In this document: piece after piece, positions 1 through 34,427 of the stretch
How positions within the stretch are numbered: position 1 is the stretch's first letter
How the letters are laid out: every line of letters begins with the position of its first letter
Origin: Candidatus Bathyarchaeota archaeon
GTDB taxonomy: Archaea; Thermoproteota; Bathyarchaeia; Bathyarchaeales; Bathycorpusculaceae
DNA length: 34,427 nucleotides
Assembly (NCBI GenBank): GCA_030017755.1
Contig: JASEJA010000006.1
Coordinates: 1 to 34,427 of the forward strand
Reading direction: 5' to 3'
Program-made: the position numbers and the translations under genes
The notes under the pieces: model-generated
Database searches by the model: none
What the model was told of the DNA's origin: nothing
Seen by the model: the letters and a program-made list of their open reading frames with translations, nothing else

Positions 1-227
1 AGCACGTAACTGGCGTTAAAAAGGTTCACGTTGTTATAGGCGGCTTCCACCTGGCTGGAAAGGAATATGAACCAAGAATAAGCCAAACAGTTGAGAATTT
101 GAAAAGTATAAAGCCATATTTGATAGCGCCATCCCACTGCACTGGTTGGAGAGGTATTCAAGCCATAGCCCAAGCCATGCCAAAAGCCTTCGTCTGGAAC
201 AGCGTTGGAAACCTCTACGAGTTCTAA
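1..227 (+). CDS. MBL-fold metallo-hydrolase, C-terminal fragment (COG1237-like)
   Basis: The reading frame is open from the left edge (first full codon at base 3) to a TAA at 225-227, giving about 74 residues of a C-terminus. It shows GGFHL followed by PSHCTGW, which resemble the late metal-ligand region of metallo-beta-lactamase-fold proteins related to dihydropterin-ribofuranosylaminobenzene phosphate synthases (COG1237). The N-terminal HxHxDH motif lies outside the window, so the substrate cannot be judged. The family call rests on these two motifs. Confidence 0.75.
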   Translation, partial: HVTGVKKVHVVIGGFHLAGKEYEPRISQTVENLKSIKPYLIAPSHCTGWRGIQAIAQAMPKAFVWNSVGNLYEF

Positions 228-266
228 TAATGCCTCATAAGAAGAAGTCCTTGTTTTGAAGGTAAA

Positions 267-276
267 GTTTTATAAG
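267..276 (+). promoter_or_regulatory. Putative TATA box
   Basis: GTTTTATAAG lies in the gap between the MBL gene and the small zinc protein, about 76 bases before its ATG. It is a plausible archaeal TATA element, but the spacing implies a leader of about 50 bases. Confidence 0.35.
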
Positions 277-351
277 AGACAATGTCGTGAAACTAGTTCC
301 ATTGTGCAAACTTGTTTTTGCACATAAACCGTTAAGGAGATGAAATAGTTA

Positions 352-492
352 ATGTCGGGAAGAGAAATGCATAAGGCAGTTTGTGCTGATTGTGGAAAGG
401 AATGTGAAGTCCCCTTCAAACCTGACCCAAAGAGGCCAGTTTACTGCCGAGAATGCTGGTCAAAAAGAAGAAGTCAAAGAAGGAGATATTAG
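352..492 (+). CDS. Small CxxC-x17-CxxC zinc protein (46 aa)
   Basis: This 46-residue gene is too short for the ORF track. It starts at ATG after an AAGGAGA ribosome binding site (about 333-339). It has CADC near residue 11 and CREC near residue 32, separated by KECEVPFKPDPKRPVY, and a basic tail (SKRRSQRRRY). Spacing and the central VPFKP/RPVYC pattern match a widespread small prokaryotic zinc-binding family, often found alone or as a domain in other proteins. The molecular role is not known to me; the basic tail suggests nucleic-acid binding, which is inference. Confidence 0.8.
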   Translation: MSGREMHKAVCADCGKECEVPFKPDPKRPVYCRECWSKRRSQRRRY

Positions 493-586
493 TCTAAACT
501 AAAATGCCCTTCTTGTTAAACCATAATTTTCTAAATTTTAGTTTATAACATGCAAATTGCTGAGCAAATCCAGATTTCGGAGCACA

Positions 587-596
587 AATTTTAAAA
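587..596 (+). promoter_or_regulatory. TATA box for the ABC exporter operon
   Basis: AATTTTAAAA is centred about 40 bases before the TTG at 633, which places the expected transcription start near 620 and leaves a short leader. Confidence 0.5.
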
Positions 597-632
597 ACGG
601 CTTATCAATTGTTAAGCCTTCGGTGTCCATAA

Positions 633-1364
633 TTGAGTTTTGCAGTTGAAGCAAAAGAAGTCGTTAAAGTTTTCGGCGCCATTCACGCATTAGACGGATT
701 AACATTCAACGTTAAACGAGGAGAAATTTTCGGGCTTATCGGTCCAAATGGGGCTGGAAAAACAACAGCCCTACGCATTGTATCCACCTTGCTTTTGCCC
801 ACATCAGGCACCGTGAAAGTTTTCAACTTGGACGTTGTCCACGATGCGGATGAAGTTCGCAAGATAATAACCTATCTTCCAGAAGAGGCTGGAGCCTACC
901 GCAATTTGTCAGGATGGGAATATTTGCAGTTTATGGCAAACTTTAACACCAAAAACAAGAGTGAAGTTCAAGAAATTGTTAGGGAAGCGGCTGAAATCAC
1001 TGGTTTAGGTGAAAGATTAAGGGATAAAACCAAAACCTACAGTAAAGGAATGAAACGCCGACTCTTAGTCGCAAGGGCACTAATGACAAAGCCTAAACTC
1101 ACAGCTTTAGACGAGCCAACAAGCGGATTAGACGTTTTACACGCCTATCACGTGAGGGAAATAATAAAGCGTTACGTAAAAGAACATAACGTAACAGTGC
1201 TCCTCTCAAGCCACAACATGCTCGAAGTGGAACACCTCTGCGACAGAGTAGCCCTACTAAATAAGGGCAAGATAGTTGCAGAAGGAAAACCCAAAGAACT
1301 GAAAGAAAAGTACGAAAGCGCAAACTTGGAAGAAGTTTTCGCGAAGGTTGTTGGACTTGCTTAA
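633..1364 (+). CDS. ABC transporter ATP-binding protein (ABC-2 exporter type)
   Basis: This is the nucleotide-binding subunit that powers an ABC-2 exporter. Walker A is GPNGAGKT (residues 37-44), the signature is YSKGMKRR (136-143, the divergent form common in ABC-2/NatA-like exporters), Walker B ends in DEPTSGLD (160-167), and the switch histidine is in SSHNM (about 194). At 243 residues it is a complete single-domain ATPase. It starts with TTG. Its end overlaps the start of the permease gene by 17 bases, so the two are translationally coupled and should form one transporter. The exported substrate cannot be read from the sequence. Confidence 0.93.
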   Translation: MSFAVEAKEVVKVFGAIHALDGLTFNVKRGEIFGLIGPNGAGKTTALRIVSTLLLPTSGTVKVFNLDVVHDADEVRKIITYLPEEAGAYRNLSGWEYLQFMANFNTKNKSEVQEIVREAAEITGLGERLRDKTKTYSKGMKRRLLVARALMTKPKLTALDEPTSGLDVLHAYHVREIIKRYVKEHNVTVLLSSHNMLEVEHLCDRVALLNKGKIVAEGKPKELKEKYESANLEEVFAKVVGLA

Positions 1365-2628
1365 AGGCTTTGGAAACTTTTTGTTAAAAGAGCTTAAGGA
1401 ACTAATCAGAGACCCAAAAATCCTCTTAGCCATGGTGATAGTTCCATTAATAATGTTTCCTATTTTAGGCGCCATCCTGAATTTCTCGATGCAAGCAGCA
1501 CAAGAAACAGCCACAAAAATTACAGTGCTTATAATCAACCGTGACGGTGGGGAAAACTCCACCCGATTTATGGAGTATCTTAAGGCTTCAATGAAAGTTT
1601 TCACGGTCAACGTCTCAAAAATAGAGGATGCAGTGCCCCTATTAACAGAATATAACGCCACAGAAATAATTGAAATCCCAGAAACCTTTAGCCAATGCCT
1701 TGCCGCAGAAGAAAACGTTACAATAAGAGTTTACAGTGTTTTTTCTGGTGCTGGACTGTTTGAAGGAGCTGGAAGTTCAATCCTTGATGGTTTAGTTGAA
1801 CAGTTTAATCGAGAATTGGCTCCAAATTTGGTTATTTCAGCAAAATCCGCTATTATTAAGGGGCAAATTGTTGAGAATGTGGATTCGCGCATGCTTGGCA
1901 GTTTAATGCTTTCGCAAGCCATAACCATGCCAATAACCATAATGATTCTGCTCAGCTATTCAATGCAAATAGCCGCCACATCCGTAGCCATGGAAAAAGA
2001 AGAGAAAACATTGGAAACACTGTTAACTCTGCCAATGGACCGTTTCGCAATTCTCATGGGAAAATTGTCTGGTTCAATAATTGTTGCAGCCATCGGCGCT
2101 GTGGCTTACATGGCTGGCTTCAACTATTACATGAGCTCGTTTATGTCAACAATTTCAATAGGTGCAAATGTTGATTTGGTCTCTTTGGGGCTTGCTCCTT
2201 CACTTTTTGGTTACCTGCTTTTGGGCTTGTCATTGTTTGTCACTTTACTTTCAGCCTTAGCATTAGCCGTTATAATTTCCGCTTTTGCAGAAGACGTGCG
2301 AGGCGCCCAAGCCATAGTTGGCAACATCTACCCCCTAATATTCATACCATCCCTACTTCTAATGTACTTAGATGTTAACGCTTTACCCATTGCACTAAGA
2401 ATCTTTATTTACGCAATACCCTTCAGCCATCCAATAATAGCCGCCAAAGCCGTCACCATGGGCGACAATTTAACCGCTGCATTAGGCGTTGTTTATGTGG
2501 CGGCATTCACCATTATTATCATGTATGTTGCATCACGTTTGTTTGCAACAGAGAAAATTCTAACTGCAAAGCTAAGGTTTAAAGGATTAAGAAGACGCAA
2601 AAGAGTAACCACTGAAGAGTTACAGTAA
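1348..2628 (+). CDS. ABC-2 type permease (NatB-like)
   Basis: This is the membrane subunit partner of the preceding ATPase. A TM segment near residues 28-48 (LAMVIVPLIMFPILGAIL) is followed by a soluble domain of about 140 residues, probably extracytoplasmic. Five further hydrophobic segments lie between about 185 and 400, and the tail is basic (RFKGLRRRKR). Single TM plus large loop plus five-TM bundle is the layout of ABC-2 permeases such as NatB. KEEKTLETLLTLPM after the second TM is the usual cytoplasmic coupling region of this family. The TTG start overlaps the ATPase gene. Substrate unknown. Confidence 0.9.
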   Translation: MLDLLKGFGNFLLKELKELIRDPKILLAMVIVPLIMFPILGAILNFSMQAAQETATKITVLIINRDGGENSTRFMEYLKASMKVFTVNVSKIEDAVPLLTEYNATEIIEIPETFSQCLAAEENVTIRVYSVFSGAGLFEGAGSSILDGLVEQFNRELAPNLVISAKSAIIKGQIVENVDSRMLGSLMLSQAITMPITIMILLSYSMQIAATSVAMEKEEKTLETLLTLPMDRFAILMGKLSGSIIVAAIGAVAYMAGFNYYMSSFMSTISIGANVDLVSLGLAPSLFGYLLLGLSLFVTLLSALALAVIISAFAEDVRGAQAIVGNIYPLIFIPSLLLMYLDVNALPIALRIFIYAIPFSHPIIAAKAVTMGDNLTAALGVVYVAAFTIIIMYVASRLFATEKILTAKLRFKGLRRRKRVTTEELQ

Positions 2629-2673
2629 AGCTTTTCCATTAAACCCTATAACTTGCAGTTAGGTGTTTACCAC

Positions 2674-3777
2674 ATGGGCATCCAACAAATTGAAGTTTTC
2701 CCTGTAACCCTACGTTATAAGGAACCCTTTAGAATAGCCCCAGAAGCCCACACAGAAAGCCACAACGTAATCGTAAAAATAGTTACAGATTACGGCGTAA
2801 TAGGTTGGGGCGAATCTTCACCATCAGAAAGGGTAACTGGCGAAACCGCAGAAACCGTCATTAAGGCTATTGATAAAATTGCGCCGAAACTAATTGGAAT
2901 GTGCCCCCTAAGAATTGAGCAAACAGTTGAAATGATGGACTCAATCGTAAAGGATAATCCAGCTGCAAAAGCAGCCATAGACATAGCCTTACACGACATC
3001 TTAGGTAAAACCGTTAAGAAACCGCTCTTCATGGTTATGGGAGGCTACCGCACACAAGTCCAAACAGACATTACCTTGGGAATAAAATCTCCAAAAGAAA
3101 TGGCTAAAGACGCCGCAAACGCTGTTAAAAGAGGTTTTAAAGCTTTAAAAGTGAAAGTCGGCGTTAACCCAACAGAAGACATTGAAAGAATAAGGCTAAT
3201 CCGCGAGGCAGCTGGCGAAGAAGTTCAAATAAGAATTGATGCAAACCAGGGCTGGACGCCAAAACAAGCCATAACAGCCCTAAACAAAATGGAAAAATTT
3301 AACATCCAATTCGCTGAACAACCAGTCCCAGCAGAAAACATGAAAGGCTTAATAGAAGTCAAGAAAAATTCGCCAATACCACTAATGGCAGACGAAAGCA
3401 TCCACTCGCCACAAGATGCCATACGCCTAATAAAAGCTGAAGCCGTAGACCTAATAAACATTAAGCTAATGAAAAGCGGAGGAATACTAAAGGGGAGAAA
3501 AATCGCAGAAATCGCCGAAGCCGCCAATATACCATGCATGATAGGATGCATGGGAGAATCCGAAATAGGCATAGCCGCAGGAGCGCATTTAGCTGCTGCA
3601 GCCAAAAACATACAATACGCAGATTTAGACTCAGACCTTCTATTGAAGGATAAGCTTGTTAAAAAGGGTGGAACAAAAGTCGAAAATTCCATGCGCACAT
3701 TTCCAAAACAAAATGGATTAGGCATAAAAGAAGTGAACGAGAAACTGTTGGGAAAGCCGAAAAAGATTTACAAATAA
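2674..3777 (+). CDS. Dipeptide epimerase (enolase superfamily, AEE-like)
   Basis: This is an enolase-superfamily enzyme of the muconate-cycloisomerase subgroup. From the ATG at 2674 it has the KVK base motif (159-161), metal ligands D189 (RIDANQ), E215 (AEQPVP) and D240 (MADES), and the opposite lysine in INIKLMKSGG (264). Near the C-terminus, YADLDSDLLL resembles the Asp-x-Asp element that binds the dipeptide amino group in L-Ala-D/L-Glu epimerases, so it probably epimerises a dipeptide. Exact specificity is not visible. The ORF track begins at a TTG (2653), but AGGTG at 2661-2665 is well spaced for the ATG at 2674. It follows the ABC exporter closely and may be co-transcribed. Confidence 0.85.
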   Translation: MGIQQIEVFPVTLRYKEPFRIAPEAHTESHNVIVKIVTDYGVIGWGESSPSERVTGETAETVIKAIDKIAPKLIGMCPLRIEQTVEMMDSIVKDNPAAKAAIDIALHDILGKTVKKPLFMVMGGYRTQVQTDITLGIKSPKEMAKDAANAVKRGFKALKVKVGVNPTEDIERIRLIREAAGEEVQIRIDANQGWTPKQAITALNKMEKFNIQFAEQPVPAENMKGLIEVKKNSPIPLMADESIHSPQDAIRLIKAEAVDLINIKLMKSGGILKGRKIAEIAEAANIPCMIGCMGESEIGIAAGAHLAAAAKNIQYADLDSDLLLKDKLVKKGGTKVENSMRTFPKQNGLGIKEVNEKLLGKPKKIYK

Positions 3778-3811
3778 ACTAACGCTTACTAAAGGCAAGG
3801 AGCAAAAACCA

Positions 3812-4630
3812 TTGGTTTCTCTTAGAGCTTTAGCACCTTCATTAACACGTATCACTGTCGCTGCTGCTGTTGGAGCAGCATTGCATATAGGACAAGGCGA
3901 CCCAAACTTGATAGACGCCAAAGCCGTGGAATTTTTAAGAGCCGTACTAGCCCAAACCGATGTGGAAGGAGAAGTCATCTCCTGCGAAGGACCAAAAGAC
4001 AATGCCCCAGCCTTTATGAAAAGAGAAAAAGTTGGAACTGGAAAAGGTCCAAAAGTGGAGTTTGTCATAGACCCAGTTGATGGAAGCACAGCCGCATCAA
4101 AAGGCAGAAAAGACGCAATTTCCGCCCTAGCCTGCGCACCAGCTGGTTGTTTTCAAGTTCTCCCAGACGACGGATACTATTTCAAAGTGGCAACAGATTA
4201 CAACTCAATTGGCAAAATTTCCCTTGACATGCCCATAGAAGAAATAGTACGCACAGTTGCAAAAGAAAAAAGTTTACCACTCGAAAACTTCACCGTTATA
4301 ATATTAGAACGTAAAGTGCCTAGGTGGAACAATGCTCGTAAAAGTTTGGAAAGAAAAAAAGACGACCCAAAAAGACTGGAAAGACTAAAAAAGGAAGGAG
4401 TTAACACAGAAAAAGTTTACAACCAAGACGAGCTAGCAAAAGGCAACGAGCTAGTTTTTGCTGCATCTGGCGTTACAAAGGGTGAACTTCTAGACGGAGT
4501 CCGCTTCATCCCAAACGGAGCCATAATAAACTCAATCTGTATGAGACTACCAAGCGGAACATTGGAAAAATCAGAAACAACCCTAAGATTTAAAGCCCAT
4601 CCAATCTACAAGCACTTCATAATAAAATAA
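3812..4630 (+). CDS. GlpX-like class II fructose-1,6-bisphosphatase family protein
   Basis: The protein resembles class II (GlpX) fructose-1,6-bisphosphatases, Mg-dependent sugar phosphatases of the Li-sensitive phosphatase superfamily. It shows DPVDGST at 87-93 followed by GRKDAISALA (compare DPIDGT...GQANALAVLA), an acidic CEGPKD site near 59-63, and FAASGVTKGELLDGV, which corresponds to the FAATGVTDGDLL segment. At 272 residues it is shorter than bacterial GlpX (about 330). The start is TTG with AAGGAG at 3797-3802. Most archaea use the bifunctional FBP aldolase/phosphatase for gluconeogenesis, so the substrate of this copy deserves caution. Confidence 0.8.
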   Translation: MVSLRALAPSLTRITVAAAVGAALHIGQGDPNLIDAKAVEFLRAVLAQTDVEGEVISCEGPKDNAPAFMKREKVGTGKGPKVEFVIDPVDGSTAASKGRKDAISALACAPAGCFQVLPDDGYYFKVATDYNSIGKISLDMPIEEIVRTVAKEKSLPLENFTVIILERKVPRWNNARKSLERKKDDPKRLERLKKEGVNTEKVYNQDELAKGNELVFAASGVTKGELLDGVRFIPNGAIINSICMRLPSGTLEKSETTLRFKAHPIYKHFIIK

Positions 4631-4696
4631 CCAAAAAGTACTGGGTCGACGAATGAAAACTGGCGTTTAAAATTTACAACGCAGCGAAAAACTTTT

Positions 4697-5176
4697 TCAT
4701 GGTTTTTGCGTCCATTTTTTGAAGCGTTTCAGCACCTCTTTTGGAATTGGGTTTATGTATTCAAGGTTTACGCGTTTGCAAAGTTTTTGAAAGTTTGTAT
4801 CTGTTGTTATGATAGCGGATGCATTTTCTTGTATTGCTGCTGCGAGGTAAACGCAATCATATATGTCGTGGTTCAACTTTTCAGCGAGCTCAAAGCTTCT
4901 GGTTAGAGTTTGCCTTTGAAGGCAGTAATAATGTGGGCGGTCATAATTTTCTACGAAGTATTTGACTGCTTTTGCGCTCTCCGCCTTGTCGCATCCCCAT
5001 TTTTCAGTCATTATCCAATAGGTTCTTATTGGGAGAATATTCATAATAAGCGGTGTATACACTCCGCTAAGTCCTTCCTCCATTATAGAAGACACGTGTT
5101 CATTTCCAGGGTGGTCACTGACTAAGTATATTGCCAATACATTAACATCTAGAATTCTCCTATCTTCAATCGCCAA
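4697..5176 (-). CDS. vapC: PIN-domain protein, VapC-type toxin
   Basis: This 159-residue protein has a PIN-like layout. LDVNVLAIYL at the N-terminus carries the first acidic residue, HDIYDCVYLAAA supplies the mid-domain aspartates, and IITTDTNFQKL supplies the last. Such proteins are Mg-dependent ribonuclease toxins. The usual second glutamate after the first helix is not obvious (NILPIRTYWIM instead), so activity should be checked. It overlaps the upstream antitoxin gene by 11 bases, the typical antitoxin-first VapBC arrangement. Confidence 0.85.
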   Translation of the reverse strand: MAIEDRRILDVNVLAIYLVSDHPGNEHVSSIMEEGLSGVYTPLIMNILPIRTYWIMTEKWGCDKAESAKAVKYFVENYDRPHYYCLQRQTLTRSFELAEKLNHDIYDCVYLAAAIQENASAIITTDTNFQKLCKRVNLEYINPIPKEVLKRFKKWTQKP

Positions 5177-5387
5177 ATGTAGCCTCTCCCGCGTTCAGAA
5201 ATGCTTCCTTATCCCAATCTTGCTTTTTAGATTGCACTCGGAGAGGTTTTGGTATTACAGGCTTCAAAACCAGCGTCCCCTTCTCTTCTATCAACTCAAA
5301 CTCCGTTCCTGGTTTAAGGCGAAGCTGCTCCCTCTTCTGCGAAGGAATCAAAACTCTACCACGTTCATCCATCTTAATTTTTCCCAC
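5166..5387 (-). CDS. vapB: AbrB/MazE-type antitoxin, VapB-like
   Basis: This 73-residue protein has an N-terminal swapped-hairpin AbrB domain (KIKMDERGRVLIP...LRLKPGTEFEL) and a charged C-terminal tail likely to embrace the toxin. It starts at GTG, preceded by GGGTGAAGA as ribosome binding site. It lies directly upstream of the PIN gene and overlaps it. By family precedent it neutralises the PIN protein and represses the shared promoter. Confidence 0.87.
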   Translation of the reverse strand: MGKIKMDERGRVLIPSQKREQLRLKPGTEFELIEEKGTLVLKPVIPKPLRVQSKKQDWDKEAFLNAGEATFGD

Positions 5388-5420
5388 AATTCTTCACCCA
5401 CAAAATTAATAACAATTTAA

Positions 5421-5431
5421 CCCATATAAAC
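5421..5431 (-). promoter_or_regulatory. TATA box for vapBC
   Basis: On the minus strand TTTATATGGG lies about 35-40 bases before the VapB start, giving an expected transcription start just upstream of the GGGTGAAGA site. An AbrB-type antitoxin would be expected to autoregulate here. Confidence 0.5.
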
Positions 5432-5542
5432 GTTTAGAAATGCCCATTTATTCAACAGCTAACAGCCAACAACAAAAGACAGCATCTTTGCTCCATTTCA
5501 ACGAACCCTGCCTAAACTTTGCTTTAAAATTGCTTGAAAATA

Positions 5543-5712
5543 TGGGGCCGGTCGGATTTGAACCGACGACCTTTCCCCGGAAACAGCGCTTGACTGTTCC
5601 TACGGGTTTCTCTATGACCGCTCCAGAACTTCTTCATTCCGCGTCTTGCGGTCCGCAAACCCGTTTTGCTTATTCTGGAGCCCGTCGTCATACCTTCCTA
5701 GACTACGGCCCC
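5543..5712 (-). tRNA. tRNA with two introns, best read as tRNA-Trp(CCA)
   Basis: The acceptor arms are GGGGCCG (5712-5706) and CGGCCCC (5550-5544), with discriminator A at 5543 and no encoded CCA. The D arm is GTC-TAGGAAGGTAT-GAC and the T arm is GTCGG-TTCAAAT-CCGAC. The anticodon stem is ACGGG (5685-5681) with CCCGT (5606-5602). Reading the loop as CTCCAGA gives anticodon CCA at 5678-5676. Removing a 67-nt insert after position 37 (5674-5608) and a 29-nt insert in the variable region (5601-5573) leaves a 74-nt molecule with normal geometry. Exact splice points may shift by a base or two. The D arm also resembles tRNA-Pro, but no T-NGG anticodon is present next to the stem. Confidence 0.8.
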
Positions 5713-5742
5713 TTTTCCTAAGGCATTAGATTAACTGGGAAG

Positions 5743-5755
5743 GATAAAATATATG
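5743..5755 (-). promoter_or_regulatory. TATA box for the tRNA gene
   Basis: On the minus strand ATATATTTTATCC lies about 31-43 bases before the tRNA 5' end, consistent with an archaeal promoter and a short trimmed leader. Confidence 0.55.
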
Positions 5756-5872
5756 CGTTATTCCTTGCATGATGAGAAATAACGCTTATGTATTTAGCGT
5801 GCAATCTGTAATGTTGATAGCGAAACTATCTGTTAGGGGCTGTTTGAAACGGGAAAAGAATCTGCGGCTGAT

Positions 5873-6943
5873 TTGCCAAAGAAGTTTATTCTATACAAAG
5901 ATTTAGATGGAACCTCCTATGATGTTGAACTGCCTTTAACATCAAACGTAGACGCTGATGAACTTAGAGAAAGCCTTGGTTTACCATCTTACATCGACTT
6001 AAACTATTTTCCCATGAGAAGTGCCATGGTTACTCTTTGGGCATCTATAAACGCGCATAGACTTCATGAATTATATCCTCATGCATTTGAAAAGAGAGTT
6101 AGCAAAGAACCTATTCCAGCTCTGCTGTTCGGTGGAGCCGCCGTCAAAATTCTCTGTAAAAGTGCAAATTCGGGAGGGACGCTGGCTCGAGCCATAAAAG
6201 ATACTGATTTTATAGTTCCTAAAAAACAGGGAATGGAATTTTTTAAGCTTCTTTTAAACATGGATAAAGCATTTGGAACGCAGTACAAGTCTTTTGCGAC
6301 GGCTAATGATCGACGCTTTAATATGTGGCGGCATGGCGAAAGGTATAGGCTTACTACGATTAATGGCGTAACAGAGGATGGATTGCCCACGATAACTGTT
6401 TTGGACCTTTTCTGCGATTATATAGATTTAAGGCATAAAGTGGAGGTCAAGGACGAGTTCGAAAGGCATAAAGAAAACCTCTTCACTATTGGCTTAGAGT
6501 GTCTGTTGCTTTCTAAGGCTCAGTTCATTTTTGACATGCCAAAAGATTGTATTGATGACTTGGAACGTTACAAACAGGAGTATAGAATTATCTCTTACCC
6601 ACATTATGCAAAGGACAGAATCATAATCGGAATGGAAGAGAAAGATGTTAAAGACGTTTGCGCAGTCTTCTTAGACCACGAAATTGGAGAAGGAGCCGAA
6701 AAGGTAAATTCTCACAAAATGCGGAAGATTTTGGAGAAGGATAAAAAGCTTGCCTTAACTGTTACGCTTAACCTTAAAAACATTATTGAAAAGCCAGATG
6801 AACTCAAAAAATGGATGTCGAAAAGCGAAGTTTCAACTGTTGTCGATAGAGTGGAAAGCCTCTTGAAACAGTTGCCAGTTGTCAACAAGAAATGGGATAA
6901 ACCATGGTGGAACACAGCCGTCGAAACACCTGTTATTGAGTAG
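5873..6943 (+). CDS. Nucleotidyltransferase-like protein, function unknown
   Basis: This 356-residue protein has a nucleotidyltransferase-like core: LLFGGAAVKIL (glycine pair before a helix, about 85), KDTDFIV (paired Asp, about 109-113), a later VLDLFCDYID (possible third acid), and then a helical segment with LLLSKAQFIFD. This order (GG, D-x-D, third D, helical lysine region) is seen in AbiEii/MNT-like enzymes. The C-terminus (KPWWNTAVETPV) resembles the end of the protein at 10741 (KRWYNPVERPE), so the two appear paralogous. Start chosen at TTG; the frame closes 37 bases upstream. The substrate is unknown. Confidence 0.6.
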   Translation: MPKKFILYKDLDGTSYDVELPLTSNVDADELRESLGLPSYIDLNYFPMRSAMVTLWASINAHRLHELYPHAFEKRVSKEPIPALLFGGAAVKILCKSANSGGTLARAIKDTDFIVPKKQGMEFFKLLLNMDKAFGTQYKSFATANDRRFNMWRHGERYRLTTINGVTEDGLPTITVLDLFCDYIDLRHKVEVKDEFERHKENLFTIGLECLLLSKAQFIFDMPKDCIDDLERYKQEYRIISYPHYAKDRIIIGMEEKDVKDVCAVFLDHEIGEGAEKVNSHKMRKILEKDKKLALTVTLNLKNIIEKPDELKKWMSKSEVSTVVDRVESLLKQLPVVNKKWDKPWWNTAVETPVIE

Positions 6944-7838
6944 CTTTTTTCCATTTTATTAGTTGTTTAATCATGTTATAGGCTTCTTTTCTTGAAATAC
7001 CTATTTTGGATAGAGAAAGGTCTAAAGTTTCTTGTTTTGAATAAAGTCTTAGACATATTTCATGTTTAGGAGTAATGAATATTGTTACGTCGTCGAATTT
7101 GGACCACGCGGCTTTTGTCACCTTTTTTCCTTCTTGCAGTTCGAACCCATTTTTGTCAAATGTTAAAGTTGTGTGATAACGAGTTCTATAGAGTCGATGC
7201 CCAACCACCAAGGAGATTATTGCCACCATAAGAATAATTTCAAGACGAAGTATTTGCAATAACCTTCCAAAAAAGGCTAGGGTAATCAGCGCTAATATGC
7301 CTAAAAAAAATGTAAAGGTAAAGCTTTTAAGGTAGTTTGGCAAGTCGAATGCTTCAAATTTTGCTTCAGTTAATTTAAGCTGTTTCATAAGAGCTTTTCC
7401 AAGGACGTTTTTTGAGGCAACAACAGTTTTTGAAGCAAGACTCTGCAGCGTTACGCCAACTCTTGGGTCAGCAATGTTTTCCACAGCTTCTCTAACATCT
7501 TTTTTTATGGGTTCTGTCTGGATCAGCCCTAGAAAAATCCAGTCTTCGCCAGAAAACTTGTTTTTAGATTGTATTATTAAGTTTCTTAGAGATTTTAAGT
7601 CTATTTCTGGAGAGGTGTATAGGAGAAGGTGAATCTTGTATTTCGGAGTTACAAAGGCTGAGAAAATCTTTGACAGAAAAAAGCCTTTTTCTTCTAACCC
7701 GCCTATTGCGTAAATTGGGAACGTAAACTCTCCTATTTTGAAGTTTCTACGAATTTCCTTAAAGTTTGCTATCCAACGGAATTTTCCTTTTACCAGTTGT
7801 TCTTCGGCTAAGTCTATGATTAAATTTAGTTCATACAT
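6933..7838 (-). CDS. Two-TM membrane protein, function unknown
   Basis: The ORF track starts far inside the neighbouring permease gene. The ATG at 7838 (MYELNLIIDL) has GGTG eight bases upstream and avoids the overlap, giving about 301 residues. A soluble N-terminal half of about 180 residues is followed by two TM segments (FTFFLGILALITLAFF and IILMVAIISLVVG) and a C-terminal cytoplasmic-looking domain of about 80 residues with alternating charged and hydrophobic strands, possibly PH-like. It lies just downstream of an APC permease on the same strand and may be co-transcribed. I do not recognise the family. Its 3' end overlaps the gene at 5873 by 11 bases, tail to tail. Confidence 0.7.
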   Translation of the reverse strand: MYELNLIIDLAEEQLVKGKFRWIANFKEIRRNFKIGEFTFPIYAIGGLEEKGFFLSKIFSAFVTPKYKIHLLLYTSPEIDLKSLRNLIIQSKNKFSGEDWIFLGLIQTEPIKKDVREAVENIADPRVGVTLQSLASKTVVASKNVLGKALMKQLKLTEAKFEAFDLPNYLKSFTFTFFLGILALITLAFFGRLLQILRLEIILMVAIISLVVGHRLYRTRYHTTLTFDKNGFELQEGKKVTKAAWSKFDDVTIFITPKHEICLRLYSKQETLDLSLSKIGISRKEAYNMIKQLIKWKKATQ

Positions 7839-7891
7839 GTAAAACACCATTAACATTAAACGAAAAATAAAAAGAAGAAGGGTATTTAAGG

Positions 7892-9643
7892 CTATTCTGG
7901 TGGGATGCTCATGTACAGTGTTCTCACGTCTATTCCACGTGTGGTGTTTCTGTAGTGGTAGTAGATGTACAGCAGTAATCCTATTATGATGCATAGGAAG
8001 AAGCCGATGGCGCTGTAAAGATCGCCCATGCTTCTTTGAGTGAAAATCCAAGGTGATTCTTTTACGAAAGTGTACAAGCAGTAGCCGGCTCCTAAGGTTG
8101 CTAGTAATCCTAATATTACTACTGTTCCTACCGAATGTTTAACTGCTGCTCTGTCGTGAATTTCTTTTCTTTCGAGTGGAAGCAACATGCATGACATGCA
8201 GAAGAGTGTAAGAAAGAAGGCATCAAATATGTCGGTTCCGACAACGCCTGCAAACGCGAAGTAGGTTCCTAGTTCAGCAACGTTTGACTCCGCTATACAT
8301 CCGAATACTCCAGCAACCGCTGTGATGATAATTGACCATACTGGTGCGTGCCATCTTTCGCTGACGTAGGCGAAGCTTTCGGGCAACATTCTGTCAAATG
8401 ACATGGCGAAGAAAGTTCTAGACGCAACCAACAAGAAAGGCGGAATGTCGTTTGCAAGCCAGAGCACACCAGCCACCGCTATTGCCAAGCAGAGCCATTC
8501 CCAACCCATACCTTTAGCGATGAAAGATGCGATTCCAGTGCTCCACGCAGGCTGGAAATTGATGCCCATATGCGTCCAATTGCCGCTACCGTATAGTGTA
8601 ACGTTGGAATCCACGCCTACGAATTCGTATGCTGCTGTCCAATTAACATCACCATAGCTCAGCCAAGAGTACGCTTGAAAGAAGTCCCATGTATGTACAT
8701 CTGCATCAACATATTGAGCGCTAGGAATGTTCATGGTTGAAAACGCTGAAGCAGAAGACGCCGCGAGGTAAACTAGCATTATTACTAATCCAGATATCAA
8801 AAGCACTGTCGGAAGCTTTTTGTTTGCCTCTTTGACTTCCCCAGCTACGAATGTAGTTGAATACCATCCCATATAAGCCCAGAATGCACCTCCCAGCGCC
8901 AATGAAAACGCATCATAGAAAGACGCTATGTTTTTTGGCATTCCACTCACTACAGCAAGGTTCACTAAGTACGCTGGTGTAACTGTAGGTCCAGTCGTCG
9001 TAGTCATAACGTTTTGTATGCCTGTTGCAAGAGGAGTTGGGTCCATTATGCCCGCGATCCACATGGCAAAGAATGAGATTGTAATTATAGTTGGAATCCA
9101 GAACATAGCCTCTAAAAGTCTGCCATAGAGCTTCGTCCCTAATAGAGCAAGTATTGCGAACACCCAGACAACAACTAGACCGCCTAAGAACAGCATAGTT
9201 ACATCAAAAGATATTACGTATCCTGCAATGTTAAAGAATATCATTATTGCTTCGAAACACGCGACTCCGATAAGTCCATATGAAAAGGCTTCCGCCAAGA
9301 ACATTAGCCATCCTGCCATGTATCCCAGTATCGGATGTGTTACCCTTGAGATTGTGACGTACCCGCCACCGGATCTTGGCATAGCAGCTGTCACGTAGCC
9401 GCTTGCATATCCCGTGATGAGTACAATTAAGCCGCAGACTAAGAAAGCCCAGAATATTGCTGGAAGATTTAAAGGAAGCATGTCTGTTGGAACTGGTCTC
9501 GGACCAGTGAATTGGAAGGCTCTTTTTTGCCAGCCTAAGCCGATGACGTGACTGAGGATTATGATGACGCCTAATGTGAAGCCTATCTCCCTCACAAGTC
9601 CAGTTGCTTCTCTTGCGAATATTCCTGGTTTACTTGACGGCAT
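7892..9643 (-). CDS. APC-superfamily amino acid/polyamine permease
   Basis: This 583-residue integral membrane protein has about 12-13 hydrophobic segments. The N-terminal helix contains EIGFTLGVIIILSHVIGLGW, and the third segment region has PRSGGGYVTISRV, the loop typical of amino acid-polyamine-organocation transporters. An insertion of about 60 residues with Asn-rich, Trp-rich sequence (DSNVTLYGSGNWTHMG) sits between TMs near residue 350 and is probably an extracellular loop. It should import or exchange an amino acid or amine. Substrate unknown. It is divergent from the metallophosphoesterase gene, with about 120 bases between them. Confidence 0.9.
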   Translation of the reverse strand: MPSSKPGIFAREATGLVREIGFTLGVIIILSHVIGLGWQKRAFQFTGPRPVPTDMLPLNLPAIFWAFLVCGLIVLITGYASGYVTAAMPRSGGGYVTISRVTHPILGYMAGWLMFLAEAFSYGLIGVACFEAIMIFFNIAGYVISFDVTMLFLGGLVVVWVFAILALLGTKLYGRLLEAMFWIPTIITISFFAMWIAGIMDPTPLATGIQNVMTTTTGPTVTPAYLVNLAVVSGMPKNIASFYDAFSLALGGAFWAYMGWYSTTFVAGEVKEANKKLPTVLLISGLVIMLVYLAASSASAFSTMNIPSAQYVDADVHTWDFFQAYSWLSYGDVNWTAAYEFVGVDSNVTLYGSGNWTHMGINFQPAWSTGIASFIAKGMGWEWLCLAIAVAGVLWLANDIPPFLLVASRTFFAMSFDRMLPESFAYVSERWHAPVWSIIITAVAGVFGCIAESNVAELGTYFAFAGVVGTDIFDAFFLTLFCMSCMLLPLERKEIHDRAAVKHSVGTVVILGLLATLGAGYCLYTFVKESPWIFTQRSMGDLYSAIGFFLCIIIGLLLYIYYHYRNTTRGIDVRTLYMSIPPE

Positions 9644-9766
9644 ATATTTTAGTCACCCAAACCTTCAATTTTAGCCCTTTCCCAATTTAAAACTTTCCAT
9701 AAACCTTAAACTTAAATATTCTTTTGACATGTTTTAGCCATAGAAATGATAAGGGAATGAGTGTAA

Positions 9767-10744
9767 GTGTCGTTTCTATTCAAAAAGAAAAAGGAAGAAC
9801 GTGTTACAAGAATACTGTTTGCCACAGACATGCATGGTTCAGAAGGCGTTTGGCGAAAGTTCCTGAACGCTTCCGCAATGCTGAAAGTTGATGTTGCCAT
9901 TTGTGGCGGAGACCTAACTGGAAAAATGATAGTGCCAGTTGTAGAGCGCAAAAACGGAAAATACACGTATTATCACCTTAAAAAAACCCACACTGTAGAC
10001 CAGAGTGAACTGGAAAAAGCAACGAAAGACATTAAGGGAATAGGGTATTACCCCTACATAACTAACGAAAGCGAATATGAAGAAATGACAAAAAATCCCA
10101 AGAAAGTGGATGAAGTCTTTCACAAAGTTATGCTTTCAACGATTAAAGATTGGCTTGACCTAATCCCACAGAAAGTCTCAAACGAAACCAGAGTGGTTGT
10201 CTGCCCAGGAAACGACGACAGATTCCCAGTAGACGAAGTAGTAAACAACCACAAACATGTCATCAACGGAGAAGGCAAAGTCATAGAAGTCGATGAAAAA
10301 CATGAAATGGTGAGCTGCGGCTGGGTGAACCCAAGCCCGTGGAAAACAGCCAGAGAAGAGGAAGAAGAAAAACTTGAAGAAAGACTGGAAAAGTATATTT
10401 CCCAACTGAAGAATGTGGAGTCAGCGATATTTAACTTCCATGCGCCGCCTTACCAAACAAAACTTGATGAGGCACCTCTTCTCGATAAGGACTTAAACCT
10501 AGTTATCAGAAGCGGAAGCGTAGTCATGGTTCCAGTAGGCTCAAAAGCCGTAAGGAAAATGATTGAAAAATATCAGCCTTTCCTCGGGCTTCACGGACAC
10601 ATACACGAGTCTTCGGGTTCCATGAAAATTGGGAAAACGTACTGTGTCAACCCGGGAAGCGAGTACGCTGAAGGAATTTTGAGGGCTTTCTTAATAGAGT
10701 TTAAGGGTAACGAAATCTCTAGGCTTCAAAGAATAGAAGGGTGA
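9767..10744 (+). CDS. Calcineurin-like metallophosphoesterase
   Basis: The 325-residue protein carries the ordered motifs of a two-metal phosphoesterase: ATDMHGS (D-x-H, about 20-26), CGGDLTG (G-D, about 46-52), CPGNDD (GN-D/H, about 143-148), NFHAPP (metal His, about 226) and GLHGHIHE (G-H-x-H, about 272-279). An acidic helical insert (AREEEEEKLEERLEKY) lies before the fourth motif. It starts at GTG. Its stop overlaps the next start (GTGA), so it is coupled to a nucleotidyltransferase-like protein. Possible substrates are nucleic acids or nucleotides, but nothing fixes this. Confidence 0.87.
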   Translation: MSFLFKKKKEERVTRILFATDMHGSEGVWRKFLNASAMLKVDVAICGGDLTGKMIVPVVERKNGKYTYYHLKKTHTVDQSELEKATKDIKGIGYYPYITNESEYEEMTKNPKKVDEVFHKVMLSTIKDWLDLIPQKVSNETRVVVCPGNDDRFPVDEVVNNHKHVINGEGKVIEVDEKHEMVSCGWVNPSPWKTAREEEEEKLEERLEKYISQLKNVESAIFNFHAPPYQTKLDEAPLLDKDLNLVIRSGSVVMVPVGSKAVRKMIEKYQPFLGLHGHIHESSGSMKIGKTYCVNPGSEYAEGILRAFLIEFKGNEISRLQRIEG

Positions 10745-11685
10745 GGCTTAGCAAGATGGCTTGGCTTCTAGATAAAGAAATTACGAGGGAATTGCCAAAA
10801 GAGTGGAATGGAATTGTCCCCACAGAAGTGTTCATTCAAGAATCTCAGAATATTGTTGAAAAGGCTAAAAACGCTGGAATAACCCTAAGGATTATTGGCG
10901 GACTTAGCATAGCCCTACATTGCCAAGAGCATAGGGATTTTGCTAAAAAACTGGGAAGGATAGGAACTGGCGTTGTTAAAGGACAAGAATACAGTGACAT
11001 AGACTATGTTTCCTACCGCGACCAAAGGGAAAAAATTAAGGAATTATTCGAAAAAATCGGTTATGCTAAACGAAGGGCAACTCTCTCTACAGCAGCGTCT
11101 GAACGGCAAATATACTATCACCCAAAAGGCTGGTTTTATGTGGATGTTTTCTTTGACAAATTATTAGTGGCAAACCATCCAATTGATTTTAAAGGAAGAC
11201 TTGAACTGGATTACCCCACCATAACAGTAACAGACATGTTGCTTGAAAAGGTACAGATGTGGGAAGCCTTCAGCGTGAAAGACCTAAAAGACTGCTTACT
11301 CTTGCTAAAGGCTCACGACGTCAAAGACAAAGGCGAGAAAGAAAGCATAGATGCTTCCTACATAGCCAAACTGTTATCTCAAGACTGGGGATTCTGGTAC
11401 ACAGCCACAACAAACCTTAAAAAACTCGAAAAATTCATCTCCGAAATAGACAAACTAGGCCCAGAAGCCGAAATCGACCCCAAACAAATCGAAAACAACG
11501 ACCGCGAAGAGATAAGCAGAAAAATAAAAACCCTCCTAGAAAGAATAGAAAAAGAACCAAAATCCTTGGGATGGAAGATGCGGGCAAAAATTGGGACAAA
11601 GAAAAGATGGTACAACCCTGTTGAGCGCCCAGAAACAGTGGGCGGTTTCGGAATATGGGAAGCCATCCTCAAAGAAAAAGGCTAA
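10741..11685 (+). CDS. Nucleotidyltransferase-like protein coupled to a phosphoesterase
   Basis: This 314-residue protein has LRIIGGLSIALHC (glycine pair, about 50-55), YSDIDYVSYRD (D-x-D, about 85), WFYVDVFFDKL (third Asp, about 136) and then DMLLEKVQMWEAFSVKDLKD, giving the GG / DxD / D / K..KD order of AbiEii-like nucleotidyltransferases. The C-terminal KRWYNPVERPETVGGFG is unusual and shared in part with the gene at 5873. The GTG start overlaps the phosphoesterase stop by four bases; ATG at 10756 is an alternative. The pairing suggests that one protein may add and the other remove a nucleotide group, but this is inference. Confidence 0.7.
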   Translation: MRLSKMAWLLDKEITRELPKEWNGIVPTEVFIQESQNIVEKAKNAGITLRIIGGLSIALHCQEHRDFAKKLGRIGTGVVKGQEYSDIDYVSYRDQREKIKELFEKIGYAKRRATLSTAASERQIYYHPKGWFYVDVFFDKLLVANHPIDFKGRLELDYPTITVTDMLLEKVQMWEAFSVKDLKDCLLLLKAHDVKDKGEKESIDASYIAKLLSQDWGFWYTATTNLKKLEKFISEIDKLGPEAEIDPKQIENNDREEISRKIKTLLERIEKEPKSLGWKMRAKIGTKKRWYNPVERPETVGGFGIWEAILKEKG

Positions 11686-11724
11686 AAGCGAAAAGTTAAT
11701 GAGCAAAGGCTTAACGTGTATTCT

Positions 11725-11850
11725 GGGGTTTGCCGGTCATAGGGCACGGGACCCACCTGATCCCGTTCCGAACTCAGAAGTTAAACCGTGCTCCGTTCCT
11801 GATTGTAGTGTGGTCTTCGGCCACGCGAACTCGGGAAAGCTGGCAGCCCC
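11725..11850 (+). rRNA. rrf: 5S ribosomal RNA
   Basis: The diagnostic loop B/C segment GATCCCGTTCCGAACTCAGA is present, followed by AAGTTAAACCGTGCTCC and a helix IV/V region with GTGTGGTCTTCGGCCACGCG. The ends pair as helix I (GGGG...TGCCGG with CTGGCA...CCCC). Boundaries are set from this helix and may be off by a few bases. No 16S or 23S gene is adjacent, so this 5S gene is unlinked, as in many TACK archaea. The ORF reported across it (11591-11869) is a shadow. Confidence 0.95.
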
Positions 11851-11888
11851 ACTTAGAGTTAGTGTTTAAATTTGGAGGAGAATTACCT

Positions 11889-11900
11889 AAAATTTATAAC
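11889..11900 (+). promoter_or_regulatory. TATA box for the DUF1512-like gene
   Basis: AAATTTATAAC lies about 40-50 bases before the coding start and just after the 5S gene. Confidence 0.45.
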
Positions 11901-11938
11901 TAAGCGTTTGATAGTTTTCGAAAGGTGAGTTGGTAATA

Positions 11939-13063
11939 GTGTTTGAATTAATGATGCTCTTGGGAATAGTGTTGTTGCAGATTGATTTATCACAGATTAT
12001 AAGCCTACTCTACATTCTTTTCTTCGTGCTTTTCATATTTTATGGGCAGAGAATTCAGTTGCAAGTTACGCTGAGAGAGGTGGAAAGCTCGCTTTATAAA
12101 CTGAAATATATAAAGGATGAAGGGAGAAGAATAGCCATAGAAACAATTAAAGAAATAGGCAAACCACAGACTGAACCAACCAATAGGGTTGACAGGTTTT
12201 TAGAGTACTTTACTATATCGCCACAAAGCCTTGACCCAGCCGGTGTTGTTTGGAAGCTTGAGCATATCCTTGATGTTAGGGATGCACGTTTTAAGGATGA
12301 AGTGAAACTTATGGCTCCAGCGGCGGATGAAACACAAGCAAACAATTTGGAAAACACTTTAGAAGCTGCTATGGCGTTAAACTACATTTACAAAGTGATT
12401 AGGCATTATTATCTGCTTGGAAAGAAAACGTTAAGCCTCTATGTGATAATGCAATTGCAAATGATATTACCATTAGTCATGCGGGAAGCAGAAGCCTACG
12501 CCAGCGCATTAAAAGCCTTCGCCTACGGTCAACCAATAGGCGACGGAGCAGGCGCCATGGTAGCAGCAAAACTCATGCATGGACACCAAACAAGAAAACT
12601 GCCCAAAGACTGTGTCGTTGCAACAGTGCCAATTGAAGGACGCACAGCCTATGTTATTAAAGCTGAGGGGCCCGGAGGAAATGTGGGCAAAATTGGAGAC
12701 GCTATTAAAACGGTAATAGATGAAAATGAAGGAAAAATTGCCACAATAATCATGGTTGACGCTGCCTTAAAACTTGAAGGCGAAGAAATAGGCGAAGTTG
12801 CTGAAGGTGTCGGAACAGCAATAGGTGGACCTGGAGTTGACCAATTCAAGATTGAAGAGTCAATTCTGAAATATCGCATTCCAATAAACGCTGTAATAAT
12901 GAAAGAGGACATTGGCGATGCGGTTTCGCCAATGCGTAAAGAGATTTTTGATGCGGTTGATAATGCCATTGAAAGGATAAAGCATGTTATTTTGGAAAGA
13001 ACTAAAGAAGGGGATAAAGTGATAATTGCTGGGGCGGGCAATACTATTGGTATTGGACAGTAG
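11939..13063 (+). CDS. DUF1512-like archaeal membrane protein
   Basis: The protein begins with two closely spaced hydrophobic segments (ELMMLLGIVLLQIDL and IISLLYILFFVLFIFYG). A long soluble region follows, containing AEGPGGNVGKIGDAIK (about 225), a strand-rich stretch IATIIMVDAALKLEGEE, and a Gly-rich C-terminal VIIAGAGNTIGIGQ. This matches my memory of archaeal DUF1512 proteins (about 370 aa), whose function is not established. The ORF track starts at TTG 11930, only two bases after GGTG (11924-11927); GTG at 11939 is better spaced. The next gene follows by 11 bases, so the two probably form an operon. Confidence 0.75.
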   Translation: MFELMMLLGIVLLQIDLSQIISLLYILFFVLFIFYGQRIQLQVTLREVESSLYKLKYIKDEGRRIAIETIKEIGKPQTEPTNRVDRFLEYFTISPQSLDPAGVVWKLEHILDVRDARFKDEVKLMAPAADETQANNLENTLEAAMALNYIYKVIRHYYLLGKKTLSLYVIMQLQMILPLVMREAEAYASALKAFAYGQPIGDGAGAMVAAKLMHGHQTRKLPKDCVVATVPIEGRTAYVIKAEGPGGNVGKIGDAIKTVIDENEGKIATIIMVDAALKLEGEEIGEVAEGVGTAIGGPGVDQFKIEESILKYRIPINAVIMKEDIGDAVSPMRKEIFDAVDNAIERIKHVILERTKEGDKVIIAGAGNTIGIGQ

Positions 13064-13074
13064 GAGAGATTGGG

Positions 13075-13488
13075 ATGGGTAAAGCTTCATCATCCACGGC
13101 AACAAAAATCTCTTCATTCGTGCTAATGATAATTTTTGTAACTTTAGCATTATCTTTAACAGTTCTAATAGTAGCCCTAAACGCCTTTTTTGCTGAACAA
13201 GAAGTTTTCGCTGGATATCTTTTATTGATAGGATTTTTAGGCGTAGCCTTTTCCACATACCTACTATTTCAAACGAGAAGGCGAATATTGAGTTTAAGGA
13301 TTGAAGTGCCACAGATAACAACCACAATTGAGTGTAGAAAGTGCGGCTTCAAAAGCGTCAGAGAGTTCCAGCGGGGCGATTACATTTTTAAGGAAGTCGA
13401 GCCGTGCCAAAAATGTAATGAGAAAATGTTGATAACAGCAATTTACAGAGAAGTTAGGGAAAAGGAAAGGGTACGCTTTCCGTTCTAG
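13075..13488 (+). CDS. Two-TM membrane protein with C-terminal zinc ribbon
   Basis: The 137-residue protein has two N-terminal TM helices (SFVLMIIFVTLALSLTVLIV and YLLLIGFLGVAFSTYLLF). A cytoplasmic-looking domain follows with CRKCGF (about 84) and CQKC (about 112), a four-cysteine zinc ribbon interrupted by about 25 residues. A basic/acidic tail ends KERVRFPF. It directly follows the DUF1512-like gene. Its partner and role are unknown. Its end overlaps the oppositely oriented methionine aminopeptidase gene by four bases. Confidence 0.75.
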   Translation: MGKASSSTATKISSFVLMIIFVTLALSLTVLIVALNAFFAEQEVFAGYLLLIGFLGVAFSTYLLFQTRRRILSLRIEVPQITTTIECRKCGFKSVREFQRGDYIFKEVEPCQKCNEKMLITAIYREVREKERVRFPF

Positions 13489-14390
13489 GTTAGGATGAGG
13501 CTTCCATCTTTAACTATCAAAACTGTGTGTTCAGCTTGCGCAACTGGTTTTCCGCTGGCTTCGACGAAGACTGGATAGCCCATTACGGATTTGGAAGCTA
13601 ACAGTTCTTTGAAGGCTTCATGATAATGCGCTTGCGGAACCACATTTTTTAACCAGCGCTCAGCAAAGGGCAATGTTCTGAAGTTTTCCTCGATATGTTT
13701 TAGAAGCTTTTTTGCGTGTTGGCTTTTCAGCGACCTTGATTTGAGAAAACGAAAAATTGTGACTTCTTCGCTGTCTCTTACTCGACCAATAGCGTTTGGA
13801 AGCGTTACAAAGGGTTCAATGGCGTAAACTTCGCCCAATTTAATTTTTGAAAATGATAGTTGGGAAACATTGGGAATTGATGTGCCAGCATGCACAAGAT
13901 ATCTGCCAACCTGATGTCCAGTTAGGTTTGTGATGGGTTTGAAACCGCGGCTTTTTATGGTTTTTTCTATGATGGCGCCTAATTTTGATGTGGAAATTTC
14001 TGGGCGGATGTTTTCTATGGCTGCTTTTAATGCTTGCTCCGCTGCTTCTACAAGGCTTTCGTATTCTGGGTTAAAACATAATGTGACGGCCGTGTCTGTT
14101 ACATAACCGTCTACGTGGACACCTATGTCCACTTTGACTAGGGAGTTTTTTGGAATTTTTGTCTTGTCATTTGGAGGCGAAGTGTAGTGGGCTGCGATTT
14201 CGTTTATTGAAACGTTGCATGGGAAGGCTGGTTTTCCGCCCTTTCTGCGTATGAGGTTTTCTGCTTTTTCGCAGATTTCAATTATTGGCGTGTCTTCATG
14301 CACAAAATTTTTTATTTCTTCCCTTGTTTCGCGGAGAATTTTCCCAGACAGCCTAAACTTTTTTAGGGCTTCTTCGTCGTAAACGCTCAT
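13485..14390 (-). CDS. map: Methionine aminopeptidase, type II-like
   Basis: This enzyme removes the initiator methionine from nascent proteins. The pita-bread fold metal ligands can be read in order: D in VDIGVHVDGYV and D in DTAVTL (about 91-103), H in TGHQVGRYLVHAG (about 159), E in YAIEPFV (about 193) and E in VAQAEHTVLIV (about 288). The substrate-pocket His is in IAAHYTSPP (about 68). An insertion of about 60 residues between the last two ligands is characteristic of type II. I use the ATG at 14390 (MSVYDEEAL, 301 residues), not the upstream start in the ORF track. It is divergent from the UPF0173-like gene. Confidence 0.93.
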   Translation of the reverse strand: MSVYDEEALKKFRLSGKILRETREEIKNFVHEDTPIIEICEKAENLIRRKGGKPAFPCNVSINEIAAHYTSPPNDKTKIPKNSLVKVDIGVHVDGYVTDTAVTLCFNPEYESLVEAAEQALKAAIENIRPEISTSKLGAIIEKTIKSRGFKPITNLTGHQVGRYLVHAGTSIPNVSQLSFSKIKLGEVYAIEPFVTLPNAIGRVRDSEEVTIFRFLKSRSLKSQHAKKLLKHIEENFRTLPFAERWLKNVVPQAHYHEAFKELLASKSVMGYPVFVEASGKPVAQAEHTVLIVKDGSLILT

Positions 14391-14462
14391 TAATTTCACA
14401 CTATTTTTATTAACGCTGTTAGCGTTATAGTTTAAAAGTTTAATGATAAGGAGTGATGGGGT

Positions 14463-15134
14463 TTGGTTAAGATAACATGGTTTGGACATGCAGCCTTCAA
14501 AATTGAAATTGCCAATAAAATTGTCTTGATTGACCCGTGGCTTGATGGAAACCCAACATCGTCAGTTAAAGCTTCGGAAATAAGCAAGGCAGACATAGTT
14601 TTTGTCACCCATGACCATGGAGATCATTTAGGCGAAGCATTCACCATCTGCAAAAAGACAAATGCAAATTTTGCGGCTGTGGTGGAACTTGCCAACCACG
14701 CGAAAGAAAATGGCGTAAAAAACGCTGTTGGATTAAATTTTGGCGGAAGCATAGAAATTGATGGAGTGAAGCTTTCCATTGTTCCAGCAGTTCACACGTG
14801 CTCCCGAGGAGCGCCAACAGGCGTAATAATCCAAGGAGAAGGCAAAACTGTTTACCATGCAGGTGACACAGCCTTTTTCGGAGACATGCAGTTTATAGGC
14901 AAGGTTTACAAGCCCGATTTGGCTTTAATTCCGATTGGAGGCTACTACACTATGGACGCCAAAGAAGCGGTGGAAGCCATTAAATTGCTTAAGCCAAAAG
15001 CGGTTATTCCAATGCATTACAAAACTTTTCCTGTTCTGGCACAGTCAGCAGATGAGTTTGTGAGAATCGCCAAAGAAAAAGTGCCAAAAGTGAAAGTTGT
15101 TGCGCTAAAGCCAGGCGAAAGCTACCAGTTTTAG
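14463..15134 (+). CDS. UPF0173-type metal-dependent hydrolase (MBL fold)
   Basis: The 223-residue protein opens with VKITWFGHAAFKIE, has the HDHGDH metal motif (about 50-55), then VPAVHTCSRG (about 107), YHAGDTAFFGDM (bridging Asp, about 128) and IPMHYKTFP (final His, about 190). This series and the length are typical of the UPF0173/YtkL-like branch of metallo-beta-lactamase-fold hydrolases. Metal-dependent hydrolysis is safe to infer; the substrate is not. It starts at TTG and overlaps the convergent flavin reductase gene by four bases. Confidence 0.92.
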   Translation: MVKITWFGHAAFKIEIANKIVLIDPWLDGNPTSSVKASEISKADIVFVTHDHGDHLGEAFTICKKTNANFAAVVELANHAKENGVKNAVGLNFGGSIEIDGVKLSIVPAVHTCSRGAPTGVIIQGEGKTVYHAGDTAFFGDMQFIGKVYKPDLALIPIGGYYTMDAKEAVEAIKLLKPKAVIPMHYKTFPVLAQSADEFVRIAKEKVPKVKVVALKPGESYQF

Positions 15135-15694
15135 AGTTTGGGCTTGAAAACTTTTGGTTCCAAAGTTGCGAATTCATCTCCGCCTATGTGAAAAATCATC
15201 CTTGCTTTTTCTAAATTGTATAATTCTGTGAAGGCTTCTTTTTCAACGTAGGCTTCAACTATTTCACCAATAAAAATTGTGTGGTCTCCTATGGTAAATT
15301 GGCTGTGAAGTCGGCATTCTAAATGGGCTACGCATTCTTTTATTATTGGAGGCTTCACCTTTTTTGCTGGTGCGGGCGTTAAACCAGCTTCCTTAAATTT
15401 GTCAAGGTCTCTGCCGCTTCTTCTGCCACAAAACAAAGTTTCCCTCAATATTTCCATTGTTGGAATGTTCACAACAAACTCTTTTGTCTCTTCAATAAGC
15501 GCATGCGAATATCTTCGTGGAGCAATGCTTATGGCAACAAGGGGCGGGTTTATGGACGTTGGCATTGCCCAAGCCAAAGTTATTATGTTCGGTTTTCCAG
15601 CCTTGCCAATGCAAGAGACAAGCACTGTGTGCATGGGATGAAGAAGTCTTGAAGCAGAGGAAAGGTCTACGTTAACTTTTTCTTTTTCAGACAT
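15131..15694 (-). CDS. Flavin reductase-like FMN-binding protein (flavoredoxin family)
   Basis: The 187-residue protein shows a flavin reductase-like split-barrel pattern: HTVLVSCIGKAGKPNIITLAWAMPTSINPPLVAISI, then RYSHALIEETKEFVVNIP and CGRRSGRDLDKF. The C-terminal part has HLECRLHSQFTIGDHTIFIGEI, the usual flavin-site region. It would use FMN for reduction or electron transfer, or act in flavin transfer. It follows trpS by about 14 bases on the same strand and is probably in the same transcript, though no pathway link is apparent. Confidence 0.9.
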   Translation of the reverse strand: MSEKEKVNVDLSSASRLLHPMHTVLVSCIGKAGKPNIITLAWAMPTSINPPLVAISIAPRRYSHALIEETKEFVVNIPTMEILRETLFCGRRSGRDLDKFKEAGLTPAPAKKVKPPIIKECVAHLECRLHSQFTIGDHTIFIGEIVEAYVEKEAFTELYNLEKARMIFHIGGDEFATLEPKVFKPKL

Positions 15695-15708
15695 TCAAAA
15701 TCCTCGCT

Positions 15709-16839
15709 TTAACGTTTAATGTGAAATTTTTCTATAATATTTTTTGCCTTTTCCCTTTTCTTTCTATGCTCAATTAAGAATTTGTTAACCCCTTCCGTCA
15801 ATTCTGTTTTGCATTCGCCACACAAAATTTCGCCTTTCTTGCACTTCATCCTTCTTTCAGCCAGTTTTTTGTCATCTTTCTCAAAAAGAAAAGTGAAGTA
15901 TTGGAAAACTGTGCAAACTTCTGGATCGCCGCCGAGCTTTCTCTGCTCTTCCACCGTTGCCTTGCCGCCCGTGAAGGCATTCCAAATCTTCCTTTTCACA
16001 ACATCTGGTGGGTCTATGACGAAAATTGATGTTTCAAGCTCTGAAGCACTCATCTTTCCGCCGACGCCTAACCCAGGCAAGAAGCGGCAGTGGATTTGGG
16101 CTGGCTTGTAATAACCTAGTTTTTGGGCTACGTCGCGGGTTACTCGCCAATAGGGGTCTTGATCTATGGCTGCTGGAATTAATGCTGGAACATTTTCGCC
16201 AGTTAGTTTTGCGTGTATGAAGCATGGAACCGCTTGGATAGCTGGCCAGAAAATCCAACCAATGTTTGTGCTTTCTTGGAATCCGAAAGTAGCCCTTGCT
16301 GTCGAGTATGTTATTCGTTTCGCAACCTCTAAGGCAATGTCATAAAGCAAGTCAATATCATTAACATCAAAAATTATAAAGGTGTTTTCCGGCTTTAAAC
16401 CCAAAGCGATTAAATCTAAAGCATTTTCATAACCAAAATTTTTAGCTTCGTCAAGCTTTAGCTCATCCTTTACCAAGAATTTTTCGTCATCCGTCATTTG
16501 AAAATAAAGTCTAGTTTTAAACTTGTCCTGCAAATGCTTCGTGAAAATCCAAGGGATGAGATGCCCAATATGAACGGGACCAGAAGGACCTCTGCCCGTA
16601 TATAAGACGAATTTTGTTCCCTTCTCATACAAGTCTAAAACTACATCTAAATCTCGATGGGAAAAGAAAAGACCGCGTCGCAGTTGTAGGTGAAGTTCGC
16701 CTGTATGTTTTCGTATTCTTTGGAGTAGTTCTTCGGTTAAGGGTTGCGTCCCAAAGTCCCTTATTAAACGTTCATAATCTACTTTGCCCCTAACTTCCCA
16801 AGGAGTAACAACCATTTCATTTTTATTTTTTTCAGCCAA
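15709..16839 (-). CDS. trpS: Tryptophanyl-tRNA synthetase
   Basis: This class I synthetase charges tRNA-Trp. It has the archaeal/eukaryotic N-terminal VTPWEV (about 11-16), the HIGH-type site PSGPVHIGHL (about 85-94), GFQESTNIGWIFWPAIQAVPC in the tryptophan-binding region, and KMSAS at 262-266. A C-terminal Cys cluster (CKKGEILCGEC) is common in archaeal TrpRS. It is 376 residues, full length. ATG start; a TATA box lies just upstream. The window's intron-containing tRNA is best read as tRNA-Trp but sits about 10 kb away. Confidence 0.95.
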   Translation of the reverse strand: MAEKNKNEMVVTPWEVRGKVDYERLIRDFGTQPLTEELLQRIRKHTGELHLQLRRGLFFSHRDLDVVLDLYEKGTKFVLYTGRGPSGPVHIGHLIPWIFTKHLQDKFKTRLYFQMTDDEKFLVKDELKLDEAKNFGYENALDLIALGLKPENTFIIFDVNDIDLLYDIALEVAKRITYSTARATFGFQESTNIGWIFWPAIQAVPCFIHAKLTGENVPALIPAAIDQDPYWRVTRDVAQKLGYYKPAQIHCRFLPGLGVGGKMSASELETSIFVIDPPDVVKRKIWNAFTGGKATVEEQRKLGGDPEVCTVFQYFTFLFEKDDKKLAERRMKCKKGEILCGECKTELTEGVNKFLIEHRKKREKAKNIIEKFHIKR

Positions 16840-16865
16840 TTGGATGCCGCCTGTATGCTTAGCTC

Positions 16866-16875
16866 TTTATAAAAT
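16866..16875 (-). promoter_or_regulatory. TATA box for trpS
   Basis: On the minus strand TTTTATAAAG lies about 27-36 bases before the trpS ATG, implying a nearly leaderless transcript. Confidence 0.55.
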
Positions 16876-16973
16876 TCATGAAAAACGTATAAAGTTTTGC
16901 GCGGTTCCGCATATGAAATTCTGTTGGGGAATAAGCTATAAATATGATTTCTCCATTTGGTTATTATGCTGTT

Positions 16974-16992
16974 GGTGAAGGGATGCTTCGCC
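16974..16992 (+). other. Short hairpin in the trpS-pheS intergenic region
   Basis: GGTGAAG and CTTCGCC can pair (one G-U) around a 5-base loop. The roughly 275-base divergent gap also holds several A/T-rich TATA candidates, for example near 16995-17004 and the palindromic AGTTTTATTAAAACT near 17046-17060 in front of pheS. No gene is visible in the gap. The hairpin may be coincidental. Confidence 0.35.
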
Positions 16993-17114
16993 AATTTATT
17001 TAAGGCAGTATGCGTTTTCTGTGGATAATATAGCGTGGCATATGCATAGTTTTATTAAAACTGAAACACCTACAATACGGGACATAACCACCCACATTCA
17101 CGAGGGGGAAAATC

Positions 17115-18626
17115 ATGGTTAAGCTTAGAGAACAAGAACACAAAGTGCTTTTGAGCCTAAAGAAGTTTGATGGAAGGGCTTCCATAGAACAAATAATTGC
17201 TGAAAGCGGACTTTCTGATGCGGCTGTAATGCGTGCAGCTTTGGCATTACAAGAAAGGAAACTTTTGAAAATTCATGAAGAGAAACAAATAATAGTTAAG
17301 CTTAATGAAGAAGGAAAATTTCACGCCAAAAATGGTTTACCAGAAAGACGCCTAATAAACGCCTTAGAAGAACTTGGCAAAAAGGCTCCAATCGAAAAAG
17401 TGGTTGAAAAAGCAAGTTTAGAGAAGCATTTCACACCCATAGCCTTAGGTTGGATTCAGAAAAAACATTGGGCGATACTTGACACAAAAACGAATGCGTT
17501 GCAGATGCTGGAAAAACCAAAAGAGGAAGATGACGAAAGGCTTTTGAAGCTTCTAAGCCTAAAGGGACAAGAAACAATTGGAAATTTAAGCCCAGAACTT
17601 CAAAAAGCCGTTCAAATCTTGAAAAGGCGAAAACTTCTGGAAACAGAAGAAAAAGCGAAAAGAATTATAGCTTTGGAAGAGGTTGGATGGAAAACGATAA
17701 AGAAAGGAGTAAAAGTTGCCGCGGAAGTAACCCAACTCACGCCAGAACTCATCATCAGCGGAAAATGGCGAAAAATAAAACTTCAAAAATACAACATAGA
17801 AGCCCCAGTGGCAAAAACATGGCCTGGCAAAAAACATCCTTATCTGCAATTTTTAGACGAAGTTGAAGAAAAACTTGTCACTTTGGGATTTAAAGAAATG
17901 ACAGGCCCAACCGTGGAAACATCCTTCTTCAACTTTGACGCCTTATATACACCGCAAGACCATCCAGCCCGGGAAATTTTCGGCGTATACTTTGTGAAGT
18001 CGCCAAAATATGGTCACATAAATGCTAGTAGGCATGTTTTAGAAAATGTTAAGGAAACCCATGAAAATGGGTGGAAAACTGGTTCAAGAGGATGGAGATA
18101 CCGCTACTCTTTAAAGGAGTCTGGGCGCCTAATCTTGCGGGGTCATGGAACATGCCTCAGCGCCAGAACACTCTTAAGTAAGGATTTGGAGATTCCTGGG
18201 CGCTATTTCTCAATTGTGCGCTGTTATAGACCAGAGGTTGTGGATAAGACGCATCTTACAGAATTCAATCAGGTGGAGGGCATAATTGTGGATAAAGATT
18301 TAACGCTCAGAGACCTCTTGGGAGTTTTGGAGAAATTCGCCATAGAAATCGCGGGGGCTGACGAAGTCAAATTTAGACCTGATTATTTCCCCTTCACAGA
18401 GCCAAGCGTGGAATTGAGCGCCTACAAGAAAGGTTATGGGTGGATTGAGTTTGGGGGTTCTGGCATTTTTAGACCAGAAGTTACTTTGCCATTAGGCATA
18501 GAAGTGCCAGTAATCGCTTGGGGCTTGGGCATTGACCGTTTGTTCATGATGAAAGCTGGGATAGATGACATTCGCCAGATTTTTACTTATGATTTGGATT
18601 GGATAAGGAGAAAACAGGTGGTTTAG
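17115..18626 (+). CDS. pheS: Phenylalanyl-tRNA synthetase alpha subunit
   Basis: This is the catalytic subunit of heterotetrameric PheRS. The first 230 or so residues are winged-helix-like segments (REQEHKVLLSLKKFDGRASI and repeats), typical of archaeal/eukaryotic alpha subunits. The class II core includes GPTVETSFFNFDALYTPQDH (about 260-280), a motif 2-like RCYRPEVVDKTHLTEFNQ (about 372-389), the phenylalanine pocket FRPDYFPFTEPSVE, and motif 3 GLGIDRLFMM near the end. It is 503 residues. ATG start with GAGGGGG upstream. pheT begins two bases after its stop. Confidence 0.95.
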   Translation: MVKLREQEHKVLLSLKKFDGRASIEQIIAESGLSDAAVMRAALALQERKLLKIHEEKQIIVKLNEEGKFHAKNGLPERRLINALEELGKKAPIEKVVEKASLEKHFTPIALGWIQKKHWAILDTKTNALQMLEKPKEEDDERLLKLLSLKGQETIGNLSPELQKAVQILKRRKLLETEEKAKRIIALEEVGWKTIKKGVKVAAEVTQLTPELIISGKWRKIKLQKYNIEAPVAKTWPGKKHPYLQFLDEVEEKLVTLGFKEMTGPTVETSFFNFDALYTPQDHPAREIFGVYFVKSPKYGHINASRHVLENVKETHENGWKTGSRGWRYRYSLKESGRLILRGHGTCLSARTLLSKDLEIPGRYFSIVRCYRPEVVDKTHLTEFNQVEGIIVDKDLTLRDLLGVLEKFAIEIAGADEVKFRPDYFPFTEPSVELSAYKKGYGWIEFGGSGIFRPEVTLPLGIEVPVIAWGLGIDRLFMMKAGIDDIRQIFTYDLDWIRRKQVV

Positions 18627-18627
18627 A

Positions 18628-20316
18628 ATGCCAACAATAGATGTTGATTATATGGATTTTGAAAGAATGCTTGGCATAGAACTGCATAGGGATGTGGAAA
18701 GACTTAATGAAATCTTAGCCTACGTGAAGGGCGAAGTGAAACTTTTCGATGAAAAAGAAGGCGTAATAAGCATTGAAATTAAGGATACGAATCGCCCAGA
18801 CCTATGGAACATTGAAGGCTTAACCCGCACCCTGCGAGGCTTTTTGGGAGTAGAAGAAGGAGTGAAGGCGTATACGGTGAACAAACCAATAGTTGAGGTT
18901 CACGTAGACCCAAAACTTAAGGATATTAGACCATTCATAGGCTGCTCAATAGTTAAAAACGTTAAACTAACAGACACAATAATTCGCGGGCTCATGCACT
19001 TGCAAGACAAACTAGACAAGACTTATGGAAGGAATAGGCAACGCACATCTATTGGATTGTATGATTTCAGCTTGATAACGCCGCCGCTTTATTATGGAGT
19101 TGCCAAGCCAACAGAAGTTAGCTTTGTCCCCCTTGGGTTTGAGGAAAAAATGAATTTGAAGGAAATTTTGGAGCACCATCCAAAGGGTATAGAATATGGG
19201 TATATAGTGAAAAAGCATTCAGTTTATCCCATACTCCAAGACTCAAAAAGGAAAGTATTATCCTTCCCGCCCATAATAAACTCAAACGATTTGGGAAGAG
19301 TAACAGAGGAAACTCAGCATGTGCTCGTCGAAGTCACTGGGCCAATGCATGAAACCGTCCTTAACACTTTGAAAATTGTCACTTTATCCCTTATTGACCG
19401 TGGAGGAAAAGCCTACTCAGCAACAATTCACTATCCACATGAAAACATGAAAGTTGTTACGCCTAACCTTGACATGTGGCTTATGGATTTGGATATTGAA
19501 TATGTGAATAAAGTTTTGGGTTTGCAGTTAACGGCTAAACAAATAGCCCAGCTTCTTGCAAAAGCACGATTTGGCGTCGAAAAGCTTGAAAGCCATAAGG
19601 TAAGCGTGCAAATTCCATGTTACAGAATCGATGTGATGCATCCAATAGATTTGGTGGAAGACATAGCAATAGCCTACGGATACAATAGAATCAAGCCTTT
19701 ATGGCGCAAACTCCCAACAACAGGCGGCGCAAATCCAAAACAAGGCTTATTGAATATTGCACGAGAGTTGATGATTGGCTTAGGTTTCCAAGAAGTCCTA
19801 ACCTACACCATGACAAATCCAGAAAACCTATTCACAAAAATGAACTGCAAGAAAACGCGGATAGTGGAAGTTGCAAACCCAAAGGTTCAAACCTTCACAT
19901 GCCTAAGAAACTGGCTTCTTCCAAGCCTCATGGAATTTTTAAGCAACAACCTCCACGTGGAATATCCACAGAAAATCTTCGAGTTGGGCATGGTTACGCT
20001 TTTGGACGAGAAAAGGGAAACAAAAACAAGGGATGAGGAAAGGCTGGCAGCGGTTATTTCCCATGCAAACTCTAGTTTCAGCGAAATAAAATCAGCTTTA
20101 GATGCTTTCCTCACCAATTTTGGTTTTGAGTGGCAAACAAGAGAGACAAAACATCCAAGCTTCATAAATGGGCGGGTTGGCGCAATAATAGTGAATGGTA
20201 AAAACATTGGAGTCTTAGGCGAGATTCACCCAAAAGTTTTGGAAGCATGGAAACTTGAAAACCCAATAGCAGCCTTCGAAATAAACATGAAAACAATAAT
20301 TCAAAGAAAAACTTAG
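18628..20316 (+). CDS. pheT: Phenylalanyl-tRNA synthetase beta subunit
   Basis: This is the partner subunit of pheS, carrying the B3/4 editing-type and B5 domains. At 562 residues it is the short archaeal/eukaryotic form, without the bacterial EMAP-like and anticodon-binding extensions. Supporting segments are KDTNRPDLWNIEGLTRTLRG (N-terminal), RNRQRTSIGLYDF, the B5 segment with VQIPCYRIDVMHPIDLVEDIAI (about 330-350), and GFQEVLTYTMTNP in the catalytic-like domain. It follows pheS by one base and must be co-translated. Confidence 0.95.
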   Translation: MPTIDVDYMDFERMLGIELHRDVERLNEILAYVKGEVKLFDEKEGVISIEIKDTNRPDLWNIEGLTRTLRGFLGVEEGVKAYTVNKPIVEVHVDPKLKDIRPFIGCSIVKNVKLTDTIIRGLMHLQDKLDKTYGRNRQRTSIGLYDFSLITPPLYYGVAKPTEVSFVPLGFEEKMNLKEILEHHPKGIEYGYIVKKHSVYPILQDSKRKVLSFPPIINSNDLGRVTEETQHVLVEVTGPMHETVLNTLKIVTLSLIDRGGKAYSATIHYPHENMKVVTPNLDMWLMDLDIEYVNKVLGLQLTAKQIAQLLAKARFGVEKLESHKVSVQIPCYRIDVMHPIDLVEDIAIAYGYNRIKPLWRKLPTTGGANPKQGLLNIARELMIGLGFQEVLTYTMTNPENLFTKMNCKKTRIVEVANPKVQTFTCLRNWLLPSLMEFLSNNLHVEYPQKIFELGMVTLLDEKRETKTRDEERLAAVISHANSSFSEIKSALDAFLTNFGFEWQTRETKHPSFINGRVGAIIVNGKNIGVLGEIHPKVLEAWKLENPIAAFEINMKTIIQRKT

Positions 20317-20451
20317 AATGGATATCCAATTTAACAGTCCAAACCACTATACAAAATTGACGTTAACAAAAACCTATAGAGGGGGAGAATGTAGAGAAAA
20401 TAAAACTGAAAAAGTCCAAATTCTCTGTAAACAGCAACATTTAATTTACCG

Positions 20452-20461
20452 AAAAATAAAC
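20452..20461 (+). promoter_or_regulatory. Possible TATA box for the structured RNA
   Basis: AAAAATAAAC lies 20-28 bases before the first paired base of the structured RNA at 20480. A second A/T-rich element, CATTTAATTT, lies about 15 bases earlier. The stretch 20317-20450 between pheT and this site shows no gene. Confidence 0.4.
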
Positions 20462-20479
20462 CCAATAATTGGCAATGAC

Positions 20480-20680
20480 CTGTAGAGCCCTCAATCCCAC
20501 CGGCAAATTCATGCAGACGGACCCAACAGAGGCGAAAAGCCATTGAAGGCGGGTTTACCCAAGCATGAGACACGGTGGGCGCGGGCGCAAAATCCCACAC
20601 TGGAGAGAGCTTAACCAAGAGGAGCGCAAGGCTCTACAGTGAAGTTAAGTGATAGGTTGGGTGGGAAACAAACGCCCGCG
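20480..20680 (+). ncRNA. Unidentified, highly structured RNA upstream of tyrS
   Basis: No reading frame fits here, but complementarity is extensive. The 5' domain has nested CCCACCG (20496-20502)/CGGTGGG (20573-20579) and TCATGC (20509-20514)/GCATGA (20563-20568), enclosing a GGC-GAAAA-GCC hairpin and GGG-TTTA-CCC. The 3' domain has CGCGGGCG (20580-20587)/CGCCCGCG (20673-20680), TCCCAC/GTGGGA, and CTTAAC/GTTAAG, capped by GAGC-GCAAG-GCTC. A perfect 10-bp pairing CTGTAGAGCC (20480-20489)/GGCTCTACAG (20630-20639) links the 5' end to the 3' domain apex, giving a pseudoknot or an alternative fold. It lacks the SRP and RNase P signatures. The strand could also be minus; plus is preferred from the promoter and neighbours. 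Confidence 0.7.
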
Positions 20681-20685
20681 AAACA

Positions 20686-20695
20686 ACTTTTAAGT
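20686..20695 (+). promoter_or_regulatory. TATA box for tyrS
   Basis: ACTTTTAAGT lies about 37-46 bases before the tyrS TTG, which suggests that tyrS has its own promoter and that the structured RNA upstream is a separate transcript rather than a leader. Confidence 0.5.
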
Positions 20696-20731
20696 TTCAC
20701 TTTGCATAAAATGTAGAAGGCTTGATAAGGC

Positions 20732-21808
20732 TTGGATATAGAAACAAAAATTGATCTAATCAAGAAACCGCCCACAGAAGAAATCCTTGTCGAAGAAGAG
20801 TTAAGGGAGCTTTTGGAAACAAACGAGCATCCGGGACATTACATAGGCTTTGAGATTTCAGGCTTGCTCCATCTGGGAAACCTTGTCATTTCAGGCTTTA
20901 AGATAAACGATTTCCTAAAAGCTGGAATAAAATGTCAAGCCTATCTTGCAGATTGGCACAGCTTCATCAATGACAAGTTCGGTGGAGACTGGGACAAGAT
21001 TTTGAAAGCGGCGAAATATTATGAGAAAGCCTTCAAATTTTTCTGTCCAGGAGTGAAGACCGTTTTAGGTTCAGAATTATACAGCAAAAATCTTGAGTAT
21101 TGGAGGGACGTCATCAAATTCTCCAAGCACATGACGATTGCGCGAAGCCTAAGATGCATGACAATAATGGGAAGAAGCGAATCGGAAAAACTTGACCTAT
21201 CCCAATACTTCTATCCACCAATGCAGGCAGTTGACATAAAAGAAATAGGCGCAGACATCCCCCATGGCGGAATGGACCAAAGAAAAGCCCATGTCTTAGC
21301 AAGAGAAATCTTCCCAAAAATGGGATGGAAAAAACCCGTGGCAGTTCACCACCACCTCCTAATGGGAATAGCAAAACCAATAGAGCTAAAATCAAAGGAC
21401 AAACTGGAACAGGTCATAGCAAGCAAAATGAGCAAGTCAAAACCTTGGACAGCAATATTCATCCACGACACAGAAGAACAGATAAGGGCAAAACTGCAAA
21501 AGGCATGGTGCCCAGAAAAACAAACAGAGTCAAACCCAATTCTGGAAATAGTTAAATACATAATATTCCATGAAACAGAAGCCTTCCAAATAGAGAGACC
21601 AGCAAAATTCGGCGGCACCATACAATTCGAAAACTACGAAGAACTGGAAAAGGCATACAGAAACGGCGAAGTGCACCCCCAAGACCTCAAAAATGCTGTG
21701 GCAAAAGAAATAGCAAAAATCCTAAAACCAATCAGAAAATACTTCGAAACAGACAAAGAAGCAAAAGAATGCCTAAACGTTGTGAAAAAAGCTGAAATAA
21801 CAAGGTAA
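20732..21808 (+). CDS. tyrS: Tyrosyl-tRNA synthetase
   Basis: This class I synthetase charges tRNA-Tyr. It has GFEISGLLHLGN (HIGH-type site, 39-50), the tyrosine-pocket region QYFYPPMQAVDIKEIGADIPHGGMDQRK cut across residues 158-185, and KMSKS at 232-236. At 358 residues without an S4 domain it is the archaeal/eukaryotic type. The start is TTG. The next gene (Toprim protein) begins six bases after its stop, so tyrS heads an operon that may continue to dnaG. Confidence 0.95.
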   Translation: MDIETKIDLIKKPPTEEILVEEELRELLETNEHPGHYIGFEISGLLHLGNLVISGFKINDFLKAGIKCQAYLADWHSFINDKFGGDWDKILKAAKYYEKAFKFFCPGVKTVLGSELYSKNLEYWRDVIKFSKHMTIARSLRCMTIMGRSESEKLDLSQYFYPPMQAVDIKEIGADIPHGGMDQRKAHVLAREIFPKMGWKKPVAVHHHLLMGIAKPIELKSKDKLEQVIASKMSKSKPWTAIFIHDTEEQIRAKLQKAWCPEKQTESNPILEIVKYIIFHETEAFQIERPAKFGGTIQFENYEELEKAYRNGEVHPQDLKNAVAKEIAKILKPIRKYFETDKEAKECLNVVKKAEITR

Positions 21809-21813
21809 AAATC

Positions 21814-22230
21814 TTGTTAGCCCACCTTAAAGAGAAAGAGGAAAAAATTCTGCAAATTCTGGAACAATTAGCCGAAGAAAACCAAAAGGGAACACCAATA
21901 ATCGTAGAAGGGAAAAAGGACATAGGAGCGTTAAAAGCGCTTAATGTAAAAGGCAAAATAATATCAGCAAAAACAGGCGGAAAAAACCTCCTGGACATCA
22001 TTTCAGAACTGGAAAAAACCCAAACACAAAAAGCCATATTATTATTGGATTTTGACAGAAGAGGAAAAGAATTAACAAAAAACTTGGAAAAACATCTGGA
22101 AAGGATAGGAGTAAGGGTTAATCTAAAATTTTGGCGGAAACTTTTAGGGCTTGTGGGCAAAGAGTTGAAAGACGTTGAGGGTTTAGCCACATACATAGAA
22201 ACCTTAAAGAAGAAGATTTGTAATTCATAA
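21814..22230 (+). CDS. Small Toprim-domain protein
   Basis: The 138-residue protein has an N-terminal charged helix and then a single Toprim fold: PIIVEGKKDIGALKAL (catalytic-type Glu, about 34) and AILLLDFDRRGKEL (D-x-D, about 75-77). Small stand-alone archaeal Toprim proteins (UPF0292-like) are related to primase and RNase M5-type enzymes, but their activity is not established. The start is TTG. It lies between tyrS and dnaG, another Toprim protein, which supports a role in nucleic-acid metabolism. Confidence 0.85.
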   Translation: MLAHLKEKEEKILQILEQLAEENQKGTPIIVEGKKDIGALKALNVKGKIISAKTGGKNLLDIISELEKTQTQKAILLLDFDRRGKELTKNLEKHLERIGVRVNLKFWRKLLGLVGKELKDVEGLATYIETLKKKICNS

Positions 22231-22266
22231 AAGTAATAAAGAGCCCAAGTTAATAATCTCGTAGAT

Positions 22267-22287
22267 TGAGAGTTGCGATCACTCTCA
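22267..22287 (+). promoter_or_regulatory. Inverted repeat before dnaG
   Basis: TGAGAGT and ACTCTCA form a perfect 7-bp inverted repeat around TGCGATC, immediately before the GTG used as the dnaG start. It could be a protein-binding site or a hairpin at the mRNA 5' end. Confidence 0.4.
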
Positions 22288-22291
22288 TCAT

Positions 22292-23491
22292 GTGATTAAA
22301 ACTAACCCTTTAAACCATATCAATTGGAGGTGGACGCTTACGGGTTCATCACAAACGTTTGCCATAAAGTATGTTATACAGGCAAAATTCGAAATAGAAG
22401 GTGTAGTTGAAAAATCAGACGTTATAGGAGCAGTTTTCGGACAAACAGAAGGCCTCTTCGGACCAGAACTAGACTTAAGGGAACTACAGAAGTCAGGCAG
22501 AATTGGAAGGATAGAAATTGAATTACACTCTAAAAATGACAGAACAACAGGCACGATAATAATCCCCACAAGCCTCGACAGAGTCTCCACAGCTCTAATT
22601 GCAGCAAGCATAGAAAGCATAAACCGCGTTGGACCATGCGCATCAAAAATAACCCTAGAAAAAATCGAAGACGTAAGAGAAGCCAGAAGAAAAGTGATAA
22701 TTGACAGAGCAAAGGAGATTCTCCACAAATGGACCATTGAAACCATGCCTTCGGTGGATGAAGTCTTCAAGGAAGTTGCAGAAACGCTGAAAACAGTTAA
22801 AGTTGAAAAATACGGCTCCGAAGAGTTGTCTGCAGGACCAGAAGTCGACAGCTCTAAGGAAATAATCATTGTTGAAGGAAGGGCAGATGTGGTAAATCTG
22901 ATGCGCTGTGGAATACTTAATGTTATAGCCCTTGAAGGAGCAAAGGTTCCAGAAATAATAAAAAGATTATCAAAAGAAAAAGAAGCTACCGCTCTTCTTG
23001 ACGGAGACAGAGGAGGAGACCTAATCCTAAAAGAGCTAATGCAGGTAACAAACATAAAATATGTCGCCAGAGCCCCAAGAGGAAAAGAGGTTGAAGAGTT
23101 AAATTGTAAGGAAATATTTGAAGCATTAGAGGCGAAGGTTCCAATAGAAGAATTGCTTAAGCCACCACGAAGAGAAAAACACAAAATAGAGGTACCAAAA
23201 GAAATTGCCCAACTAACGAAAGGCTTGGAAGGAACATTAGAGGCTATTCTCTTAAATGATAAGTTGGAGCAGATAGAGCGGTTGCCAGTAAGCCAACTGG
23301 CAGAAAAACTTCAGCAAACAGAAGGCGTAAACACAGTCGTATTCGATGGAGTCATAACCCAAAGAATCGTTGATGTGGCAAGCGAGAAAAACATAAAAAA
23401 CATTATTGCCTCACGCATATCAGACGCTGTTAAGCCACCATTAAACGTCCAACTAATAACATTCTCAGATATTGAAACATCAAAGGAATAA
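22292..23491 (+). CDS. dnaG: Archaeal DnaG primase-like protein
   Basis: Archaeal DnaG has primase activity in vitro and associates with the RNA exosome. The protein has the archaeal N-terminal YVIQAKFEIEGVVEKSDVIGAVFGQTEGLF (conserved segment cut here for reference to about 27-56), a central helical region, and a Toprim domain with IIIVEGRADVVNLMRCG (Glu, about 195) and ATALLDGDRGGDL (D-x-D, about 233). It is 399 residues. The start is uncertain: GTG at 22292 gives an atypical leading segment, while a strong GGAGGTG at 22326-22332 has no in-frame ATG, GTG or TTG behind it. Confidence 0.92.
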   Translation: MIKTNPLNHINWRWTLTGSSQTFAIKYVIQAKFEIEGVVEKSDVIGAVFGQTEGLFGPELDLRELQKSGRIGRIEIELHSKNDRTTGTIIIPTSLDRVSTALIAASIESINRVGPCASKITLEKIEDVREARRKVIIDRAKEILHKWTIETMPSVDEVFKEVAETLKTVKVEKYGSEELSAGPEVDSSKEIIIVEGRADVVNLMRCGILNVIALEGAKVPEIIKRLSKEKEATALLDGDRGGDLILKELMQVTNIKYVARAPRGKEVEELNCKEIFEALEAKVPIEELLKPPRREKHKIEVPKEIAQLTKGLEGTLEAILLNDKLEQIERLPVSQLAEKLQQTEGVNTVVFDGVITQRIVDVASEKNIKNIIASRISDAVKPPLNVQLITFSDIETSKE

Positions 23492-23498
23492 AAGAAAG

Positions 23499-25886
23499 TT
23501 AAGCTCCAAAAAAGTCTGTTAGCTTCCTAGTTTCTTTTTCTTCCACTTTTGAACCAAGTAGTTCTTCTTCTGTTATGCCGAAACTTTCGAGAACTCTGGC
23601 TGCCGCGGGGGCAATCTGCTTTGACACGTAATATTCCATGTCCACATCGTCATAAGAAGCAAACATGTATGGCTTAACCCTCTCGTATAGGCGTCCAGTG
23701 CCAACAACCACAACATAGCCTATTTTGTCGCCAACAGAAAGCTTCCAGCCCTTCTCCATCAACATTTTTGCAGCTTCCACATGGGAAGCCTTAACCTCAT
23801 ATTCCTCTGGAGCCTTTGTCAAGGTCTTCCATATTATTAGGTCTCGATATGGAATGCGCTTCTGCCTCAGCTCATAAATAGTTTCTTGCACGTATTTTGC
23901 AGCCTTTTTTGGAGACTGCTCCTTCAAAACTATTTCTAAAACCCGCTCCTGCACTTTTTTGGCTATAGACGCCCAATCTCCACGAATAACCTCCAAACCG
24001 ACAATGTCAAGCTGTCCATCTGGCAAGAGACCTGCATAACGCTTTTTGGCTTCTGTAAAGAAAATGCGCATATAAACCTTGTCTGGCTTAACCTCTAAGC
24101 CTAACTTTTCTTCAATTTCCTTTGACAATTTGTCAATTTTTTCAGGCTCATGTTTTATGAAAATGCTGTCAGTATCGCCATAAACAACCTTTAACCCAGC
24201 ATTTTCAGCCATTTTAATAGCGTTCAAAATTGTGTGTCTTCCCCAGGCTGTGGCTGCTTCCGCCACGGGTTTTATGTACCATCTTGCACCGATCCAACCA
24301 GCATAACCATAAGAGGCGTTTGTAATGACTTTCACGGCTTTTTGACGAGCGTCTAATACGCGGTATTCAACGCTTCCAGCCGCGGTTTTCTTCATTTTTG
24401 AGCGAATTTCATCCCGCACTTTAATGAGATAAGAGAGAACTTCTTTGTAGAAGCCTACAGGCTCTTTTCGGAATCTGTGCTTAACTTCTGGGGCTTCGTA
24501 AAATCCGCTTTTTGGCGGGGGCTCTTTAGGCGATATGTATGTGTCTGGGGATAGGTTGTATGTTATCATAAGGTTTGGATACATGGATTTAAAGTCCAAA
24601 ACAGCAATGTTTTCATGCAAGCCAGGCTCTGGCTTAAGCACTATAGCGCCCACATATGGTCTGTAGGGCTGTTCGATTCTTTTCGGCACAAGTTCACTGA
24701 TTTTTTGTGCATGCTTTATTAAGAACCATTCCACTCGGAAACCAACAGCCGCCGTGCCCACATGGTCTATTGGTAAGCCTACAAGGTTTGAGAGTTGCAT
24801 AGCAAAATCTAATATGGCTTGGGCTATACCCATTATGCATCGTGTGTTTTCCATAGAAAATTTCTTTAAAGTTTCGCGTTTTGCTTTGTCGTCCCAGTAA
24901 TCGGCAAAATCCACATCTTCAATTAATGTTCGCTCCTCAATTTTCATAATACCTAAATAATCTGCCATGTTCTCCAAAGTTTTAACTTTAATTTCTGGAA
25001 ATTCATCAGCATAATCCAACAAGTCAATATTGGCTCTTCCAGTGATTGAAACATGCCCATAAACGCTTGTGTGTGGTTCCGTTCCAGCCCTATCAACATG
25101 CAGTCGCAATCTGAGCTTCTTACATCTCTCGTTTAGGTATGGCCAATCTTGTCCGTTTAAGCCAAAGCCAACAATAATGTCTGGGTCAAACTTTCGAACA
25201 TAATTCATGAACGCTTCTAAAATTGGCTTGTCATTTTTGTTTTCATCCGTAACAAACTGCGTTTCTTCGCCATTGTTTGTCGCCACAGAGATTATTATCA
25301 AGGGGTTTCTGTCCGGTTTTGGCGAACCTTCTCGGCTATAACATATTGTTGAGAAGCCCAAAATTCGCAAGGGTGGAACTTCGGTTTTTTCAATAAGATT
25401 TGGGTAGGATTTTGCAGTGTAAACTTTGTCAACTCGAACAGTTAAAGCGCTGCTTTCTTCTTCATCTGCTTCTATTTCGTGCCAACCGCAAGGCGCCACA
25501 TCGTTGTCTATTAGGTAGCGCATGGAATATCGAATATCATCTTCGAGGCATTCTTTAACGCCTTCGATTTTTCGAAAAGTTTTGGCATATTTTGGTATGA
25601 CATCTGGGTTTTTACAATAAACTTTTATGGCTTTCACGGGTTTTCCAAAAAACTTGCGTTCAACAACCTCAAGCCTCTCCACAAGAGGATAGTGCGCCTT
25701 CCCAATTTCTTTAACAACTTTTTCAGCATCTGCGCCTTCTACAATGACGATGTAAAAGTAATCAAGAAAATTTCTGTCAACCACGAGGATTCTTTTTCCA
25801 GATTCGTCTATGCCCCAAAGCCAAATTTCAGGCGTATCATTCTTTACTTCATAGTTTACGTCTAAAAGCCAAAACCTAGTTTTCAT
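23499..25886 (-). CDS. Family B DNA polymerase with degenerate exonuclease motifs
   Basis: The 795-residue protein is a full-length family B polymerase. Polymerase motifs are intact: motif A LDFKSMYPNL (D431), motif B KAVKVITNASYGYAG (about 516-530) and motif C YGDTDS (569-574). The proofreading domain is present in size but altered: the Exo I FDIE position reads FSTI (178-181), Exo II keeps only the Asp (GFGLNGQDWPYL), and Exo III YxxxD reads FSMEN (343-347). It should synthesise DNA but is unlikely to proofread. It is divergent from pelota, with about 100 bases between. There is no sign of an intein. Confidence 0.93.
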   Translation of the reverse strand: MKTRFWLLDVNYEVKNDTPEIWLWGIDESGKRILVVDRNFLDYFYIVIVEGADAEKVVKEIGKAHYPLVERLEVVERKFFGKPVKAIKVYCKNPDVIPKYAKTFRKIEGVKECLEDDIRYSMRYLIDNDVAPCGWHEIEADEEESSALTVRVDKVYTAKSYPNLIEKTEVPPLRILGFSTICYSREGSPKPDRNPLIIISVATNNGEETQFVTDENKNDKPILEAFMNYVRKFDPDIIVGFGLNGQDWPYLNERCKKLRLRLHVDRAGTEPHTSVYGHVSITGRANIDLLDYADEFPEIKVKTLENMADYLGIMKIEERTLIEDVDFADYWDDKAKRETLKKFSMENTRCIMGIAQAILDFAMQLSNLVGLPIDHVGTAAVGFRVEWFLIKHAQKISELVPKRIEQPYRPYVGAIVLKPEPGLHENIAVLDFKSMYPNLMITYNLSPDTYISPKEPPPKSGFYEAPEVKHRFRKEPVGFYKEVLSYLIKVRDEIRSKMKKTAAGSVEYRVLDARQKAVKVITNASYGYAGWIGARWYIKPVAEAATAWGRHTILNAIKMAENAGLKVVYGDTDSIFIKHEPEKIDKLSKEIEEKLGLEVKPDKVYMRIFFTEAKKRYAGLLPDGQLDIVGLEVIRGDWASIAKKVQERVLEIVLKEQSPKKAAKYVQETIYELRQKRIPYRDLIIWKTLTKAPEEYEVKASHVEAAKMLMEKGWKLSVGDKIGYVVVVGTGRLYERVKPYMFASYDDVDMEYYVSKQIAPAAARVLESFGITEEELLGSKVEEKETRKLTDFFGA

Positions 25887-25933
25887 GGCTTCTCGCCCTT
25901 TAAAATGAATAGTAGAGAAAAGTTTCTTTTAAC

Positions 25934-25944
25934 ACTTTTTAATA
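25934..25944 (+). promoter_or_regulatory. TATA-like element for pelota
   Basis: CTTTTTAATAG lies about 45-55 bases before the TTG of the pelota gene in the gap shared with the polymerase gene. Confidence 0.35.
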
Positions 25945-25988
25945 GTCACCAATGCTATTTCATACATGTGCGAAGAGGCTAAAAAGCT

Positions 25989-27068
25989 TTGAAAATCTTA
26001 GAGATGAACTTGAAAAAGGGCATTATTAAGGTGGTGCCCGAAACGTTTGATGACTTATGGCATTTATACAACATAATTTATGAAAAGGATGAGGTTTACG
26101 CCCGCACATCCAGAGAAATAAAACCTGAAGAAGGCGGATACGCAAGACCAAAACGCGGCGAAAGAGTGTCAGTGTTTTTGGGAGTTAAAGTTGAAAGCGT
26201 CAAATGGGACAAGCTTTTAGGTAGACTTAGGGTCCACGGAAAAATTTGTGAGGCGCCAGAAATTGTGCCAACAGGCGCCAGTCACACGCTTAACATAGCC
26301 CTAAACATGCCAGTAACAATCCTGAAGAAAGAGTGGGCTAAGCATCATCTTGAAAGATTGGAACGGGCACGCAAAACACTAGACAAACCAGTAATAATCA
26401 TTGCCATAGATGATGATGGTTATGCAATAGCCACAACAGCCCAATACGGCATAGAAGTTAAGGCAGAAGAAAGCATAAGGCTTCCTGGAAAGCTAGAGGC
26501 GGAGAAAAGAGCAAATGCAACAAAAGAATATTTCAGAAAAGCACTAAATAGTCTACGCCAAATTTGGGTTGCAACCCAAGGTCCGATAGCAATTATTGGA
26601 GTTGGATTTGTAAAAAACGATTTTGCAAAATTCTTGGAAAACGAAGCCTCAGACATAGCCAAAATGGTTGTGGATGTCAAAAGCGTCAACAATGGCGGTG
26701 TGGCCGGAATATATGAAGCTTTACGTTCAGGCGTGCTGTTTAAAACTATGAAACAGCAGCGAATAATCAAAGAAACAGAATTGGTGGAGGAAATTCTGAA
26801 AAGGATTGGGAAAGGCGAAGCAAATGTTGCTTATGGAATTGACGAAGTTAAGAAAGCCGCAGAGTTAGGCGCTGTTGAAAAACTTGTCTTAACGGATGTA
26901 ATGTTGCGTGAAGCTTCAGATGAAAAAAGGTTAAGCATAGAAGATTTAATGAAAACCGTTGAGAAAAAAGGTGGAAACATAACGGTCATAAGCACGGAAC
27001 ATGAGGCCGGCATAAAGCTTATGGCTTTGGGGGGAATAGCAGCTCTACTACGCTTTGCACTACATTAG
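25989..27068 (+). CDS. pelA: Pelota (aPelota), ribosome rescue factor
   Basis: Archaeal Pelota is an eRF1-like protein that works with aEF1A/aABCE1 to split stalled ribosomes. At 359 residues it is full length. It has an N-terminal Sm-like domain (MKILEMNLKKGIIKVVPETFDDLWHLYNII, shown here as landmark only), a central domain with PVIIIAIDDDGYAIATT (about 133-149), and a C-terminal eRF1 domain 3-like segment with VEKLVLTDVML and TEHEAGIKLMALGGIAALLRF. It lacks the eRF1 GGQ motif, as expected for Pelota. TTG start. Confidence 0.94.
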   Translation: MKILEMNLKKGIIKVVPETFDDLWHLYNIIYEKDEVYARTSREIKPEEGGYARPKRGERVSVFLGVKVESVKWDKLLGRLRVHGKICEAPEIVPTGASHTLNIALNMPVTILKKEWAKHHLERLERARKTLDKPVIIIAIDDDGYAIATTAQYGIEVKAEESIRLPGKLEAEKRANATKEYFRKALNSLRQIWVATQGPIAIIGVGFVKNDFAKFLENEASDIAKMVVDVKSVNNGGVAGIYEALRSGVLFKTMKQQRIIKETELVEEILKRIGKGEANVAYGIDEVKKAAELGAVEKLVLTDVMLREASDEKRLSIEDLMKTVEKKGGNITVISTEHEAGIKLMALGGIAALLRFALH

Positions 27069-27070
27069 GC

Positions 27071-27778
27071 TTATACGGTTTTTAATCTTCTCCGAACAGC
27101 TGGATTCTGCTCCGCAAGCCTCTTTAAAGCCATCTCAAAAGTTTCATGACTCGTAAGCTCTTTTTCAATGAAAACGCCCGTCCTACCCACTTCGTCCCTT
27201 CTTAAAAGTGCATGGACACGGTCCAAAACAGTTTCCACAGAAATCCCCAAAATTTTAGCAACATGCTCTTCACGACCAATTATTGTGCTTTCCTTATGCC
27301 CCTCTTTCGTAGGTTCAATTAACATTAACCTTTTATCCACTCCACAAACTCGCAGATTATCCCTCAAATTCTTTATGGTGGCTTCGCCGCCGAAACGGTA
27401 GAATTCCCTTTCCACTTTACGCATTTTCATCAAAGGAAAAGAAACAGCAGTGTTCTCGTTTATTTCAATGTAGGCTTTCATGGCGTATGCTGGTGTTGCT
27501 TGCACAACCAAACGTCTACTAGCCCTAATTCCAGCCTTCTCCAGAGCAGATTCCACAGTAAAAGAGGAAGCTTGAAAGGGTATGAAAATGTCTATGTCGC
27601 TTTTCTCGTTTACATCGCCCCTTGCAATGCTACCATGAACTATGGATTCTAAATGGAAATTTTCCAAAGCTTCCATTATCCGTATGGCTTTAAATCTAAA
27701 ATTTTCGAGTAAACTCCAACGTTTAGCATCATATATAACTTCTCGGTATTCCAAGCGTCTAAGAGGCTTTGCAGCCAT
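27071..27778 (-). CDS. Archaeal nucleotidyltransferase (COG1665-like)
   Basis: The 235-residue protein has the minimal nucleotidyltransferase motif VHGSIARGDVNEKSDIDIFI (about 47-66), with glycine-serine and paired aspartates. It then has an α/β region and a C-terminal helical part with GREEHVAKILGISVETVLDRVHALLRRDE, probably a DNA-binding or helix-turn-helix-like segment. It resembles conserved archaeal predicted nucleotidyltransferases, whose substrate I do not know. It ends two bases from the convergent pelota stop and is divergent from the thiolase gene. Confidence 0.82.
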   Translation of the reverse strand: MAAKPLRRLEYREVIYDAKRWSLLENFRFKAIRIMEALENFHLESIVHGSIARGDVNEKSDIDIFIPFQASSFTVESALEKAGIRASRRLVVQATPAYAMKAYIEINENTAVSFPLMKMRKVEREFYRFGGEATIKNLRDNLRVCGVDKRLMLIEPTKEGHKESTIIGREEHVAKILGISVETVLDRVHALLRRDEVGRTGVFIEKELTSHETFEMALKRLAEQNPAVRRRLKTV

Positions 27779-27859
27779 AGGCTTTACTCTCTTTTCAAAA
27801 GACTATTGTATTTGATTTATTTTTAGTAATTGGTACAGATAAGAAAATGTGAAGGGTAA

Positions 27860-28804
27860 ATGAGCACAAACGCCGTGCAATGCAGCATTTGCAAACGCAG
27901 AGAAGCATTTTTTTATAGGCAATACTCTGGAGAAAAACTTTGCAAAAAATGTTTCACAGAATCCATTGAGGCAAAGGTTAAGGCAACCATAGCCAAATAT
28001 GGAATGCTCCAATTCGATGATAGGATAGTTATTGCAGTTTCTGGAGGAAAAGACAGCGTTAGCCTTCTCCACATTTTAGCAAAAATAGAGCGGGATTACC
28101 CCAAAGCTTCGCTTATGGCGGTTACTGTGGATGAGGGAATTAGGGGATATCGTGATGAAGCATTAAAGATAGCAAGGGAAAACTGCAAAAAACTCGGAAT
28201 ACCACATCATATGGTCTCCTTCAAAGAACTTTATGGATATAGGCTTGATGAAATTGTCAAGAAGGTGAAAGAAAAACGTGATTTGAAGCTAACGCCATGC
28301 GCATACTGTAGCGTAATGAGAAGAAAAGCATTAAACATAACCGCCAGAAAACTGGAAGCGAATAAAATTGCAACAGCCCATACATTAGACGATGAAACCC
28401 AAACAATCCTCCTAAACATTTTCCACGGCGACATTTTACGCATAGCAAGAGGAAAACCAGTCGCAGATGAAACCCATCCAAAACTCGTGCAGAAGGTAAA
28501 GCCTTTCTGCGAAATCCCAGAAAAAGAAACAGCACTCTATGCTTACGTCAAAAAAATAAAGTTTCAAAGCATGCCATGCCCCTACGCTTCAGAAGCCCTT
28601 AGAAACGACATACGCATAATGCTTAACCGCATGGAAGAAAAGCATGCGGGAATAAAATTTACAATTTTCAATTCCATAGAAAAAGTTCGTCCAGCACTGG
28701 AAAAGCTTGCTAGAAGGGAAGGCTTGAAGGAGTGCAGCGAATGTGGAGAACCAACAACAGATAGGATATGTAAAGCTTGTCAAATGCTTAAAGAAATAGG
28801 ATAG
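27860..28804 (+). CDS. ncs6: tRNA 2-thiolation enzyme (TtuA/Ncs6 family)
   Basis: The 314-residue protein is an adenylating tRNA thiolase. It has an N-terminal zinc finger (CSICKRRE...CKKC), the PP-loop SGGKDS (about 55-60), the central CAYCSVMRRKAL (about 147-158) and the later MPCPYASEALRNDIRI; the cysteines hold the Fe-S cluster and assist catalysis. A C-terminal zinc finger has CSECGEPTTDRICKAC. The family makes 2-thiouridine at position 34 (Ncs6/Ctu1) or 54 (TtuA), and sequence alone here does not separate the two. ATG start. Confidence 0.92.
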   Translation: MSTNAVQCSICKRREAFFYRQYSGEKLCKKCFTESIEAKVKATIAKYGMLQFDDRIVIAVSGGKDSVSLLHILAKIERDYPKASLMAVTVDEGIRGYRDEALKIARENCKKLGIPHHMVSFKELYGYRLDEIVKKVKEKRDLKLTPCAYCSVMRRKALNITARKLEANKIATAHTLDDETQTILLNIFHGDILRIARGKPVADETHPKLVQKVKPFCEIPEKETALYAYVKKIKFQSMPCPYASEALRNDIRIMLNRMEEKHAGIKFTIFNSIEKVRPALEKLARREGLKECSECGEPTTDRICKACQMLKEIG

Positions 28805-28855
28805 GCATAGCTAACCGATATTCATATAAAGAAGAAGAATTGAACACAAAAGCAT

Positions 28856-29599
28856 ATGAATGAGTTAATTGCCACATTAGTCTCGGTCACAACAATAAGC
28901 CTCATATCATTAACGGGAATTGTTTTCATAGGCTTAAAAGAAAACATGTTAAAACGTATTTTAATGCTTTTTGTGGGTTTTTCTTCAGGCACATTGCTAG
29001 GCAGCGCATTTCTTGATTTGTTGCCAGAAGCAATAAACTCAGATTTCGGAGGAACCGCATTTTATTACGTTATAATAGGTATAGTTTCCTTTTTTGCCTT
29101 AGAAAAGTTTCTTTATTGGCGCCACTGCCACGAAGAAGAATGCCCAGTACACATGTTTGTATACCTTAACTTGGTTGGGGATGGAATCCACAATTTCATT
29201 GATGGAATGATAATCGCAGCCACCTATATCATAGGCGGTTACCAACTGGGTTTCGCCATAACCTTAGCGGTGATTTTCCATGAAATCCCACAAGAAATCG
29301 GCGACTTTGGAGTTCTAATATACGGTGGTTTCACAAAAAAGAAGGCATTAATCTACAATTTCGTTTCGGCAATAACCGCAATTTTAGGCGCCATCACAAC
29401 CTACCTTGTCCTATACATCCAAAGTGTAGCAATTTTACTTGTCGCCTTCGCCGCTGGCGGTTTCATATACATCGCAGCCACAGACCTCATGCCAGAACTT
29501 CACAAAAGAACTCGTGCAAGCATCTCAATTGTCCAGTTTCTAACGATAATGTTAGGAATAGGGTTGATGGCTTACCTAAAAACCCTTACTGGAGCTTAG
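28856..29599 (+). CDS. ZIP-family metal transporter
   Basis: The 247-residue membrane protein has about seven to eight TM segments. The ZIP metal site is visible in TM4 (DGIHNFIDGMIIA, about 117-129) and TM5 (VIFHEIPQEIGDFGVL, about 139-154). A short loop WRHCHEEECPVH between TM3 and TM4 is rich in His and Cys and may bind metal on the cytoplasmic side. It probably imports zinc or a similar divalent metal. A TATA-like ATTCATATAAAG lies just upstream. It overlaps the convergent zinc-ribbon gene by 14 bases. Confidence 0.93.
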   Translation: MNELIATLVSVTTISLISLTGIVFIGLKENMLKRILMLFVGFSSGTLLGSAFLDLLPEAINSDFGGTAFYYVIIGIVSFFALEKFLYWRHCHEEECPVHMFVYLNLVGDGIHNFIDGMIIAATYIIGGYQLGFAITLAVIFHEIPQEIGDFGVLIYGGFTKKKALIYNFVSAITAILGAITTYLVLYIQSVAILLVAFAAGGFIYIAATDLMPELHKRTRASISIVQFLTIMLGIGLMAYLKTLTGA

Positions 29600-29804
29600 C
29601 ACTCTTCTGTTTTAGAACGGCATCCTTTTTTAATTTACGCAAAATAATAGACGCTTCATTAGCATCGCTTGCTGAGGCCACTTTTTTCGCCTTTTCTAGA
29701 AAAACTGTAACGCCACAGTAGGGACATGTCCTTATTTTCTGTCCAGCCTTAGCTAATAGAAAACCGCCACACTTATGGCAGACAACTATTAGGAAAGATT
29801 TCAT
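29586..29804 (-). CDS. Small zinc-ribbon protein (DUF1922-like)
   Basis: The 72-residue protein begins MKSFLIVVCHKCGGFLLAK, has a second pair CPYCG (about 33-37), and ends in a basic helix (LRKLKKDAVLKQKSAK). The order resembles DUF1922 archaeal zinc-ribbon proteins. Function unknown. The ATG start is divergent from the gene at 29871. Confidence 0.75.
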   Translation of the reverse strand: MKSFLIVVCHKCGGFLLAKAGQKIRTCPYCGVTVFLEKAKKVASASDANEASIILRKLKKDAVLKQKSAKLQ

Positions 29805-29870
29805 GTTTTCTCCTATCCGAAAACCTTTTCCACAAACTGCTAAATAACCCTTAATATCAGAGGAAGAAAA

Positions 29871-30239
29871 ATGAACAGCGAAAAAAGCGCAGAGAAAAAG
29901 CCGATTTCTCCCTTAATGGAGTTGGCTATACAATATTTCAAAAAAGACGGCTACAAAGTGGAACAGGAAAATACCACGCTGGAGGGGTATAGCGGAATTT
30001 TAAGAAAATTTGATTTAATAGTTCAGAAGGGTCGCGTAGCCCAAGGAGTTTGGGTAAAAGATTGGAACAGAACAATAGGGATAAATGTCATAATAAATCT
30101 GGATAAGGCTTCGGAAGATGTGGGGCTTTCAAATCCCATAATAATAGGAGAACAATTCAGCGACCACGCAAAAGCTTATGCAAACAGAAGAAAAATCATT
30201 TTACTAACAAAAAGGCAAGTTTCTCCAAAAATTAGGTAA
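29871..30239 (+). CDS. Small protein with restriction-endonuclease-like pattern
   Basis: The 122-residue protein has an opening helix (PLMELAIQYFKKDGYKVEQ), then strands GILRKFDLIVQ and AQGVWVKDWNRTIG, and a later helix-strand NRRKIILLTKRQ. Helix, then FDLIV with an Asp, then a strand ending in V-K, resembles the PD-(D/E)xK core in small archaeal nucleases or recombination factors, but the central Glu/Gln is not clear-cut. ATG start. It ends four bases before the convergent kinase-like gene. I would treat nuclease function as a guess. Confidence 0.7.
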   Translation: MNSEKSAEKKPISPLMELAIQYFKKDGYKVEQENTTLEGYSGILRKFDLIVQKGRVAQGVWVKDWNRTIGINVIINLDKASEDVGLSNPIIIGEQFSDHAKAYANRRKIILLTKRQVSPKIR

Positions 30240-30242
30240 AAT

Positions 30243-30830
30243 TTAAATTTTTAAAAAATCATCCAACAAACCTTCGCTTTCCAACTTCCCAAGCCAATCC
30301 ACAATGCCAACGCGGCATTTTTCACGCTTCATTAAGATGTTTAAAATTTCGTTAACAACTTCCTCCACATTCTTTCCAGTAACATCTAACTCGCAAACCT
30401 TCTCTTTTCCATGAACTTTTAAAGCATCAACTAAACATACGTCAAGAATTTCAGAAGCCAAATTTTCCCACAGCTTACGTCCAGAAAAACCAGCTTTTTC
30501 CATGAAACCTTTTAATTCAACAGGGTCACGCCTCAAAACAAAAACATAAGTCACAAGTTTTTTGGGAACAACGCTGATAGCATAATGCCCATCAACAACA
30601 ACCGCTTCTTTATCACATTTAGCTATGATTTCGCTGATTTTATGCATCATTCGCCTTTCATCAATGATGATGGAGTTTCTCTCCAAATCTTTGCCAGAAA
30701 CAAGATTTTCCCGTAGGGCTAATTCAGTTAAATTCACATAAAAAGCATCAAGCTTAACGCATAAAAGCTGCGCCGCAGAAGATTTTCCAACACAAGGCGT
30801 CCCAGTCAACAAAATAACACGTTTAGACAT
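30243..30830 (-). CDS. Fap7/AK6-like adenylate kinase
   Basis: The 195-residue P-loop protein has GTPCVGKSS (about 10-18), an NMP-binding helix region, VVVDGHYAISVVP (about 83-95, the DGH motif of the Fap7/AK6 group), and VFVLRRDPVELK. Fap7-type proteins act with uS11 in small-subunit ribosome assembly and have adenylate-kinase/ATPase activity. A slightly longer C-terminus (KCRVGIVDWLGKLESEGLLDDF) follows. ATG start; it is upstream of and divergent from rnpB. Confidence 0.88.
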   Translation of the reverse strand: MSKRVILLTGTPCVGKSSAAQLLCVKLDAFYVNLTELALRENLVSGKDLERNSIIIDERRMMHKISEIIAKCDKEAVVVDGHYAISVVPKKLVTYVFVLRRDPVELKGFMEKAGFSGRKLWENLASEILDVCLVDALKVHGKEKVCELDVTGKNVEEVVNEILNILMKREKCRVGIVDWLGKLESEGLLDDFLKI

Positions 30831-30921
30831 TCACCAACCATCCACCAACATCCCTAATAAGCCCTACAACAAAATAAGGTTTCCAAAATTCTTATTGCTA
30901 TCCCTTCGCCAAATATATTAT

Positions 30922-31238
30922 GGGCTGGCGAAGTTGGCGGGTGGCTTTCGAGCCTCTTTGAGGCTTGAGGAAACTCCGCCCACAAGTAGAATTGCAACAC
31001 CCGCAAGGGTGTAAGGCGAGAGCCTTGGCAACGGAGCAGAAACGAAACGTCCATCCAGCAAATGCCAATGATACATGCTAAGTTGTTGAGAATGCTGGAC
31101 TGGAAACGGTGAAACGACTGCCCTGCAAGTGGAAAGGGCAAACAGACGCCTGTGAGGAATCTACCAGAGGCGCGGGTAGCCCGATTAGTCGAATGCCATC
31201 TAAAACAGAAGGCGGGTTACAACCAACATCGCCAGCCT
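30922..31238 (+). ncRNA. rnpB: RNase P RNA
   Basis: The outer P1 helix is GGCTGGCGA (30923-30931) with TCGCCAGCC (31229-31237). The 5' conserved region reads GAGGAAACTCCGCC and the 3' conserved region reads ACAGAAGGCGGGTTACA, whose CCGCC/GGCGG parts can form P4. Several GNRA-capped hairpins lie between (for example CACCC-GCAA-GGGTG). About 317 nt fits an archaeal type A-like RNA. The ORFs shown here are shadows. The accessory region begins directly after it. Confidence 0.93.
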
Positions 31239-31424
31239 GATTATTTTGTTTGGGTGTGCTACGTGTTGAGGGCCCTCTATTAGGTTCCAAATATATGTTG
31301 TGGAAGTCTTTTATGGAAAGTGGTTTAGGGGGTGTGTTTCTGTTTATGAGGAAGTTGTAGCCAACATGCTAGTTCGTGCAGGAGTTTTTTGCTGTGTGCC
31401 AGATTGAAAATCCTAGGGGGGTAG

Positions 31425-31820
31425 GGGTATAGAGAAGTTAGATCGCCTACATATTTTGCTAGCTTAGGCAGTCAGTATCATTGGATGTTTCCTGATGCAG
31501 TGAAGGTTTTTTGTGGTTTGATGCGGGTTTGGAATTTGTTCGGTGATGGTAGACGATTTGGTAGGGATGAGTATTTAGCCTACAAAGAATGGTTAGCGAA
31601 GAATGTAGGTGCGTGCGAGTACAAGTTGTGGACCAAGTTGGCGGTTATGAAGCGCAAGAAAGCAACAGGGTTTGTGGGCTGGGTAACGTATGAAATGAAG
31701 GATAAAGAAAGCGAATGGAACAAAGTGACTTGCATGTTGGCACGATTTGCCGAGTATGTTAATGTTGGTGGGAATAGGACTGGCGGGTTTGGCGTGGTTA
31801 GATTGGCGTTGAAGACTTGA
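31425..31820 (+). pseudogene. cas6: Cas6-like CRISPR endoribonuclease, N-terminally truncated remnant
   Basis: The frame is open from 31425 (TAG at 31422). It reads SPTYFASLGSQYHWMFPDAV, then VFCGLMRVWNLF, GFVGWVTYEM and finally FAEYVNVGGNRTGGFGVVR. This order is the C-terminal half of Cas6, including the Gly-rich C-terminal loop. The N-terminal ferredoxin-like domain with the usual catalytic His is missing: no matching frame is evident upstream to rnpB. The ORF-track ATG (31485) lies inside the conserved part, so translation from it would give a fragment. I treat it as a remnant. Confidence 0.75.
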
Positions 31821-31871
31821 TGTTTTGTTTTGCAGTGTGTTGTGTTTCGCTGTTTCGCTTTTTGGTGAAAA

Positions 31872-31884
31872 TCTTATATATATG
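31872..31884 (+). promoter_or_regulatory. TATA box for the AbiE-like operon
   Basis: CTTATATATATG is the strongest TATA element in this part of the window, about 37-48 bases before the TTG of the first gene. It implies a short leader. Confidence 0.6.
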
Positions 31885-31919
31885 TTTTCTGTAAAAGTGA
31901 AACTAATTCGTTAGAAACG

Positions 31920-32543
31920 TTGGATTTGACATTGCGGAAGTTTGAAAGGATTTATCGTGAGTTGCTCCTCCGTAGCCTACAAGAGGTTCCGTTGGTGCGT
32001 CAAGAGGATATTGCCTTAAAGTGTGCGGTTTCGCTTGGTTTGGTCAACAAGACTGTGCGAAAGCTTGAGGCGGCTATGGCGGTGGAAGCCACGCGAAGCG
32101 GTGTTAGAGTGTTGTCGCCTGCGAGGCTTTTGAATTTATGGGCGGCTGAACGTGATTTGGGTAAGGATGTTTGGCGGAAGTTTCGGCTTGATCCAGTTGC
32201 AGAAGTGGAGAGAAGTCTTCCAAATAATGTGCTGGTCACTGGTTTTTCCGGCTGGTCTAACGTTTCCGGGCGGAGACCTGCTGAGTATGATCGGTTGTAT
32301 TTTTATGTGACTGATGTGGAGGATTTTGAGTTGTGGTTTGGTTTTAGGGAGAGTAGAGTTCGGATGGCGAATCCGAATGTGTTTGTTTTGCGGGTTGAGG
32401 ATGAACATCTTGTTCGTTCTTCTGAGAAGGGTGTTGTTTGTGTTCCGCAACTTTATGTGGACATATATTCAGCCGATGGTCCTGAGGCTTCGGCTTTTCT
32501 GCGGGATATTGCTTTGGTTTATCCAAATTTGAGTCTTTGGTGA
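31920..32543 (+). CDS. AbiEi-like antitoxin with winged helix
   Basis: This 207-residue protein resembles the AbiEi antitoxin of type IV toxin-antitoxin systems. Residues 1-75 form a winged-helix-like region (RQEDIALKCAVSLGLVNKTVRKLE), and the C-terminus has the family-like VCVPQLYVDIYSADGPEASAFLRD. The middle (LVTGFSGWSNVSG and FYVTDVEDFELWF) is strand-rich. AbiEi represses its own promoter and blocks the toxin without a stable complex. TTG start; the partner begins immediately after the stop. Codon use (GTG, TTG, GTT, CGG) differs from the genes to the left. Confidence 0.78.
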   Translation: MDLTLRKFERIYRELLLRSLQEVPLVRQEDIALKCAVSLGLVNKTVRKLEAAMAVEATRSGVRVLSPARLLNLWAAERDLGKDVWRKFRLDPVAEVERSLPNNVLVTGFSGWSNVSGRRPAEYDRLYFYVTDVEDFELWFGFRESRVRMANPNVFVLRVEDEHLVRSSEKGVVCVPQLYVDIYSADGPEASAFLRDIALVYPNLSLW

Positions 32544-33179
32544 GTGGTAGTAATGTGGCGGGATGAGGCTGTTGAGAGGTCTTGGCGGGTTTTGGGTGAG
32601 CTTAAGGGTTTTGCGGATTTTGTGTTGATTGGCGGTTGGGGAGTGTATTTTTGGACTAGGAAGCTGAAAAGCCGTGATATTGATGTTTACATTGATCAAG
32701 AGAACTTTTACAAGCTTCAGTCCGAGTTGACGCTGAGAGGTTATGCGTTGAAACGTAATGTTCGTTTGCTGAAGTTTGAGGCTTTGATAAGCGATGTGGA
32801 AGTTGATATTTACACGCCTTTTATGAGTAGGTTGGCAGTTCCTTGTTTGGATGTGTTCAGTCGGGTGTTGTATTCGGTGGTTGAGGGTTTTAAGGTGGCG
32901 TTTCCTGAGGTTTTGCTTTTGTTGAAGGCGCAAGTTGCTGGGGAGAGATGGCATGCTGAGAAGGGGTTAAAGGACAGAGTGGACATCATTTCTTTGTTGA
33001 AGTTTGCTGACGTGAAACGGGATTTGCTTGAGCAGATGCTGAGGGAGTATGATGTGCAGGGTAAACTGCGGGATACCATTAAGCGGGTTATATCTGAAAG
33101 TAGAATTGAGTATAGGCTTTTAGGACTTGCGTATGAGAAGGATGGCGTTCAACTTAAAAGGCTTTATGAGAACCTGTAA
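32544..33179 (+). CDS. AbiEii-like nucleotidyltransferase toxin
   Basis: The 211-residue protein has FVLIGGWGVYFWT (glycine pair, about 27-39), KSRDIDVYID (D-x-D, about 43-52), SDVEVDIYTP (third acid, about 87) and KAQVAGERWHAEKGLKDRVD (K..KD region, about 128-147). These four elements are the AbiEii/MNT nucleotidyltransferase layout. Known relatives transfer nucleotides to RNA and stop growth. It starts at GTG directly after the AbiEi-like stop; ATG at 32553 is possible. All acidic motif residues are present, so it should be active. Confidence 0.8.
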   Translation: MVVMWRDEAVERSWRVLGELKGFADFVLIGGWGVYFWTRKLKSRDIDVYIDQENFYKLQSELTLRGYALKRNVRLLKFEALISDVEVDIYTPFMSRLAVPCLDVFSRVLYSVVEGFKVAFPEVLLLLKAQVAGERWHAEKGLKDRVDIISLLKFADVKRDLLEQMLREYDVQGKLRDTIKRVISESRIEYRLLGLAYEKDGVQLKRLYENL

Positions 33180-33191
33180 ATATGATTGCAG

Positions 33192-33383
33192 ATGCAGTTG
33201 GCGGTCATAAGGAAGAAGAAGGCGACGGGGTTTGTAGGCTGGGTCACATATGAAATGAAGGATAAAGAAAGCGAATAGATTTGGATAACGTGTATGTTAG
33301 CACGATATGCGGAATACGCTAATGTTGGCGGCAACCGCACAGGCGGGTTTGGTGCGGTACGTTTTCTTGAGAAAAACGTGTGA
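33192..33383 (+). pseudogene. cas6: Second Cas6 C-terminal remnant with nonsense codon
   Basis: Translation from the ATG at 33192 gives LAVIRKKKATGFVGWVTYEM, then KDKESE followed by TAG at a position that is TGG (W) in the copy at 31425. Beyond the stop it continues with TCMLARYAEY and NVGGNRTGGFGAVRF before TGA at 33381-33383. It is therefore a second, dead Cas6 C-terminus. It diverges from the first copy mostly at third codon positions, so it is an old paralogue, not a recent copy. It starts directly after the AbiEii-like gene. Confidence 0.75.
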
Positions 33384-33478
33384 TGAAGGGTATGGTGACG
33401 TTTGCATGGTAAAACTTATACCCCCCTCTATATATAGCTTGAACTCCTTCTTTCCTTCATAGAAAATCTAAACCCAAA

Positions 33479-33490
33479 ATTTATATATGG
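33479..33490 (+). promoter_or_regulatory. TATA box for the HNH gene
   Basis: ATTTATATATGG lies about 28-39 bases before the ATG at 33518, consistent with a leaderless transcript. Confidence 0.5.
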
Positions 33491-33517
33491 AAAAAAACGC
33501 GTTTACATATGGTTTAA

Positions 33518-33821
33518 ATGTCACTTAAACTTCCTAAATTTCCTTTACTCTGGGAAAAAGAAAGAAAGAGAAAAAGAATTCCTAGAGATATTGAGAAAGC
33601 CCTGTGGATTAAGTCTAAAGGAAATTGTATGTGGTGTAGGAAACAACCAGTTCAAGAATTTCATCATATGGATGGAAATCCTCATCACAATAAGCCCGAT
33701 AATAAAGCCCGATAATATAATTGCTTTATGTGGAACTTGTCATAATAAGGCACACAACGGAGAAATTACTAAAGAACAGTTATGGAAAAGATTAGGAATT
33801 AAGAAGAGAACCAAAAAATAG
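33518..33821 (+). pseudogene. Small HNH nuclease, frameshifted by a 13-bp tandem duplication
   Basis: The first frame gives CMWCRKQPVQEFHHMDGNP and HHNKPDN before stopping at KAR. The next frame continues IIALCGTCHNKAHNGEITKE. Together they form a classic HNH motif with CxxC zinc pairs (CMWC, CGTC), a central HHMDGN and CHNKAH. Removing one of two exact tandem copies of AAGCCCGATAATA (33692-33704, 33705-33717) joins the frames as PDN-IIALC. One more A in the run at 33813-33818 would extend the protein to 33901 with a basic tail (KIAKKRHAQRKRPRTPLEIL). As it stands the gene should not make an active enzyme. Confidence 0.8.
33692..33717 (+). repeat. Exact 13-bp tandem duplication
   Basis: AAGCCCGATAATA occurs twice without a gap. 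Thirteen bases shift the frame by one and break the HNH gene. Confidence 0.9.
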
Positions 33822-33962
33822 CTAAGAAGAGACATGCTCAACGTAAAAGACCTAGAACACCCTTGGAAATATTAGCCAAGCAAATTCAAAAAGATTTTTA
33901 GGTTTTTGGGTTTGGGGTTCAACCTATATTCCTTCCTTAAACTAGAAATAGGGAAAAGGGGA

Positions 33963-34427
33963 TTAGGGTTGTTGAGTGGTTAGTGGTTTCAATAGAAAAG
34001 GGTTGATAGTGAAGGTGTTAAGGTTTACGATTCTAGGTTGCCATGTTGCATTTTCTTTGCGAATGAATTGAGCAAATAAGAAGGCTTCCTCAGAAATAAG
34101 AGTTTCAATTTGCTGACGCAAACCATGACGGAAACGTGCAATATTGATATGTTGATGGAGAAATTCATGCAAAGCATTAACGAATTTTTTAGTTTCAGCT
34201 CTGTTAAGAAAGAGTCTAGAACCTTTGTTTTGATAGTTCAGAGTAAACAGCAAATCCCTATTCCTAATGCAGTATTCAATAACGAAATAGTCAATGAGAT
34301 AACGATAAATCTCCATGAAGCCGCAAATGAAACTAGGCTTCTGAGGTTGAATACTATGGAGAAATCCACAATACGCTTCTAACTTAGCTCTAATGACAGC
34401 TTGATAAACCATTCTTTTGTTTTTCTG
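33963..34427 (-). CDS. cas1: Cas1 integrase, C-terminal part, runs off the window
   Basis: The minus-strand frame is open from the right edge (34427) to a stop at 33963, giving at least 154 residues. It shows the Cas1 C-terminal core: AKLEAYCGFLHSIQ (with the conserved metal His) followed by KPSFICGFMEIYRYLIDYFV. The usual pattern at the second site is D-F-x-E-x-x-R; here the Asp is Gly (GGC where GAC is expected) while the Glu remains. The rest (FVNALHEFLHQHI...RHGLRQQIETLI) is the helical tail. The N-terminal domain and the first metal Glu lie outside. Cas2 and an array are not visible. The ATG at 34412 is internal, not a true start. Confidence 0.85.
   Translation of the reverse strand, partial: QKNKRMVYQAVIRAKLEAYCGFLHSIQPQKPSFICGFMEIYRYLIDYFVIEYCIRNRDLLFTLNYQNKGSRLFLNRAETKKFVNALHEFLHQHINIARFRHGLRQQIETLISEEAFLFAQFIRKENATWQPRIVNLNTFTINPFLLKPLTTQQP

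Follow-up and report, generated by a model that had tools for sequence, protein, structure and literature searches.

An ancient clade of PolB3-type DNA polymerases in Bathyarchaeia and other Thermoproteota with an intact polymerase site and a lost exonuclease site

Introduction

Among the described archaeal family B DNA polymerases of the PolB3 group are Pfu, KOD, Tgo and Pyrobaculum calidifontis PolB (structure 5MDN), the last of which is labelled PolB3 in the available text of Kazlauskas et al. 2020 (PMC7544198). Thermococcus kodakarensis has PolD, and its B3-type PolB is dispensable and matters for the survival of DNA damage (PMC6759347). This polymerase acts on the lagging strand and is better than PolD at displacing strands and maturing Okazaki fragments, and cells tolerate an exonuclease-null form of it (D141A/E143A) encoded at the native locus (PMC13136892). 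PolB3 of Sulfolobus islandicus was also found to be non-essential and to influence damage responses (PMC8100216).

In the available text of the two main archaeal PolB surveys (PMC7544198, PMC4104785), exonuclease inactivation is described for PolB2, for eukaryotic Pol alpha and Pol zeta and for half of Pol epsilon, and PolB3 is not mentioned in this connection. A literature search, with most subscription papers outside its scope, returned no earlier report of PolB3 lacking the exonuclease site or of PolB3 function in Bathyarchaeia. Here, a polB3 gene of this kind is described from a Bathyarchaeia contig, together with its relatives; the window referred to below is the whole stretch of 34,427 nucleotides that was analysed.

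Results

The polB3 gene and its locus

The polB3 gene (23499..25886, (-) strand) starts with ATG and encodes a family B DNA polymerase of 795 aa, which matched the Pfam families DNA_pol_B (2.7e-64) and DNA_pol_B_exo1 (3.8e-25). It is flanked by a convergent gene for archaeal DnaG (dnaG, 22292..23491, (+); NCBIfam DnaG, 5.5e-143) and by a divergent pelota gene (25989..27068, (+); NCBIfam pelota, 1.1e-83), both of which are conserved marks of the locus. A convergent dnaG beside polB3 was noted for Crenarchaeota in the available text of Makarova et al. 2014 (PMC4104785). A small Toprim-domain gene (21814-22230) adjoins dnaG (22292-23491), itself a Toprim-domain gene, and this pair recurs in many Bathyarchaeia loci.

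The polymerase site was found to be intact, with motif A reading DFKSMYP (24576..24596, (-); catalytic Asp431 and steric-gate Tyr436), motif B KVITNASYG (24306..24332, (-)) and motif C YGDTDS (24165..24182, (-)). The 3'-5' exonuclease domain (residues 172-371; 24774..25373, (-)) was full length but catalytically stripped. Exo I (25344..25355, (-)) reads FSTI instead of FDIE, with Asp replaced by Ser179 and Glu by Ile181; Exo II (25146..25163, (-)) reads GLNGQD instead of NxNxFD, with Gly242 in place of Asn and Gln246 in place of Phe; and Exo III (24846..24860, (-)) reads FSMEN instead of YxxxD, with Tyr changed to Phe343 and Asp to Asn347. Consequently, three of the four metal-binding carboxylates of the exonuclease are missing (Ser179, Ile181, Asn347), and Asp247 of Exo II remains. 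The preliminary description of this DNA had reported complete motifs A, B and C, the same alterations in all three exonuclease motifs and a retained domain length; each of these statements held, and the surviving Asp247 can be added to them.

The closest solved structure was that of the exonuclease-intact P. calidifontis PolB (5MDN, E = 1e-235), the others matching at 3e-112 or weaker. Because the alignment to 5MDN contained no gap at the motifs, the exonuclease losses are not an alignment shift. Shifted but intact acidic residues, which the preliminary description had considered as a counter-argument, were rejected on the basis of this alignment and of the variability within the clade described below. 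The polymerase domain was only about 35% identical to that of PolB1 from the same genome. A model of the protein built on 36 orthologues had a mean pLDDT of 89.5 with a well-ordered exonuclease domain, and its best structural match was again 5MDN (TM 0.85/0.88); the fold is thus predicted to be intact.

The protein ends in LTDFF (23508..23522, (-)), a PCNA-interacting-peptide-like tail, and similar tails are present in most orthologues: a loose pattern detected them in 54 of 79 sequences lacking the exonuclease site and in 29 of 38 exonuclease-intact ones. Judging from this tail, the window PolB3 may bind PCNA.

Loss of the exonuclease site among relatives

The sampled orthologues came from the source genome's own family, order and class, from the phylum and from named genomes; among the latter, the close relatives were nearly all labelled Bathyarchaeota. 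Every Bathyarchaeia PolB3 examined (about 20 families) lacked the exonuclease site and kept the polymerase site, and the same was found in about a dozen other Thermoproteota families, including Candidatus Culexarchaeum. These proteins are called exo-less below. Since similar losses occurred in dozens of independent genomes, a sequencing or MAG error was ruled out as their cause.

Of 76 non-redundant members of the clade, none had an acidic residue at the Exo I Glu position or Asp at the Exo III Asp position, while Asp247 was retained in 47. The catalytic and near-catalytic polymerase positions Asp431, Tyr436, Lys519, Asn523, Asp571 and Asp573 were invariant in all 76. The four exonuclease residues were all invariant in 38 exonuclease-intact relatives; in the exo-less clade, the former catalytic positions were occupied by many different residues, as expected if the constraint is gone.

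Of 120 genomes from the class with a completeness of 90% or more and no more than 5% contamination, 50 yielded no PolB3. Nearly every genome had a single PolB3 match; one (G033) carried two genes (C108 and C120), both exo-less, by duplication or contamination. Long insertions, probably inteins, were present near residue 529 at motif B of one orthologue (L108, G052:C157; gene and insertion form a single open frame of 1294 aa) and near residues 567-574 at motif C of another (L116). An opposite kind of decay was observed in two genomes of family f37 (G252 and G267, without a PolD match), whose PolB3 proteins (L212 and L213) had damaged polymerase motifs (YADTDL, YADLTS, altered SMYP of motif A) along with damage to parts of the exonuclease.

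Origin of the exo-less clade

Trees were built without the exonuclease columns, so that the trait could not shape them. Except for two sequences near Methanomethylicota, exo-less PolB3 formed one clade (support 98 in the quick tree and 100/98 in the careful tree). A single origin of all exo-less sequences appeared in 0 of 200 bootstrap trees, and these two sequences (L101 and L170) lost the site separately. Therefore, judged from the trees, one old loss accounts for the main clade and a second, separate loss for the pair near Methanomethylicota. The deepest branching around the clade is unsure because its sister, an Asgard sequence (L105), was placed with weak support (89/32).

The order pelota-polB3-dnaG-TyrRS was identical in exonuclease-intact Thermoprotei (L088, L090, L106, L113, L116). 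This common locus and the single match per genome indicate that exo-less PolB3 is the same gene and not an extra paralogue. The placement within PolB3 and the motifs of the relatives, for which the preliminary description had proposed a tree, show that the loss is ancient and clade-wide and not peculiar to the source genome.

Selection on the two domains

In close pairs, dN/dS was 0.03-0.11 for the polymerase domain and 0.05-0.17 for the exonuclease domain; exo-less polB3 is under purifying selection. At 55-60% polymerase identity, exonuclease-domain identity was 43% in the exo-less clade versus 54% in the intact clade. Therefore, the exonuclease domain is kept in the exo-less clade, under looser constraint.

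Other polymerases in the same genomes

A survey of the source genome for other PolB and PolD, also proposed in the preliminary description, revealed a PolB1 whose exonuclease motifs (LDIE, NGDDFD, YCFRD) are intact and both subunits of PolD. The phosphoesterase motifs of DP1 are intact, and DP2 lies in fragments where contigs end. A Y-family polymerase was not detected in this genome, which is 88% complete.

Across the phylum, PolB1 was almost universal (384/397). Outside the class, PolD was present in 17 of 18 exo-less genomes versus 4 of 36 genomes with exonuclease-intact PolB3, counts that omit the two f37 genomes with damaged polymerase motifs, refer to genomes and not to independent events (about two losses underlie them) and are confounded by shared ancestry. 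A convincing PolD match was not found in one exo-less genome outside the class (G485, 99% complete), nor in two within it (G044 and G148). G044, an order relative that is 98% complete, has exo-less PolB3 and PolB1 and gave no PolD match by two models; it is either an exception or an assembly gap. Among relatives, Y-family polymerases were not lacking more often in genomes with PolB3 (Fisher p = 0.7), and hence a replacement of these usual translesion polymerases by PolB3 is not indicated.

Discussion

The protein is probably best understood as a PolB3 orthologue whose ancient clade lost proofreading a single time and kept polymerase function, and it most likely serves as a PCNA-tethered accessory polymerase. 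With three of four carboxylates gone, the window PolB3 would have no exonuclease activity, and it is presumably active as a polymerase. As an accessory enzyme, it would extend primers, also those with a mismatched or damaged end, across short patches during repair or the filling of gaps, with no excision, and would leave bulk replication and proofreading to PolB1 and to PolD with its DP1 exonuclease. Taken with the findings in T. kodakarensis and S. islandicus, this is the simplest account: an enzyme confined to short patches, with genome copying left to PolD and PolB1, would need no proofreading of its own. The loss suggests an old conversion of the enzyme to repair or to the synthesis of short patches, and the best reading is that exo-less PolB3 is dispensable. 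The preliminary description had proposed either a translesion or repair enzyme or dependence on a separate exonuclease or on PolD. PolD proved relevant, as the genome has it alongside an exonuclease-intact PolB1; that the enzyme is no longer the main replicase is more likely than that it depends on a separate exonuclease, because PolB3 was not found in so many high-quality genomes of the class.

An unlikely alternative is a lagging-strand or primer-extension polymerase resembling Pol alpha, which would extend primers or fill and displace at Okazaki fragments. Strand displacement would then be favoured by the lost exonuclease, and errors would be cleared by PolD or repair. The lagging-strand action of T. 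kodakarensis PolB (PMC13136892) and the retained PCNA-like tail speak for such a role, which, however, would have to be easily taken over in the 50 genomes where polB3 was not found. Nor does the adjacent dnaG point to a special priming link; that link was ruled out, since dnaG also flanks exonuclease-intact polB3.

A dedicated translesion extender comparable to Pol zeta or Dpo2 appears less probable still. Natural B-family extenders without proofreading exist, such as Dpo2 (PMC8764526), and the apparent lack of a Y-family polymerase would fit, but the source genome is incomplete, Y-family presence is unrelated to that of PolB3 in relatives, and no recognised damage-response genes were seen at the locus. 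It is very improbable that a cryptic exonuclease was rebuilt from Asp247 and Glu346, the acidic residue beside Asn347. Asp247 is kept in most clade members and Glu or Asp often stands just before the Asn347 position, but Asp247 itself is variable, the acidic pair of Exo I is gone without a shifted replacement, and mutating just these two residues is the standard way to make an exonuclease-null enzyme (PMC13136892). A decaying gene or MAG artefact, although the exonuclease domain evolves faster in the exo-less clade and polB3 is missing in some lineages, is refuted by full-length ORFs in dozens of genomes, the invariant polymerase site and dN/dS well below 1 in both domains, and its probability is negligible.

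The ancient, clade-wide loss of PolB3 proofreading almost only in PolD-bearing lineages amounts to an evolutionary experiment. It says that PolB3 does not have to serve as a high-fidelity replicase in the presence of PolD, and that PolB3 proofreading is generally kept where PolD was lost. The accessory role is consistent with this pattern. For annotation, it follows that Bathyarchaeia PolB3 should not be described as a proofreading replicase, and the exo-less clade makes natural exonuclease-free family B polymerases available for assay.

Comparison with known systems

With P. calidifontis PolB, Pfu, KOD and Tgo, the window protein shares the fold, the domain order, the polymerase motifs and the PCNA-like tail, and with Thermoprotei it also shares the gene neighbourhood (pelota, convergent dnaG). 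Its closest relatives are PolB3, it has motifs A, B and C in intact form and dnaG is convergent, all as in that group; known members carry intact FDIE, NxxxFD and YxxxD motifs, whereas the exo-less clade does not, and intact 3'-5' exonuclease motifs, which the window protein does not have, are usual in characterised PolB3 but do not define the group.

Archaeal PolB2/Dpo2 is, like the window PolB3, a B-family enzyme without proofreading that is second to a replicase. In the available text of PMC7544198, this group is recognised by a single Asp in motif C and a missing Exo III. One motif C Asp and most exonuclease motifs are missing from Dpo2, whereas the window protein has a complete motif C, a full-length exonuclease domain and affinity to PolB3. 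Membership in PolB2/Dpo2 was ruled out since YGDTDS is intact and the Exo III region is present, though altered.

The catalytic subunits of eukaryotic Pol alpha and Pol zeta likewise combine an active B-family polymerase, an activity presumed for the window PolB3, with an inactivated exonuclease domain. They differ in belonging to another clade and in having C-terminal zinc modules and partner subunits, which were not seen for the window PolB3; the loss is convergent. Whether a deep, previously undescribed archaeal B-family subfamily stands here as the convergent counterpart of Pol alpha and Pol zeta, having lost proofreading once in PolD-bearing Thermoproteota, kept its polymerase under selection since and been enabled to do so by the proofreading of PolD and PolB1, is a proposition to which we give even chances.
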